The translations under genes and the position numbers were made by a program. A stretch of DNA of 59,521 bases from Oscillospiraceae bacterium (GTDB lineage Bacteria; Bacillota; Clostridia; Oscillospirales; Oscillospiraceae): contig JAAWBF010000015.1 in NCBI GenBank assembly GCA_022792555.1, positions 1-59,521 on the forward strand, read 5' to 3'. Shown here piece by piece: positions 1 through 59,521 of this stretch; position 1 is the first letter of the stretch, and each line of letters opens with the position of its first letter. The notes beneath the pieces were generated by a model. That model was not told the DNA's origin and searched no databases. It saw only the letters and a list, made by a program, of their open reading frames with translations.

Positions 1-54
1 AGGCCAACCGGCGTTACGCTGGAACGCTGAACAGAAAAAGAGAAAAAACGCCAA

Positions 55-92
55 GCAAAAAACCGGACCTCCGCTCATAGGGGGGTCCGGTT
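55..92 (-). terminator. Rho-independent terminator of the tetR-like gene
   Basis: A 9-bp perfect stem (61-69 pairs with 84-92) is followed, on the minus strand, by a run of six T. It lies about 30 nt after the stop of the TetR-type gene and is oriented to end that transcript. Bases 1-54 hold nothing I recognise. Confidence 0.8.
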
Positions 93-121
93 CTATTTGC
101 CTCCAAAATACAGCGCTTGGG

Positions 122-775
122 CTATCTGCGCAGCAAGGCGCGGATATAAGTCATCTGCCGCTCCACCAGGGTGCTGTTGTCCAGCTCGCCCCCAAGCTGC
201 ATCTTCTGATGCAGCAGTTCCTTTAAACAGTAGAGCATAATATCGTTGAAGATAGGGGCTTGCTCCTCGGTGAGACAGCCCTCCGTAATCAGAGGGCGCA
301 GAAGAGACATGTTTCGATCCTGGAGGGCGCCCTGAAAGAGCATATTTAATGCACTGGCATCCATCTCCCCCAGCTCTTCAGGAAAGACCTGGTAATAGTT
401 GTGGATAATCTCGCTCATCTCACCGCTGTATTTACCATAAAAGAGGTTGTAAAATGCGTGGGGGTGTTGGAACGCGGAGACACAGAAAAACTCCCAGTTG
501 GAGAGAAACCGCCCAAAGCTGTCCTCCAGCCCGGCAACATGGGCGGCCAGGTTCTGGTTATACACCTGAAAGTATTTCATAGAGGCATACATGGTCAGGT
601 GCTCCAGATCCTTAAAATAGTTGTACAGGGTGGCACTGTTGTACCCTGCCCGTTGGGACACTCTGCGGAGTGTCAACCCCTCCATTCCCTCTGCATCCAT
701 GATCTCATGAGCCGCGTTGACAAAGCAGGCAAAAATCTGATTGCGCTGCTCGGCCTTGTAAGGTGGTCTCGCCAT
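122..775 (-). CDS. TetR/AcrR-family transcriptional regulator
   Basis: This is a predicted one-component repressor of about 217 residues. The N-terminus carries a TetR-type helix-turn-helix: a helix around 'AAHEIMDAEGMEGLTLRRV' followed by 'AGYNSATLYNYFKDLEHL', where Y-N-Y-F is the usual end of the recognition helix. The C-terminal two thirds are helical and variable, as in family ligand-binding domains. I chose the ATG at 775 because AAAGGAG lies 9 nt upstream; a longer reading to 805 has no better site. It is transcribed away from the trxB-grd cluster across a gap of about 1 kb. Whether it controls that cluster is unknown; TetR proteins often act on divergent neighbours. The ligand cannot be inferred. 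Confidence 0.85.
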   Translation of the reverse strand: MARPPYKAEQRNQIFACFVNAAHEIMDAEGMEGLTLRRVSQRAGYNSATLYNYFKDLEHLTMYASMKYFQVYNQNLAAHVAGLEDSFGRFLSNWEFFCVSAFQHPHAFYNLFYGKYSGEMSEIIHNYYQVFPEELGEMDASALNMLFQGALQDRNMSLLRPLITEGCLTEEQAPIFNDIMLYCLKELLHQKMQLGGELDNSTLVERQMTYIRALLRR

Positions 776-1030
776 GAGGCTTCGCTCCTTTCGCTCTTCC
801 ACCAAGGTCTTGTCTCAGAACCTGTCGTCATAGATGGGAGCTGACGGCTGGTGCAGGCCGACTGCTCCAGATACGGCTGTACACCGCTGTATGCCGCGGC
901 CTGTCTTCCACAGAAGGACGTGCCGCGGATATTGGGGGCGGCTTGTGGCTACAATATACACCTGGGGCGCTGCTGTGTGGCAGCGGCTCAGGAGCCTGGC
1001 TCTGGCTATCAGGGCATTCTATTCACTTTT

Positions 1031-1060
1031 ATTATAGGACATTTCATCAGGTGCAATCAA
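1031..1060 (-). promoter_or_regulatory. Putative sigma-A promoter for the tetR-like gene
   Basis: On the minus strand TTGATT (1055-1060) and TATAAT (1031-1036) are separated by 18 nt. This would give the regulator a 5' leader of about 250 nt. The leader is GC-rich and contains complementary segments, but I recognise no known RNA class in it. Confidence 0.55.
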
Positions 1061-1484
1061 GCTAAAATGTGAAGTTTTTAATCCATTTCTCCCTTTTGCC
1101 GAGACGAGAATACGAAAATAGGTCATTTTTTGACAGAGAATTTTACGATCTAGGTTACATAATCTAGATTTAAAAATTTAGGATAAAATAAAGCATTTTA
1201 ACACTTCCTGAGAGAGAGGAACGGGTCTAGTCTGCGCTAGACCACAAGTCAAGAGCATGTGTTTCAGAATGACCTCTGTGGAGACACTCAAAGGAGTATG
1301 AGACGGCCATGATTGCTTTACAGTTTCTGTATTTTTATGCAAATTTACAGATTTCATTAAATGTGTTTAAATGAAGAACATAAGACCTCCGCCGGTTGAC
1401 ACTTTCGTTAGCCCATCAGGTTAGAGCGGTTGGAGCGTGGGACAGATTGTGTCGGAATTATTTTGATTCCGCTGTGTGAAATAG
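1061..1484. other. AT-rich intergenic stretch without a recognised gene
   Basis: This part of the divergent gap between tetR and trxB is AT-rich with stops in all frames. It contains an isolated TTGACA at 1396-1401 without a convincing -10 box. It may hold operators for the divergent regulator, but no clear inverted repeat stands out. Confidence 0.4.
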
Positions 1485-1513
1485 TTGACGATTGGGCCGC
1501 TATACTCTATAAT
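1485..1513 (+). promoter_or_regulatory. Strong sigma-A promoter of the trxB-grd cluster
   Basis: TTGACG (1485-1490) and a consensus TATAAT (1508-1513) are separated by 17 nt. Transcription should begin near 1520, leaving about 340 nt of untranslated leader before trxB. Confidence 0.75.
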
Positions 1514-1519
1514 GAAGCT

Positions 1520-1860
1520 GCCCTCTATTTATAATGACACTGTTGGGATAGGACTGGCCCGCCCAGTCTGCCCGGCTTTCCCAGGCCGGAGCGTCTCAGC
1601 CGTCTTGGAGAGGCAAACTGCCCTGTTTGTGCTATCCGTGTCCGTTGGCAGCGGACACTGGTGGACAACCCGCCGCCGGTCGCAGCGTGGGCCGGTTGGA
1701 TTGCACAGGGGCGGGGTCCGGCCTGATGTGCTCAGGTCCTGCGGAAGGGTGACTTCCGCAGGTGCGGCCTTGCCGCACGGACCTATGCGCGATGGTTTAT
1801 TTCCGCAGCGTTGCTCCGATGAACCGACTACTGGCATCAATTTAGGAGGGAAACACAAGC
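1520..1860 (+). promoter_or_regulatory. Long structured 5' leader of trxB
   Basis: The leader is GC-rich and full of complementary segments. One hairpin has the stem GTGTCCG/CGGACAC around 1640-1665. A compact three-way junction lies at 1735-1783: closing stem GGTCC/GGACC, an 8-bp hairpin at 1740-1760 and a 7-bp hairpin at 1762-1778. The CCTGA/TCAGG hairpin at 1723-1737 uses part of the same GGTCC strand, so the two folds exclude one another. It does not match the glycine riboswitch or T-box consensus. It ends in a good ribosome-binding site (AGGAGG) before 1861. The function is unknown. Confidence 0.45.
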
Positions 1861-2796
1861 ATGGACAAGGTGTACGACGTAATTATTTTAGGCGCAGGTC
1901 CTGCCGGTCTGGCCGCCGGCCTGTATGCAGGCCGCAGCCGCCTGAGTACACTCATCATTGAAAAGGGCAAGGACGGCGGACAGATCGCAATTACTGACGA
2001 GATTGAGAACTACCCCGGTCAGATGGTGGAGGGGGAGAGCGGACCCAGCCTCATCGCCCGTATGACTGAGCAGGCCCAGAAGTTCGGGGCCGAGCGGGCC
2101 ACCGACACCATCACCAGTGTGGAGCTGGACGGCGAAGTCAAGGTGCTCAAAAGCGCTAAGAATGAGTACCGTGCCAAGGCGGTCATTGTGGCCACCGGTG
2201 CGTTCCCCAAGCCCATCGGCTGTGAGAACGAGGCCAAGTTTATCGGCAAAGGCGTCTCTTTCTGTGCCACCTGCGACGCCGCGTTCTTTGAGGATTTCGA
2301 GGTCTTTGTGGTGGGCGGCGGCGATTCCGCCGTGGAAGAGGCCATGTACCTGACCAAGTTTGCCCGCAAGGTGACAATTATTCACCGCCGTGACGAGCTG
2401 CGGGCCGCCAAGAGCATCCAGGAGAAGGCCTTTGCCAATCCCAAGATCGCGTTCCTGTGGGACTCCGTGGTCCAGTCGGTGGACGGCGATGAGCTGCTCA
2501 GTAAGATGGTGGTCAAGAACGTCAAGACTGGTGAGCTCACCACCATCGAGGCCGATCCGGACGACGGCCTGTTCGGCGTCTTCGGCTTTATTGGCTACAA
2601 TCCGAACTCCAAGCTCTTTGACGGCATTTTGACCCTGGAGAACGGCTATATCAAGACCGACGAAAATATGCACACCAATCTCCCCGGCGTCTTTGCCGCC
2701 GGCGATATCCGGGTCAAGAGCCTGCGCCAGGTGGTGACAGCCGCCGCAGACGGCGCCATTGCCGCTATGCAGGTCGAGAAGTTTATCAACGAGTAA
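1861..2796 (+). CDS. trxB: Thioredoxin reductase of the glycine reductase electron chain
   Basis: An FAD- and NADPH-dependent flavoprotein of 311 residues, the normal family length. The N-terminal FAD motif reads GAGPAGLAAGLYAGRS. The redox-active pair is C135-A-T-C138, and the NADPH-binding motif GGGDSAVEEA follows. The C-terminus has the second FAD motif (F-A-A-G-D-I). In amino-acid-fermenting Clostridia this protein passes electrons from NADPH to thioredoxin, which reduces selenoprotein A. It is first in the cluster with trxA, grdA, grdC and grdD downstream, the same order as in known grd operons. The start has a strong AGGAGG site. Confidence 0.95.
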   Translation: MDKVYDVIILGAGPAGLAAGLYAGRSRLSTLIIEKGKDGGQIAITDEIENYPGQMVEGESGPSLIARMTEQAQKFGAERATDTITSVELDGEVKVLKSAKNEYRAKAVIVATGAFPKPIGCENEAKFIGKGVSFCATCDAAFFEDFEVFVVGGGDSAVEEAMYLTKFARKVTIIHRRDELRAAKSIQEKAFANPKIAFLWDSVVQSVDGDELLSKMVVKNVKTGELTTIEADPDDGLFGVFGFIGYNPNSKLFDGILTLENGYIKTDENMHTNLPGVFAAGDIRVKSLRQVVTAAADGAIAAMQVEKFINE

Positions 2797-2933
2797 TTCC
2801 CGTACTCCTTTGTACACAGCCCGCCTGCGGCAGGAAAAGACTGGCTGCATTTCTAGGTGGAGATCGGGAAATTGGACATTTTATTGGTTTTTTCTATATA
2901 ACAGCAATCAACTATTGAAGGGAGTTTATGAAC

Positions 2934-3251
2934 ATGTTAGAATTAACGAAAGAGACCTTTGAGGCCGAGGTTCTAAAAGCTGAGGGCAAGGTTCTGGTGG
3001 ATTTCTACGGCGATGGCTGTGTGCCCTGTGCCGCGCTGGCTCCCCATGTCCACGCTTTGGCTGAGGAGTACGGCGACAAGATGAAGTTCTGCGCCCTGAA
3101 CACCACCAAAGCCCGCCGCCTGGCCATCGCACAGAAGGTCCTGGGCCTGCCCGTGGTCGCGATCTACGAGAATGGCGCCCAAATCGCTTCGGTTGTTAAG
3201 GAAGAGGCTACTGCCGAGTCCGTAAAGGCTATGGTGGAGGCCAACCTGTAA
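2934..3251 (+). CDS. trxA: Glycine-reductase-type thioredoxin (CVPC active site)
   Basis: A small redox carrier of about 105 residues. The active site is G-C-V-P-C rather than the classical W-C-G-P-C, and Cys29 and Cys32 (numbered from the ATG at 2934) form the dithiol. Thioredoxins encoded in grd operons also have an altered CxxC, which fits a dedicated role in reducing selenoprotein A. The cis-proline loop (G-L-P-V-V) and C-terminal helix are present. An ATG at 2928 is also possible, but GGGAG sits only 3 nt from it and 9 nt from 2934. It lies 137 nt after trxB. Confidence 0.92.
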   Translation: MLELTKETFEAEVLKAEGKVLVDFYGDGCVPCAALAPHVHALAEEYGDKMKFCALNTTKARRLAIAQKVLGLPVVAIYENGAQIASVVKEEATAESVKAMVEANL

Positions 3252-3341
3252 GGCTCTCTTTGCGCTGTTAGTACGCGGCCCCGACCGCTTACTATAAATC
3301 AGAGCCTGTAGTCACAATTGTTTATGAATACAGGTTCTCAG

Positions 3342-3379
3342 AGGCCGTGTCCCCGCACGGCTTCACGCCGGATTTTTTC
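3342..3379 (+). terminator. Terminator-like hairpin between trxA and grdA
   Basis: Two short overlapping hairpins (GCCGTG/CACGGC and CGGC/GCCG) precede a run of six T. It may attenuate read-through from trxBA into grdA, or end the trxBA message if grdA has its own promoter. It sits where grdE lies in the canonical operon. Confidence 0.45.
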
Positions 3380-3476
3380 CTCCGTCTCCTCGTAGGGCGG
3401 AGAGAGGGAACACGGCTGAGAAACAGCTTGCTCTGGCAGGCGGGCTGTCAAAATTAACAGGAAGGAGAGAAACGCC

Positions 3477-3947
3477 ATGGGATTGTTGGAAGGCAAGAAG
3501 GCAATCATTATTGGTGATCGCGACGGAATTCCCGGTCCTGCGATTGCGGACTGCGTGAAGACCGCCGGCGCCGATGTTGTGTTCAGCTCCACCGAGTGCT
3601 TTGTGTGAACCAGCGCTGGTGCAATGGATCTGGAGAATCAAAAGCGCGTGAAGGACTTCACTGACCAGTACGGCGCCGAGAATATCATTGTGATTCTTGG
3701 TGCTGGTGAGGCAGAGGCCTCTGGACTGGCTGCGGAGACTGTCACCGCTGGCGATCCTACATTTGCAGGTCCATTGACTGGAGTCTCGTTGGGACTCAGG
3801 GTTTACCATGTATGCGAGCCGGAAATCAAAGATGAGGTTGATGCCGCCGTATACGAGGAGCAGGTCAGCATGATGGAAATGGTGCTGGACGTGGACGAGA
3901 TCATCGGTGAGATGAGCTCGATCCGTGAGCAGTACTGCAAGTTCTAA
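3477..3947 (+). CDS. grdA: Glycine/sarcosine/betaine reductase protein A, selenoprotein
   Basis: GrdA carries the substrate's carboxymethyl group as a Se-carboxymethyl selenoether and passes it to protein C. The frame runs from ATG 3477 (site GGAAGGAGAG) through an in-frame TGA at 3606-3608 to TAA 3947. It encodes 156 residues, the usual GrdA length. The TGA is codon 44 in the context [14 protein letters not shown], matching the conserved selenocysteine site of the family. A conventional gene caller stops at the TGA and would report only the part after 3624. Residues before and after the TGA both fit GrdA ([27 protein letters not shown]). The cluster lacks grdE and grdB on either side of it. 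Confidence 0.96.
3606..3650 (+). promoter_or_regulatory. Selenocysteine codon with bacterial SECIS region
   Basis: Bacterial selenocysteine insertion needs a hairpin directly after the UGA. Here the UGA is followed at once by the perfect palindrome ACCAGCGCTGGT (3609-3620) and more pairing potential downstream. The exact SelB-binding loop cannot be fixed by eye. Confidence 0.65.
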
Positions 3948-3968
3948 TTGTTTGCACCTACACGTTCG

Positions 3969-4002
3969 AGGTGGCGGCATGGCTGAGATCATGTCGCCAC
4001 TT
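3969..4002 (+). terminator. Hairpin between grdA and grdC
   Basis: An imperfect inverted repeat (AGGTGGCG.CATG with CATG.CGCCACTT) is followed by a pyrimidine-rich CTTTTCCCTTT about 10 nt later. It could be a partial terminator or a 3' stabiliser that keeps grdA mRNA more abundant than grdCD. It occupies the place where grdB normally sits. Confidence 0.45.
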
Positions 4003-4105
4003 CTGCACATCTTTTCCCTTTATTGCGTTTTTCTATTTTCTATATGCTTCTTTATTGTCTTTTCTTGAAGAAAGACAAGTAACAATTTGAAAGGCGGTCA
4101 TTCAC

Positions 4106-5644
4106 ATGAACAGTGTAGTAAAGGGCACCGGGTATGTCCTGGTCCATACACCTGACATGGTCATTCATAACGGCACCACCCAGACCACCGAGCGCATTGT
4201 CAACCCGGACGGCGAGTACCTCAAGGAGCTGCCCAGCCATATCCGCAGCTATGAGGATGTGCTCGCTTACTGGCCCAATCAGACCTACATCGGCAACCAG
4301 ACCCCCGACGAGCTGGCCGCCCAGGGGGATACCTGGGTGGATAAGAAGTGCCCTGTCACCGACCGGCACGGCAAGTACGGCGAGATCATGCCCCAGGAGG
4401 AGTTTATTCTCCTGATGCAGATCTGCGACTGCTTCGATGTGGTCAAGCTGGACAAGGACTTCGTGGCTGCCCACAAGGCCGCCCTAGAGGCCCATCCCCT
4501 GATCGACGCCTCCATGATGGAGCGCCTGGTGGAGGGCGTGGAGCTGTCCGAGGTGGAGCACCTGGTCAACGAGGAGCACGCTGAGGGCCTCTATCACCAC
4601 GATAAGCTGGTGGGCTGTGTCAAGCGTGCCCACGACATCGACGTCAACCTCTCCGCCCACGTTATGCACGAGAACCTGGTCTCCAAGTCCTCCAGCGTGC
4701 TGTCCATTCTCCATGCGGTCAAGAACGCGGGGATCGACAAGGGCGAGATTGAGTACGTCATCGACTGCTGTGAGGAGGCCTGCGGCGACATGAACCAGCG
4801 GGGCGGCGGCAACTTTGCCAAGGCAGCCGCCGAGATCGCCGGGCTGATGAACGCCACCGGCTCAGATACCCGCGGCTTCTGCGCCGGTCCCGCCCACGCC
4901 ATTGTGGAGGCCGCCTCCCTGGTGGCCGCCGGGACCTACCAGACCGTTATGGTGACAGCGGGTGGCTGTACCGCCAAGCTGGGCATGAACGCCAAGGACC
5001 ACGTCAAGAAGGGTCTACCCGCCCTGGAGGACGTGCTGGGCGGCTTCGCCATTATCCTGACCAAGAACGACGGTGTGAACCCGGAGGTGGACCTGTCCAT
5101 TCTGGGCCGCCATGTGGTGGGCACCGGTAGCGCCCCCCAGGCCGTTATCGGCTCTCTGGTGGCCGATCCTCTGGCCCGCGCCGGTCTGAAGATCACCGAC
5201 ATCGACAAGTTCTCCCCTGAAATGCAGAACCCCGACATCACCAAGCCCGCCGGCGCCGGCGATGTCCCCCTGGCAAACTACAAGATGATCGCTGCCATGG
5301 CCGTCAAGAACGGCGATCTGGACAAGAAGGAGATGCCCACCTTCCTGAAGGAGCATGGCCTCACCGGCTGGGCCCCCACCCAGGGCCACATCCCCTCCGG
5401 CGTCCCCTTCATCGGCTTTGCCCGGGACGCTATGCTGGAGGGCAAGCTGAACACTGCCATGATCATCGGCAAGGGCTCCCTGTTCCTGGGCCGTATGACC
5501 AACCTGTTTGACGGGGTCAGCTTTGTCATCCGCAAGAACACCGGCAGCCAGGACGAGGGCGGGGTCAGCCAGGAGCAGGTCAAAAAGCTCATCGCCGACG
5601 CCTTCCGCCAGTTCGCCGCCGGTCTCGCCGGGGACGAGGAATAA
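4106..5644 (+). CDS. grdC: Glycine/sarcosine/betaine reductase protein C, beta subunit
   Basis: A 512-residue subunit of protein C, which turns the Se-carboxymethyl group on GrdA into acetyl phosphate. The N-terminal half (K-G-T-G-Y-V-L-V-H-T-P-D) is typical of GrdC. The middle has a FabH/thiolase-like fold with GNFAKAAAEIAGLMNATG and a C-A-G-P-A-H-A segment. Length and order match GrdC of amino-acid-fermenting Clostridia. The start follows AAAGGCGG. The stop is 14 nt before grdD, so the two subunits are co-translated. Protein C is shared by glycine, sarcosine and betaine reductases, so this gene does not reveal the substrate. Confidence 0.95.
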   Translation: MNSVVKGTGYVLVHTPDMVIHNGTTQTTERIVNPDGEYLKELPSHIRSYEDVLAYWPNQTYIGNQTPDELAAQGDTWVDKKCPVTDRHGKYGEIMPQEEFILLMQICDCFDVVKLDKDFVAAHKAALEAHPLIDASMMERLVEGVELSEVEHLVNEEHAEGLYHHDKLVGCVKRAHDIDVNLSAHVMHENLVSKSSSVLSILHAVKNAGIDKGEIEYVIDCCEEACGDMNQRGGGNFAKAAAEIAGLMNATGSDTRGFCAGPAHAIVEAASLVAAGTYQTVMVTAGGCTAKLGMNAKDHVKKGLPALEDVLGGFAIILTKNDGVNPEVDLSILGRHVVGTGSAPQAVIGSLVADPLARAGLKITDIDKFSPEMQNPDITKPAGAGDVPLANYKMIAAMAVKNGDLDKKEMPTFLKEHGLTGWAPTQGHIPSGVPFIGFARDAMLEGKLNTAMIIGKGSLFLGRMTNLFDGVSFVIRKNTGSQDEGGVSQEQVKKLIADAFRQFAAGLAGDEE

Positions 5645-5658
5645 GGGGGGAGGACGCA

Positions 5659-6819
5659 ATGGCTGACAAGACCAAAAAGCTCATCGCCGATACCTTCCTG
5701 GCCATTGCCGACGGCCTGGAGACCGGCACCTTTGGGGCCAAGCCCAAAATTGCCATCACCGCCATGGGCAGTGAGCACGGCGAAGAGACCGTCATGGAGG
5801 GGGCCGTCAAGGCCGCCCGTGCCGGCGCCGATGTGTACTTCATCGGGACCATCACCCACCCGGAGGTGACGACCGTCGCCGTAGAGGACGAGGACGCCGC
5901 CCACAAGAAGATGGAGGAGCTGCTGGAGACCGGCGCTGTGGACGGCGCTGTCACTATGCACTACCCCTTCCCCATCGGCGTGTCCACCGTGGGCCGGGCC
6001 ATCACCCCCGGCAAGGGCCATGAGATGTTCCTGGCCAACACCACCGGCACCTCCTCCACCGACCGGATCGAGGGAATGATCAAGAACACCATTTACGGCA
6101 TCATCGCCGCCAAGGCCTGCGGGGTGGAAAACCCCACTGTGGGCATCCTGAACGTGGACGGCGCCCGCCAGACCGAGGGCGCCCTGAAGACCCTCAAGGA
6201 GAACGGCTACCCCATCACCTTCGCCTCCTCCGCCCGTGCGGACGGCGGCTGTGTCATGCGGGGCAACGACGTGCTCACCGGCTCCGCCGACGTGATGGTC
6301 ATGGACTCCCTCACCGGCAACATTTTATCCAAAATGCTCTCCTCCGCCTGCACCGGCGGCAGCTATGAGGCCGTGGGCTACGGCTATGGTCCCGGTATCG
6401 GCAAGGGGTATAACCGGCTGGTCATGATCATCTCCCGTGCCTCCGGCGCACCGGTTATTGCCGGCGCTATCAGCTACGCCGCCCAGCTCGTCCGGGGTAA
6501 GGTCTTCCAGGTGGCCGCCGAGGAGTTCGCCGCCGCCGAGAAGGCCGGACTGGAAAAGCTCCTGGCCGACCGCCGGGCCGTGGCCAGCAAGTCTGCCGCC
6601 CCTGCCGAGGAGGTCACCGCGCCTCCCAAGGAGATTGTCACCGCCCAGATCCCCGGTATCGAGGTCATGGACCTGGAGGACGCCGTCAAGGCCCTCTGGA
6701 AGGAGAAGATCTACGCCGAGGACGGCATGGGCTGTACCGGCCCCATCGTCCGGGTGTCCGAGGCCAACAAGCCCAAGGCCCTGGAAATCCTGATCAAGGC
6801 CGGGTACGTCACCCCCTAA
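5659..6819 (+). CDS. grdD: Glycine/sarcosine/betaine reductase protein C, alpha subunit
   Basis: A 386-residue PlsX-like subunit that completes acetyl phosphate formation. The key motif GMGCTGP lies near the C-terminus with its cysteine at residue 359, the position reported as the acetyl-accepting thiol of GrdD in Eubacterium acidaminophilum. A hydrophilic Ala/Pro-rich linker (about residues 300-330) joins the main domain to this C-terminal segment. The first residues (TKKLIADTFLAIADGLE) resemble the C-terminus of GrdC, a family feature. It ends the grd cluster; the next gene has its own promoter. Confidence 0.95.
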   Translation: MADKTKKLIADTFLAIADGLETGTFGAKPKIAITAMGSEHGEETVMEGAVKAARAGADVYFIGTITHPEVTTVAVEDEDAAHKKMEELLETGAVDGAVTMHYPFPIGVSTVGRAITPGKGHEMFLANTTGTSSTDRIEGMIKNTIYGIIAAKACGVENPTVGILNVDGARQTEGALKTLKENGYPITFASSARADGGCVMRGNDVLTGSADVMVMDSLTGNILSKMLSSACTGGSYEAVGYGYGPGIGKGYNRLVMIISRASGAPVIAGAISYAAQLVRGKVFQVAAEEFAAAEKAGLEKLLADRRAVASKSAAPAEEVTAPPKEIVTAQIPGIEVMDLEDAVKALWKEKIYAEDGMGCTGPIVRVSEANKPKALEILIKAGYVTP

Positions 6820-6836
6820 CCGAAGATATAGCCAGT

Positions 6837-6909
6837 ACAGCTGAAAAGCGGCCCTGTTTCCCCGCGCCTTGCGGGCAGGAAACAAAGAATTGCTTCACAC
6901 CGTTTCAAC
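6837..6909. repeat. Dispersed palindromic repeat, family 1, copy 1
   Basis: About 70 bp with a core hairpin (GTTTCCCCGC...GCGGG.AGGAAAC) and outer pairing between CTGAAAAGCG and CGTTTCAAC. A second, more symmetrical copy lies at 49135-49234. It follows grdD and may also act as a 3' mRNA end. Bases 6910-7013 add a short AT-rich region without a gene. Confidence 0.7.
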
Positions 6910-7013
6910 CATGCCGGCTATAATACAAACGCTCCCTCTGATAGAAATCGGAGGGAGCGTCAATTTTTAGGTGGAGAATAAGCAAAAAATTCGTGATTAT
7001 CTACAATTCATTC

Positions 7014-7041
7014 TTGACAGCTGGAAAAGAAGAGTTATAAT
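7014..7041 (+). promoter_or_regulatory. Consensus sigma-A promoter of the BMP transporter operon
   Basis: TTGACA (7014-7019) and TATAAT (7036-7041) with a 16-nt spacer, both perfect hexamers. Transcription should start near 7048. Confidence 0.85.
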
Positions 7042-7047
7042 GAATAT

Positions 7048-7216
7048 ATGACTTGAAGACTTTAAAATGATAAAGTCTTCCAGCTTTGTCTACCCAATGG
7101 GAGACAAAATCTCCGGTCCGCTGGCCGGCGTCGATGGGAACATCCCCACCGGACGAAAACTGGGTGTCTGCGTTCATGGAATCGGAACGCAGACGCTAAT
7201 AACAGGAGGATGGAAC
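7048..7216 (+). promoter_or_regulatory. Structured leader of the BMP transporter operon
   Basis: About 170 nt lie between the promoter and the lipoprotein start. Successive hairpins are visible: GACTTTA/TAAAGTC (7057-7076), TTTGTCT/AGACAAA (7083-7107), CCGGT/ACCGG enclosing a GATGGGAACATC element (7111-7154), and GTCTGCGTTC/GAACGCAGAC (7167-7195). I do not recognise a purine or other known riboswitch consensus. The last hairpin could screen the AGGAGG site at 7204-7209. Confidence 0.45.
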
Positions 7217-8278
7217 ATGAAAAAGAAATGGCTTGCACTGGTACTCGCACTGGCAATGTCTCTGGGCTTGGCCGCCTGCGGCGGCGATACAGGCGGCAGT
7301 GCCGCGCCCACCCCCGCTACTGGCGGGGATAGCTCTCCGGCCCCCGCACAATCTCCCGCTGGCGGCGGGGAGAACAGCGGCGACTACTCTGATCTGAAGA
7401 TTGCGGTTCTGCTGGCCGGTCCCGCCAATGACAACGGCTGGAACGCCACCGCCTTTAATGCTCTGACCGCTGTCCATGACAAATACGGCCTGAAGGAGGA
7501 GCTGGGTGTCTCCGAGAGCGTGGCCGCCTCTGATATGGAGGAGTTCCTGCGGGGCTATGCCCAGGACGGCTATGACATGATTGTGGCCCATGGCTCCCAG
7601 TTTGTGGACGCGGTACATAAGGTGGCCCCCGATTACCCCGACTCCAAGTTCGTCATCTCCTTCGCCGGTGAGGGCACCGAGCAGGCCCCCAATGTGGCCG
7701 GCGTGGGCCCGGTGAACTCCGGCGTGCTGGCCGGCGCGGTAGCCGCCGCGGCCTCCAGCGCCAACAAGATTGTCATGCTGGGCGGCGAGAACACCCCGTC
7801 CATCACCGAGCTGGTAGATATGTTTGAGCCGGGCGCCAAGGCCGTCAAGCCTGACATCCAGGTGGAGACCGCCTACATCGGCACCCTGACCGACGCCGAC
7901 AAGGCCAAGGAAGTGGCGCTGGGCTATGCCAACCAGGGCTTTGACGTGATCTGCGCCACTGCGAATAACGCCGGCCTGGGCGTTATCCAGGCTGCCGACG
8001 AGGCCGGAATTTACGCCATCGGCTACAACGCCGACCAGTACGATCAGGCCCCCGATGCCGTGATCGTCAGCATCCTGCGCAACTTCGAGGGTATGTTTGA
8101 CAATGTGTTCCAGGAGATCGCGAACGGCACCTTTGAGGCCAAGATCTACGCCTACGGCCTGAAGGACGGCGGCACCATCCTGTCCGACTGGCACGGCTGG
8201 GACGAGAAGCTGCCTGAGGTCAAGGCCGCCGTGGACCAGTTCTTGGCTGACGTGGAGAGCGGCAAGCTCGACTACTAA
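7217..8278 (+). CDS. BMP-family substrate-binding lipoprotein
   Basis: An extracellular receptor of an ABC importer, 353 residues. It has a lipoprotein signal (K-K-K then a hydrophobic stretch ending L-A-A-C, Cys21) and a low-complexity Gly/Ala/Pro/Ser spacer to about residue 55. The BMP domain (PF02608-type) starts at LKIAVLLAGPANDNGWN. Characterised family members bind nucleosides or purines. The real start is ATG 7217 with AGGAGG upstream; the open frame extends 50 codons further without a site. It leads a four-gene operon. Substrate is inferred only from the family; its position beside grd genes leaves other ligands open. Confidence 0.9.
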   Translation: MKKKWLALVLALAMSLGLAACGGDTGGSAAPTPATGGDSSPAPAQSPAGGGENSGDYSDLKIAVLLAGPANDNGWNATAFNALTAVHDKYGLKEELGVSESVAASDMEEFLRGYAQDGYDMIVAHGSQFVDAVHKVAPDYPDSKFVISFAGEGTEQAPNVAGVGPVNSGVLAGAVAAAASSANKIVMLGGENTPSITELVDMFEPGAKAVKPDIQVETAYIGTLTDADKAKEVALGYANQGFDVICATANNAGLGVIQAADEAGIYAIGYNADQYDQAPDAVIVSILRNFEGMFDNVFQEIANGTFEAKIYAYGLKDGGTILSDWHGWDEKLPEVKAAVDQFLADVESGKLDY

Positions 8279-8293
8279 ACTTTACCGGACCGG

Positions 8294-8324
8294 AACGCGG
8301 GGGGCGGCTCGCCCTCCGCGTTTT
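8294..8324 (+). terminator. Internal attenuator after the lipoprotein gene
   Basis: Stem AACGCGG.GGGC/GCCCTCCGCGTT with a short GGCTC loop, followed by TTTT. Such hairpins after a binding-protein gene usually lower expression of the downstream permease and ATPase genes relative to the receptor. Confidence 0.65.
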
Positions 8325-8416
8325 GTTGAACGCAGGCTGTGAACAAAAGCTGGATTCCCGTCCCGTGGGGCGTCCGCAGATTCGCAGCGTGTAACAAGAG
8401 AGGAGCGTGTGAGAGG

Positions 8417-9499
8417 ATGCAGCAATTTGACAAGGTCAAATTCCGCAATAACATGTCCCTGGCCGCCCGGCAGATTGCCATTTCAGCCTTGGCTGTTATT
8501 GCGGCCCTGGCCATCAGTATGATTGTGGTGGCCGCCATGGGGGTCAATCCAGCCAAGGCCATGAGCAAGATGATCTCCGGGGCCTTGGGCGGAAAGAGCG
8601 CGGTCGCTGAGACACTGGTCAAGATGACCCCCCTGCTCTTTACCGGCATGAGCTATGCCCTGGCCAACCGCTGCGGCCTGACCAACATCGGCATGGAGGG
8701 CCAGCTCTACATCGGCGCCCTGACCGCCACCATTGCCGGTGTTTACATCCAGGGGCTGCCCATGGTGATCCACCTGCCCCTGACCATGCTGGCGGGGTTT
8801 TTGGGCGGCGGCATCTGGGGCGGCGTGGTCGGTGTTCTCAAGGTCAAGTTTGGGGCCAATGAGATCATCACCACGGTTATGCTCAACACAGTAGCCACCA
8901 ATCTGGTTCAATACATGGTGACGGGCCCCATCACTGAGCCCCCCGGAGACGACGCCCAGAGTTCCCCCCTGCTGGACAGCGCCACCCTGCCGACCATCCT
9001 CAAGGGGACCCGCGCCCACCTGGGGATTCTCATCGCCCTGCTCTTTGTGGTGGCTTTCTATCTCTTCCTGTGGAAGAGCAAGAAGGGCTATGAGATCCGC
9101 GTCTCTGGCCAGAACCCGGACGCCGCGATCTATTCCGGGATCAACACCGGACGAAATATCATGATCGTCATGCTGCTGGCCGGTGGTCTGGCCGGTCTGG
9201 CCGGGGCCACCGAGGTCATGGGAGTCCAGGGCCGTCTGTTCCCCACGGTCTCCCCCGGCTATGGCTTTGACGGCATCGCCGTCTCTCTCATCGGGGCCAA
9301 TACCGCCCCCGGCATTGTGGCGGGCGCATTCCTCTTCGGCATCCTGCGGGCAGGGGGCAACTCCATGCAGCGGGCCACCGGAGTCCCTGTCGCCATTATC
9401 TCGGTGATCCAGGCCATCGTGATTTTGATGGTAGTAGCCACTGGCTTCCTGCGGGAGGGCGGCTTCCGCAAGAAAAAGACCAGCCAAAAGGCGGCGTAA
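8417..9499 (+). CDS. BMP-type ABC transporter permease (YufP/NupP-like)
   Basis: An integral membrane protein of about 360 residues with eight to ten hydrophobic segments. It belongs to the branched-chain/BPD_transp_2 permease class that pairs with BMP lipoproteins. Typical features are NRCGLTNIGMEGQ near residue 80, the TNIG/EGQ signature of the family, and SGQNPDAA in the cytoplasmic loop that contacts the ATPase. I chose ATG 8417 because AGAGGAG lies upstream; an in-frame GTG at 8339 would add 26 polar residues before the first membrane helix. It is followed 12 nt later by the second permease. Confidence 0.88.
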   Translation: MQQFDKVKFRNNMSLAARQIAISALAVIAALAISMIVVAAMGVNPAKAMSKMISGALGGKSAVAETLVKMTPLLFTGMSYALANRCGLTNIGMEGQLYIGALTATIAGVYIQGLPMVIHLPLTMLAGFLGGGIWGGVVGVLKVKFGANEIITTVMLNTVATNLVQYMVTGPITEPPGDDAQSSPLLDSATLPTILKGTRAHLGILIALLFVVAFYLFLWKSKKGYEIRVSGQNPDAAIYSGINTGRNIMIVMLLAGGLAGLAGATEVMGVQGRLFPTVSPGYGFDGIAVSLIGANTAPGIVAGAFLFGILRAGGNSMQRATGVPVAIISVIQAIVILMVVATGFLREGGFRKKKTSQKAA

Positions 9500-9511
9500 G
9501 GAGGGAGAAAT

Positions 9512-10438
9512 ATGTCACCTATCAATCTCATCGGGGGACTGATTACCTCCGATCTGCGTATGGCCACCCCAATCCTGCTGGCCGCTCTGGGCCTGCTCAT
9601 TATGAACCGGGCGGGCTTGATCAACATCGGCTGTGAGGGGATCATGCTTATGTCGGCCTTTACGGCTGTGGCGGCCACCTATGCCCTGCACAATGTTTGG
9701 CTGGGGATGCTCTGTGCCATGCTGGTGGCGGGTGTCATGGGGGCGCTGTTTGCCCTGCTCACCGTCAGCCTGCGGGCCAACCAGATTGTGGTAGGCGTGG
9801 CCTTTAACACCCTGGGAACCGGCCTGAGCACCGTCCTGTATCGGATGCTCTTTGGGATGGACTTTGTGTCCGTCAAGGAGTACGCCTTTTCCCGCGTCTC
9901 CATCCCCGGCCTGAAGGAGCTCCCCCTCATCGGGGAGGCCCTGTTTGACCAGATGCCCATCGTATATCTGGCCTTTCTCCTGGTACCGGTGGTAGCCTAT
10001 TTCCTGTTCCGCACCCCCACCGGCCTGAACCTGCGCTCCGTGGGCGAGAACCCCAGAGCGGCGGATACCCTGGGGATTGACGTATACAAGATGCGTTATG
10101 CCGCTACCATCGCCGGATGTATGCTCATGGGGATGGGCGGGGCCTTCCTGTCCACCGGCCTGCTGAACTCTTTCCAGGAGGGGATGACAGCCAACCGCGG
10201 CTTTATCGCCCTGGCGGCGGTCATCTTCGGCAAGTATAAGCCCAAGGGAGTTATGCTGGCGACCATGCTCTTTGCCCTGGGACTGGCCGTTGCCAACCTG
10301 CTGCCCTCCATCGGCTCCAACATCCCGTACAACTTTGTCACCATGATCCCCTACCTGCTGACCGTGGTGGCCCTGGCGGGCTTTGTCGGCAAGGTGACAC
10401 CCCCCGCGGCGGCGGGCAAGCCCTATAAGAAGGGTTAA
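9512..10438 (+). CDS. BMP-type ABC transporter permease (YufQ/NupQ-like)
   Basis: The second membrane subunit, 308 residues. It shares the NRAGLINIGCEGI motif (around residue 30) with the partner permease, and a coupling loop SVGENPRAADTLGID. Eight or more hydrophobic helices are visible. It probably forms a heterodimer with the preceding permease. Start ATG 9512 has GGAGGGAG upstream. It ends 14 nt before the ATPase gene. Confidence 0.88.
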   Translation: MSPINLIGGLITSDLRMATPILLAALGLLIMNRAGLINIGCEGIMLMSAFTAVAATYALHNVWLGMLCAMLVAGVMGALFALLTVSLRANQIVVGVAFNTLGTGLSTVLYRMLFGMDFVSVKEYAFSRVSIPGLKELPLIGEALFDQMPIVYLAFLLVPVVAYFLFRTPTGLNLRSVGENPRAADTLGIDVYKMRYAATIAGCMLMGMGGAFLSTGLLNSFQEGMTANRGFIALAAVIFGKYKPKGVMLATMLFALGLAVANLLPSIGSNIPYNFVTMIPYLLTVVALAGFVGKVTPPAAAGKPYKKG

Positions 10439-10452
10439 GGAGGTTGTGAGAG

Positions 10453-11982
10453 ATGGCTAAAATTCTGGAGATGAAGCACATTACCAAGCAGTTCCCTGGT
10501 GTACTGGCCAACGACGATGTAAACCTCAGCGTGGAGCAGGGAGAGGTCCATACCCTGCTGGGGGAGAACGGCGCGGGCAAGTCTACCCTGATGAACATTC
10601 TCTGCGGCCTCTACCATCCTACATCAGGAGAAATCTGGCTGGAGGGACAAAAGGTCCGGTTCAGCTCGGCCAAGGACGCTATGAACCGGGGAATCGGCAT
10701 GGTTCATCAGCACTTCATGCTCATTCCATCCCTGACCGTGGTGGAGAACTGCCTCATCGGGGCCAAGTCCAAGAGCGTGGTCAAGCTGGACCTGGCCGGG
10801 GCAGCTCAGAAACTCAGCGCCCTGGCCGAGGAGTACAACATGAATCTGGACCCCATGGCCCGGGTGGAGGACCTGTCGGTGGGGGCCTGTCAGCGGGCGG
10901 AGATCATCAAGGCCCTGTTCCGGGGCGCCAAGATTTTGATTCTGGACGAGCCCACTGCCGTCCTCACCCCGCAAGAGACTGACGAGCTGTTTAACATGGT
11001 CCGCAAACTCACCAACAGCGGATTTACTGTCCTATTTATCAGCCATAAGCTCAACGAGGTCAAGGAGATCAGCAACAGCATTACCATTCTCCGCCAGGGG
11101 CGCAGTGTAGACACGGTGAAAAACGAGGACCTGTCGGTCAACGAGCTGGCCCGGCTGATGGTGGGCCGTGAAGTGGACATGACCGTTACCCGCCACGAGA
11201 CCGACCAGTCCAAGGCCATGCTCACCGTCTCCCATCTGACCTTGGGCCACCCCAGTGGAAACCGCCTGCTCAACGATGTGAGCTTCGAGGTCCATAAGGG
11301 GGAGATCTTCGGGATCGCCGGGGTGGACGGCAATGGCCAGAGCGAGCTGGTAGAGTGTCTCACCGGCCTGCGCAAGGCCACCTCCGGGACCGCCGTCTAT
11401 AAGGACCTGGATCTGGCTAAGAGCAGCACCCGTGAGATCATGAAAAAGGGGGTCTCCCACGTCCCCCAGGACCGGCAGAAAAGCGGTCTGATTCTCTCCA
11501 TGAACCTGGCAGAGAATATGATTTTACAGGACTACTACCAGCCAGAGTTCGGAAAAGGACCTATGCTCAATTGGAAATATATTAATGAGTATACCGATAA
11601 GCTCCTGAAAGACTTCCAGGTCAAGGCCCCCAGCCGCTTTGAGCTGGCCCAGAACCTGTCGGGGGGCAACCAGCAGAAGGTGATCATCGCCCGAGAGGTC
11701 AGCCGGGAGCCCGGCCTGCTGATCGCTATGCACCCCACCCGCGGGGTGGACGTGGGCGCCATTGAATACATCCACAAGCGCATCGTAGAAGAACGGGACG
11801 CTGGCCGAGCGGTCCTGCTGGTCTCTACCGAGCTGGAGGAGGTCCTCAAGCTCTCGGATCGGGTGGCTGTGATGTACGAGGGCGAGATCATGGGCGTTGT
11901 CCGGCCCAAAGAGGTCACAGTAGAGGAGATGGGCCTTATGATGGGCGGCCAGCGCCGGGAAGCGCCCCAGGCCGCCGGATAA
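10453..11982 (+). CDS. ABC transporter double ATPase of the BMP system (YufO/NupO-like)
   Basis: A 509-residue protein with two fused nucleotide-binding domains. Domain 1 has Walker A GENGAGKST, an atypical signature LSVGACQR and Walker B ILILDEPTA. Domain 2 has a degenerate Walker A (GVDGNGQSE, no Lys-Ser/Thr), signature LSGGNQQK and HPTRGVDVGA in place of a normal Walker B. This asymmetry is typical of sugar/nucleoside-type double ATPases (RbsA/MglA/YufO), where one site drives hydrolysis. It is the last gene of the operon, an order that differs from the Bacillus nupNOPQ arrangement. Confidence 0.92.
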   Translation: MAKILEMKHITKQFPGVLANDDVNLSVEQGEVHTLLGENGAGKSTLMNILCGLYHPTSGEIWLEGQKVRFSSAKDAMNRGIGMVHQHFMLIPSLTVVENCLIGAKSKSVVKLDLAGAAQKLSALAEEYNMNLDPMARVEDLSVGACQRAEIIKALFRGAKILILDEPTAVLTPQETDELFNMVRKLTNSGFTVLFISHKLNEVKEISNSITILRQGRSVDTVKNEDLSVNELARLMVGREVDMTVTRHETDQSKAMLTVSHLTLGHPSGNRLLNDVSFEVHKGEIFGIAGVDGNGQSELVECLTGLRKATSGTAVYKDLDLAKSSTREIMKKGVSHVPQDRQKSGLILSMNLAENMILQDYYQPEFGKGPMLNWKYINEYTDKLLKDFQVKAPSRFELAQNLSGGNQQKVIIAREVSREPGLLIAMHPTRGVDVGAIEYIHKRIVEERDAGRAVLLVSTELEEVLKLSDRVAVMYEGEIMGVVRPKEVTVEEMGLMMGGQRREAPQAAG

Positions 11983-11990
11983 AAACCAAA

Positions 11991-12029
11991 ATTCCCTCCC
12001 CCAGTTCTGATTGGGGGAGGGAATTTTTA
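11991..12029 (+). terminator. Terminator of the BMP operon
   Basis: A GC-rich perfect stem (ATTCCCTCCCCC with its complement) around an 8-9 nt loop, ending in TTTTT. It lies 8 nt after the ATPase stop. Confidence 0.9.
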
Positions 12030-12035
12030 ACAGCG

Positions 12036-12065
12036 CCTAGCGTCTGTTTTCAAACAGACGCTAGG
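12036..12065 (-). terminator. Hairpin overlapping the stop of the YesL-like gene
   Basis: CCTAGCGTCTGTTT pairs with AAACAGACGCTAGG around a 2-nt turn. It overlaps the stop codon of the convergent gene and probably marks its transcript end. No long T-run follows. Confidence 0.5.
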
Positions 12066-12732
12066 TTCCGACATACTGCTTGAGCACGGTCCGCAGGTAG
12101 AAGTTGCCCAGCAGGCAGGGGACAGAAAACCCGATCAACAGCAGGAATGGGACGCTCATAGGAAAGGCCATCAGGGCGAAAAAGAGAATGCCATAGTAAC
12201 AAAAAGCGGCCAGAATAGCCCGCAGGGGCTTCCCGATTCCCAGGATGAGGGCGAGACGCAGGGCCTCTCCCAGGCTCCGGTCCAGGCTGAGGACTCCGTA
12301 TAAATAGGTGGAGGCCAGCAGAGCAACCAGAAAGACGGTAGAGCAGATCATAAACGGCGGAAAGAACATCGGATTGCTGGCCGCCTGGCGCAGGTAGAAG
12401 GACAGGCCGTAGCCCGCGCAGACCAGCGGGAGGGCCGCCAGAAAGAAAGCCCCATAGGCGCGCTTCCAGTACTGCCGGAACGCGGTTTTGTAGTGATAAA
12501 AACAGTCTACCGGCTGGTCCAGAACCATCCGCCGGATCACCTGATTCATAGCAAACAGGGCCGGGGGAATGGTGATCACCGGCAGGCAGCTTATCAAAAA
12601 TAGGAGATTGAGCTTAACTAGAGTAATACACTCCAGCTGCAGAATCTCGCAAAAACGGGCAAAGCCTGTTTTCTCCGGAGCGTCCGGGTCAATACCGGGG
12701 CCGGGTTCGGCATAATTTTTACGGAAAAACAA
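12061..12732 (-). CDS. YesL-like DUF624 membrane protein
   Basis: A 223-residue membrane protein with about five hydrophobic segments. The first third carries the DUF624 hallmark: FCEILQLECITLVKLNLLF, a cytoplasmic stretch, then LISCLPVITIPPALFAMN and the loop RMVLDQPVDCFYHYKTAFRQYWKRA. DUF624 proteins are found near carbohydrate ABC transporters in Firmicutes; their biochemical role is unknown. Here it stands between the BMP operon and the sugar locus and is transcribed against both. The association with sugar uptake is inference. Confidence 0.8.
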   Translation of the reverse strand: MFFRKNYAEPGPGIDPDAPEKTGFARFCEILQLECITLVKLNLLFLISCLPVITIPPALFAMNQVIRRMVLDQPVDCFYHYKTAFRQYWKRAYGAFFLAALPLVCAGYGLSFYLRQAASNPMFFPPFMICSTVFLVALLASTYLYGVLSLDRSLGEALRLALILGIGKPLRAILAAFCYYGILFFALMAFPMSVPFLLLIGFSVPCLLGNFYLRTVLKQYVGT

Positions 12733-12926
12733 GCGGATCCTCCTCCTATCCTGCCGGATTAGCGGTCAATTTGCGGGTCTAATATATCATATTGCAGACG
12801 GAAATGCAATCCTGCCCTCTTCGGCAGTATGCGGGATTTTGCGGCAAGCCTGATGGATAAAATTCCGTCTGCCGGACAACACTATAAAAGCAAGCTGCCA
12901 CAACGCCGCACAAGGAGAATGATAAG

Positions 12927-13085
12927 ATGAAAAAATATGTGTGTGATATTTGCGGTTGGGAGTATGACGAAGCGGTTGGCAACCCAGATCTTGGGATTGC
13001 TCCCGGCACAAAGTTTGAGGAGCTGCCTGCCGATTTTGTCTGTCCCCTGTGCAATGTGGGAAAAGAATTTTTCTCCGTGGTATAA
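12927..13085 (+). CDS. Rubredoxin
   Basis: A 52-residue iron protein, normal rubredoxin length. The two metal-binding knuckles are C6-D-I-C9-G-W and C39-P-L-C42. The usual glycine after the last cysteine is replaced by Asn (CPLCN-V-G-K). The core Y-D, G-N-P and [12 protein letters not shown] elements are intact. It is a one-electron carrier, often serving oxygen or peroxide reduction or flavoredoxin systems in anaerobes. Start ATG 12927 has AAGGAGAATGATAAG upstream. It is a single-gene unit closed by its own terminator. Confidence 0.95.
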
Positions 13086-13090
13086 GAGAG

Positions 13091-13120
13091 CGGAGGCCGC
13101 AGTCACGCGGCCTCCGTTTT
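13091..13120 (+). terminator. Terminator of the rubredoxin gene
   Basis: A perfect 10-bp stem (CGGAGGCCGC/GCGGCCTCCG) with the 6-nt loop AGTCAC, followed by TTTT. Confidence 0.92.
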
Positions 13121-13197
13121 AAATTGGAAAAAAGGAGGTTCCTCCCTTTCTCTATTAGTAAGGTTCTTCTTTTACCTGCTACATCATTTTTTTACCC

Positions 13198-13226
13198 TTG
13201 AAACATACTATAAATCATGGTATTCT
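13198..13226 (+). promoter_or_regulatory. Putative promoter of the msmX-like gene
   Basis: TTGAAA (13198-13203) and TATTCT (13221-13226) with a 17-nt spacer, 100 nt before the ATPase gene. The match is moderate. Confidence 0.45.
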
Positions 13227-13328
13227 CTAGAAAACACAAAAAACTGTCTATTCTTACTAGAGAGTGGACAGTAGCTAGTACATCATTAAATTACCCCAAT
13301 AAAAGAATACAATGGGAGGAAACACACG

Positions 13329-14426
13329 ATGGCCAGTATTCAATTTAAGCATGTGAGAAAGACCTACCCCGGCAACGTCACCATTGTTCCCGATCTGAAC
13401 CTGGAAATTGCGGACAAGGAGTTCGTCATTCTGGTCGGTCCTTCTGGCTGCGGTAAATCCACCACCCTGCGTATGATCGCTGGTCTGGAGGACATCAGCG
13501 ACGGTGAGCTGTGGATTGGCGACCGGGTGGTCAACGATGTGGCCCCCAAGGACCGGGATATTGCCATGGTGTTCCAGAACTATGCACTCTATCCCCATAT
13601 GACAGTGTATAAGAACATCGCCTTCGGCTTGACCCTCCAGAAGGTCCCCAAGGAAGAGATCGACCGCCGGGTCCACGAGGCAGCCAAGGCCCTGGATCTG
13701 GAGCACCTGCTCAACCGCAAGCCCAAGCAGCTCTCCGGCGGCCAGCGCCAGCGCGTAGCCCTGGGCCGTGCCATGGTGCGCAACCCGGCGGTCTTCCTGC
13801 TGGATGAACCGCTGTCCAACCTGGACGCCAAGCTGCGTACCGCCATGCGCGCCGAGATCAGCCGCCTGCACAAGCGCCTGGCCACGACGTTTGTCTATGT
13901 CACCCACGACCAGACCGAGGCCATGACCATGGGCGATCGGATCGTCGTCATGAAGGACGGCATCATCCAACAGAACGACACCCCCCAGAATCTGTACGAT
14001 TATCCCTGCAATCTGTTTGTAGCCGGATTTATCGGTTCACCCCAGATGAACTTTATGGATGCAGTACTTACCGAGCAGGGCGGCGTCTACAGTGCAGAGG
14101 TATGCGGCCACAGGATCGCCCTATCAGACCATATGGACGCCAAGAAACTAGCCCCTTATGTGGGTAAGACCGTGGTCCTGGGGATCCGGCCTGAGGATAT
14201 TGATGCGGTATCCGCCGGTGACAAGCACGACCTGGACGCCAAAATTGAAATTGCCGAGCTGATGGGCGCCGAGATCAACTTGCATCTTGACTGCCAGGGG
14301 AACAAGCTCGTGGTTCGCGCCGCCGCCTCTTACGCCGGACGGGAGGGGGACACCGCCGCTTTGGTGTTCAAGACGGAGAAGATCCATCTCTTTGACAAAG
14401 AGACCGAACTGGCCATTGCCCACTAA
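13329..14426 (+). CDS. MsmX/UgpC-type sugar ABC transporter ATPase
   Basis: A 365-residue energy-coupling subunit. The nucleotide-binding domain (about 1-235) has Walker A GPSGCGKST, Q-loop VFQNYALYPHMTV, signature LSGGQRQRV and Walker B VFLLDEPLSNLDAKLR. A C-terminal TOBE/OB regulatory region follows. MsmX-type ATPases often serve several sugar importers. No second ATPase gene exists in the sugar locus, so this protein most likely powers the importer encoded at 15737-18792. Start follows GGGAGG at a good distance. It lies 31 nt before an AraC regulator in the same direction. Confidence 0.92.
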   Translation: MASIQFKHVRKTYPGNVTIVPDLNLEIADKEFVILVGPSGCGKSTTLRMIAGLEDISDGELWIGDRVVNDVAPKDRDIAMVFQNYALYPHMTVYKNIAFGLTLQKVPKEEIDRRVHEAAKALDLEHLLNRKPKQLSGGQRQRVALGRAMVRNPAVFLLDEPLSNLDAKLRTAMRAEISRLHKRLATTFVYVTHDQTEAMTMGDRIVVMKDGIIQQNDTPQNLYDYPCNLFVAGFIGSPQMNFMDAVLTEQGGVYSAEVCGHRIALSDHMDAKKLAPYVGKTVVLGIRPEDIDAVSAGDKHDLDAKIEIAELMGAEINLHLDCQGNKLVVRAAASYAGREGDTAALVFKTEKIHLFDKETELAIAH

Positions 14427-14457
14427 TTGACGGGCCGGCTCATCGTGGAGGTTGACC

Positions 14458-15342
14458 ATGCAGCCTCGTCAGAAGGAAACACGCGAAATCAGGCCGGCAG
14501 CCCCCGATAGTATTATCGGGGGCCTGCTGGCCGTGTCTTTTGCCCAAATACTCCCCCTGTCCACGGGGGACGTGCACCGCGGTTATGGAAAAACTGGGGT
14601 CTATGTGCTGATTGCAGCCGTACGGGGCAATCTGACTGTGACATCCCATGCCCAATATGCACTGCTGAGCCAGGGGCAGGCTCTGGTACTGTGTGACGTT
14701 GGAAGTTATACGATCCAATCGGTGTCCGACTGTCTGTGCATGTCGGTTCAGATCCAGGGGGAACTGGCTGGACGCCTGCTCCAGGAGCGGCTGATGGAGG
14801 ACAGCGCCATCTTCCCCGGCGGCGCCCCAGCGGTGCAGGAGATGGTCATGGCACTGTCAGTACTGGATGCAGAGCACACCCCTATCCATGGCGCTACGGC
14901 CTCCTCCTATGCCTACTCAATGTTGATGAAACTCCGGGGAACCCGGACCTGGATCGAGGAGGAAACTCGGGTCAGCTCCCCGCTGGTGGAGTCAGCCATC
15001 GCGATTATCCAGGAGGAATTCCCCTTTCTAGAGGGACTGGACGAGCTGGCCAAACGCTTGGAGGTCTCCAAGGCCCATCTGAGCCGCAGCTTTGTCCAGG
15101 CCACTGGGATCACGCCGGGGAAGTATATTACCCATGTGCGGATCGAGTACGCCAAGCTGCTCCTCCAGGATGAGGGAACCTCAATTACCTATGTAGCGGA
15201 GGCCTCTGGGTTTGCAAATGCAAACTATTTTGCGAAGGTTTTTCGGCGTATCACTGGTATGACACCAAGTGAATATTTAAAACATCTTCCAGTCCGCCGG
15301 GAGACTGGACATCCGCTGGATTACACACATTCACTCTGGTAA
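14458..15342 (+). CDS. AraC-family regulator of the sugar uptake operon
   Basis: About 294 residues. The N-terminal half looks like a cupin-type sensing domain. The C-terminal 100 residues are a double helix-turn-helix (LDELAKRLEVSKAHLSRSF...ITYVAEASGFANANYFAKVFRR) ending in the family G-M-T-P-S-E-Y. Start ATG 14458 has GGAGG 7 nt upstream; a TTG at 14452 is possible. It sits between the ATPase and the binding-protein genes, so it probably activates the downstream importer in response to a sugar. The direct repeats at 15367-15395 are candidate targets. Confidence 0.88.
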   Translation: MQPRQKETREIRPAAPDSIIGGLLAVSFAQILPLSTGDVHRGYGKTGVYVLIAAVRGNLTVTSHAQYALLSQGQALVLCDVGSYTIQSVSDCLCMSVQIQGELAGRLLQERLMEDSAIFPGGAPAVQEMVMALSVLDAEHTPIHGATASSYAYSMLMKLRGTRTWIEEETRVSSPLVESAIAIIQEEFPFLEGLDELAKRLEVSKAHLSRSFVQATGITPGKYITHVRIEYAKLLLQDEGTSITYVAEASGFANANYFAKVFRRITGMTPSEYLKHLPVRRETGHPLDYTHSLW

Positions 15343-15366
15343 TAACTTTTGGAATCGCTTTGTCAC

Positions 15367-15395
15367 AATACAACAGAAACAATCATAATACAACA
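15367..15395 (+). promoter_or_regulatory. Direct repeats, candidate AraC operator
   Basis: Two identical copies of AATACAACA begin at 15367 and 15387, 20 bp apart, or about two helical turns. Direct repeats at this spacing are typical of AraC-family binding sites. They lie in the 394-nt gap between the AraC gene and the sugar-binding lipoprotein gene. A T-rich run follows at about 15402-15412. The rest of the gap (15413-15552) shows no gene. Confidence 0.5.
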
Positions 15396-15552
15396 TATTC
15401 AATCTTTTTTTTCAGAGATTCCGCACATACTGCTCAATTCATTTTGTAACCAGGCGATAGAATCTGGATAAAGAATATACCATAATGTGATATCATATGG
15501 GCGAAAGCGGCATGGTGCAACATTTGGATATATTTTCGTTGCCTCCAGTCCA

Positions 15553-15582
15553 TTTACACGGGCAGCGACTCCGTAGTATAGT
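15553..15582 (+). promoter_or_regulatory. Putative promoter of the sugar importer operon
   Basis: TTTACA (15553-15558) and TATAGT (15577-15582) with an 18-nt spacer, about 150 nt before the lipoprotein gene. A weak match, as expected for an activator-dependent promoter. Confidence 0.4.
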
Positions 15583-15736
15583 TCTATTATGGTGTTGTAA
15601 CAGCCGGTTTACACAGTAGAATCGGCAAAAATCAGGTCTTGTCTGAACCTTTTCGACTTGTCGGGGCGGTGAAGGTATGTCCCGTTTGACCAGTTGTCAG
15701 GATGCAGATGGGACTCAGTAGTAGAGGAGTGGAACC

Positions 15737-17032
15737 ATGAAAAAACTGTCCCGCGTCTTTGTCACGGTTCTGGCTGTAGCGCTGCTGCTGGCCATACCGG
15801 GATGTAGCCCCTCGGATGGAAAAACGCACTTGACCTTCCAGATCTGGGACGTTGCCCAGCGCGAGAGTATGGAGGCCATTTGTGCAGCGTACACAGAGCA
15901 AAACCCTGATGTCGTCATTGAGGTCCAGGTGACGGGCTGGACCGAGTATTGGACCAAATTGGAAGCCGCTGCCGAGAGTAACACCATGCCAGACATCTTC
16001 TGGATGCACACCAACCAGATCTTGTACTACTCTGACTTTGGTATTCTGGCGGACGTGACGGATCTCTATGACGATGTAGAACCCAACTACTATCAAAACC
16101 ATTTTTCTGAGATCTCCATCGGCAACGCCAGCGGCAGTGATGGCCGGCTTTATGGTGTTCCCAAGGACAAGGATAACATCATCCTGGTGTACAACAAGGA
16201 GATGTTTGACGCGGCCGGCCTGTCCTATCCCGATGACGAGTGGACTTGGGACGATCTGATAGCCGCCTCTGAAAAGATCTACGATACCACCGGGAAGTAC
16301 GGCTTCATGGCCTATAACGAAGACCATCTTGGTTACTGGAACTTCGTCTATCAGGCGGGCGGATACATTCTCAACGAGGATAAGACCAAGGCCGGTTTTA
16401 CACAGCCCGCTACGGCCAGGGCCATAGAGTTCTATGTCGGGATGCAGCAAAATGACTGGTGTCCGGATCAGACCTACTTTGCAGAGACTCAGCCCGGCAT
16501 CGCGTTTTTCTCGGAAGTCGGATCTATGTACTTAGAGGGCAACTGGGAGCTGATGAACAAGTCCACCAGCTATCCCAATATGGAGGGCAAATGGGACATC
16601 GCCAAGCTACCCAAATGCCCCGATCCAGAAAGCGGCGACGGCCGGGCTACCATCTCCAACGGCCTGTGCTATGCCACTGCCGCCCGTGGAAAGAATTTGG
16701 AGACGGTGAAAGATGTGCTGAAGTTCTTTGGCACCGAGGAGGCCCAGAATATCGCCAGCTCCTATGGCGCGGCGATCTCGGCTTACAACGGTACAGAAAT
16801 TCCCTACTTTGAGGCCTTTGAGAAGAAAGGCTACGACCTAAACCTCCAGGTAATTGAGGATCAGTTCGAGTACAGCATTCAGTGTGTCAACAACGCCGCC
16901 CGTCCCAAATGGAAGAGCCCCGTCCTGGACGAGCTGAATAAGGCATACAACGGCTCGTCTGACCTGAGCACGGTTCTGGCGAATATGCAGAGAATTGTGG
17001 ATGACGCCACGGCGGCATCCCTGTCAAGATGA
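15737..17032 (+). CDS. Sugar-binding lipoprotein of an ABC importer (family 1)
   Basis: A 431-residue extracellular solute-binding protein. The lipoprotein signal ends L-A-I-P-G-C with Cys23. The mature part has SBP_bac_1 features (LTFQIWDVAQRESMEAI, then a long two-lobed domain with GVPKDKDNIILVYNKEMFDAAG). It delivers an oligosaccharide to the permeases encoded next. The alpha-galactosidase downstream suggests raffinose, stachyose or melibiose as ligand. The start has a GAGGAG site. The stop overlaps an in-frame ATG of the next open frame. Confidence 0.9.
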   Translation: MKKLSRVFVTVLAVALLLAIPGCSPSDGKTHLTFQIWDVAQRESMEAICAAYTEQNPDVVIEVQVTGWTEYWTKLEAAAESNTMPDIFWMHTNQILYYSDFGILADVTDLYDDVEPNYYQNHFSEISIGNASGSDGRLYGVPKDKDNIILVYNKEMFDAAGLSYPDDEWTWDDLIAASEKIYDTTGKYGFMAYNEDHLGYWNFVYQAGGYILNEDKTKAGFTQPATARAIEFYVGMQQNDWCPDQTYFAETQPGIAFFSEVGSMYLEGNWELMNKSTSYPNMEGKWDIAKLPKCPDPESGDGRATISNGLCYATAARGKNLETVKDVLKFFGTEEAQNIASSYGAAISAYNGTEIPYFEAFEKKGYDLNLQVIEDQFEYSIQCVNNAARPKWKSPVLDELNKAYNGSSDLSTVLANMQRIVDDATAASLSR

Positions 17033-17049
17033 GGAAAGGAGGAGGCATT

Positions 17050-17937
17050 GTGAATCAAAAACTGTCCGCTGCGGCGAAACGGGAACAGAATTGGGGCTAT
17101 ATTATGGTGGCCCCCACCATCATCGGACTGATTGTTCTGAACCTGTGGCCCTTTATCCAAACGTTGTACACCAGCTTTTGTGAGCACCTCGGCTTTGGCC
17201 ATTACCGCTTTATCGGCCTGGGCAACTATGCCACCATCTTCCAGAGTTCTGAGTTCTGGAAAGCCACCTGGAACACTATCCTGTTTTGTATTCTGACTGT
17301 GCCGGTGGGACTCTTCCTGTCCCTCCTGGTTGCAATGCTCCTCAACGCCAAGATCAAGGGCAAGGGCGCTTTCCGAACCATCTTCTTCCTGCCTATGGTG
17401 TGCGCCCCTGCCGCCGTTACCATGGTGTGGCGTTGGATCTTCAATGGCGAGTACGGCATCCTCAATCAAGTTTTTGGGACCAACATCAACTGGATTACCG
17501 ACTCCAAATTTGTCATGATCGCCTGTGCCATCGTTGCCATTTGGAGCAACATCGGCTATGATGCGGTCCTCCTGCTCTCCGGTCTCCAGAACATCTCCAA
17601 ATCCTATTATGAGGCCGCTGACATCGACGGTGCCGGGAAGGTCACCCAGTTCCTGCATATCACCCTTCCCATGGTCTCCCCCACCCTGTTTGTGGTCATG
17701 ATCATGCGCCTGATGGCCTCCATCAAGGTCTACGATCTCATCTTTATGATGGTGGAGGAAACAAACCCTGCTGTCACCAGTGTGCAGAGTCTGATGTATC
17801 TGTTCTACCGGGAATCCTTCGTGGCGGGCAGCCGCGGCACCGGCTCTGCCATTGTCATCTGGACCGTCCTTCTGATTGGCCTGATTACTGTGGTTCAGTT
17901 CATCGGCCAGAAGAAGTGGGTCAACTACGACGTGTAA
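17050..17937 (+). CDS. Sugar ABC transporter permease (MalF/UgpA type)
   Basis: A 295-residue membrane subunit with six hydrophobic segments. The cytoplasmic EAA loop reads YYEAADIDGAGKVTQFLHITLPMVSP, the ATPase contact site of this family. I chose GTG 17050, which has AAAGGAGGA at the right spacing; the ATG at 17029 lies inside the preceding stop and lacks a site. It pairs with the permease that begins 12 nt after its stop. Confidence 0.9.
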   Translation: MNQKLSAAAKREQNWGYIMVAPTIIGLIVLNLWPFIQTLYTSFCEHLGFGHYRFIGLGNYATIFQSSEFWKATWNTILFCILTVPVGLFLSLLVAMLLNAKIKGKGAFRTIFFLPMVCAPAAVTMVWRWIFNGEYGILNQVFGTNINWITDSKFVMIACAIVAIWSNIGYDAVLLLSGLQNISKSYYEAADIDGAGKVTQFLHITLPMVSPTLFVVMIMRLMASIKVYDLIFMMVEETNPAVTSVQSLMYLFYRESFVAGSRGTGSAIVIWTVLLIGLITVVQFIGQKKWVNYDV

Positions 17938-17949
17938 GGAGGAATCGGG

Positions 17950-18792
17950 ATGAAAAGCAGTGCTTCCTTGGGCCGGACGAAGGCCCTGACGACCTTCCTC
18001 ACCTATGCCGCCCTGATTATCGGCGCGATCATCATGATTTTCCCCTTTGTTTGGATGATTTTGACCAGCTCCAAGACGGTGCCGGAGAGTATACTGATTC
18101 CTCCCACAATCTTCCCCAAGCAGATCATGCTGGACAACTTCAAGAACGTCATGGCCAATCTGCCCTTTGTAAACCTGTACATCAACACGGCTCTGATGGT
18201 TTTCTTCCGGGTGATCTGCGCGGTGGTATTCAGCTCCATGGCGGGCTACGCCTTTGCCAAGCTGCAATTTAAGGGCAAAAATATCCTCTTTGGAATCGTT
18301 CTGGTGCAGATGTCTCTCCCCAGCCAGATCTTTATTATCCCCCAGTACCAGATGATCGCCAAAATGGGCCTGGCGAATACCATTTTCGCCCTGGTCTTCC
18401 CCGGTCTGGTCAGCGCGTTTGGCACCTTCTTCCTGCGCCAGACCTATATGGGCATCCCCAACGAGATCGGAGAGGCCGCCTATCTGGACGGCTGCAATCA
18501 GTGGCAGACCTTTACTAAGGTCATGTTCCCACTGACCGGCACCTCGGTGGCCGCCCTGACCATCTTCACCGCCGTGTTCGCCTATGGCGATCTGATGTGG
18601 CCCCAAGTGGTCAACTCTGATGTGAAGATGATGACTCTGTCCGCCGGCCTGGCCAATCTCCGCGGCCAGTTTACCACAAACTTCCCCGTTATGATGGCAG
18701 GATCCCTGCTGGCAATGCTCCCGATGGTTATCTTGTATCTGATCTTCCAGCGTCAGTTTATCGAGGGCATCGCCAACACTGGCGGAAAATAA
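17950..18792 (+). CDS. Sugar ABC transporter permease (MalG/UgpE type)
   Basis: A 280-residue membrane subunit with six helices. Its EAA loop is NEIGEAAYLDGCNQWQTFTKVMFPLTG. The N-terminal helix and MILTSSKTVPESI segment are typical of MalG-class permeases. AGGAGG precedes the ATG. It closes the importer operon; a hairpin follows at 18823-18859. Confidence 0.9.
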   Translation: MKSSASLGRTKALTTFLTYAALIIGAIIMIFPFVWMILTSSKTVPESILIPPTIFPKQIMLDNFKNVMANLPFVNLYINTALMVFFRVICAVVFSSMAGYAFAKLQFKGKNILFGIVLVQMSLPSQIFIIPQYQMIAKMGLANTIFALVFPGLVSAFGTFFLRQTYMGIPNEIGEAAYLDGCNQWQTFTKVMFPLTGTSVAALTIFTAVFAYGDLMWPQVVNSDVKMMTLSAGLANLRGQFTTNFPVMMAGSLLAMLPMVILYLIFQRQFIEGIANTGGK

Positions 18793-18822
18793 GCTTCCCT
18801 TCTTTCTTCTCTTTTTTCTTGC

Positions 18823-18859
18823 GACAGCCCCGGCGACCCCAAGGCCGTCCGGGGCTGTC
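18823..18859 (+). terminator. Hairpin after the importer operon
   Basis: GACAGCCCCGG pairs with CCGGGGCTGTC around a 15-nt loop. There is no T-run, so termination would be weak. Downstream bases 18890-18915 hold a fragment resembling one arm of the palindromic repeat at 42885-42964. Confidence 0.5.
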
Positions 18860-19036
18860 AATCTAACTCCATAGGGATCGATAAGGACATCGGCCCCTGC
18901 GTTACAAAACCGGCGGTCCGTATAATTTGAATAACTTTTGACCGGCAGTACATGGTATCTATGTCATAGTTCCTAATTGTGTTTCAGAGAAAAAACGCTT
19001 AAAATTGCGGCGATATCACCTTAGAGGAGGGTCTGT

Positions 19037-21226
19037 ATGATTCTTCAAAATGAAACCACAGGTCTCTTTACCCTGCACACCCGCAATACCACCTATCAGA
19101 TGAAAGTCGGGGACTACCGTGTGCTGCTGCACCTCTACTATGGCCCCAGGCTGGAGGGTGATCTGAGCTACCTAGTCCGGTATGCCGACCGAAGCCACTC
19201 TCCAAATCCCAATGAGGCCGGAGACAATCGGATGTTCTCTCTGGATGTTATGCCCCAGGAGTACTCCACCTGCGGCGTTGGGGACTACCGCCTGCCGTCT
19301 CTGGAGCTGGAGCTCCCCAATGGCAGTCATACTGCTAATCTGCGTTATACAGGCTGTGAAATATGTTCCGGAAAATACGAACTGGAGGGTCTGCCCGCCT
19401 TTTATGCCTCAGAGGACAAGGCAGAGACTCTGGTAATTTTCCTGGAAGACGCCGCCGCCCATGTGGGCGTGGAGCTGTACTACGGCGTGCTGGAGGAGTA
19501 CGATCTCATCACCCGCGCCGTCCGTGTGGTCAACCGGGGAACCGAGCCTGTCTATCTCCAGCAGGCCGCTTCTCTGTGTCTGGAGCTCCAGCGCCCTGAT
19601 CTGGACTTTATCACCTTTGACGGACACCACGCCAGAGAGCGGATTCCCAGCCGCTCTCCTGTGCGTCCTGGTGTCCAGAGTGTCAATAGTAACCGTGGAA
19701 TTTCCAGCCATCAGCACAACCCCTTTGTAGTACTCTGCGAACAGGACGCCAACGAGGACCACGGTGTGTGTTATGGGGCGATGCTCCTCTACAGCGGGAA
19801 TTTTGAGGCGTCGGTAGAGCGCAACCAGCTGGAGGACAGCCGCCTTGTGATGGGGATCCACCCCTACCACTTCCGCTGGAAGCTGGAGCCGGGAGCCGTT
19901 TTTACGACCCCAGAGGCAGCGCTGATCTGTTCTCCTTGCGGCTTTGGACAGATGAGCCAGCAGCTCCACCGGGCCATCCGAACCAATCTGCGCCGGGACC
20001 CCTATGGCCGTACTCGCAAACCGGTGCTGGTAAACAACTGGGAGGCCACCTATTTTGACTTTACTGCTGATCAGCTGGTGGAGATCGCCCGTGAGGCGGC
20101 CGGTCTGGGGATCGAGCTCTTTGTTATGGACGACGGCTGGTTTGGCAATCGAAATGACGACTTCCGGGGGCTGGGGGACTGGTATGTCAACGAGAAAAAA
20201 CTCCCTGGCGGCTTAGGAGCGCTGATTGACCGGATCAAGGGCCTGGGCATGAAGTTCGGCATCTGGGTGGAACCGGAGATGGTCAACGAGGACAGTGACC
20301 TGTACCGGACACATCCAGATTGGATCCTCAATGTGCCAGGCCGGGTCTTCTCCAGAGGACGGGGCCAGTTGGTACTGGACTTCTCACGACAGGATGTGCG
20401 GGACCATATCTACCACGCTCTCACCGAGATCCTCGCCCACGATGTCTCCTATGTCAAGTGGGATATGAACCGCTGTCTCACGGAGGTCTGGTCCGCTCTG
20501 CTGCCCTCTGATCGCCAGGGAGAGGTCTACCACAGGTATGTTCTGGGGGTATATGATCTATTGGAGCGGATCCATCAGGATTATCCCCAGCTGCTGATTG
20601 AGGGCTGCTGCGGCGGCGGCGGCCGGTTTGACGCAGGTATGCTCTACTACACCCCCCAGATCTGGTGCAGCGACAATACTGACGCTGTGGACCGTCTGGG
20701 CATCCAGTACGGGACCTCATTCTGCTATCCGATCTGCGCCATCGGCGCCCATGTGTCCGCTGTCCCCAACGAGCAGAACGGGCGCATGACCCCCATGGAG
20801 ACCCGCGGTGTGGTGGCCATGTCGGGAACCTTCGGCTACGAGCTGGATCTGCGCAGGCTCTCCCAGGCAGAAAAAGAGATTGTCTCCCGCCAGGTGGCCG
20901 AATTTAAAGCCCACGCCGATCTGATCCAATGGGGGGACTACTACCGCCTGACCAGTCCCTTTGACAACACGCCCTATACCGCCTGGGAACAGGTCTCCGA
21001 AGACCGGCGGGAGGCACTGGTTTCTATAGTAACAGGCTCTACCCGCGCGACCCCTCCCTTTTTCATCCTGCGCCTCAAGGGTCTGGACCCTAATCTGACC
21101 TACCGGATTGATGGTGGGGAGACGCTGTACACCGGTGCTATGCTGATGACCGGTGGCTATCCCCTGCCTGTATCCCTGATGATGGGGGACTACCAATCCC
21201 TCCAACTCTATTTGAAGGCGGAATAG
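19037..21226 (+). CDS. Alpha-galactosidase, glycoside hydrolase family 36
   Basis: Cleaves terminal alpha-1,6-galactose from melibiose, raffinose and stachyose. The 729-residue length is standard for GH36. The N-terminal beta-supersandwich is followed by the catalytic barrel. The nucleophile is Asp476 in YVKWDMNR and the acid/base is Asp546 in CSDNTDA. The sugar-binding MDDGWFGNRNDD and LLIEGCCGGGGRFD motifs are also present. No signal peptide is seen, so it acts in the cytoplasm on imported oligosaccharides. GGAGG precedes the start. It lies 244 nt after the importer and is followed by a terminator against the convergent AraC gene. Confidence 0.96.
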   Translation: MILQNETTGLFTLHTRNTTYQMKVGDYRVLLHLYYGPRLEGDLSYLVRYADRSHSPNPNEAGDNRMFSLDVMPQEYSTCGVGDYRLPSLELELPNGSHTANLRYTGCEICSGKYELEGLPAFYASEDKAETLVIFLEDAAAHVGVELYYGVLEEYDLITRAVRVVNRGTEPVYLQQAASLCLELQRPDLDFITFDGHHARERIPSRSPVRPGVQSVNSNRGISSHQHNPFVVLCEQDANEDHGVCYGAMLLYSGNFEASVERNQLEDSRLVMGIHPYHFRWKLEPGAVFTTPEAALICSPCGFGQMSQQLHRAIRTNLRRDPYGRTRKPVLVNNWEATYFDFTADQLVEIAREAAGLGIELFVMDDGWFGNRNDDFRGLGDWYVNEKKLPGGLGALIDRIKGLGMKFGIWVEPEMVNEDSDLYRTHPDWILNVPGRVFSRGRGQLVLDFSRQDVRDHIYHALTEILAHDVSYVKWDMNRCLTEVWSALLPSDRQGEVYHRYVLGVYDLLERIHQDYPQLLIEGCCGGGGRFDAGMLYYTPQIWCSDNTDAVDRLGIQYGTSFCYPICAIGAHVSAVPNEQNGRMTPMETRGVVAMSGTFGYELDLRRLSQAEKEIVSRQVAEFKAHADLIQWGDYYRLTSPFDNTPYTAWEQVSEDRREALVSIVTGSTRATPPFFILRLKGLDPNLTYRIDGGETLYTGAMLMTGGYPLPVSLMMGDYQSLQLYLKAE

Positions 21227-21230
21227 AACA

Positions 21231-21258
21231 TTCCCCCTCCCCATTTGGGGAGGGGGAA
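21231..21258. terminator. Hairpin between alpha-galactosidase and AraC genes
   Basis: TTCCCCCTCCCC pairs with GGGGAGGGGGAA around ATTT. It separates two convergent genes. No T-run follows on either strand. Confidence 0.6.
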
Positions 21259-21270
21259 CGCGTCGCTAAA

Positions 21271-22164
21271 TTATATTTGAGGAGGCAGAACCGTTGCAGC
21301 ACATGCGGGTCGCCCTTCCTCCTGTTTGTGCAGCAGCCGCCACTCCCTGGGGGAGAGGCCATAACGCTTTTTAAAAGCACGGGAGAAGTGGAGCTGATTG
21401 GGGTAGCCGCAGGAGGCCGCAACCTCCCCGATGGGCACACCGCTGGCGGCGAGCTTGTCGGCCGCTTTGGACAGACGCATTCGGATGAGAAATTCCTGGG
21501 GTGGACAGCCGATGCTCTCCTTAAAAAGCTTGCTGAAATAGCTGCGATTGAGCCGGCACACATTGGCCAGGGACTCCACGGTCAGATCCAAATGATAATT
21601 CTGTTCAATATAGGCCACCGCCTCCTGCACATAGAAGTCCCTGAGCGCGTTTCCACGGGTCTCCTGCCGGTTGACAGAAGACTGAATCAGGGCGTCCAAA
21701 AAGAGGAAAAGATGTCCGATCAGATGGAGGGTGGAGGCCTCTGGATGGTCGGCGATGTAGAGCATAAAGTCCCGTACCGCCTCACCCTGGACGGGACTTT
21801 GTGCGTTGTAAATAGGCTGAGAGATACTAAGTCCGGCGCGGTTTAGGGCTTCTGCCGCCCGCAGGCCGTCGAACTCGACCCAGACGTACTTCCAGGGGTG
21901 CGTTTGGTCGGCGCTGTAGGTGTTGACCTGGCCAGGAGAGATAAGAAAGCCCTGGCCGGATTCCAGCTTATAGTGGTGGGTAGCTCCATCTTCGTCGTTA
22001 GAATTGAGTGTGCCGCAGCCAGAGATGATATAGTGAAATAGATAGTGGTTGCGGACAAAGGGACCGAAAGAGTGGAGGGGGGCGCACTGCTCCCAGCCGT
22101 ATTGGTAAAGCCGGAGATCCAGAAAATTGTCATTGGGAAAGATGGAGAAGGTAAAGTCGTCCAT
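21271..22164 (-). CDS. AraC-family regulator (cupin sensor, MelR/RafR type)
   Basis: About 297 residues. The N-terminal half is an AraC cupin domain (LRLYQYGWEQCAPLHSFGP, HYLFHYIISGCGTLN). The C-terminal domain carries two HTH units (LTVESLANVCRLNRSYFSKLFKE and IGEVAASCGYPNQLHFSRAFKKRYG) and ends in G-L-S-P-R-E-W-R. ATG 22164 is chosen because homology starts there; upstream in-frame codons overlap the hairpin region. It converges on the alpha-galactosidase gene and is divergent from the fructokinase-amylosucrase pair, so it may control either. Confidence 0.88.
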   Translation of the reverse strand: MDDFTFSIFPNDNFLDLRLYQYGWEQCAPLHSFGPFVRNHYLFHYIISGCGTLNSNDEDGATHHYKLESGQGFLISPGQVNTYSADQTHPWKYVWVEFDGLRAAEALNRAGLSISQPIYNAQSPVQGEAVRDFMLYIADHPEASTLHLIGHLFLFLDALIQSSVNRQETRGNALRDFYVQEAVAYIEQNYHLDLTVESLANVCRLNRSYFSKLFKESIGCPPQEFLIRMRLSKAADKLAASGVPIGEVAASCGYPNQLHFSRAFKKRYGLSPREWRLLHKQEEGRPACAATVLPPQI

Positions 22165-22237
22165 TCTGCCACACCCTTTCTCATACACAGGTAACCGGTG
22201 CGCCGCTTCCGCACCGCCATTTAGACTACGGCGCATA

Positions 22238-22282
22238 AGCGGCCCTGGGCCGCTTGAAAAAACGCAGACTGCGTTTTTTCAA
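22238..22282. promoter_or_regulatory. Tandem palindromes in the araC-fructokinase divergent region
   Basis: Two adjacent inverted repeats: AAGCGGCC/GGCCGCTT (22238-22256) and a 14-bp arm TTGAAAAAACGCAG with its perfect complement (22254-22282). On the minus strand the second one ends in TTTTTTC, like a terminator, but lies upstream of the AraC gene. It may be an attenuator, an operator, or the end of an unseen short transcript. Confidence 0.5.
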
Positions 22283-22416
22283 CTTTGTTAACAACATTCT
22301 AGGCACAAACGTGCTGTTACGACGGGAAATCACGATCAAAGATGATGGCTGTGTTTATGGCGCGGCTATTATATCACAACAGGCCCGAAAAACCAACAGG
22401 AAAAGGGGAAAATATT

Positions 22417-23403
22417 GTGTTTGATTATGATGTTGTAGCCTTGGGAGAACTTCTAATTGATTTTACTGCCAACGGGTGCAGTCCCCAGGGGAACGGACTC
22501 TTTGAGGCCAATCCGGGCGGGGCGCCCTGCAACGTCCTGGCTATCCTAACCAGGCTGGGCCGGAAAACCGCCTTTTTGGGCAAGGTGGGGGAGGATCTGT
22601 TTGGCCGTCTGCTGAAGGAGGCCATTGAGGGAGTAGGGATTGACAGTGCTGGCCTGGTGCTGGATCCCGCAGCCAAGACTACGCTTGCCTTTGTGCAGAA
22701 CGACGCCGCTGGAGACCGGGAATTCAGCTTCTACCGCAATCCAGGGGCTGATGAGCTTCTGCACGCCGAGGAGCTACCCCGCCAGATTTTGAACCGGACC
22801 CGGATCTTCCACTTTGGCTCCCTCTCCCTGACCCAGGAACCCGCCCGCTCGGCTACCCAAACCGCCGTAGCTGCGGCCAGAGAGGGAGGGGCGCTCATCA
22901 GCTTTGATCCCAACCTGCGGGAGCCCCTATGGGAGGATATGGATGATGCAAAGGCCCAGATGCGCTGGGGCTGTTCAGTGTGCGATGTGATCAAGCTGGC
23001 GGAAGAGGAACTGGCCTTTCTCACCCTTACCGAGACCTTGGATGCCGGTGTGAAAGCCCTGCGCCGGGACTTTCCCAATCTCAAGCTCCTGCTGGTGACC
23101 AGGGGAGCGCTGGGGAGCACGGCCTTTTGGGGTGCGCAGAAGGTCTCGGCTCCAGCTTACCTCCAGGGGAACACAGTGGACACCACCGGCGCGGGTGACA
23201 CCTTTTTTGGCTGCTGCCTGCACCAACTCTTAGACTGCCGCCTGGATCAGCTTGACGAGGACAGGGTGATCCAGATGCTCCGCTTCGCCAACGCAGGAGC
23301 GAGCCTTATCACCACGAAAAAAGGCGCTCTGCGAAGTATGCCGGAGTTAACGGAGATTCAGCACCTGATAACGGAAGGGGAGAAGGGGCATGACCGCATT
23401 TGA
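22417..23403 (+). CDS. PfkB-family carbohydrate kinase, probable fructokinase
   Basis: About 328 residues of the ribokinase/PfkB superfamily. The first signature NPGGAPCNVLAILTRLG lies near residue 30. The second, DTTGAGDTFFGC, contains the catalytic Asp of GAGD. Substrate is most likely fructose, because the overlapping next gene releases fructose from sucrose. I chose GTG 22417 (GGGG/AAAAGG 8 nt upstream, family start FDYDVVALGELLIDF); the longer ATG at 22342 adds 25 residues without homology. The stop overlaps the amylosucrase start by 14 bp. Confidence 0.88.
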   Translation: MFDYDVVALGELLIDFTANGCSPQGNGLFEANPGGAPCNVLAILTRLGRKTAFLGKVGEDLFGRLLKEAIEGVGIDSAGLVLDPAAKTTLAFVQNDAAGDREFSFYRNPGADELLHAEELPRQILNRTRIFHFGSLSLTQEPARSATQTAVAAAREGGALISFDPNLREPLWEDMDDAKAQMRWGCSVCDVIKLAEEELAFLTLTETLDAGVKALRRDFPNLKLLLVTRGALGSTAFWGAQKVSAPAYLQGNTVDTTGAGDTFFGCCLHQLLDCRLDQLDEDRVIQMLRFANAGASLITTKKGALRSMPELTEIQHLITEGEKGHDRI

Positions 23404-25222
23404 CCGCCGTCTGGCCGCCCGGCGGGATGAGCTGGAGTGGCTGTATATGGAACTGTACGACGACCGGGCCCGCCTGAACGAGTTAGAGGATATGATGCAG
23501 GGGGCCTATGATACCAGGAGTATGTCTCTCAAGCGGATGGATGGCCGCCGGGAGAAGAATCCGGACTGGTTTCGGGCAGGGAACATGCTGGGGGTCACTA
23601 TGTATACCGACCTGTTCGCCGGGGATCTCAAGGGCCTGGAGGGCAGGCTGGACTATCTGGCAGAGCAGGGGATCACTTATCTGCACCTAATGCCCCTGCT
23701 AAAGATGCCCCACCCAGATAATGATGGGGGGTACGCGGTAGAGGACTTCAACCAGGTGGACCCCGCCCTGGGGACCAATGAGGACCTCAGCCGCCTGACC
23801 GCCGCGATGCGCCGCCGGGGAATGAGCCTGTGTCTGGACTTTGTGATCAACCACACAGCGGACACCCACCCCTGGGCTAAAAAGGCCAAAGCTGGAGACC
23901 AAGCCTATCAGGACCGCTATCTCTGCTTCGACACCCCGGATATCCCCAGGGAGATGGAAAAAACTATTCCCGACGTCTTCCCGGCCACCGCGCCTGGCAG
24001 TTTCCTCTACCAGGCGGAGATGAAAAAGTATGTCTGCTCTTCGTTCCATCCCTACCAGTGGGATTTGAACTACCGTAATCCGGCAGTCTTTCACGACATG
24101 ACCGCCAGCATGCTCCGCCTGGCCAATCTGGGAGTGGAGGTGCTGCGGGTTGATGCTGTCCCCTACCTCTGGAAGGAACTGGGCACCACCTGCCGCAACC
24201 TTCCCCAGGTACACTCCATTATGCGCATTATCCGCCTGATGGTGGAGATTGTCTGCCCCAGCGTCATTCTGAAGGGAGAGGTAGTTATGCCGCCGTGGGA
24301 GCTGGCGCCCTACTTCGGTACAGCGGAGCACCCGGAATGTCATCTCCTCTACAATGCCTCCACTATGGCCACCCAATGGAGCGCTCTGGCTTCAGGAGAT
24401 ATCCGCCAGCTCAAACGCCAGCTGGATGATCTCCACAGTCTCCCTGCCCACTGCTGTTTTGTCAACTACCTGCGCTGTCATGATGACATTGGCTGGGGTT
24501 TAAATGAGGATTTTGGAAGGACCATCGGTATGGACCCCCTGGCCCATAAAAAATACCTCTATGAATTTTTCGAGGGAAGCTTCCCCGGCAGCTTTGCCAG
24601 GGGGGAACGGTACAACTACGACCCCATCACCCAGGATGCCCGGACCTGCGGAACCACCGCCAGCCTGTGCGGCATTGAAAAGGGGCTCTATGAGGGGGAT
24701 GAGGCCCAGATTGCCCTGGGTATCCAGCGGGATCTGATGATGCACGCTGCGATGATGTCTATGGATGGCTTTCCTATGCTCTCCAGTGGAGATGAGATCG
24801 GTCAGCTCAATGGCTATGGCTACCGAGAGGACCCAGTACGCAGGGAGGACAGCCGCAATCTGCACCGCACCCCTTTTGACTGGGAGAAGGCTGCCCTGCG
24901 TACCCGGCAAGGGAGCGTCCAACAGCGGATCTGGGACGGGTTGAGACAGCTGGAGTCCCTGCGAAAGGAGGAGCCATGCTTTGCCGCCGGCACGGCGGTC
25001 TCCACCTGGGACACCCATAACGACCATGTTCTGGCTCTGGTGCGCCGGTCTGGTGAAGAGCGCCTGGTGTGTCTGTTCAATTTTTCCGGGGAATCCCAGC
25101 CTATCAGCCTAGACGCCCTGGAAGGGACCTATCTAGATCTAATCGCCGGAGAGAAAACCTCCGCTATTCCCGGCATACTGGCGCCCTACCAGTACTGCCT
25201 GTGCCGCCGTCAGCTCCCATAA
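23390..25222 (+). CDS. Amylosucrase (GH13 subfamily 4-like)
   Basis: Transfers the glucose of sucrose onto an alpha-1,4-glucan and frees fructose. Length (610 residues) and layout match amylosucrase: an N-terminal helical domain, then TYLHLMPLLKMP, DGGYAV, NHTADTHPWA and YQWDLNYRNP. The likely nucleophile is Asp255 (LRVDAVPYLWK), the acid/base Glu297 (ILKGEVV), and the third acid Asp365 (RCHDDIGW). The 42-residue distance between the first two equals that in Neisseria polysaccharea amylosucrase (286 and 328, from memory). Sucrose phosphorylases are shorter and lack the helical domain. It is translationally coupled to fructokinase. A hydrolase-like variant cannot be excluded. Confidence 0.9.
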   Translation: MTAFDRRLAARRDELEWLYMELYDDRARLNELEDMMQGAYDTRSMSLKRMDGRREKNPDWFRAGNMLGVTMYTDLFAGDLKGLEGRLDYLAEQGITYLHLMPLLKMPHPDNDGGYAVEDFNQVDPALGTNEDLSRLTAAMRRRGMSLCLDFVINHTADTHPWAKKAKAGDQAYQDRYLCFDTPDIPREMEKTIPDVFPATAPGSFLYQAEMKKYVCSSFHPYQWDLNYRNPAVFHDMTASMLRLANLGVEVLRVDAVPYLWKELGTTCRNLPQVHSIMRIIRLMVEIVCPSVILKGEVVMPPWELAPYFGTAEHPECHLLYNASTMATQWSALASGDIRQLKRQLDDLHSLPAHCCFVNYLRCHDDIGWGLNEDFGRTIGMDPLAHKKYLYEFFEGSFPGSFARGERYNYDPITQDARTCGTTASLCGIEKGLYEGDEAQIALGIQRDLMMHAAMMSMDGFPMLSSGDEIGQLNGYGYREDPVRREDSRNLHRTPFDWEKAALRTRQGSVQQRIWDGLRQLESLRKEEPCFAAGTAVSTWDTHNDHVLALVRRSGEERLVCLFNFSGESQPISLDALEGTYLDLIAGEKTSAIPGILAPYQYCLCRRQLP

Positions 25223-25573
25223 TGCCTTAGGTTCAACTCCGCCGCGCCCCTGCTGTCCAGCATGGGAGCGGCGGGCTTGCGTAACAAAATAAAAATCCAG
25301 ACATTTTTATATAGCCATTTTGTAATGGTTGTGGTATAGTATTAGAAAGGAAAATTTGCTGTTGCTTTTGGGGGGATGAGCTGCCGGAAAATCACCTCAG
25401 GTTGATCCAGGCAGAAGCTCTGGAGAGGTTGCTGTGCCATACAGGGTTTTTTGCAAAATAAATGGTCTGCCGGCGGGGTCTCTATGCGTCTGGATCGCAT
25501 GGAACGATCAAGATGGGGGAACAGCCCCCGCCTGCCAGGCGGCGAAAAGGGAGAAAGAGAGGAAACATCGTAC
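25223..25573 (+). other. Intergenic region before the chemoreceptor gene
   Basis: The 351 nt hold a short hairpin after the amylosucrase gene (CGCCCCTGCTG...CAGCATGGGAGCGG, imperfect), an AT-rich stretch with TATAGT at 25335-25340 that may be a -10 box, and a roughly 230-nt leader with no recognised RNA motif. I specifically looked for a cyclic di-GMP aptamer core and did not see one. Confidence 0.35.
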
Positions 25574-27352
25574 ATGAAAAACCTAAGAATTGGATTCAAA
25601 TTACTGGTTACGTTTGGAATTATTGTTGGAATGTTCCTGCTGACTGTCATTGTGGCGATTACAGGACAAAATAGCACACGGGCAAGCTTTGACGCTTTTT
25701 ATACCAGCATTTTCCCCAACAGCATCAAATCCCTGGAGGTCCGCTCGGACAGCCAGGAGGGCCTAAAGAACCTGACTATGAGCTTACTGACGGGGGACAA
25801 ACAGCTCACCGCACAGTATATCGAAAGTGCAAATGAGAAGCTGGATGGTTTGAGAGAGCTGCTCTCCTACCTAGAGACCAACTTTCAGGGCGATAAATCT
25901 TTGATTACCAAAGCCCAAAGCATTCTCTCTCAGGCGGCGACCTATCGCGCCCAGCTTTTGGAGCTCTCTGAGCAGAATCAAAAGGAGGAAGCCATTAATC
26001 TCCTATTCAACGAGTATGGACCGCTGATGGACGAATATCAGGAGGTCATTCTTCAGGTAGATGAGAGCATCAGCAACCGGGCCGATCGGACCTATGAGGA
26101 GTCCGCGAAGGAGCAGCTTAGGACCTTTATCTTTATGCTGGCCATCTCTGCTATCGCTCTAATTGCGACTGTGATTCTGGCCTCTAGCATTATTAGACGC
26201 TTAACCCAGCCCGTGAAGGAAATTGAAGCAGCTGCTGCAAAAATGGCGCAAGGTAATCTGGATATTTCCGTGAACTACCAGTCTAAGGACGAACTGGGCC
26301 TTCTGTCGGATCAAATCCGTGTTCTGTCCCAGTATCTTCAGGATATCATCTCCGATGAGAACTACTTACTTGACGAGATGGCACAGGGCAACTTTGATAT
26401 CAGAACCCGCGCAGAGGACCGGTATATAGGTGACTTTACGGCTGCCCTGTCTTCTATCCGCCAGCTCAACCGGAACCTGAGCGACACCCTCTCTCAGATC
26501 AATATGGCCGCCGACCAGGTGGCCTCCGGCTCGGACCAGGTTTCCAACGGCGCGCAGGCTCTGGCTCAGGGCGCTACGCAACAGGCCTCCTCTGTTGAGG
26601 AGCTGGCCGCAACGATCAGCGACATCTCCGATCAGGTCAAGGAAAATGCTCAGAACGCCGAAGAGGCCAGCCGCGAGGCTAGCCAGGTGGGTGTTGAGAT
26701 GACCCAGAGCAACCAGAAGATGCAGGAAATGATCCAGGCAATGGGCGAGATCAGTAAGAGCTCCCAGGAGATCAGCAAGATTATCAAGACCATTGAGGAT
26801 ATCGCGTTCCAGACCAACATCCTGGCCCTGAACGCCGCCGTAGAGGCCGCCCGCGCCGGCGCCGCCGGCAAGGGCTTTGCCGTAGTGGCTGACGAGGTGC
26901 GCAATCTGGCTTCCAAGAGTGCCGAGGCTTCTAAGAGCACCTCTACCCTGATTGAGAGTTCCCTGCGGGCCGTAGAGAATGGCACTACGATTGTGGACGA
27001 CACCGCCCAATCCCTGCGTTCTGCCGTGGAGGGCGCCGAAAGGGTGACCGTGATTGTGGATAAGATCTCCACTGCCTCGAACAGCCAGGCCAGCGCCATC
27101 AGCCAGGTGACCCAAGCTGTGGAGCAGATCTCCAGCGTGGTCCAGACCAACTCGGCCACCGCCGAGCAAAGCGCCGCAGCCAGTGAGGAGCTCTCCAGCC
27201 AGTCCCAGCTCCTCAAGTCCCTGGTGAGCCGCTTCAAGCTTCGAGAGGACAGTATAGGCAGTAGCTCTTTCTCCGCCAGTGCTGCTGCCCCTCAGGTCAG
27301 CTATGACGATCAGGCTGACTACACCTCCCCCTTTGGTGGAGCCAAATATTAA
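25574..27352 (+). CDS. Methyl-accepting chemotaxis protein
   Basis: A membrane chemoreceptor of 592 residues. Transmembrane helix 1 spans about residues 10-30 and helix 2 about 180-205 ([25 protein letters not shown]). Between them is a four-helix-bundle-type sensor. A HAMP region follows, perhaps with a second HAMP-like unit (about 265-310). The cytoplasmic hairpin has the conserved tip [19 protein letters not shown] and [10 protein letters not shown]. It relays signals to CheA/CheW, none of which are in this window. ATG 25574 follows AGAGAGG; an upstream in-frame extension of 41 codons is polar and unlikely. The ligand is unknown. Confidence 0.93.
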
Positions 27353-27361
27353 GTGTTCATA

Positions 27362-27399
27362 AACATCGCCCCAGGCTGTATAGCCTGGGGCGATGTTTT
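27362..27399. terminator. Bidirectional terminator between MCP and binding-protein genes
   Basis: A long, almost perfect hairpin (AACATCGCCCCAGGCT with its complement, loop GTA) flanked by TTTTA on the plus side and by A-rich sequence that gives T on the minus side. It serves both convergent genes. Confidence 0.88.
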
Positions 27400-27419
27400 A
27401 ATCTTCCCAAAAGTTGTTA

Positions 27420-28328
27420 TTACGGTTGGAAGGAGACAGCCTCCCGCATCATAGCATCAAAATCTGACCGATCCATTCCGGCAAGAGCAGTACGGATAGC
27501 ATCTGCCAAAGGAGCATTGCCCTTCGCCACTGAGATACCAAGGTTGACCGTCTCCACCCGCTCTTCCTCACTGGCGAACTGAAAATCGTCTCCGCTGCCC
27601 GTAAAATCCAGCAGGACCAGATCGGGAGTTTGGTGTAGGATAGTCAAGGCTGTGGGCATGTCTGTGCAGATAAAGTCCACCGTTCCGGCAGCGAGGGCTG
27701 CTGTCAGCTCTGTCAGGTCCCCAGCGGCCTCCTGAAGCTGGACATTTTTGATCTGGGACAGACAGGTATCATACCAGATAGTGTCGCTTTGCGCGGTACA
27801 GCGTCCACCAGACAGATCTGAGACCGTTTTGGCCCCGGCATACCTGCTGTCCGCTGTGGTGAGGCAGACGACAGCGGCGTAGTAGTAGGGGCCAATCATA
27901 TCCACCTCATCCATACGCGCAGAGGTCATGGCTTGACCGGCGATGACTGCGTCAACCGTTCCAGCCTGCACAGCTGGAATCAAATTCTCCCAGGCCGCAG
28001 CATAGATCTCCAGCGCCCAGCCGTTGGCTAGCGCGATCTGCTTGGCAAACTGGACATCGTAGCCGTTGGCGTAGACGCCGGCCAGATTAGCGACAAGAAC
28101 CGCGCCGTTGGAGTCGTCCTTCTGGGCCCAGTTGTAGGGGGGATAGGCACACTCCATCCCCACGGTGAACGTGCCGTCGGCAAACAGAGCAGTCTGTGTG
28201 TTTTGTGCGGTCTGTGGGGTCTGTGGGGTCTGTATCGGGCCGGGAGCTTGGCTTGGAAGAACCGTTTGGCCGCCGCAGGAGGTTAAAAATCCCAAGACCA
28301 GAATAAGGACAAGCAGTCTGCTTTTCAT
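27420..28328 (-). CDS. Amino-acid ABC transporter binding lipoprotein (family 3)
   Basis: A 302-residue solute-binding protein. The lipoprotein signal ends L-T-S-C with Cys18. A Thr/Gln/Pro-rich spacer follows, including a short repeat (TPQTPQTAQNTQT). The SBP_bac_3 domain begins at FTVGMECAYPPYNW and has NGYDVQFAKQIA and AVIAGQAMTSARMDEVDM. No permease or ATPase gene is nearby, so it is either an orphan receptor or feeds a transporter encoded elsewhere. It converges on the chemoreceptor gene, which raises the possibility of a sensing role. Confidence 0.88.
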   Translation of the reverse strand: MKSRLLVLILVLGFLTSCGGQTVLPSQAPGPIQTPQTPQTAQNTQTALFADGTFTVGMECAYPPYNWAQKDDSNGAVLVANLAGVYANGYDVQFAKQIALANGWALEIYAAAWENLIPAVQAGTVDAVIAGQAMTSARMDEVDMIGPYYYAAVVCLTTADSRYAGAKTVSDLSGGRCTAQSDTIWYDTCLSQIKNVQLQEAAGDLTELTAALAAGTVDFICTDMPTALTILHQTPDLVLLDFTGSGDDFQFASEEERVETVNLGISVAKGNAPLADAIRTALAGMDRSDFDAMMREAVSFQP

Positions 28329-28403
28329 AAGTTCTCTCTCTTTTTAACATAAACTAGCAATAATTCTCCCGCCTCTATGCAAAGCATAGGCGGTGAGAGT
28401 ATA

Positions 28404-28610
28404 TCACATGCTGTCGTTCTCTTCGATTTTTACAAGATCAATAGCAGAGGTCAACAGAAGATTGATCAGCTCATTGCGGGAGCGGTTTGTTTCCCTGGAG
28501 AGATCCTCCAGCTTTTCGATTAGCTCGTCTTTCATGCGGACAGATATAATTTTATGCCCATCATCTCCTCTGCGGTATGGTTTTTTGGAGATTTTAATTT
28601 CTTTCGGCAT
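28404..28610 (-). CDS. Ribbon-helix-helix DNA-binding protein
   Basis: A 68-residue protein with a basic N-terminus, a strand IISVRM, helix DELIEKLEDLSRETN and helix SRNELINLLLTSAIDLVKIEEN. This is the MetJ/Arc/CopG fold. Such proteins are small dimeric repressors or antitoxins; no toxin gene is adjacent. It ends in acidic residues. It is divergent from the double-cubane gene at 28950 and may regulate it. Confidence 0.78.
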   Translation of the reverse strand: MPKEIKISKKPYRRGDDGHKIISVRMKDELIEKLEDLSRETNRSRNELINLLLTSAIDLVKIEENDSM

Positions 28611-28949
28611 AGTATGATCACCCTGCTTTCTAGTTTATCTTAATAAATAGAGTGTTTAATATACTATATTAATATATCTTAAATGAATTATAAAAATATA
28701 GTCAGGCAGAGAAAAGAACTTTATGTCGTGATTCTAGAGCAGTTCTTAACATGGCTAATACTGTCTCCACCCCCCGGATGGAGACAAGTAAGCGCTTTAT
28801 GCATAAAAATATTAAAAAAGACAATAAAAGAGCATTCTCTTATCCGGAAAAGCAATGACCACGGGGTAGAAATCAATGGTAAAATAAACTATCAGTTTTA
28901 ACAGCCATAAACCGACAGAAAAAGATGAAAAGAGAAAGGGTGCATTGCT
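28611..28949 (+). other. AT-rich divergent region upstream of the double-cubane gene
   Basis: The 339 nt hold an AT-rich segment with several TATA-like hexamers, a copy of repeat family 2 (28737-28798), and an AT-rich stretch before the TTG start at 28950. An open frame of 72 codons (28683-28901) crosses the repeat and is not a credible gene. Confidence 0.4.
28737..28798 (+). repeat. Dispersed palindromic repeat, family 2, copy 1
   Basis: A hairpin core TGTCTCCA...TGGAGACA is flanked by GAGCAGTTCTTAACATGGCTAA and AAGTAAGCGCTTTA. The same order of segments recurs, inverted, at 49289-49382. Confidence 0.65.
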
Positions 28950-30224
28950 TTGGCCGATTACCATGAGATGTGGAAAAGCTTGGGGATGGATTTGGAAACC
29001 CACGATCAGCTGTGCGCTGTACTGCCCGGCATGTTTGGCGATGTGTACCTCAGCCAGGAGAACCGGCCTGAGGCGATGGACTACTACAATTTTGTCATTG
29101 CGGAGATCCATGGCGTTCGTCCGGCAGAGCTCATCGAGCACCAGAAAAAGGGCGGCAAGGTCTTTGGGACCTTCTGTGTCTATGTTCCAGACGAGATTGT
29201 CTTTGCTGCGGATGCCATCGCTACTGGACTATGCGGCGGTTCCCAGTTCTGGGTTCCCGGCGGGGAGAAGGTCCTCCCGGTGAACACCTGCCCGCTGATT
29301 AAGGCCAGCGTAGGCGCCAGACTGGACAGAACCTGTCCCTTCTTCCGCATTGCCGATATGTATGTGGGAGAGACCACCTGTGATGGCAAGAAAAAGGCAT
29401 GGGAGATTTTGGGGGAGGACGTTCCAACCTATGTGATGCACCTGCCCCAGATGAAGCGGGCGAAAGATATCCAGGCCTGGGCGGAGGAGATCACCGCCTT
29501 CAAGGACAAGGTAGAGGAGGTGACGGGTAATACCATCACCCCAGAAAAGCTGGCGGCGTCCATTCAGCTGATCAACGACAAGCGCCGGGCGCTGGCGCGG
29601 CTGTATAACTTCCGCAAGGAGTCTAAGCTGCCCATCAGCGGCAAGGATGCCCTGGTCATCTCCCAGATTGCCTTCTACGATGACCCAGCCCGCTTTACGC
29701 AGATGACCCACAAGCTCTGCGACGAGCTGGAGCAGCGGGTGAAGGACGGTGTGTCTGTCTTCCCCGCAGGGACCAAGCGGATTCTGCTCACCGGTACCCC
29801 CCTGGCGGTGCCTAACTGGAAGCTCCACCATCTCATTGAGACCAGCGGCGGCGCTGTGGTGGCCGAGGAGATGTGTACAGGGACCAGATATTTTGAACAG
29901 CTCGTGGATGAGTCCCAGACTGCCCTGGAGGGCCAGATCGACGCCCTGGCCGACCGGTACATGAAGATCAACTGCGCCTGCTTCACCCCCAACACCAAGC
30001 GGATTGACGATATCCTCCGCCTGGTGGAGGAGTACCACGCCGACGGCGTGATTGATGTCAACCTGAAGTTCTGCTCCCTCTACGATGCCGAGGGCTACCA
30101 TGTGGAGCGGGCCTTGAAGGAGAAGGGGATTCCAGTCCTGGGGCTGGAGACCGACTATACCGACACCGACGAGGGTCAGCTCCGTACCCGGATTGGGGCC
30201 TTCCTGGAGATCCTGGGAGGTTAA
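28950..30224 (+). CDS. Double-cubane-cluster protein of the 2-hydroxyacyl-CoA dehydratase family (YjiM/HgdB-like)
   Basis: A 424-residue HgdB/FldB-type protein. Cysteines that can bind iron-sulfur clusters appear in PVNTCPLIKAS, DRTCPFFRIAD, GETTCDGKKK, MCTGTRYF, NCACF and LKFCSLYDAEG. Family relatives include double-cubane-cluster reductases of unknown physiological substrate, which need an ATP-dependent activator; none is encoded here. TTG 28950 is used with AGAAAGGG about 9 nt upstream; ATG 28968 is an alternative. It is followed 3 nt later by a DUF3343 gene, a pairing seen widely in Clostridia. Confidence 0.88.
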   Translation: MADYHEMWKSLGMDLETHDQLCAVLPGMFGDVYLSQENRPEAMDYYNFVIAEIHGVRPAELIEHQKKGGKVFGTFCVYVPDEIVFAADAIATGLCGGSQFWVPGGEKVLPVNTCPLIKASVGARLDRTCPFFRIADMYVGETTCDGKKKAWEILGEDVPTYVMHLPQMKRAKDIQAWAEEITAFKDKVEEVTGNTITPEKLAASIQLINDKRRALARLYNFRKESKLPISGKDALVISQIAFYDDPARFTQMTHKLCDELEQRVKDGVSVFPAGTKRILLTGTPLAVPNWKLHHLIETSGGAVVAEEMCTGTRYFEQLVDESQTALEGQIDALADRYMKINCACFTPNTKRIDDILRLVEEYHADGVIDVNLKFCSLYDAEGYHVERALKEKGIPVLGLETDYTDTDEGQLRTRIGAFLEILGG

Positions 30225-30227
30225 TCC

Positions 30228-30464
30228 ATGGGAACAGTCCCCAAACAGGTGGGCTATGTCCTCTTTCCTAACCATACCGAGGCCCTCGCCCTCTACAACC
30301 GCCTCAAAGAAGCACAGATCCGCTGCACCCTGGCTCCAACGCCCCGCACATGTAGCGTGTGCTGCGGCGTGTCGATCCGTCTGGAGCACCCGGAGGATAT
30401 TCCAACCGTGGAGCGCTGGATTCAGGCCAATGGCATTACCATCGAGCAGATCGTGGTTCTCTGA
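30228..30464 (+). CDS. DUF3343 small protein, putative Se/S carrier-like
   Basis: A 78-residue protein. The N-terminal strand-helix unit (GYVLFPNHTEALALYNRLKEAQI) and the cysteine pair in TCSVCCGVSI are the family hallmarks. DUF3343 is described as a putative selenium/sulfur carrier, but its function is not proven. It is coupled to the double-cubane gene (3-nt gap), suggesting a joint role, perhaps in cluster or thiol chemistry. The presence of grdA shows that selenium metabolism exists in this organism. Confidence 0.8.
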   Translation: MGTVPKQVGYVLFPNHTEALALYNRLKEAQIRCTLAPTPRTCSVCCGVSIRLEHPEDIPTVERWIQANGITIEQIVVL

Positions 30465-30504
30465 TACTACGCTTATGATAAGCTTCGTATGAGCAGTGCA
30501 AAAG

Positions 30505-30547
30505 AGTCCCCTCCCTCATCCGCTTGCCTGCGGGTGGGGGAGGGGAC
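30505..30547. terminator. Bidirectional terminator between DUF3343 and ECF genes
   Basis: A long GC-rich hairpin (GTCCCCTCCCTCATCCGC with GCGGGTGGGGGAGGGGAC, loop TTGCCT). It separates two convergent genes. Confidence 0.75.
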
Positions 30548-30559
30548 CTTGTTGATCCA

Positions 30560-31120
30560 TTAGGCCGGCTTTAAAAACCCGGTCTTGTTCAGCGGGATAT
30601 AGATAAGCTCCCAGAGGGGAACGGCTACCACGATGGCAATGACAGCGTTGACGCAGGAGGTGGCGGCCTTGGGGATGATGTAGAGCATCATGGGGGAGCC
30701 CGCCGCCAGGCTGAAGACATACTGCCCCATAATCAGGCTCTTGCCCAAATAGAGCAAAACATAGACAAGGGAGCCCGCCACCGCGCCAACCAAATTCCAG
30801 CTGCGCAGGCGGGCGCTGCGGCCCTTCCAGTGGGAGATCAGCCCGGCCAAAAAGCCGATGAAAAATTTTGTTAAAAAGGTAATCCAGGCTTGGGACGCAT
30901 AGGTTGGATCAAAGAGATCGTAGAGAAAGGAGCCGATGGCGGCGGCCAGCCCGCCCAAGGGACCGAGCAAAAATCCGGACAGGACACACATGATATTGCC
31001 GAACTGAATGGCGGCATGGTCCACCGGCAGCGGGATTTTAATGCGGAAGCCGGAGAAGATTAAGACCAGGGCGGACATCAGCCCCACCAGAATAATTTGC
31101 CGAATGGTTACTTTTTTCAC
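30560..31120 (-). CDS. ECF transporter S component
   Basis: A 186-residue membrane protein with about six hydrophobic segments, the size of an ECF substrate-binding subunit. It begins K-K-V-T-I-R-Q-I-I-L-V-G-L-M-S-A-L and has a G-P-L-G-G-L-A-A-A-I-G loop of the FolT/ThiT-like class. S components capture a vitamin and use a shared EcfAA'T module, which is not in this window. The ligand is unknown; the G-x-I-K-I-P-L-P segment is reminiscent of folate-type members. GTG 31120 follows AGGAGG; longer readings lack a site. Confidence 0.8.
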   Translation of the reverse strand: MKKVTIRQIILVGLMSALVLIFSGFRIKIPLPVDHAAIQFGNIMCVLSGFLLGPLGGLAAAIGSFLYDLFDPTYASQAWITFLTKFFIGFLAGLISHWKGRSARLRSWNLVGAVAGSLVYVLLYLGKSLIMGQYVFSLAAGSPMMLYIIPKAATSCVNAVIAIVVAVPLWELIYIPLNKTGFLKPA

Positions 31121-31184
31121 GATCAGACCTCCTGTAGTATGTAGCATAACCGCCGACGGACAGCCCAATCGGTGGAACAGCTCT

Positions 31185-31213
31185 ATTATACGGGGAATCT
31201 GGCTCCATCGCAA
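31185..31213 (-). promoter_or_regulatory. Promoter of the ECF S-component gene
   Basis: On the minus strand TTGCGA (31208-31213) and TATAAT (31185-31190) with a 17-nt spacer, about 65 nt before the start. The flanking stretch 31214-31404 has no gene; it contains degenerate fragments of a palindromic repeat (around 31238-31250 and 31283-31311). Confidence 0.65.
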
Positions 31214-31404
31214 CGGTCAGATAACGTAAAAATAACCAGTCCAGATAGGGGCCGCAAGGGAAAGTACATTCTCATTTGCACCCCGCTATGTGTGGGGGCT
31301 GTTGTCCTCATGTTTCCGTAAGATTCCAACAGTCCACACCCCTGTAATCACAACGGGGGCGGAACACACGGCCCCGGAGCCCCCTCGTCCGGCGGGGAGA
31401 GGGC

Positions 31405-33439
31405 TCGGACCTGTGGTATGAGAGCGACCGAATTACCGCCCCCTTTGTCTTCGGGCTGTTCCGGCCCGGTATTTATGTCCCCGCCGGGCTGGAGGGAGAC
31501 ACCCTGTCCTGGGTGATCCGCCATGAGCAGACCCACCTGCGCCTGGGTCACCACTGGCTCAAGCCCCTGTTTTTCCTAGTCCTGGGGCTCCACTGATTCA
31601 ACCCGGTACTATGGCTGGCCTGGACGCTGTTCTGCCGGGATCTGGAGGTGTTCTGCGATGAGCAGGTGCTCAGAGCCAACCCGGCAGGAGCGTGTGCCTA
31701 TTCCACTGCGCTGCTCTCCCTGGCTGCTCCAGGGCAGAGACTGATCCTCCCTCCGGGCTTTGGGGAGAACGGTGTCAAGGATCGGATCAAGCGCGCCTTG
31801 GTCTATCGAAAGCCCGCTTGTTGGGCCGCGGTTCTGGCCGCCCTGCTCACCGTCCTGGCGGTGTGCGGCCTGGCGGCAGATCCAGTGCCGAAGGAATCAA
31901 CATCTGGGCCGGATTCTATGGACAAGGCTCTGGAGCTGTCCCAGTGGGAGGCTTTGAGGGACCCGATTGTCCTGCTGGGCGATCAGCCCCTCGAACTGAA
32001 CGGGGCTCAGATCTACCGCGCCCCCTATCAGAGCTATCTCTATCTCGTCCAGCCCCAGGACCGGGCAGGGCGCTATACCTGTGCCATCTCAACAGAACCC
32101 GGTCAGACAGGGAAGGTCCGCGGCGGTGGCGACAGCCGCCTGCTGGTAATTGGCTTTCCCGTTCAGCCCTGCGGTTTAGACACCGGTTTTTCACGCCCCC
32201 GGATTGCCACGGAATTGACATACCCGGACCAGACCCAGTATTACACCCTCTCCTACACCTGGGAGGACGGCACAAAGAGCGACTATCACTTTACCCTCCA
32301 GACCTACCAGCCCCAATCAGAGATTGTCCGGGACCACCTGTTCATCCGCTATCCTGGAGAGACCGTGTGGACCGATTTGACCGCCCTGATCCCCGCTCCG
32401 GCGGCCTGGGCGGATCAGGATATGGCGGGCCGGAACCAGATCAAAACGCTGGCTGAGGTGGACGGACTTTCGGCCCTCTATTTTCAGTGGGGATTTGTCA
32501 GCGGCACGGACGGCTGGCTGACCTTCTCCTACAACGCTGGCGGCGTAGGTCCCTACTGTTCTATCTGTGTGTACCGCACCCATGATGGCGGACACACCTG
32601 GACCGAGGCGGGCAGTGTGGACGGCGCCGCCTATGGACAGGATCAACTGTGGACCTTTGTCAACTGCGCCGCCTTTCTGGACAACGAGCACGCGGTACTC
32701 GGCACCGGCGTGTACAACAGCGCGCCGGTACTCTATACAGAGGACGGCGGGTACACCTGGCATCGGGCACAGCTGCCCCAGGACCAGTCCCGCCCCTGGC
32801 ACGCCGTCTCATTTACCTTTGCCGGAGGCGGACATCACCCTGTATGGGCTGAATAAGGCCCTCACGGGTGTCAATGGGGTGATTCTCCGCCGGGGGACCC
32901 ATTTGGACTTCTTCCCCCTCCCCTACTACCCCGCAGCGCCGTTCCCCTCCGGCCTGGCCTGGACGGACTGCGATGGGGACGGTGAACAGGAGCTGGAAGT
33001 CAGCCTGTGTATTGGCACAGGGACAGGGGCCGCCGCCTATCAGCTCTATTTATTCCCTTGGCGGCATGACAGGTTCCATACTCCAGTTGAACTGTCCGAG
33101 ACCGATCTCGCCGCCCAGGTGGCCGAGGCTGTCCACAGTACCTATGACCCGGAAGCCTTTACCTTCTCCGTCCAGACCGCCGGACGGACCTGGACGCTGG
33201 GCCTGGATGCCGACGCCGGTTGGCTGGCGGATGCTCCGGTGGGACCTCTGACCGCCTCCTGGCGCTTCTCCTACGATCTGGAGCCTCTGGAAGTCTCCAT
33301 CGACCTGATGCCAGAGGGACTCCCCCTCTATACGCCGGTCTGCTACCGTGTTCCCATTCTCTTTGATGGCACACGCATCACCCTGGACACCCAGCACGGC
33401 GCGCTGACTGCCAACCCCGGCGCCGTTCTGCGCCCCTGA
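31405..33439 (+). pseudogene. Decayed M56/BlaR1-like metallopeptidase gene with C-terminal beta-rich domain
   Basis: The reading frame begins in the middle of an M56 peptidase domain (ITAPFVFGLFRPGIYVP) and lacks the N-terminal membrane helices. The zinc motif H-E-Q-T-H is present near 31525. A TGA at 31594-31596 interrupts it at a position where the family has Trp (L-H-W-F-N-P). After the TGA the frame continues (LEVFCDEQVLR, then a membrane helix near 31820-31880 and an extracellular domain). One extra G near 32824 shifts the frame; removing it restores AVSFTFAEADITLYGLNK. The extracellular part contains BNR/sialidase-like repeats (YTEDGGYTWHRA). Three independent lesions indicate a dead gene. 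No BlaI-type regulator is adjacent. Confidence 0.85.
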
Positions 33440-33448
33440 CAGCACTGA

Positions 33449-33480
33449 GACCCCGCCCATCTAGGCGGGGTCCTCTGTTT
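33449..33480 (+). terminator. Terminator after the M56 pseudogene
   Basis: GACCCCGCC pairs with GGCGGGGTC around a 6-nt loop, followed by CTCTGTTT. It also separates the convergent peptide transporter operon. Confidence 0.65.
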
Positions 33481-34447
33481 ATCCTTGCAGGTGGCAGGCC
33501 ACCTTGTGGCCCTCCGCCACCGTCTTATATGTGGGCGCAGTAGTACGGCACAGGTCGGTGGCGTGGGGACAGCGGGTGTGGAATACACAGCCCTGGAACT
33601 CATCGGTGCGGACAGGCAGTTCCCCCTGGAGGGAGGCCACGGTTCGTTTCTGGGGGCTGAAATCCGGGATGGAGGAGAAGAGCGCTCTGGTATAGGGGTG
33701 GAGGGGGTGGTCAAAGAGGGAGGCAGTATCCGCCTCCTCCACCAGGGTCCCCAGGTACATCACCCCGATCCGGTGGGAGAGATAGCGGACCACTCCGATG
33801 TCGTGGGAGATAAAGAGCAAACTCAGGTTCATTTCCCGCTGCAGGGTGGTGAGCATATTGAGGATCTGGGCTTGGATGGACACATCCAGGGCGGAGACCG
33901 GCTCATCACAGACAATGAGGCGGGGGCGGATGATCAGCGCCCTGGCGATCCCCAGGCGCTGGACCTGTCCGCCGGACAGCTCGTGGGGGTAGCGGAAATA
34001 GTGCTCTGCGGCCAGGCCGACCTTGGTCAGGATCTCCATGACCTGCTGGCGGCGGCTGGCGGCGTCCCCCAGCTTCTGAATGATGAGGGGCTCCTCCAGC
34101 AGTGCGCCGATGCGCTGCCGGGGGTTGAGGGAGGAGAGGGGGTCCTGAAAGACCATTTGAATATCCCGGCGCAGGGGCCGGAATTCCTGGTCGGACAGCT
34201 TGGTCAGGTCCTGACCCTGATACCAGATTTCGCCGCCGTCCGGCTTCATCAGGCCGACAATGGCCCGGCCGGTGGTGGTCTTGCCACAGCCAGACTCCCC
34301 CACTAAGCCGTAGGTCTCCCCCTCATAGAGCTGGAGAGACATCCCGGATACCGCGTTCATGTGGGTTTTGGGCGGGAAGAGCTTCCCCAGGGGGCCGTAG
34401 ATGGGATAGCGCTTTTGTAAATCCTTCACTTCCAGCAGCGGGGTCAT
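33479..34447 (-). CDS. Peptide ABC transporter ATPase (DppF/OppF type)
   Basis: A 322-residue energy subunit. Walker A is GESGCGKTT, signature LSGGQVQRLGIARAL, Walker B LIVCDEPVSALDVSIQ. The C-terminal oligopeptide/dipeptide extension contains the four-cysteine-type cluster (GCVFHTRCPHATDLC). The start ATG 34447 overlaps the upstream gene's stop (ATGA), showing translational coupling. It is the last gene of the operon. Confidence 0.93.
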   Translation of the reverse strand: MTPLLEVKDLQKRYPIYGPLGKLFPPKTHMNAVSGMSLQLYEGETYGLVGESGCGKTTTGRAIVGLMKPDGGEIWYQGQDLTKLSDQEFRPLRRDIQMVFQDPLSSLNPRQRIGALLEEPLIIQKLGDAASRRQQVMEILTKVGLAAEHYFRYPHELSGGQVQRLGIARALIIRPRLIVCDEPVSALDVSIQAQILNMLTTLQREMNLSLLFISHDIGVVRYLSHRIGVMYLGTLVEEADTASLFDHPLHPYTRALFSSIPDFSPQKRTVASLQGELPVRTDEFQGCVFHTRCPHATDLCRTTAPTYKTVAEGHKVACHLQG

Positions 34448-35442
34448 GGCGCCACCTCCTGACACTTCCAGCATTTGACCAGGTGTCCCGGCGCCGCCTC
34501 TACTGCGGGCGGGTCCTGGGCAGCGCACCGCCCATCGGCATGGGGACAGCGGGTGCAGAAATGGCACCCGGCGGGGACGGCGGACAGAGGGGGTACGGCG
34601 CCAGTGATCACCGGAAGGGGCTGATCCCGCAGGGTGTCCAGCTGGGGGATACAGGCCAGAAGCCCCTGGGTATAGGGGTGCAGGGGGTGGGAGATCAGGG
34701 TCTGGGTATCCGCCTCCTCCACAATCTGCCCCAGGTACATCACCCGCACACTGTGGCACAGCTGGGCCATGGCGCTTAAATCATGGGTGATAAAGAGGAC
34801 AGACATCCCCAGTTTTTGGTTAAGCTCCACAATTAGATTGAGGATCTGGGCCTGAATGGTCACGTCTAGGGCGGTGGTGGGCTCGTCGGCGATGAGCAGG
34901 CTGGGTTCACAGGCTAGGGCCATGGCGATCATCACCCGCTGCTGCATCCCGCCGGACAGCTCGTATGGGTACTGCTTGATGCACCGCTCCGGGCTGGGAA
35001 TGCCGGTGAGGCGGAGGAGTTCCAGACTGCGGGCACGGGCCTGCTCTCTGGACAGCTTTTTATGGAGGATCAGCACCTCCCCCAGCTGCTTTCCCACGGT
35101 GTGAACCGGGCTGAGAGAGGTCAGGGGATCCTGGAAGATCACAGAGATTCGGTTGCCCCGGAGGGCACGCAGCTTGGACAGGGGGAGCCGGAGGAGATTC
35201 TGCCCCTCAAACAGGACCTCCCCCGTGTAGGTGACGGCGGAGTCATACTCCCGCAGGCGCAGGATGGATTGGGACATCACGCTCTTGCCAGAGCCGGACT
35301 CCCCCACAATCCCCACAATCTCGCCGGGCCGGACGGTTAGATTGACCCCGTCCACCGCCGGGAGATACTGCTTGCGGACCCGGAAGAGGACCCGAAAATT
35401 TTTCAGCTCCAGCAGCGGCTGGTTCTTGGTCAGTTCCATCAT
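34444..35442 (-). CDS. Peptide ABC transporter ATPase (DppD/OppD type)
   Basis: A 332-residue energy subunit. Walker A is GESGSGKSV, signature LSGGMQQRVMIAMAL, Walker B LLIADEPTTALDVTIQ. The C-terminus has the family cysteine motif (GCHFCTRCPHADGRC). It overlaps both neighbours by a few bases, consistent with one polycistronic message. Confidence 0.93.
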   Translation of the reverse strand: MMELTKNQPLLELKNFRVLFRVRKQYLPAVDGVNLTVRPGEIVGIVGESGSGKSVMSQSILRLREYDSAVTYTGEVLFEGQNLLRLPLSKLRALRGNRISVIFQDPLTSLSPVHTVGKQLGEVLILHKKLSREQARARSLELLRLTGIPSPERCIKQYPYELSGGMQQRVMIAMALACEPSLLIADEPTTALDVTIQAQILNLIVELNQKLGMSVLFITHDLSAMAQLCHSVRVMYLGQIVEEADTQTLISHPLHPYTQGLLACIPQLDTLRDQPLPVITGAVPPLSAVPAGCHFCTRCPHADGRCAAQDPPAVEAAPGHLVKCWKCQEVAP

Positions 35443-36317
35443 TTATGCCCTCCTGTGCGGGGGTCCAGATAATCCCGCAGCCCGTCCCCCAAGAGGTTGA
35501 GACTGAGAACGCACAGGACCACGGCGGCCCCTGGGAAGATCATGGTCCACGGCCCCTTGGCCAGTACCTGCTTGCTGGCCTGCAAAATATTGCCCCAGCT
35601 GGCCGCCGGGGCAGGGATCCCCGCCCCCAGGAAGCTCAGCGAGGCCTCCGAGATAATCGCCTGGGCGAAGATAAAGGACGCCTGGACGGTCAGGGGGGAG
35701 ATCACACTGGGCAGAATGAGCTTCCACAGAATCCGCGCACTGCTGGCCCCCTGGACCTTGGCGGCCTCCACATAGGTCTGGCCCCTGGCCACCAGGGCGC
35801 TGGAGCGCACCACGCGGGCCACACTGGGGGTGTACACAATGGTGAGGGCCAGGATCACATTCCAGCTGCCGGGCTCCAGGGCGGCCATCAGGGCAATGGC
35901 CAATAGCATCCCAGGAATGGCGATGAGCCCATCACAGATCCGCATGAGGATGTGATCCAGTATCTTAAAGTAGCTGGCATAGATTCCGATGATCGTCCCC
36001 AGAACGCAGGAAAACAGCGCTACGGAACAGCCTACCCCCAGGGAGACCCGCGCCCCGTAGAGCACACGGGTAAAGAGATCCCGGCCAAACTCGTCTGTCC
36101 CGAAGAAATGCTCCGCACTGGGGGGCTTGAGCCGCAGGGAGACTGTCATCTCGTTGGGGTCCACCGGGCTGAGGGCCGGAATGATCAGCGCCGCGAGGAC
36201 TATCACGACAAACCCGCACAGGCCGATGATCAGCCCTGGATTGGCCAGCAGCCGTTCCCGGCGGATTTGGCGCTGTTCCTGTAAAATCGCCTGACTGGCG
36301 GCTTCAGATTTTGACAT
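35439..36317 (-). CDS. Peptide ABC transporter permease (DppC/OppC type)
   Basis: A 292-residue membrane subunit. It starts with a cytoplasmic helix, then the family segment LSPVDPNEMTVSLRLKPPSAEHFFGTDEFGRDLFTRVLYG split across the first periplasmic region. The EAA loop is TYVEAAKVQGASSARILWKLILPSV. Five or six transmembrane helices are visible. It overlaps the DppD gene start. Confidence 0.93.
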   Translation of the reverse strand: MSKSEAASQAILQEQRQIRRERLLANPGLIIGLCGFVVIVLAALIIPALSPVDPNEMTVSLRLKPPSAEHFFGTDEFGRDLFTRVLYGARVSLGVGCSVALFSCVLGTIIGIYASYFKILDHILMRICDGLIAIPGMLLAIALMAALEPGSWNVILALTIVYTPSVARVVRSSALVARGQTYVEAAKVQGASSARILWKLILPSVISPLTVQASFIFAQAIISEASLSFLGAGIPAPAASWGNILQASKQVLAKGPWTMIFPGAAVVLCVLSLNLLGDGLRDYLDPRTGGHK

Positions 36318-36329
36318 GTCCCATCACCT

Positions 36330-37280
36330 CTATTTCCGTCCCAGCTGGATTCTGGGGTCTACCAGCCCGTATAGAATATCCACTACCAGATTGACCAGCA
36401 CATAGACCAACGTGACAAAGAGCACCACCCCTTGAATGACGAAGACATCCCGCCGGGTAATGGCGCTGATGGTCAGCATCCCCAGACCTGGGATGGTAAA
36501 GAGGGTCTCGGTGACAATGGTGCCCGTCACAAGGCCGCCGAAGGACTGGCCCACCACGGTCAAAATGGTGGGGGCGGCGTTTTTCAGGGCGTAGACCAGC
36601 ACCACCGCCCGCTCCCGCAGACCCTTGGATCGGGCGGTGCGGATATAGTTTTGATAGAGTACGTCTAAAACCGCCGAGCGGGTCATCCGGGTGATGTACG
36701 CCGCCTGCACCACACCCAGAGAGAGGGCGGGGAGGATCAGATAACGCAGGTGTTCCCACAGACCCTTGCTCAAAGCGGCATACCCCGCCACTGGCAACCA
36801 TTTGAGGTACAGCCCAAAAAAGAGCATGAAAAACATACTCAGTAAAAACCCGGGGATGGCAATTCCCAGCAGAGAGATCGAGACCAGCGCTATATCCGTG
36901 ACAGTCCCCCGCTTGTAGGCGGCGAGGATCCCCAGAGGGATGGCGATGATCAGGGAGAAGATCTGGGCCAGCACCGCCAGGCTGAGGGTGGGGCCGAAGG
37001 CATCTCTGATGGCCTCTAGCACCGACTGCTGAAGGAAAAAGGAGTCCCCCCAGTCCCCGTGGAACACCTTCACCAGCCAGTCAGTGTACTGGACCAGGAA
37101 AGGCCGGTCAAAGCCCAGCTCGGCATTGAGGGCGGCGATCTGCTCCTGGGTGGCCTCCAGGCCCAGCAGGGCGGTGGCCGGGCCGCCGGGGATCAGATAG
37201 ACCACCAGAAAGACCACCACCGACACCACGAACATCACCGGGATGAGGGAGAGGATTCGTTTGATGAGATAGGACAGCAT
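36330..37280 (-). CDS. Peptide ABC transporter permease (DppB/OppB type)
   Basis: A 316-residue membrane subunit beginning MLSYLIKRILSLIPVMF, the usual DppB start. The EAA loop reads NYIRTARSKGLRERAVVLVYALKNAAP. ATG 37280 follows GGGGGAAA; an upstream in-frame codon at 37334 lacks support. It lies 12 nt before DppC and about 160 nt after the binding-protein gene. Confidence 0.92.
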   Translation of the reverse strand: MLSYLIKRILSLIPVMFVVSVVVFLVVYLIPGGPATALLGLEATQEQIAALNAELGFDRPFLVQYTDWLVKVFHGDWGDSFFLQQSVLEAIRDAFGPTLSLAVLAQIFSLIIAIPLGILAAYKRGTVTDIALVSISLLGIAIPGFLLSMFFMLFFGLYLKWLPVAGYAALSKGLWEHLRYLILPALSLGVVQAAYITRMTRSAVLDVLYQNYIRTARSKGLRERAVVLVYALKNAAPTILTVVGQSFGGLVTGTIVTETLFTIPGLGMLTISAITRRDVFVIQGVVLFVTLVYVLVNLVVDILYGLVDPRIQLGRK

Positions 37281-37374
37281 ACCGCTGTTTCCCCCTTTGT
37301 TGCTTCTCGTCAGGAAAGCCGGCCTGTTCCCCACCCTGGGGGTGGAGAGACTCCAGCGTTTCGGCTTCTTGGAC

Positions 37375-37413
37375 GATACTCCAGGCCCCCCTCATGGGAG
37401 AGCCTGGAGTATC
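37375..37413 (-). terminator. Intercistronic hairpin between dppA- and dppB-like genes
   Basis: GATACTCCAGGC pairs with GCCTGGAGTATC around a 15-nt loop. No T-run follows. It probably stabilises or attenuates the message so that the binding protein is made in excess. Confidence 0.55.
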
Positions 37414-37439
37414 GGTTTGATCCCTTTGAACGGTGTGGT

Positions 37440-39062
37440 TTACGCGGGAACTGTGACGTTCCAGTAGAGGGGGAAGCGCAGGTACTCGAAGTTTTCCACC
37501 CCGGCGCTGAGGGCAATGACGCCATTGTAGTGACCAAGCACTGTGGCAGCACCGTACTCATAGAGGAAGCCCTGGAGATCATCCCAGGCCTTGGATGCCT
37601 CCTCGGTGCTGGCGGCGGAGCGGATGGCGGCGATGCCGTCCTTCACCTCCTGCCGGTCTAGGCCTGCCCAGCCGGCGTCCAGAACGGAGAGCTGGATGGG
37701 CAGCAGGTTATAGCTGTTGCTGGTGATAAACATACTGAACTGGGCGGGGTCGGCCCGGTGCTCCATAAAGGTACTGAAGTCGAAGGAGGCCACCTCCGCG
37801 TTAAACCCGGCCTGGCGTAGCTGCTCCTGGACCACCAGGGTGGCGTTGTACATCTCGCTGTAGTCGGGAGTTGTCACCAGGGTGATGGGCTCGTTGTTGT
37901 AGCCCGCTTCTGCCAGGAGCTGCTTGGCCTTCTCCTGGTTGTTCTGGTTGTAGTACTCCTTCCCGGCGTCGCTGCCCCACTGGGCGTCGCTTGGGATACA
38001 CCAGCCGGGATTCAGGGTATACAGGTTGGGATCCCCGTAGCTGGCCAGCATGATGTCATCGCAGTTCAGGGCGGCCAGGGCGGCCTGGCGCAGGGTCTCA
38101 TTGGCCAGAGGTCCCTGGGTGGTGTTGAGGAACAGGTTTATGGTGCCGCCGCTCTGGACGTTCAGCTCGACGGTGTCCATCCCCGCCAGCTCCTCATAGC
38201 GCTCCAGAGGGATCTCCTCAGCGATGTCATACTGACCGGTCTGGATCCCGGCGATCCGGGTAGCATCGTCGGTGACAACCCGGTAGTACAGATCCTGGGT
38301 CAGAGCCTGTTTCTTGCCCGCCAGGCCGGTAGAGGCGTCGGGAGAGGGCTGATAGTCCTCATAGCGGGTGAGATGGACATACTGGTCCTGCTTCCACTCG
38401 TTGAGCTTGTAAGGACCGGTGCCGATATACTCGCTGAGTCCCTCGGCGGTGGAGGCGTCTACCACTGACTTGGGGTAGATGGCGGCGAACTGGATGGGGC
38501 TGGCCAGGATCATGATGATATCAGAGGAGGCCTCGTTGACCGTCAGCTTGACGGTGTAGTCGTCCTCCTTCTCAAAGACTGAGCCGCCGATGAGGGTCTT
38601 CGCCTTGGCTGAGAGCTCCAGCCAGCGGTTCATAGAGGCGGCCACATCGTCGGCAGTCATCTCCTGGCCATTGTGGAACTTGACCCCTTGGCGCAGTTTG
38701 ATGGTATAGACCATGCCATCCTCGCTAACGGTGTAGGACTCGGCCAGCACAGGGGTGGGCTCGTAGTCGGCGTTCATGGCGAACAGGGGCTCATAAATAT
38801 GGGCGCCAATACCGCCGGTGATGTTGGAGTTGACACTGTGGACATCCAGAGAGGGCGGATTGGCTGTCATGGCGATGTTGAGCTCGCTTTTATAGCTGGC
38901 GGGTTCAGCAGAGACAGGAGGGGTGGAGCCATCAGCCGGAGCAGGCGTTGCGGTGGGATTGGCCCCAGAAGGGGCGGGACCATTTGCTTGGCCGCAGGCG
39001 GACAGTAGCATGGCCGCACCGAGGGCGAGGGCGGCAAGCCGGGACAATTTGTTGCGTCTCAT
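37440..39062 (-). CDS. Peptide-binding lipoprotein (DppA/OppA type, family 5)
   Basis: A 540-residue extracellular receptor. The lipoprotein signal ends L-L-S-A-C with Cys23. A Pro/Ala/Thr linker follows. SBP_bac_5 motifs include YEPTPVLAESYTVSEDGMVYTIKLRQGVKFHNGQ, the family signature region. It is first in the peptide operon and has its own upstream regulatory region. Ligand specificity (dipeptide, oligopeptide, nickel or other) cannot be read from the sequence. Confidence 0.92.
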   Translation of the reverse strand: MRRNKLSRLAALALGAAMLLSACGQANGPAPSGANPTATPAPADGSTPPVSAEPASYKSELNIAMTANPPSLDVHSVNSNITGGIGAHIYEPLFAMNADYEPTPVLAESYTVSEDGMVYTIKLRQGVKFHNGQEMTADDVAASMNRWLELSAKAKTLIGGSVFEKEDDYTVKLTVNEASSDIIMILASPIQFAAIYPKSVVDASTAEGLSEYIGTGPYKLNEWKQDQYVHLTRYEDYQPSPDASTGLAGKKQALTQDLYYRVVTDDATRIAGIQTGQYDIAEEIPLERYEELAGMDTVELNVQSGGTINLFLNTTQGPLANETLRQAALAALNCDDIMLASYGDPNLYTLNPGWCIPSDAQWGSDAGKEYYNQNNQEKAKQLLAEAGYNNEPITLVTTPDYSEMYNATLVVQEQLRQAGFNAEVASFDFSTFMEHRADPAQFSMFITSNSYNLLPIQLSVLDAGWAGLDRQEVKDGIAAIRSAASTEEASKAWDDLQGFLYEYGAATVLGHYNGVIALSAGVENFEYLRFPLYWNVTVPA

Positions 39063-39136
39063 TGGGTATCTCTTCCTTTCATTGATCGTTCCAGAGCATC
39101 TGCAAAGCCAAATGGACAGACGTTCTTTTTTATGAT

Positions 39137-39151
39137 ACCAAACCGTTTGGT
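39137..39151. promoter_or_regulatory. Palindrome upstream of the dppA-like gene
   Basis: ACCAAAC-C-GTTTGGT, 7-bp arms with one central base, 75 nt before the start. It has the size of a repressor operator. The remaining gap 39152-39574 is AT-rich to about 39370, then GC-rich with repeated ACAGCCGCC motifs and homopolymer runs of T and G at 39540-39556; no gene is seen in it. Confidence 0.45.
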
Positions 39152-39574
39152 CTTTGTCGATCTAAGCCGCAGGGAAGAGAAAATGGGGATCAATTTCTGT
39201 GATATGGGAGGTGTTTTTTTGATTTTCCATTCTTTCAGTACTTTATTTATGATTTTCCCAGATTTTTCTCTCAGCTTTATTGAAAAATCAAAAGAAAGTG
39301 TCTTAAAATAGGCCACTTTATCGGAAAATGCAATAAATTTTATTGATTTTCACTCGTTTTTTGGTCGCTTATTATAGAAAACAGCCCCTAGCAGCTGTAC
39401 CACAGCCGCCGGAACGGTTATGGCACAGCCGCCAGGGGCGGCTCAGACTGTCAAAAAAGCCTCGCAGAGTTCGTGCCCGCAGGCGCGAAAAAAGTCAAAT
39501 TCGTTTTCCCAGGCGGCGTGTACGTCGGGGAAAATACATCTTTTTTTGGGGGGGGAAGCAATTTGAAAGACGGA

Positions 39575-40246
39575 TTACAAATTGTGGTGTGCGGCTTCCC
39601 GCTTGGCGATTTTCATTAAGGCGCTGGCGCCGATGCGGGTGGCGCCCACATCCATCATGGCTTCCGCCTGCTCTGCCGTGTGGATCCCGCCGGCAGCCTT
39701 GATCTGGACCTCCGGGCCGATGTGCGCCCGGAAGAGGGCCACATCCTCCACGGTGGCGCCGCCGGTGGAGAAGCCGGTGGAGGTTTTGATATATTCCGCC
39801 CCGGCACGGGTGACGAGGTCGCAGAGGGTGACCTTCTCCTCCTCGGTCAGCAAGCAGGCCTCCACAATGACCTTGAGAATCCGGCCCTCACAGCTGGCCT
39901 TGACCGCCTTGATCTCCTCCAACAGATCATCCCAGCGCTGATCCTTGACCCAGCCCAGGTTGATTACCATATCAATCTCGTCCGCGCCGCTGCGGATGGC
40001 GTCCTCGGTCTCAAAAACCTTGACAGCAGTGGTGGAGTAGCCGTTGGGGAAGCCGATCACCGTACAGATTTTCAAGCGGTTGCCTACATAATTGGCGGCC
40101 TGCCGGACATAGGCAGGGGGGATGCAGACCGAGGCGCACTGGTATTGTAGTCCGTCGTCACAGACCTCCTTGATCTGCTCCCAGGTCGCCTCCTGCTTAA
40201 GCAGTGTGTGGTCACAGTGGGTTAAAATCTCCTGGATACTCAGCAT
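39575..40246 (-). CDS. deoC: Deoxyribose-phosphate aldolase
   Basis: Splits 2-deoxyribose 5-phosphate into acetaldehyde and glyceraldehyde 3-phosphate in deoxynucleoside breakdown. 223 residues, normal length. The Schiff-base lysine is K154 in EYIKTSTGFS and the second active-site lysine is K183 in IKAAGGI. The D-M-V-I-N motif around residue 92 is intact. It sits 20 nt after ybaB on the same strand, as a separate function. The BMP transporter, if nucleoside-specific, could supply its pathway. Confidence 0.95.
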   Translation of the reverse strand: MLSIQEILTHCDHTLLKQEATWEQIKEVCDDGLQYQCASVCIPPAYVRQAANYVGNRLKICTVIGFPNGYSTTAVKVFETEDAIRSGADEIDMVINLGWVKDQRWDDLLEEIKAVKASCEGRILKVIVEACLLTEEEKVTLCDLVTRAGAEYIKTSTGFSTGGATVEDVALFRAHIGPEVQIKAAGGIHTAEQAEAMMDVGATRIGASALMKIAKREAAHHNL

Positions 40247-40266
40247 AGTGTTCTCCCTTTCAAAAT

Positions 40267-40614
40267 TTAAAACGGCAGGTTTAATCCGCCGGTTAGCTGC
40301 TGCATGGAGCTGTTCATGTCGTCCTCTGCGGTGCGCAGGGCCTCGTTGACCGCCGCGACCACCATGTCTTGGAGGAGCTCCACATCCTCCGGATCTACAG
40401 CCTCCGGATCGATGGTGATGGAGAGCAGCTCCCGCTTGCCGTTCACTGCCGCCTTTACCACACCGCCTCCGGCGGCCGCTGCGTACTCCTTGAGCTCCAG
40501 CTCGGCCTGCATTTTCTGCATGTCCTGCTGCATTTTTTGAACCTGCTTCATCATGTTCATATTCATTCCGCCGCCCATACCGCCCATGCCGCGGCCATGA
40601 AATCCCTTTGCCAT
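40267..40614 (-). CDS. YbaB/EbfC family nucleoid-associated protein
   Basis: A 115-residue DNA-binding protein. A Met/Gly-rich N-terminus (about residues 1-25) is followed by the coiled-coil helix MKQVQKMQQDMQKMQAELE and the ELLSITIDPEAVDPEDVELLQDMVVAAVNEA region typical of YbaB. It is almost always located directly after dnaX, as here (35 nt). AAGGAG precedes ATG 40614; a start seven codons earlier lacks a site. Confidence 0.92.
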   Translation of the reverse strand: MAKGFHGRGMGGMGGGMNMNMMKQVQKMQQDMQKMQAELELKEYAAAAGGGVVKAAVNGKRELLSITIDPEAVDPEDVELLQDMVVAAVNEALRTAEDDMNSSMQQLTGGLNLPF

Positions 40615-40649
40615 ATCAAACACTCCTTTTCCCAACGCCTGAATAGGCG

Positions 40650-42371
40650 CTATGGCTCTACTCGAAAGATACCGTCCAGCTTGGCGCCCCGATCCAACAG
40701 ACGGTCCAGGGGCCTGCGCTCAGAGGGGCCAGCTGGAGACGGCGCTGGCGCCTCGTTGGGGTGTCCCACCGCAACCGTACACTGGACTGGACGTCCCGCC
40801 TGTGCAGCGGCCTCTTGGGCCACCGTCTCCAGCACAGCGGGCTTTCCGATCAGCTGTTTTAAAAACTCGGACTCCACCCAGAGAGTAAGCTTACCGCCCT
40901 CCAACCGGCCCTGCACATTGGCCGGGTCTTTTAAGAAGGTATATTCGCCCTGGGGAACCCGCCCCCGCAGTGCTGCAACAAGTCCCTGCCAAAAATCAGC
41001 GGCCGGCGGTTCAGCAGGCTTTGGCTTGGCCGGCGGTGCGCACTCCGGTTCTGGAACCGGCTCGATCCGTTCTCCTGGTTCCTCTGGAAGTGGAGGGCGC
41101 TCCTCCCAGGGGGGGACATCCTCCCAAGGCCGCTCCTCCGGTTCGGGACCGGCCGGCGGCACAGGCTGCGCTTTGGGGGCAGACGGCGCCTTTTTAGGCG
41201 CCGACGCTGGGGGGGCGGATATCCCTCCGGCGTCAGCCAGAGTCTCCAGCCGGGCCAGCCGGGCATAAATTCCGGCAAGGCCGGTGTCCAAGGTCTCGTC
41301 ACACAGACGGATAAGGCACAGCTCGGCGCTGGTGCGCCGGTTGCTGCTGCGGGCCAGTTCGGTCCCGGTATTTTGGAGCAGCTCCAGTATCTGTACCAGC
41401 CGCGGGGCCGGAAGAAGAGCGGACAGCCGTTCCATCACGGCGGTATCGTAGCCCCCGGTCAAAAGGGCCTCTCCCCCCTTAGGGGCTGTCTGATGGATGA
41501 GGAGATCCCGCGCCAGGGCGGACAGCTCGTTCAGGAGATTGCCTACCTCCTTACCCGCGCCGTACAGCCGGGCAAGGGAGGCCAGCGCTCCGGCGGTGTC
41601 ATGAACCCCGATCTGTTCCATCAAGGCGGCGATCTCTAAATTCCCAGCCAGCCCCAACGCGTCCAGGACCTCGTGCTCCCCTACCACGCCGTTTGGGGTA
41701 ATACACTGATCCAACAGGGACAGAGCATCCCGCATCCCGCCGTCGGCCAGGCGGGAGAGCAGCGCAGCGCCGCTGCTGTGGAGGGAGATCCCCTCCTGTT
41801 CCGCCACATAGGCCAGCCGCCGGGCTATGTCGGCGGGCTGGATGCGCTTAAATGCAAACTGCTGGCAGCGGGACTTGATGGTCGCGGGTACTTTATGCAG
41901 CTCGGTGGTAGCCAAAATAAACATCAGGTGGGAAGGGGGCTCTTCTAAGATCTTCAGCAGTGCGTTAAAGGCCGCGGTGGAGAGCATGTGGACCTCATCC
42001 ACGATGTAAACCCGTTTTCTCACGGCCGCAGGGGTGTAGACCGCCTCATCCCGCAGCGCCCGCACCTGATCCACGCCATTGTTGGAGGCTGCATCCAGCT
42101 CCAGCACATCCAGGATCGAGCCGTTTTCAATCCCCAGACAGGCCGGACATTGATTGCAGGGGTTTCCATCGGTCTGATGCTCACAGTTTACCGCCCGCGC
42201 CAACAGCTTGGCACAGGTGGTCTTACCGGTTCCGCGGGTACCGGTAAACAGATACGCATGGGAGAGCCGCCCAGAGGCCACCTGCCGTTTGAGGGTATCG
42301 GTAATATGGGCCTGTCCCACCACGTCATCAAATACACGGGGCCGCCATTTGCGGTAGAGCGCCTGGTATAT
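40650..42371 (-). CDS. dnaX: DNA polymerase III gamma/tau subunit
   Basis: Clamp-loader ATPase, about 573 residues. Walker A GTRGTGKTT, zinc-binding cysteines CEHQTDGNPCNQCPAC, Walker B VDEVHMLS and the SRC sensor motif (TIKSRCQQF) are intact. The C-terminal third (about 360-573) is Pro/Glu-rich. Family proteins begin M-Y-Q-A-L-Y-R-K-W-R-P. Here that first codon is ATA (42369-42371), with GGAGG 8 nt upstream; no ATG is in frame nearby. A GTG at 42380 overlaps the GGAGG and is a poor alternative. The longer reading to 42482 enters the region just downstream of the SRP RNA and is not coding. Confidence 0.93.
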   Translation of the reverse strand: MYQALYRKWRPRVFDDVVGQAHITDTLKRQVASGRLSHAYLFTGTRGTGKTTCAKLLARAVNCEHQTDGNPCNQCPACLGIENGSILDVLELDAASNNGVDQVRALRDEAVYTPAAVRKRVYIVDEVHMLSTAAFNALLKILEEPPSHLMFILATTELHKVPATIKSRCQQFAFKRIQPADIARRLAYVAEQEGISLHSSGAALLSRLADGGMRDALSLLDQCITPNGVVGEHEVLDALGLAGNLEIAALMEQIGVHDTAGALASLARLYGAGKEVGNLLNELSALARDLLIHQTAPKGGEALLTGGYDTAVMERLSALLPAPRLVQILELLQNTGTELARSSNRRTSAELCLIRLCDETLDTGLAGIYARLARLETLADAGGISAPPASAPKKAPSAPKAQPVPPAGPEPEERPWEDVPPWEERPPLPEEPGERIEPVPEPECAPPAKPKPAEPPAADFWQGLVAALRGRVPQGEYTFLKDPANVQGRLEGGKLTLWVESEFLKQLIGKPAVLETVAQEAAAQAGRPVQCTVAVGHPNEAPAPSPAGPSERRPLDRLLDRGAKLDGIFRVEP

Positions 42372-42514
42372 GGCTACCACCTCCAGTCTGAAACCATCGG
42401 GAGAAAACACAGGGGAGCGCAGGATGCGGTCCGCCGCGTCCCCTCGCTCCCCATTCGCCCTAGATGCTCCGGCCCAGGGCAAGACCGCACACCGGCCTTT
42501 GAAGTCTGTACTAT

Positions 42515-42785
42515 GTTCGTTACCCAGGCAGCCGGCTCAGGAACGGAAACCCCGCGGCACACGAGGCGTTCCGCTTAGTGCTGCTCGGTTCCCCGCCTGA
42601 CACGGTTCACGGGACCCCGTTGCGCGGGACCATCCCATCATCACTGCTTACCTGGGTCAGACAACACAGTACAAATCCGGGGGCCGGAATTCATCCCTGC
42701 TGTAGCGGGTTGCAGGTTCAGGGCACCGCTATCTCCCCGACTAGTGCGGCCTTGCCGTAGGCCGGATCTCCGCCCGGCGCCTTAG
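42515..42785 (-). ncRNA. ffs: Large signal recognition particle RNA (with Alu domain)
   Basis: On the minus strand the 5' part has the Alu-domain segment GGGGAGATAGCGGTGCCCTG followed by ACCTGCAA and GCTACAGCAGGGATGAATTCC. The S-domain loop GTCAGG..GGGAACC.AGCAGCA lies near 42582-42605, and the 3' strand returns with GAGCCGGCTGCCTGGGT. This is the large Firmicute-type RNA of about 270 nt that binds Ffh. It lies directly upstream of dnaX, the usual neighbour. Ends are approximate, judged from pairing of the terminal helix. Confidence 0.88.
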
Positions 42786-42884
42786 AAAGGCTAACTGCTA
42801 CCTATCATACATCAATTCCATGCGAGGATCAAGCCCCTTTTTCCCGGCGGCATGTCTGTTCCATAAATTTCCATCATACAGTAC

Positions 42885-42964
42885 GGCGGGCCGATGGGGA
42901 CATCGGCCCCTACGACCTCCGGCCCTGCATCACGCGTAGGGGCCGCTGTCCTCAGCGGCCCGCC
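42885..42964. repeat. 80-bp composite palindrome (repeat family 3)
   Basis: Outer arms GGCGGGCC.../...GGCCCGCC and inner CCCCTACG/CGTAGGGG enclose two small hairpins: GGGCCGAT/ATCGGCCC and GGGCCGCT/AGCGGCCC. The two halves mirror each other in order but differ in stem sequence. Fragments resembling one half occur near 18890-18915 and 31293-31311. It may be a miniature mobile element. It lies between the SRP RNA and the gltD terminator. Confidence 0.65.
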
Positions 42965-42991
42965 CTGCTCCCGCATTGGCGTGTTTCCTCC

Positions 42992-43038
42992 TAACAAAGA
43001 CTGCTTCCCTCCCGCAGACAAAAGGAAGGGAAGCAGTC
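42992..43038 (-). terminator. Terminator of the gltBD operon
   Basis: GACTGCTTCCCT pairs with AGGGAAGCAGTC around a 16-nt loop; on the minus strand it is followed by TTTGTTAG. It lies about 40 nt after the gltD stop. Confidence 0.8.
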
Positions 43039-43076
43039 CCGGCCTGCCGGAAAAAGCCCCGCGGAGCTTCACGCCT

Positions 43077-44525
43077 CTATAGGTTTGTATAATCCATCAA
43101 AAAGGCGTCCACCTGCCGGGCACAGGCCCGGCCCTCCGCGATGGCCCAGACCACCAGGGACTGGCCCCGGCGCATATCCCCGGCGGAAAACTTGTTTGTC
43201 CCCGGCACCTGATAGCCCTCGGTCTGGACACAGCCCCGGTCCGTCAAAGGGAGGTGAAGCGCCTCCGGCACGGCGGGCTGACAGCCGGTAAATCCAGCTG
43301 CGATGAGCAGCAGATCACAGTCCAAACGCGCTCCGCTGTCCGGCGCCGGTTTGCCGTCCGCACCGACGGCCACGGTCTCCACACCGGTCAGGCGGCCCTT
43401 TTCGTCCCGCACCAGAGCGGTTACAGTGGTCTGAAAACGCCGCGGGTCGCGGCCAAAGAGGGCGATGGCCTCCTCCTGTCCATAGTCTGTCTTGCAGATC
43501 TTGGGCCATTGAGGCCAGGGGTTGGAGGAGCTCCGCTGGGCGGGGGGCTGGGGGAGCAGTTCCAGCTGGATCACCGACTGGCAGCCCTGCCGGATGCAGG
43601 TCCCCACGCAGTCATTGCCGGTATCTCCGCCGCCCACGATAACCACTCGTTTTCCTTTTGCGGAACAATACAGTGGGTTTTCGGCCTCCGGGGCCAGCAG
43701 ATGTCTGGTATTGGCAGAGAGGAAGTCCACGGCAAAAAGCACCCCCGGCCCCTCCCGGTTGTCCACCTTTAGATCTCTGGGCTGGCCCGCCCCGCAGCAC
43801 AGGACCACCGCGTCAAAGTCCTCCAGCGCCTGGGGGGAGACTGTCACCCCCACCTCTGCGTTGGTACGGAAGAGAACCCCCTCTTCCGTCATGAGGTCCA
43901 CCCGGCGCTGGACGATGTGCTTTTCCAGCTTCATGTTTGGAATGCCGTACATAAGCAGTCCGCCCGCTCTGTCCGCCTTTTCAAAGACGGTTACCGTGTG
44001 GCCCCGGCGGTTGAGCTGGTCAGCGCAGGCCAGGCCGGCGGGGCCGGAGCCCACCACCGCCACCTGCTTCCCGGTGCGGACCTTGGGGGGCCGGGGCTGG
44101 ATCAGCCCGGTCTCCCAGGCGTCCTCAATGATCCCCAGCTCGTTTTCCCGGATGGTGACGGGCTCCCCATTGAGGCCGCAGGTACACGCCGCCTCACACA
44201 GGGCGGGACAGACCCGGCCTGTAAACTCCGGGAAATTGTTGGTCTTTAAAAGCCGCTGGACGGCGTGACTGAAATTCCCGGTGTAGAGCAGGTCGTTCCA
44301 CTCCGGAATCAGGTTGTGGAGGGGACAGCCGGACACCATTCCCCCCAGCACCGCTCCGGACTGGCAGAAGGGCACCCCGCACTCCATACACCTGGCCCCC
44401 TGGCGCCGCCGGGCCTCCCGGTCCAGGCGGGGGTGGAACTCGCCAAAGTGCCGGATCCGCTCTAACGGCGCCTGGGCGGGGTTGCCGCAGCGGGAGTACT
44501 CCAAAAATCCTGTCGGTTTTCCCAT
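43077..44525 (-). CDS. gltD: Glutamate synthase small subunit
   Basis: Supplies electrons from NADPH to the large subunit. 482 residues. The N-terminal part has two cysteine clusters for [4Fe-4S] centres ([12 protein letters not shown]...[12 protein letters not shown] and [11 protein letters not shown]). The FAD motif [13 protein letters not shown] is near residue 158 and the NADPH motif GGGDTGNDC near 300. The start codon overlaps the gltB stop by one base (TAATG on the coding strand), indicating coupling. Confidence 0.95.
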
Positions 44526-47500
44526 TACCGTTCCCCTCCTCTGGTGGTGACATAGAAGGCCTCGACCTGGGCCTGTTCCCGGCTCATGCCCCGCTCCTCG
44601 TACTGGGCGATGGTGCGCAGCATCCGGTCGTAGTCGTTGGGGAGGATCTTTTTAAAGCGGGGCAGATACCCCTCAAAGTCCTCCAGAATGGCCTGGCCCC
44701 GGACCGATCCGGTGGCCGCCGTATGGGCCTCTATCAGGGTTCGGAGGGCGGCGATGTCGTGCTTTTCATGGACCGTATCCATGGAGACAAAGGACTTGTT
44801 GAGCCGCAGGTACAGATCCCGGTTTTCATCCAGGACGTAGGCCACGCCGCCGCTCATCCCGGCGGCGAAGTTGCGCCCGGCGGGGCCGAGCACCACCACA
44901 CACCCGCCGGTCATGTACTCGCAGCCGTGGTCTCCCACGCCCTCCACCACGGCGGAGGCCCCGGAATTGCGCACGCAAAAGCGCTCTCCGGCCACGCCGC
45001 ACACAAAGGCCTGTCCCGAAGTCGCTCCATAGAGGGCCACATTGCCCAGGATGATGTTCTCAGCCGCCGGGAATGTGCTGTCCGCAGGCGGGAAGACAAC
45101 CAGCCTGCCGCCAGACAGCCCCTTGCCGAAGTAGTCGTTGGCGTCCCCCTCCAGGATCAGGGTGAGCCCCTTGGGCAGGAAGGCCCCGAAGGACTGCCCG
45201 CCGCCCCCGCGGCACCGGACGGTATAGGTATCCTCCGCCAGCTTATCCCCGTGGAGGCGGGTCAGGTCGGAACCCAGGATGGTCCCCAGGGTCCGGTCGG
45301 TGCTGGAGACCGTCAGCTCGGTCTCCGCCCGCGCCCCGGTCTGGAGGGCGGTGTGGAACCGGCGCTCCAGCAGATCCAGATCCACGGTGTTTTCCAGGTG
45401 GAAATCGTAGCTGTCCGCCGGGTCGAAGTGCTCCTTGGCCCCGCTCCCCCGCCAGGGATTCTGGAGGAGGGCGGACAGATCCACGGTGGCCGCCCGCTCG
45501 TTTACCGCCTCCGGGCGGACCTGGAGCAGGTCGGTGCGGCCCACCAGCTCCTCCACGGTGCGCACCCCCAGCTTGGCCATGATCTCCCGCAGCTCCTGGG
45601 CGATGAAACGCATAAAATTCATAACGTACTCCGGCTTGCCCCGGAAGCGCTTGCGCAGTTCGGGATTCTGGGTGGCCACCCCCACCGGGCAGGTGTCCAG
45701 ATTGCACACCCGCATCATGACGCACCCCATGGTGACCAGAGGGGCAGTGGCAAAGCCGAACTCCTCCGCCCCCAGCATACAGGCGATGGCCACGTCCTGC
45801 CCGCTCATGAGCTTGCCGTCCGTCTCCAAAACCACACGGGAGCGCAGGCCGTTGGCCATGAGGGTCTGGTGGGTCTCCGCCAGGCCGATCTCCCAGGGGA
45901 GGCCCGCCCCGTGGATCGCGCTTCGGGGGGCCGCGCCGGTGCCCCCGTCGTGGCCGGAGATCAGGACTACCTGGGCCCCCGCCTTGGCCACTCCGGCGGC
46001 GATGGTCCCCACGCCGGCCTCGCTGACCAGCTTGACCGAGATCCGGGCCTGCCGGTTCGCGTTTTTCAGGTCGTAGATGAGCTGGGCCAGGTCCTCAATG
46101 GAGTAGATATCGTGGTGGGGCGGGGGAGAGATGAGAGTGACGCCGGGGGTGGCGTGGCGGCAGCGGGCGATCCAGGGGTAGACCTTCCCGGCGGGCAGAT
46201 GGCCCCCCTCGCCCGGCTTGGCCCCCTGGGCCATTTTAATCTGGATCTCCTGGGCGGAGACCAGATAGGCGCTGGTGACCCCAAACCGCCCGGAGGCCAC
46301 CTGCTTGATGGCCGAGTTCCGGTCGCTCCCCAGGCGCTCCGGCTCCTCGCCCCCCTCGCCGGAGTTGGACTTGCCCCCCAGCCGGTTCATGGCCTGGGCC
46401 ATGCAGGCGTGGGCCTCCTGGGAGATGGAGCCATAGCTCATGGCCCCCGTCTTGAACCGCTTGACAATGGCCTCCACCGGCTCCACCTCCTCCAATGGAA
46501 TCGGGGTCTGGGCGTACTTGAGCTGGAGGAGGCCCCGGAGGGTGTGGGGCCACTCCTCGTCGTCCACCAGGGCGGTGTACTGCCGGAAGAGCCCATAGTC
46601 CCCCCGCTTGGTGGACTCCTGGAGCAGGTGGATGGTTTGGGGGTTGTAGAGGTGGTCCTCATAGCCTGCCCTGGCCTTGTGGGTCCCGGCGGAGTCCAAA
46701 CTCAGGTCCACGGTCAACCCCAGGGGGTCAAAGGCCCTGCTGTGGTTCCGGTCCACCATGGCCCCGATCTCCTCCAGGCCAATTCCCCCCACGCGGGAGA
46801 CCGTGTTGGTAAAGTAGGCGTCAATCACCGGCTTGCAGATCCCGATGGCCTCAAAGATCTGGGCGCTCTGGTAGGACTGGAGGGTGGAGATCCCCATTTT
46901 GGAGGCGATTTTGACAATCCCGTGGAGAATGGCGCTGTTGTAGTCGTGTACCGCCGCGTGGAACTCCTTGTCCAGCAGGCCCTCCTCAATGGAGGCCGCG
47001 ATGGTCTCCTGGGCCAGATAGGGGTTGATGGCCCGCGCGCCGTAGGCCAGCAGCACGGCGAAGTGGTGGACATCCCTGGCCTCCGCCGTCTCCAGCAGGA
47101 GGGAGACGGCGGTGCGCTTTTTGGTGCGGACCAGATACTGCTCCAGGGCGGAGACCGCCAGCAGGGAGGGGATGGCCACATGGTTCTCGTCCACCCCCCG
47201 GTCGGAGAGGATCACCACATTGGCCCCGTTCCGATAGGCCCGGTCCAGGGAGACAAACAGGTGGTCCAGCGCCCGCTGGAGGGGGGTGTTTTTATAGTAG
47301 AGGATGGACAGGGTCTCCACATGGAACCCCCGGCGGTCCATGGCCTTGATCTTCATCATGTCGGTGGAGGTCAGAATGGGGTTGTGGATCTGGAGCACGT
47401 TGCAGTTCTCCGGCCGCTCGGACAAGAGGTTGCCGTCGTCCCCCACATAGACGGTGGTGTCGGTGACAATCTCCTCCCGGATGGCGTCAATGGGCGGGTT

Positions 47501-49081
47501 GGTCACCTGGGCGAAGAGCTGCTTAAAATAGTCAAAGAGGGGCCGGGGCTCCCGGTCCAGCACCGCCAGGGGAATGTCCACCCCCATGGCTGCGGTGGGC
47601 TCCGCCCCTGTGCGGGCCATGGGGAGGATGGTGCTGCGCACGTCCTCGTAGGTGTAGCCAAAGGCCTTTTGCAGGCGGGCCAGCTGCTCCCTGTCGTGGG
47701 TGGGGACCCGGTGGTTGGGGATGGGCAGGTCGGCCAGCTGGATCAAATTCCCGTCCAGCCACTCGCCGTAGGGCTGCCGGGCGGCGTAGTCCTCCTTGAG
47801 GGTATCGTCGTCGATGACCGCCCCCTTGCGGGTATCCACCAGGAGCATCTTTCCAGGCCGGAGGCGGGACTTCTGCCGGATGGCGCCGCTGGGCAGGTCC
47901 AGCACCCCCACCTCGGAGGCGAGAATCAGCCGGCCGTCCTCGGTGATGTAGTACCGGGCAGGCCGCAGGCCGTTGCGGTCCAGCACCGCCCCCACAATGT
48001 CGCCGTCTGAGAAGAGGATGGCCGCCGGGCCGTCCCACGGCTCCATGAGGGTGGCGTAATACTGGTAGAGATCCCGCTTGGAGCGGGAGATGGTCTTGTC
48101 GTTGCGCCACGGCTCCGGGATCGCGGCCATGACGGCCAGAGGGAGGTCCATCCCGGACATCATCAGAAACTCCAGGGTGTTGTCCAGCATGGCGGAGTCC
48201 GACCCGGCCACATCCACCACCGGGTAAATCTTGTCCATATCCGGGTCCAGGACCGGGGAGGACATGGTCTCCTCCCGGGCCAGCATCCGGTCGGCGTTGC
48301 CCCGGATGGTGTTGATCTCCCCGTTGTGGGCCAGCAGGCGGTTGGGGTGTGCCCGCTCCCAGGAGGGATTGGTGTTGGTGGAAAAGCGGGAGTGGACAAT
48401 GGCGATGGCGCTCTGATAGCGCTCGTCCCGCAGGTCGGCGTAAAAGCTGCGCAGCTGCCCCACCAGGAACATCCCCTTGTAGACAATGGTCCTGCTGGAC
48501 AGGGAGCAGACATAGGTGTTGTCCCCGCCGGACTGCTCGAACACCCGCCGGGCCACATAGAGCCGCCGGTCGAAGTCCAGCCCCTGGTCCACCCCGTCCG
48601 GGCGCTTGAGAAAGCACTGCTCAATCCAGGGCATCTTGTCTAATGCCTTGCGGCCCAGCACCTCCGGGGCCACCGGGACCTTGCGCCACCCCAGGACCTC
48701 CATCCCCTCCTTGGCGGCGATGACCTCAAAGAGCTTTTTCGCCTGGCTCCGGCGCAGGGTGGCCTGGGGGAAGAAAAACATCCCCACCCCGTAATCCCCG
48801 GCATCCCCCAGACAGATCCCCAGCGCCTGGGCGGCCTGAGAGAAAAACGAGTGGGAGATCTGGAGCAGAATGCCCACCCCGTCCCCTGTCTGGCCCTCGG
48901 CGTCCTTTCCGGCCCGGTGCTCCAGCTTCTCGACGATCTTTAAGGCGTCGTCTACCGTCTGGTAGCTCTGACGGCCCTTGATGTCCACCACCGCGCCAAT
49001 CCCGCAGGAATCATGCTCAAAGCGCGGGTGGTACAGCCCCTTGGGGGCGAAGCCCTCGCGGCGGGGTTCGTTTTGTCTCAT
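44525..49081 (-). CDS. gltB: Glutamate synthase large subunit
   Basis: Converts glutamine and 2-oxoglutarate to two glutamates. 1518 residues, full length. The amidotransferase domain begins after a short propeptide at Cys26 (DSCGIGAV), the likely catalytic nucleophile. The central domain and the FMN-binding synthase domain follow (GGKSNSGEGGEE, PGVTLISPPPHHDIYSIEDLAQL). The cysteines for the 3Fe-4S centre are in CVMMRVCNLDTCPVG. The C-terminal GXGXG beta-helix closes the protein. With glnA it forms the GS-GOGAT ammonium assimilation route. Confidence 0.96.
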   Translation of the reverse strand: MRQNEPRREGFAPKGLYHPRFEHDSCGIGAVVDIKGRQSYQTVDDALKIVEKLEHRAGKDAEGQTGDGVGILLQISHSFFSQAAQALGICLGDAGDYGVGMFFFPQATLRRSQAKKLFEVIAAKEGMEVLGWRKVPVAPEVLGRKALDKMPWIEQCFLKRPDGVDQGLDFDRRLYVARRVFEQSGGDNTYVCSLSSRTIVYKGMFLVGQLRSFYADLRDERYQSAIAIVHSRFSTNTNPSWERAHPNRLLAHNGEINTIRGNADRMLAREETMSSPVLDPDMDKIYPVVDVAGSDSAMLDNTLEFLMMSGMDLPLAVMAAIPEPWRNDKTISRSKRDLYQYYATLMEPWDGPAAILFSDGDIVGAVLDRNGLRPARYYITEDGRLILASEVGVLDLPSGAIRQKSRLRPGKMLLVDTRKGAVIDDDTLKEDYAARQPYGEWLDGNLIQLADLPIPNHRVPTHDREQLARLQKAFGYTYEDVRSTILPMARTGAEPTAAMGVDIPLAVLDREPRPLFDYFKQLFAQVTNPPIDAIREEIVTDTTVYVGDDGNLLSERPENCNVLQIHNPILTSTDMMKIKAMDRRGFHVETLSILYYKNTPLQRALDHLFVSLDRAYRNGANVVILSDRGVDENHVAIPSLLAVSALEQYLVRTKKRTAVSLLLETAEARDVHHFAVLLAYGARAINPYLAQETIAASIEEGLLDKEFHAAVHDYNSAILHGIVKIASKMGISTLQSYQSAQIFEAIGICKPVIDAYFTNTVSRVGGIGLEEIGAMVDRNHSRAFDPLGLTVDLSLDSAGTHKARAGYEDHLYNPQTIHLLQESTKRGDYGLFRQYTALVDDEEWPHTLRGLLQLKYAQTPIPLEEVEPVEAIVKRFKTGAMSYGSISQEAHACMAQAMNRLGGKSNSGEGGEEPERLGSDRNSAIKQVASGRFGVTSAYLVSAQEIQIKMAQGAKPGEGGHLPAGKVYPWIARCRHATPGVTLISPPPHHDIYSIEDLAQLIYDLKNANRQARISVKLVSEAGVGTIAAGVAKAGAQVVLISGHDGGTGAAPRSAIHGAGLPWEIGLAETHQTLMANGLRSRVVLETDGKLMSGQDVAIACMLGAEEFGFATAPLVTMGCVMMRVCNLDTCPVGVATQNPELRKRFRGKPEYVMNFMRFIAQELREIMAKLGVRTVEELVGRTDLLQVRPEAVNERAATVDLSALLQNPWRGSGAKEHFDPADSYDFHLENTVDLDLLERRFHTALQTGARAETELTVSSTDRTLGTILGSDLTRLHGDKLAEDTYTVRCRGGGGQSFGAFLPKGLTLILEGDANDYFGKGLSGGRLVVFPPADSTFPAAENIILGNVALYGATSGQAFVCGVAGERFCVRNSGASAVVEGVGDHGCEYMTGGCVVVLGPAGRNFAAGMSGGVAYVLDENRDLYLRLNKSFVSMDTVHEKHDIAALRTLIEAHTAATGSVRGQAILEDFEGYLPRFKKILPNDYDRMLRTIAQYEERGMSREQAQVEAFYVTTRGGER

Positions 49082-49134
49082 AATCCTCTCCTCCTTCAGC
49101 AGGCGGCCGCAGGCCGCCCCCGCTGTACACGTCT

Positions 49135-49234
49135 TGTATCGTCAACACAGTTGAAAAGCGGTCCCTGTTTCCCCGCCCTATGGGCGGGGAAACAAAGAAT
49201 CGCTTGACTCGTTTTCAACTGCGCTGACGATACA
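49135..49234. repeat. Dispersed palindromic repeat, family 1, copy 2
   Basis: A 100-bp palindrome upstream of gltB. The outermost arms are TGTATCGTCA and TGACGATACA, then CAGTTGAAAAGCG and CG.TTTTCAACTG, then the core GTTTCCCCGCCC/GGGCGGGGAAAC. The inner about 70 bp match the copy at 6837-6909. Confidence 0.75.
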
Positions 49235-49235
49235 C

Positions 49236-49382
49236 GCAAAAAGGCGCGGAGTCCCCCCGCTATGTGGGAGACGCCGTGCCTCTTTGCACGTTATAGCAGC
49301 GCTCAGAAATAACAATAGAGCGTTTTCTTGTCTCCACCCCCGGAGGGGGTGGAGACAGTACCAGCAATCCTGAGCACTGCTC
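49236..49382. repeat. Two further palindromic elements, including repeat family 2 copy 2
   Basis: 49236-49288 is an imperfect hairpin (GCAAAAAGGC... with GCC.TGCCTCTTTGC). 49289-49382 is the second copy of family 2: outer arms AGCAGCGCTCAG/CTGAGCACTGCT and a core TGTCTCCACCCCC/GGGGGTGGAGACA. Compared with 28737-28798 it is inverted. With the family 1 copy, the 350-nt gltB-dapL gap is almost wholly made of palindromes. Confidence 0.65.
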
Positions 49383-49427
49383 TCATCAATTTGGAACGCA
49401 TAGCCCCGCCCTGCGGGCGGGGACCTG

Positions 49428-50648
49428 CTATAGGCGGCTTTGGATGCGCGCGACGGCCTCCTGGGTGGCGGCGGCGTCCCCAAAGGCGGTGAGCCGGATA
49501 TACCCCTCGCCGCTGGGGCCGAATCCGGCGCCTGGGGTGGTGACGACACAGGCCTCGTGGAGGAGCTTGTCAAAGAAGTCCCAGGAGCCCATCCCGTCCG
49601 GCGTCTTGCACCAGATATAGGGGGCGTTGACTCCGCCGTACACCGTCAGCCCTGCCTTTTCCAGCCCCTCCCGGATCAGCTTTGCGTTGTTGAGGTAGTA
49701 GGCGATGGCCTCCCTGGTCTGGGCCTGGCCCTCCGGGGTAAAGACCGCCTCGGCGGCCCGTTGGATCACATAGGGCACCCCGTTGAACTTAGTGCTCTGG
49801 CGGCGGCTCCACAGGGCGTTCAGGCTGGCCCCGCCCCGCTCCAGGGCCTTGGGGACCACGGTATAGGCGCAGCGGTTGCCTGTAAACCCGGCGGTCTTGG
49901 AGAAGGAGCGGAACTCAATGGCGCAGGTCTTGGCCCCTTCAATCTCAAAGATGGAGTGGGGAATGTCCGGCTCGGTGATAAACGCCTCGTAGGCGCTGTC
50001 ATAGAGGATCACGCTGTCGTTGGCGTTGGCGTAGTCCACCCACGCCTTGAGCTGTGCCTTGGTGGCCACTGCGCCGGTGGGATTGTTGGGAAAGCAGAGA
50101 TAGATCAGGTCCACCGGGCGGTCCGGCAGGGCGGGAGAGAAGCCGTTGTCCGCCGTACAGGGCATGTAGACCAATTTGTTCCAGCAGCCCGACTGGGGGT
50201 CGTATTCCCCCGCCCGGCCCGCCATGGCGTTGGTGTCCACATAGACGGGGTACACCGGGTCACACACCGCCACGACGTTGTCCGCCGAGAAGATATCCCC
50301 GATGTTGCCGCAGTCGCTTTTGGCGCCGTCGGAGACAAAGATCTCGTCGTCCTCCAGGTCCACCCCTGCGGCCTTGTAGGCATCCCGAATGGCGAAGCGC
50401 AAAAACTCATAGGCGCAGTTGGTCTCCTCACAGTAGCCCCGGAAGGTCTCTTTTTTGCCCATCTCAGCGGTGGCCTTCTCCATGGCCTCAATCACTACGG
50501 GGGCCAGCGGGAGGGTGACGTCTCCAATCCCCAGCCGGATCAGAGGCATGGGCGGGTTTTGGGCCAAAAAGGCCCGGGTACGGCGGCCAATCTCCGGGAA
50601 GAGATAGCCGCCCGGCAGCTTTAAGTAGTTGGCATTAATCTGTGCCAT
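49428..50648 (-). CDS. dapL: LL-diaminopimelate aminotransferase
   Basis: Makes LL-diaminopimelate from tetrahydrodipicolinate in one step for lysine and peptidoglycan. 406 residues, normal length. It starts [20 protein letters not shown], a DapL hallmark. The PLP lysine is in [10 protein letters not shown]. The fold-type I motifs [10 protein letters not shown] and the Arg of VARIQSRL region fit the family. ATG 50648 has AAGGAG 9 nt upstream. Its start overlaps the dapF stop by 14 bp, so the two are translated together. Confidence 0.95.
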
Positions 50649-51435
50649 CCTCATACACTCCTTTGCATACGGTGACAGCGGGACCGGTGAGATAGATGTG
50701 CCCGTCCTCCGCCCAGCGCAGGCGGAGATCGCCCCCCCGGAGCTGGACAACGGCCTCCCGCCCGGTTCTGCCGTCCGACGCGGCGGCGGCCAGGGCGGCA
50801 CACGCCCCCGTCCCGCAGGCCAGGGTCTCTCCGCTTCCCCGCTCCCATACCCGCATCTGAAGCCGGTCCCAGGCCAGGACGGTCACAAACTCGGTGTTGG
50901 TCCGATGGGGAAAGCTGGGGTGGCACTCAAAGTCCGGCCCGATGCGGGACAGATCCAAGCCCTCAATCCCCTCTTGGAAGAGGACCGCGTGGGGGTTGCC
51001 CATGTCCACCTGGGTAATCTGATAGGGGGTGCCCCGGATGCACAGGGTCCGGGGGAGATCCACCTTTGGAACCCCCATGTCCACCGTCACCTCGGTGACA
51101 CGCTCCCCGTCCAGATGCAGTTCCAGGGTTTTTATCCCCGACCTGGTCTCTACGGTCAAACGGGTTCGGGGGACGATGCCCGCCTCGTAGACATACTTGC
51201 CCAGACAGCGGATCCCATTGCCGCACATCTCCCCCTCCGAGCCGTCGGCGTTGAACATCCGCATGGCCACATCGGCGGACCGGGATGGGCAGATGCAGAT
51301 CAGCCCGTCCCCGCCAACACCAAAGTGCCGGTCGGACAGCCGCCGGGCCAGGGCGGGGAGTTCATTTGGCAGTCCGGCGCGGCAGTCCAGATAGATATAG
51401 TCGTTTCCAGTCCCCTGCATTTTGACAAAGTTCAC
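50635..51435 (-). CDS. dapF: Diaminopimelate epimerase
   Basis: Converts LL- to meso-diaminopimelate, the next step after DapL. 266 residues. The two catalytic cysteines are in [13 protein letters not shown] and [11 protein letters not shown]. The substrate-binding start [12 protein letters not shown] is intact. GTG 51435 is chosen because GGGAGG lies 6 nt upstream; a GTG three codons earlier overlaps that site. Genes dapA and dapB are not in the window. Confidence 0.95.
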
Positions 51436-51726
51436 ACGCGACACCTCCCAGAATGGCGGAATACGCCTCCCCCTAAGAGATGCCGGAAGGGAACAAAATA
51501 TGTATCATTTTATCCGAATTGATGGGGCAATGCAAGAGACAAAATACACAGATTCTCCCCGCTGTGCGTGTTGCTGTCTCATGAAATGCAGGGGGTATCT
51601 CGCGCTTGGGAGAGCGGAAGGAGGGGTTCCCTCCTGCGGGAGCGCGTTCCTTTCTGTGCGGACAGAAAGGAACCAAAGAACCGCCCAGAGGGGTGTAGCC
51701 CCTCTGGGAACTCCCCCGGCTGAATA

Positions 51727-51893
51727 GCGGCGGTACGATTTAGGTAGTTTGCAAGGATCGGTAATCGTTGCGTGTACTCGTTTCGGTCTTCTGCGTCTCG
51801 GTACACCGCCGCCACTGGGCGGCTCTTGCCAGGTAAAACGTTCCCTTGCAAGCCCTTGAGCCGTTACCATTCAACAGGTGCAGACAATGCCGC
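51727..51893 (+). repeat. Left 167-nt arm of the composite palindrome
   Basis: Begins GCGGCGGTAC and ends ATGCCGC. By hand alignment it matches the reverse complement of 52074-52240 at about 144 of 167 positions with no gap. Conserved blocks include GTTTGCAAGGATCGG, GTGTACTCGTTTCGG and CCGCCACTGGGCGGCTCTTG. Confidence 0.88.
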
Positions 51894-52073
51894 TATCGGT
51901 TCTCAGCATCGAAATTGGTCCTCGGTTCTCGTTAGATGGTATCTCGATGCGGTTCCGTGCTTTTCTCGATGTTTCTAACCCCAAAGCAAGTGGAAACGAA
52001 AGCACAGTAAGTTTACCGATACGGGGAAAAATCTTCCGTGAGCGGAGCAGATGTAAAATGGTTGGCACTGGTG

Positions 52074-52240
52074 GCGGCATTGTCTGCATTTCTTGAATGG
52101 CAGCTGCTTTAGGGCTTGCAAAGAAGCGTTTTACCGGGCAAGAGCCGCCCAGTGGCGGCGGTGTACCGAGACGCTCAAATCCGAAACGAGTACACGCAAC
52201 TGCTGCCGATCCTTGCAAACTGCCTGAACCGTACCGCCGC
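52074..52240 (-). repeat. Right 167-nt arm of the composite palindrome
   Basis: The inverted partner of 51727-51893, of identical length. The differences are scattered substitutions rather than indels. An open frame across this arm on the minus strand (52545 to 51871) is a by-product of the repeat and lacks protein-like character. Confidence 0.88.
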
Positions 52241-52579
52241 CCTTTTGGGGGTCCCCGCCCGCCCTTGGGCGGGTGGGGAGAGGAGGAACAACAAAATGGA
52301 GCGGATGCCCGCCAATAGGCGGGCGTAGCGAAATGAAGTTTGTGACGACGACGTGGGGCTCCCCAGGGGGCGCACCCCCTGGGCCGATTTTTGCCTACTT
52401 TTGCTCGGCGGCAAAAGTAGGTCGCTCCCGCAGGAGCGAAACCCGCCTGCCGTGCCTTGCGGCATCCGTTTTGGTGTGGTACAATAATGACAGGAATACT
52501 TTGACAGAACACCCCATACAAGGTTCCCGCCCCCGGCGGGGGCAAGAACCGGAACCAGATCGAACGGAGGTATCACGCG

Positions 52580-53038
52580 ATGAGACATCTGTGGAAGGTT
52601 CCTTTGTACTGTCTGATTGCCAGTTGGGTTTACTGGCATGTGGAGATCCATCTTCTGGCCCGGTTTGCGGTGATAAAAGGACCGGACGGCTCCCTCTCCT
52701 CCAACACAGCCGCCAGTATGATGATAGCAGGTATCCTGTTTCTCGCCGTCATCGCGGTGGGCGGGCTGGTCTTTTTCCGCCGCATAACGCGCAGGGCGCT
52801 GTTCTGCTCCGCCACCGTGATGGTGGCGCTCAACGCTGTATTTGGCACAATTGCTGTTCAGATGAACAGCCCCTTTTGGGCCAAGTTTTCGGAGTGGTCC
52901 CGCATCGTAGAGCGACTATTTTACTACCTGCCCCTTCATCCGTGGATTGGAACGGTCGCCGCCTGGTGTGCGCCCTATCTCTTTCTCCTCTTTGGAACGC
53001 AGCCTACAAAAGACGGCAACGGGCTCCAAGCAGATTGA
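52580..53038 (+). CDS. Small hypothetical membrane protein
   Basis: A 152-residue protein with four hydrophobic stretches: residues about 8-28, 47-66, 74-95 and 125-140. Short basic loops (FFRRITRRA) lie between them. CGGAGG precedes the ATG at a good distance. I recognise no family motif. It lies between the palindromic element and the convergent ANTAR gene, and ends 2 nt before that gene's stop. It is probably real because of its site and membrane profile, but its function is unknown. Confidence 0.65.
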   Translation: MRHLWKVPLYCLIASWVYWHVEIHLLARFAVIKGPDGSLSSNTAASMMIAGILFLAVIAVGGLVFFRRITRRALFCSATVMVALNAVFGTIAVQMNSPFWAKFSEWSRIVERLFYYLPLHPWIGTVAAWCAPYLFLLFGTQPTKDGNGLQAD

Positions 53039-53040
53039 CG

Positions 53041-53595
53041 TTATTTCTGCTGTGGGGTAGACCAGCCGCTGGACAGCAGGTCCAGAGCGGTCTGGAGCAA
53101 CCGGGCGCCGGTATCCATGCTGGTTTTTTGCAGCCAGCGGTGGGCCTCCTCCTCTGTCATCCCCCGCTGGTCCATCAACAGCCCTTTGGCCTGAGCCAAA
53201 ATAGCCAGCTCCTCGGCGCTCCGGTTGGGGCGGACCAGCCGCTCCAGCCGGCGGCCCATCTGGAGGAGGATTCGCACCGAGGCCGCCAGATCTCCCTTGG
53301 AGACCGGGGAGGGCAATTGAAAGATGTCGGTATTGTCCATCAGATCCAGCAGGCTCTGTACCGCGATCACCAGCATGGAGCAGTAGGGGGGCAAATCTCC
53401 AAACAGGGCCTCGGCGGAGCCGTCGGCAAATTTGTAGCCGCAGATCACGGTGGAGATGCGCTGCTTGCTCACCACCCGTTTGACCTCCGCCGCCGAGCGG
53501 CAGATCACACAGCAGGCCGTCCCCGTGTGTTCTAAAATCTCTCTGATCTTCCGGCAGTTCTGCTCACTCTCAAAGGCAATAATCACCTTTTCCAT
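53041..53595 (-). CDS. ANTAR-domain RNA-binding response regulator (NitR-like)
   Basis: About 184 residues. The N-terminal 115 residues resemble a response-regulator receiver, but the usual phospho-acceptor Asp is not evident, so it may be a pseudo-receiver. The C-terminal ANTAR domain has AQAKGLLMDQRGMTEEEAHRWLQKTSMDTGARL, the three-helix RNA-binding signature. ANTAR proteins stop transcription termination by holding a leader RNA in an alternative fold. It lies directly after glnA on the same strand, like nitR after glnA in solventogenic clostridia. The glnA leader hairpin at 55064-55097 is a plausible target. ATG 53595 has GGAGGGAG 8 nt upstream. Confidence 0.9.
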   Translation of the reverse strand: MEKVIIAFESEQNCRKIREILEHTGTACCVICRSAAEVKRVVSKQRISTVICGYKFADGSAEALFGDLPPYCSMLVIAVQSLLDLMDNTDIFQLPSPVSKGDLAASVRILLQMGRRLERLVRPNRSAEELAILAQAKGLLMDQRGMTEEEAHRWLQKTSMDTGARLLQTALDLLSSGWSTPQQK

Positions 53596-53696
53596 CTGAT
53601 CCACTCCCTCCGACAGGTCGAAAATGTGACAGGCACTTTTTCGAGGAGGTCATCTGCTTCTCATCTCTGCTCCCTTCCACCGGAGGAAGCGGTTTT

Positions 53697-55028
53697 TTAG
53701 TAGTTGATGATATACTTCTCCCGCTCCCACGAGCTGACGCGGGTGCGGTACTCGTCCCACTCCCGGCGCTTGCCGTGGATATAGTTTGTGGCGACATGCT
53801 CACCCAGGGTATTCAAAATGAGCGGGTCGGCCTCCAGGGCGAGGATGGCCTCTTCCAGGGAACCGGGCAGGCTGTCGATTCCGGCAGCATCCCGGGCTGC
53901 GGCGTCCATGGCGAAAATATTCTCGGTGATCTCCTCCGGAGGGGTAAGGCCCTTTTCGATGCCGTCCAGACCGGCGGCCAGGCACACAGCCAGCTCCAGG
54001 TAGGGGTTGCAGGCCGGGTCAGGGGAGCGCAGCTCTACGCGGGTGGACTGGCCGCGGGAGGCGGGAATCCGAATCAGGGCCGAGCGGTTGGAGGCAGACC
54101 AGGCCAGATAGCAGGGGGCCTCATAGCCGGGGACCAGCCGTTTGTAGGAGTTGACCAGGGGATTTGTGATGGCCGCCATCCCCTGCACATGGGCCAGCAG
54201 TCCGGCAATGAAGCTGTAGCACTCCTTGGACAGCTTGCGGGGGCCGTCTGGGTCATAGAAGACATTCTTCCCATCTCGGAAGAGGGACATGTTGGTGTGC
54301 ATCCCGGAGCCGTTGATCCCAAAAATGGGCTTGGGCATAAAGGTCGCGTGGAGGCCGTTTTTCTGGGCGATGATTTTAACCCCCAGCTTGAAGGTCATGA
54401 TGTTGTCCGCAGTCTTGAGTGCGTCCGCGTATTTAAAGTCGATCTCGTGCTGGCCCTCGGCCACCTCATGGTGGCTGGCCTCGATCTCGAACCCCATCTG
54501 CTCCAAGTTCATGCAGATCTCCCGGCGGGTCCCCTCGCCGTGGTCCAGAGGGCCAATGTCAAAGTACCCCGCCTCGTCGTTGGTTTTTACCGTGGGCTTG
54601 CCCTCCTCATCGGTCTGGAACAGGAAGAACTCGGCCTCCGGCCCCACGTTGAAGGAGGTATACCCCATGGCCTCCGCCTTCTTGATCACCCGCTTGAGCA
54701 CCCCGCGGGGATCCCCGTCAAAGGCAGTGCCGTCCGGATTGTACACATCGCAGATCAGCCGGGCTACCTTACCGTGGGAGGGCCGCCAGGGGAAGACCAC
54801 GAAGGTATCCAGATCCGGGTAGAGACACTGATCGGACTCATCGATCCGGGTGAATCCCTCAATTGAAGAGCCGTCGAACATGATCTCGTTGTTGATGGCC
54901 CGCTCCACCTGGGAGGCCGTGATGGCTACGTTTTTGAGCTGGCCGAAAATGTCAGTGAACTGAAGGCGGACAAACTCAATGTCCTGCTCCTTTACCATGC
55001 GAATAATGTCTTCCTTGGTGTATGCCAT
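53697..55028 (-). CDS. glnA: Glutamine synthetase, type I
   Basis: ATP-dependent glutamine formation from glutamate and ammonium. 443 residues, typical of the short GSI-alpha class of Firmicutes. Motifs include the latch [16 protein letters not shown] for metal binding, the ATP-site HATFMPKP and the Glu-flap NRSALIRIP. The adenylylation-loop tyrosine region of GSI-beta enzymes is absent, so control is probably transcriptional or by feedback. ATG 55028 has AAAGGGG upstream; longer readings enter the leader. It forms a unit with the ANTAR gene 101 nt downstream. Confidence 0.96.
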
Positions 55029-55054
55029 GGTGACAATCCCCTTTCTCACAGATA

Positions 55055-55097
55055 CAGAAAAAGAAAGACGCTCCGCCTCCCTGGGTGGAACGTCTTT
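55055..55097 (-). terminator. Terminator-like hairpin in the glnA leader
   Basis: On the minus strand AAAGACGTTCC pairs with GGAGCGTCTTT (one G-U wobble) around a 12-nt loop, followed by CTTTTTCT. It lies inside the leader, about 15 nt after the expected transcription start and 35 nt before the ribosome-binding site. Transcription of glnA should stop here unless antitermination occurs. Confidence 0.75.
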
Positions 55098-55116
55098 GTT
55101 CTCAACGAATAACAAT

Positions 55117-55145
55117 AGTATACGGGCCGCAGCCGCCGCTGTCAA
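55117..55145 (-). promoter_or_regulatory. Promoter of glnA
   Basis: Minus strand TTGACA (55140-55145), 17-nt spacer, TATACT (55117-55122). A near-perfect sigma-A promoter; its strength fits control by leader termination rather than by initiation. Confidence 0.85.
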
Positions 55146-55268
55146 GGAATTTCCGTACCCTGCCGTCATCTTTGGCGCAACATACAAGTCCAGGTTCCAT
55201 GACAGGCAGTTCTACTGCCGCTTTTGCACAGAGCCTGCTGGGAAGGGCGGGAAGAGTCCCTTCCCGCC

Positions 55269-55297
55269 TTGACACGGCTTATCTGCGATGCTATCAT
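55269..55297 (+). promoter_or_regulatory. Promoter of feoAB
   Basis: TTGACA (55269-55274), 17-nt spacer, TATCAT (55292-55297), 73 nt before the FeoAB start. No clear Fur box overlaps it. Confidence 0.75.
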
Positions 55298-55369
55298 AAG
55301 AAAGTGAGCCAAGGCTAACATGTGCGCCGGATATTCTGGATGCACATAAGCCGTTCTTTGAGGTAGGGG

Positions 55370-57820
55370 ATGGATATGAAGCAGAAACACCTCCAGACAG
55401 AGGGAACACTGGACGCATTGGCCCCAGGAGAGCGTGGGATTATCCTCCGGGTTGGCAATGAAAAAGGGCCGGTGAAGCGCCGTCTGGTAGACATGGGACT
55501 GACCCCCGGCACCGAGGTTTTGGTGCGGAAGATCGCCCCCTTTGGAGACCCCATTGAGGTCAACCTGCGGGGGTATGAGCTCTCCCTGCGGCGGGAGGAT
55601 GCCCGGCAGATCACCTTGGCCACCGGGGAGGAGGCTCAGGCCTTTCAGGTCATCCGCCGCAGCCGCAAGGGAATGGTCCAGCATGTCCCAGACGAGGAGA
55701 CCCTCCGCCGCATGAGCGCTGACCACGCCCATGAAGAGACGGAGCATGGAACGGTCCCCGATTACGCCAGCCATGATACACGAGAGATGAAGCTCGCCCT
55801 GGTGGGCAACCCCAACTGCGGCAAGACGACTCTATTTAACGCTCTCACCGGCTCCAACCAGTATGTGGGCAACTGGCCTGGGGTGACAGTGGAGAAAAAA
55901 GAGGGCAGGACCCAGGTGGATGGTAAATCCGTTACCATTGTGGATCTCCCAGGTATCTACTCCCTCTCTCCCTACTCCATGGAGGAGATTGTCGCGCGGG
56001 ACTTTATTGTGGGGGAACACCCGGACGCCATCATCAACATTGTGGACGCCACCAATATTGAGCGCAACCTCTATCTGACCGCCCAGCTTTTGGAGCTGGA
56101 GCGTCCCATGGTGCTGGCCTTAAACTTTATGGACGAGGTGGAGAAGCGGGGCGATCGGCTTGACGTCGGCCTGCTCTCCAAAAGTCTGGGGATTCCGGTC
56201 ATCCCCATTACCGCCCGTTCGGGGGAGAACATCCAGGAGCTGCTGCAAGTGGCCCACCGGCAGATGCACGTCGGCGTCACCCTGGAGCCAGACGACCTCT
56301 ACGACGACTATACCCACCAGATCCACCACCGGGTAGGGGCGCTCATCCACGACAAGGCCTACGCCGCCGGACTGCCCGCCCACTGGTCAGCCATTAAGAT
56401 CATCGAGGGGGACCCGCTCGTGGAGAAGAGCCTCCACCTCACCCAGGACGACAAGCGGGCTTTAGAGCCCATCCGCAAGGAGTATGAGGACGCCTACGTC
56501 CTGGGGGACCGGGAGACCCTGCTGGCCGACAGCCGGTATCAGTTCATTCAAAAAGTTGTCAGCCAGGGGGTGAAGAAGGGCGGCCAGGGGGACGCGCTCA
56601 CCCTCTCCGATAAAATTGACGGCATTGTCACCCACAAATGGCTGGCAGTTCCAGTCTTTCTCATGCTGCTGCTGGCCATGTTCGCCCTGACCTTCGGTCC
56701 CGGCCAGGCTCTGTCCGACGGGATGGACGCCCTCATCAGCGGCTGGTTTGCCGGTGGAGTCCACAGTCTCCTCACCGCCGCCGGAACCGCCCCCTGGGTG
56801 GAGGCCCTGCTGGTAGACGGCGTCATTGCCGGCGTGGGCGGTGTGCTGACCTTTTTACCCCAGATCGCCATTCTGTTCTTTTTCCTCTCCTTTCTGGAGG
56901 ACTCAGGCTATATGGCCAGGGCAGCCTTTATTATGGATCGGCTTCTCCGCCGGTTTGGCCTGAGTGGAAAGGCCTTTATCCCCATGCTGATGGGATTTGG
57001 CTGTACCGTCCCCGCCGTCATGGGGGCCCGCACCATGGAGCACGAGAAGGACCGCCGTATGACCATCCTCTTGGTCCCCTTCATGTCTTGCTCGGCCCGG
57101 CTGCCGGTGTACGGGCTCTTTACCGCCGCCTTCTTCCCAAGAATTGGCGGGCTGGTGGTTTTCTCCCTCTACTTACTGGGCCTGCTGTTCGCCATCGGGT
57201 CGGGAATTCTGCTTAAAAAGCTGGTCTTTCGCGGGGAACCCGCCGCCTTTGTGCTGGAGCTCCCCCCCTACCGCCTGCCCACCCTGCGGAATATGGCTCT
57301 CCACGTCTGGGAAAAGGTCCGGGGCTTTCTGATCAAAGCGGGAACCCTGATCCTGGCCATGAGTGTGATCCTCTGGTTCCTCCAGTCCTTTGGCTGGGAA
57401 AACGGCTTCGGCATGGTGAGCGACGCCTCCTATTCCCTTCTGGGCCGTCTGGGCAGTCTCCTGGCCCCCCTCCTGCTCCCCCTTGGCTTCGGCACCTGGC
57501 AGGCGGCAGTCTCCCTCCTCTCCGGCCTGGTGGCCAAGGAGATGGTGGTCTCTTCCATGAGTATGTTCTACGGCTTTTCCGTCACCGCCAGCGGGGCGGC
57601 CATCGCAACCGCCCTGTCCGGCTCCTTCCAGACCCCCGTGGCCGCCTACGCCTTTCTGGTCTTCGTCCTGCTCTATGTCCCCTGCGCCGCAGCGGTGTCT
57701 ACCATCTATAGGGAGATGAACAGCCTGAAATGGACCCTGGTCTCCATCGCCTGGCAGCTGGGTGCGGCCTATCTGGGCGCATTTGTGGTCTATCAGATGG
57801 GCTCTCTGCTGTTCTGTTAA
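55370..57820 (+). CDS. feoB: Ferrous iron transporter, FeoA-FeoB fusion
   Basis: Membrane Fe(II) importer, 816 residues. Residues about 10-85 are a FeoA (SH3-like) domain: LAPGERGIILRVG, GLTPGTEVLVRKIAPFGDPIEVNLRGYELSLRR. The G domain starts near residue 140 with G1 GNPNCGKTT, G3 DLPGIYS and G4-like LNFMDE. The C-terminal membrane core has Gate motifs (FGCTVPAVMGART and GLVAKEMVVSS) and about eight helices. FeoA is a separate gene in most bacteria. A Cys-rich small protein gene follows 31 nt later. Confidence 0.95.
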   Translation: MDMKQKHLQTEGTLDALAPGERGIILRVGNEKGPVKRRLVDMGLTPGTEVLVRKIAPFGDPIEVNLRGYELSLRREDARQITLATGEEAQAFQVIRRSRKGMVQHVPDEETLRRMSADHAHEETEHGTVPDYASHDTREMKLALVGNPNCGKTTLFNALTGSNQYVGNWPGVTVEKKEGRTQVDGKSVTIVDLPGIYSLSPYSMEEIVARDFIVGEHPDAIINIVDATNIERNLYLTAQLLELERPMVLALNFMDEVEKRGDRLDVGLLSKSLGIPVIPITARSGENIQELLQVAHRQMHVGVTLEPDDLYDDYTHQIHHRVGALIHDKAYAAGLPAHWSAIKIIEGDPLVEKSLHLTQDDKRALEPIRKEYEDAYVLGDRETLLADSRYQFIQKVVSQGVKKGGQGDALTLSDKIDGIVTHKWLAVPVFLMLLLAMFALTFGPGQALSDGMDALISGWFAGGVHSLLTAAGTAPWVEALLVDGVIAGVGGVLTFLPQIAILFFFLSFLEDSGYMARAAFIMDRLLRRFGLSGKAFIPMLMGFGCTVPAVMGARTMEHEKDRRMTILLVPFMSCSARLPVYGLFTAAFFPRIGGLVVFSLYLLGLLFAIGSGILLKKLVFRGEPAAFVLELPPYRLPTLRNMALHVWEKVRGFLIKAGTLILAMSVILWFLQSFGWENGFGMVSDASYSLLGRLGSLLAPLLLPLGFGTWQAAVSLLSGLVAKEMVVSSMSMFYGFSVTASGAAIATALSGSFQTPVAAYAFLVFVLLYVPCAAAVSTIYREMNSLKWTLVSIAWQLGAAYLGAFVVYQMGSLLFC

Positions 57821-57851
57821 GAAAAAACCTGTCTAGAAGGGAGAGACCGAT

Positions 57852-58010
57852 TTGAAATATGGGATCTATCTGGCCGTAGGGGCTCTTATCCTGTGGTCTG
57901 TCTGGTATACCATCCGGCACCTGATCCGGCGGCTCCAGACGCCCTGTGCTGGGTGCTGTTCAGGCTGTGACTCCTCCTGTAAAGCCTGTTCTACCAAGCT
58001 GGAACCATAA
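57852..58010 (+). CDS. FeoB-associated Cys-rich membrane protein
   Basis: A 52-residue protein from TTG 57852 (AAGGGAGAG upstream). One transmembrane helix (about residues 4-22, YGIYLAVGALILWSVWYTI) is followed by a basic linker and a tail with seven cysteines (C-A-G-C-C-S-G-C, then C and C-K-A-C). This matches the small proteins found after feoB in Firmicutes, thought to bind or pass iron at the membrane. Direct evidence for the role is lacking. Confidence 0.88.
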   Translation: MKYGIYLAVGALILWSVWYTIRHLIRRLQTPCAGCCSGCDSSCKACSTKLEP

Positions 58011-58015
58011 ACTGG

Positions 58016-58050
58016 GACCGCCCGCAAAAAATTGCGGGCGGTCTATTTCT
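58016..58050. terminator. Terminator between feo and tup genes
   Basis: A perfect 12-bp stem GACCGCCCGCAA/TTGCGGGCGGTC with an AAAA loop, followed by TATTTCT. It serves the feo operon and faces the convergent tupC end. Confidence 0.88.
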
Positions 58051-58726
58051 AAAGTATATGAGCCAAGAAGCGCTGGGCCTCCAGGCTTTTTGGCCGGAAG
58101 AGGACCTCCTCCGGCTTCCCTTGCTCGGCAATCCGGCCCTGATGGAGGAGGATCAGATGGTTAGCCAGCCGACAGGCCTGGGCGGGATTGTGGGTGGTAA
58201 AGACCAGGAGCCCGGATTGACAGGCTGGCTGGGCCAGCAGGGCCTTTTCAGCCAGCTCAGCCCCGGCGAGGTCTGCCGCCGAAGTGGGCTCGTCCAGTAG
58301 GAGCATAGGCCACGACCGGGCCAGCAGACGGGCCAGCGCCATGCGCTGCTGCTCTCCCCCGGAGAGGGTGTTTCCGCGGGCTAGGGCCAGTCTCTCTAAA
58401 CCCACCTGGGTCAGGGCCTCCAGGGCGCGGCTCCGGCGCTCCGTTTTAGAACCCTCCAGCCCCAGCATGACATTGTGCAGTACCGTCGTCCCAAAGGCGT
58501 AGGGCTTTTGGGGCAGATATCCGCACCGCAGCGCCGCCCCTTCCCAGGCCAGTGTCCCACTGTCAGGGGTGAGTGTCCCGGCCAGCAGCCGCAATAGGGT
58601 GGTCTTTCCCGCGCCATTGGCGCCAAGGATCCCACAGCGGGTCCCCGGCTCCAGCCGCAGATAGGGGATGTCCAGCACGGTCCGCCCCCGGTAGCCCTTG
58701 ACGGCATTTCGTACAACCAGCGCCAT
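58049..58726 (-). CDS. tupC: Tungstate-type ABC transporter ATPase
   Basis: A 225-residue ATPase. Walker A GANGAGKTT, signature LSGGEQQRMALARLL, Walker B MLLLDEPTSA, H-loop TTHN. It overlaps the permease stop by one base (shared base at 58726). The pairing with a TupB-like permease suggests tungstate (or possibly molybdate) uptake, useful for tungsten oxidoreductases in anaerobes. Substrate assignment rests on the partner permease. Confidence 0.82.
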   Translation of the reverse strand: MALVVRNAVKGYRGRTVLDIPYLRLEPGTRCGILGANGAGKTTLLRLLAGTLTPDSGTLAWEGAALRCGYLPQKPYAFGTTVLHNVMLGLEGSKTERRSRALEALTQVGLERLALARGNTLSGGEQQRMALARLLARSWPMLLLDEPTSAADLAGAELAEKALLAQPACQSGLLVFTTHNPAQACRLANHLILLHQGRIAEQGKPEEVLFRPKSLEAQRFLAHIL

Positions 58727-59409
58727 CAGGACACCCGCTCCTGGAGCAGCTGGGCGGCAGAGACTACAAGGAAGGAGATCAGCAGCAGGACAATCCCCAG
58801 TCCCAGGGCCATGTCAAACCGGCCCATATTGGTCTCCAACACGATGGCGGTGGTCATGACGCGGGTTTTATATTGGACATTGCCTCCCACCAGCTGGGCC
58901 GCCCCCACCTCGGAGACCGCCCGGCCAAAGCCGGTAAAGAGCACGGAAAAGAGCTGGGCGCGGCATTCGTAGAGCAGGCAGGCTCCATAGCGCCCCCTGG
59001 ACAGCCCCAGCCCCTGGGCGGTCTCGGATACCATTGGCGCCCTGGCGCCGATGGCCGCGGCGGTGAGCCCGGTGACGATGGGGGTGATGAGCAGGACCTG
59101 GGCCAGCACCATGGCGCTTACACTGTACAACAGCTTCCATCGACCGAGGGGCCCCGATCGGGACAGCAGAAAAAAGACCAGCAGTCCCGCCAGTACAGGC
59201 GGAAGCCCAGCCAGTGTATGGGTCAGCCGCAGGAGCAGCTTTTTCCCCCGAAAGGTGTTCAGCCCCAGCAGCATCCCCAGGGGGAACCCCAATACGCAGG
59301 CAATGGCTGTGCTGGCAAATGACATACGCAGAGTAACCCCTATAATCTGCCGCAGCTCACTGTCCGGTTGGAATAACAGCCTTACTATCGTGTGTAACGT
59401 CTCCAACAT
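58726..59409 (-). CDS. tupB: Tungstate-type ABC transporter permease
   Basis: A 227-residue membrane protein with five or six helices. The motif AVSEVGAAQLVGGNVQYKTRVMTTAIVLETNMG, split by loops, and the early ATPase-contact loop GLGLSRGRYGACLLYECR are typical of TupB. AAAGG precedes the ATG. The binding protein TupA normally precedes it; the window ends 112 nt upstream. Confidence 0.85.
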   Translation of the reverse strand: MLETLHTIVRLLFQPDSELRQIIGVTLRMSFASTAIACVLGFPLGMLLGLNTFRGKKLLLRLTHTLAGLPPVLAGLLVFFLLSRSGPLGRWKLLYSVSAMVLAQVLLITPIVTGLTAAAIGARAPMVSETAQGLGLSRGRYGACLLYECRAQLFSVLFTGFGRAVSEVGAAQLVGGNVQYKTRVMTTAIVLETNMGRFDMALGLGIVLLLISFLVVSAAQLLQERVS

Positions 59410-59521
59410 CCCTTTTACCTTTCGTGTTGATAAACGCCTATAAATTTTCTCATCGTCAAAATGACGGAATGGGCAGCTGCTCTATGAATCAGAAATTATC
59501 TATTTCGGATTCTTTTCCACG
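59410..59521. other. Right edge, upstream of tupB
   Basis: These 112 nt have no credible gene. On the minus strand a TTGACG lies near 59460 with TATAGG downstream at a short spacing. It probably holds the intergenic gap to a tupA gene or a promoter beyond the edge. Confidence 0.3.

Follow-up and report, generated by a model that had tools for sequence, protein, structure and literature searches.

Quasi-palindromic intergenic element of an Oscillospiraceae genome with structured ends predicted to form triple-helix pseudoknots

What is the quasi-palindromic sequence that separates dapF from an uncharacterised 152-aa ORF in the genome of an Oscillospiraceae bacterium? The stretch of DNA analysed here, called the window, comprises 59,521 nucleotides (positions 1 to 59,521 of contig JAAWBF010000015.1, assembly GCA_022792555.1) and belongs to a 2.75-Mb draft genome of 187 contigs, 85.8% complete. 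An initial annotation had described a composite palindrome at 51629-52438, made of two long inverted arms framed by mirrored hairpins, and had offered three options for it: a non-autonomous mobile element, a pair of structured RNAs in opposite directions, or a chromosomal recombination or termination site. The core of this description held, but the extent had to be enlarged to about 51615-52452 (approximately 838 bp, without assigned strand); these borders are approximate and are taken from an outer inverted repeat of 78 nt (51615-51692 and 52375-52452, 71%) found by a repeat search of the window. dapF is read leftward and the ORF rightward, so that both diverge from the element. Elsewhere in the window, positions 42485-42749 of the minus strand encode an ordinary bacterial large SRP RNA (RF01854, 205.7 bits).

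Layout of the window element

Read outward, each end module consists of an inner hairpin C, a strand S1 of 4-6 nt, a linker L1 ending in TTTG, the 12-bp helix S2, its loop, the return strand of S2 and the outermost hairpin A. On the left, where the module is read on the minus strand, hairpin C (51684-51708) is followed by S1 (51681-51684, GCGG outward), L1 (51674-51680, TTCTTTG outward, a predicted third strand in which TCTTT mirrors TTTCT of the stem), hairpin B, which corresponds to S2 (51646-51673, 12-bp stem GTTCCTTTCTGT, loop CCGC outward, 74 bits with the covariance model), and hairpin A (51631-51642, CTCC-TGCG-GGAG, read directly). The right module, on the plus strand, is composed of hairpin C (52362-52383), S1 (52383-52387, GCCGA), L1 (52388-52393, TTTTTG, likewise a predicted third strand, mirroring the A/T tract of the stem CTTTTG), hairpin B or S2 (about 52394-52421, stem CCTACTTTTGC / GCAAAAGTAGG, loop TCGGCG, 68.8 bits) and hairpin A (52422-52439, TCGCTCCCGCAGGAGCGA, read directly and from the DNA fold). 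The three hairpins that had been reported outside each arm were located on both sides. Their mirrored order stands, but the layout is not a plain mirror, as a separate repeat of about 110 nt sits between the right arm and hairpin C. The end modules are much more stably folded than dinucleotide shuffles, with z-scores of -4.1 and -5.2 when folded as RNA, and of -6.7 and -6.9 when folded as DNA.

The long arms were confirmed as equal in length and ungapped at 51727-51893 and 52074-52240, with 144 of 167 positions identical (about 86%). The repeat search extended them to 51727-51909 (plus) and 52058-52240 (minus, an inverted copy of the former), i.e. 183 nt with 153 identities (84%), around a central spacer of 148 nt (51910-52057). 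They represent a single locus, unique in the window genome, and only faint relatives were found, all in genome G077; a repeat family was thus ruled out for the arms. The G077 relatives are single (L040, around 630-760; L041, around 580-730), follow a shorter hairpin, TTCTTTGGTTGCAAAGAA, have no partner in mirror orientation, and are perhaps a related half element. Mismatches between the arms are of mixed types (15 transitions, 8 transversions) and look neutral. A coding role was discarded, the mismatches having no codon periodicity and the two arm ORFs tested no Pfam match. The 38-nt perfect run within the arms is marginally surprising (p ~0.04), and neither the single locus nor the mismatch types gave evidence of selected pairing of the arms. 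Interior palindromy is far stronger in this element (score 340) than in other members of the class, although a Caballeronia relative described below has it clearly (score 95); it was rejected as a rule of the class, since many copies elsewhere show little or none of it.

The approximately 110-nt structured repeat (52247-52356, plus strand) is probably nested in the right half. It recurs at another place of the window genome (G000:C2:38170-38275, 87%) and in many family genomes, in each case away from any hairpin B. Further copies were seen in L006, L007, L009, L010, L015, L022, L024, L026 and L027; across copies the hairpin sequence varies with the pairing kept, and the stretches GGGGAGAGGAGGAACAACG, GAGCGGAT and GGAGTTTGTGACGACGA are conserved. 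It was unmatched in Rfam and might constitute a distinct family, of structured RNAs or of repeats.

Neither a promoter-like site nor a gathering-level Rfam match was found in the window element, and a weak P5 match, on inspection, was judged spurious. Used as a query, the whole element had no match among plasmids and one partial match to a phage record, which concerned the 110-nt repeat.

Pairing and covariation in the end module

At both ends of the window element S1 is complementary to the loop of hairpin B (GCGG/CCGC on the left, GCCGA/TCGGC on the right). This pairing makes each end a predicted H-type pseudoknot, of which the middle hairpin B is one helix; together with the base triples proposed below, it gives the ends a richer structure than the hairpins initially seen. 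The pairing was first noticed in aligned copies and then tested. A complement of at least 4 nt was present in 77% of 125 distinct aligned ends, as compared with a mean of 20% in shuffled controls (300 shuffles, maximum 27%), and in 74% versus 19% in a separate extraction of 168 ends. In 33 of 39 genomes half or more of the ends had it, with 43 different loop words in use, and it was absent in about a quarter of ends. The covariance model used to collect and align the ends, called R1, served for that purpose only and encodes neither the S1/loop nor the L1/stem contacts, so that tests of these contacts are not circular.

The linker follows the stem in a second manner: L1 reads as the mirror image of one stem strand (TCTTTG with CTTTCT, CCTTTG with CTTTCC, CTTTTG with CTTTTC, TTTTTG with CTTTTT or CTTTTG). 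In a sample of 125-130 distinct ends from 39 genomes, stem and L1 agreed at the first triple position in 54 C/C and 58 T/T cases with none discordant (112:0; Fisher 3e-33, kinship ignored), and at the next in 13 C/C and 77 T/T cases with one discordant (90:1; Fisher 7e-15, kinship ignored), the pattern having been seen in the same data before it was counted. A minority of ends carry G in the stem at the triple positions, then usually opposite a T of L1. C/C is represented in 23 genomes and T/T in 19; the two states also coexist within single genomes, and the window element itself has both, across its two ends. Such a mirror match is precisely what a pyrimidine third strand in parallel orientation requires, through T-A-T and C+-G-C triples, and we infer from the aligned sequences that L1 may lie as the third strand of a triple helix of this type. 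Template-switch repair of palindromes yields inverted rather than mirror matches, and therefore cannot explain the agreement of L1 with the stem. A three-way covariation of two stem bases with a third strand, in many genomes, represents unusually direct evolutionary evidence for a nucleic-acid triple helix in bacteria.

Stem B was paired in 97.8% of cells (139 distinct ends); changes on both sides number in the hundreds, and changes on one side are nearly absent except at the loop-proximal pair. The proposal that sequence change with kept pairing reflects selection for structure is thus strongly borne out for the hairpins, over many copies, but not for the long arms. G-U pairs amounted to 1.1%, a scarcity which speaks rather for a constraint acting on DNA, or on the two strands alike, with the caveat that triples also bar G-U from the core and that the model collecting the ends favours good stems.

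A second type of end, CCTACTTTTCTTTCAAGAAAAGTAGG, was observed in the closed genome G127 (L139:3392-3417, L141:14061-14086 and L201:178-203). In these ends L1 matches the stem and the S1/loop pairing is not clear; several copies directly abut the stop codon of a gene.

Copies in the family and relatives in other phyla

Following the suggestion to search relatives with a covariance model, the R1 module was recovered from 66 of 150 sampled genomes of the family (44%), often in tens of copies, and covariation could be followed over many of them; among the matches listed, many genomes had at least 37 candidates or came near that number. With a stricter limit, a sample of 348 genomes from the whole phylum gave the module in only 6, one being the window's own. 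Outward-facing pairs of modules frame intergenic elements of 400-900 bp, of which some species have dozens per genome; the window genome, a draft 86% complete, has one. Copies within one genome are about 70-98% alike in alignable stretches, copy number differs greatly between relatives, and element interiors share little between genera. G127 contains 81 full modules, and its 33 neighbouring pairs within 1 kb are outward in 28 cases, tandem in 5 and inward in none. Its elements occupy convergent and co-directional gaps, with 6 of 13 classifiable cases convergent by crude gene calls; a bias in gene orientation was set aside given the few usable cases and these crude calls.

The distribution along the chromosome was considered in view of a site organising the chromosome near the origin, centromere-like or linked to replication. 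In G127, 36 of 52 element clusters fall within 8.7% of the chromosome around dnaA, the boundary of the binomial test having been chosen after seeing the data. Clusters on G127:C1 (L139-L142, L272-L280) crowd no more than some 150 kb from dnaA, and one occupies the dnaA-dnaN gap. G086 follows a milder trend: 8 matches fall on its dnaA contig, against about 1 expected. In G039, a member of the same genus as G127, element-bearing pieces map, as far as they can be mapped, mostly far from the origin on G127; this spread refutes an origin function as a general property, and the dnaA contig of G032 is also without enrichment. An origin-proximal role is therefore extremely improbable, and the clustering is treated as a peculiarity of a single genome; possibly, the origin region of G127 was transferred from an element-rich relative. 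The recombination or termination site initially proposed does not find support as a general function.

Distant relatives were sought on plasmids with an approximate query, which matched Caballeronia, Ilyobacter and others outside the phylum of the window. In Caballeronia plasmid pNK81, modules form mirrored pairs with S1 GCTGC and loop GCAGC, and L1 would make seven triplets (TTTCTTT / AAAGAAA); the elements measure about 616 bp and end in inverted repeats, and the query matches at 24 places of the replicon. Ilyobacter has the module, without an established mirrored partner.

One Caballeronia end (L243) is matched by Rfam family RF02421 with 51.3 bits, against a gathering cut-off of 44; the match takes in the final portion of stem B together with hairpin A and the terminal repeat, all at the element's outer end. 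The same model gave 24.1 bits, below the cut-off, with the Oscillospiraceae copy L052; it had no gathering-level match in the window and none in the window element up to an E-value of 5. RF02421 (Bp1_684, Bp1_Cand684_SIPHT) is a putative Burkholderia sRNA whose founding candidate is listed as verified by RT-PCR, and which its authors had already recorded in several phyla, next to unrelated genes (PMC3521395). The likeness resides in the coverage of the outer Caballeronia end; the difference is that RF02421 is a stand-alone, trans-acting sRNA, described as a family without pseudoknot, triple contacts, mirrored partner end or element.

Mobility, host function and other readings

On balance, the window element is probably one copy of a non-autonomous, MITE-like dispersed class whose ends are defined by structure. 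Its inverted ends, dispersed intergenic copies and patchy distribution make mobility the best supported of the three initial options, and the mirrored modules at both ends, the covariation of S1 with the loop and of L1 with the stem, and the architecture shared with Caballeronia favour its MITE-like character. Once single-stranded, whether in replication, in transposition or as RNA, each end would fold into a pseudoknot, which a trans-acting protein would recognise by shape rather than sequence; ends read in this manner could change their bases as long as the shape is kept. No transposase accompanied these ends among the copies inspected. Target duplications, which had been proposed as a check, were not recognised by eye at the window flanks or at the aligned Caballeronia ends, and the dnaA-dnaN interval of G127 and G039 offered no clean empty site, its sequences being too diverged to read. 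The intact structure of the lone window copy could also denote a host function instead of mobility.

Host usefulness is the substance of the main rival explanation, which we consider rather unlikely: a cis-acting RNA element, in which a crossing transcript would meet a sense pseudoknot at its downstream end. By analogy, the pseudoknot could protect the RNA upstream of it from 3' exonucleases, act as a transcription attenuator or adjust expression of the following gene, and roles of that kind have been proposed for BIME/REP elements. Modules that face outward would work in either direction, hairpin C with the T-rich L1 after it resembles a terminator in scoring (8 sites versus 2.1 in shuffles), the elements lie between genes (in G127, convergent gaps account for 6 of 13 classifiable cases), and even the single window copy has kept its structure. 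However, the genes flanking the window element diverge from it, so that their transcripts miss it, G-U pairs at 1.1% are unusual for a constraint on one RNA strand, and the great differences in copy number between relatives are unlike those of a housekeeping element. Paired sRNA genes, each half encoding an outward-read small RNA that includes the pseudoknot module, are improbable. The opposite structured RNAs of the initial annotation are favoured in so far as the outer end of the Burkholderiales relative is an RF02421 sRNA (51.3 bits in Caballeronia, founding candidate listed as RT-PCR-verified), and are disfavoured by the lack of a promoter-like site in the window element and by interiors little shared between genera; moreover, RF02421 starts inside stem B and so splits the structure in two, and the RT-PCR neither mapped ends nor excluded read-through (PMC3521395).

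Hairpin ends, inverted pairs and high copy number would also suit a REPIN/RAYT- or IS200/IS605-type element that a Y1 (HUH) transposase mobilises by reading hairpins on single-stranded DNA, and Y1 transposase genes are present in G000, G011, G124 and G127. Y1_Tnp had no match in G029, G030, G032, G034, G039, G042, G043, G053, G065, G085, G086 and G144 (drafts, in which absence is not absolute), of which G029, G032, G034, G042, G065 and G086 are examples of element-rich genomes, and the base of the outer stem is variable, without constant tag. As most element-rich genomes tested are without the transposase, this type of mobility is very unlikely. Equally small is the probability of a recent inverted duplication under neutral drift, with template-switch repair keeping the hairpins perfect and no function. 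The arms are unique in the genome with neutral-looking mismatches, and template switching gives Watson-Crick-only stems without selection, so that such an origin is possible for the arms alone; it cannot create the mirror match of L1 with the stem, and the same module recurs in 39 genomes and in another phylum.

Compared with known systems, the mobile MITE-like class resembles MITEs in being short and non-coding, with inverted ends and many intergenic copies (for the class as a whole, the window genome having one), and differs from them in ends conserved in structure instead of sequence, in the lack of recognised target duplications and of a parent transposon among inspected copies. With REP, BIME and REPIN/RAYT systems it shares inverted hairpin pairs, high copy number and intergenic location, whereas it is much longer and has no constant tag: a GTAG/CGTC-type tag beside the hairpin is absent, the outer stem varying between GTTAC, GTTCC, CCTAC, GTGAC and others. 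In the triple-helix pseudoknot of telomerase RNA, a pyrimidine L1 lies in the major groove of S2 and forms U-A-U and C+-G-C triples. The likeness concerns this working of L1 in the groove, as predicted here, and no homology is claimed; the difference is that the present structure recurs in mirrored form as part of a genomic repeat and perhaps acts as DNA.

Bacterial intrastrand triplex motifs were surveyed by Holder et al. (2015), the motif studied being a G/C-rich purine motif of Enterobacteria (PMC4666352). ITxF class IV of that work has the same strand order on one strand (Hoogsteen pyrimidine, pyrimidine, purine) and concerns dispersed bacterial repeats; it differs in having neither a mirrored element nor such a covariation analysis, and the main text does not use the word "pseudoknot" (PMC4666352). 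At the left window end this order reads L1 TCTTT / stem TTTCT / AGAAA, the triplex itself being predicted. Caballeronia, with seven triplets, exceeds the ITxF stem minimum of 6, and the left window end, with five clear ones, falls short of it.

No paper describing the motif sequence or naming the element was found in the open-access literature, and this structured, mobile-looking repeat class is apparently widespread and undescribed. More tentatively, it may be a new class of elements that spans several phyla and relies, for mobility or for a function in the host, on an inverted pair of triple-helix pseudoknots recognised by shape alone, the end sequences being free to change as long as base pairs and base triples co-vary, a proposal that we find plausible without holding it probable. 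If true, the class would tie together an sRNA family, triplex motifs and intergenic repeats, and it raises the question of what reads shape over sequence at these ends, and whether it does so on DNA or on RNA.
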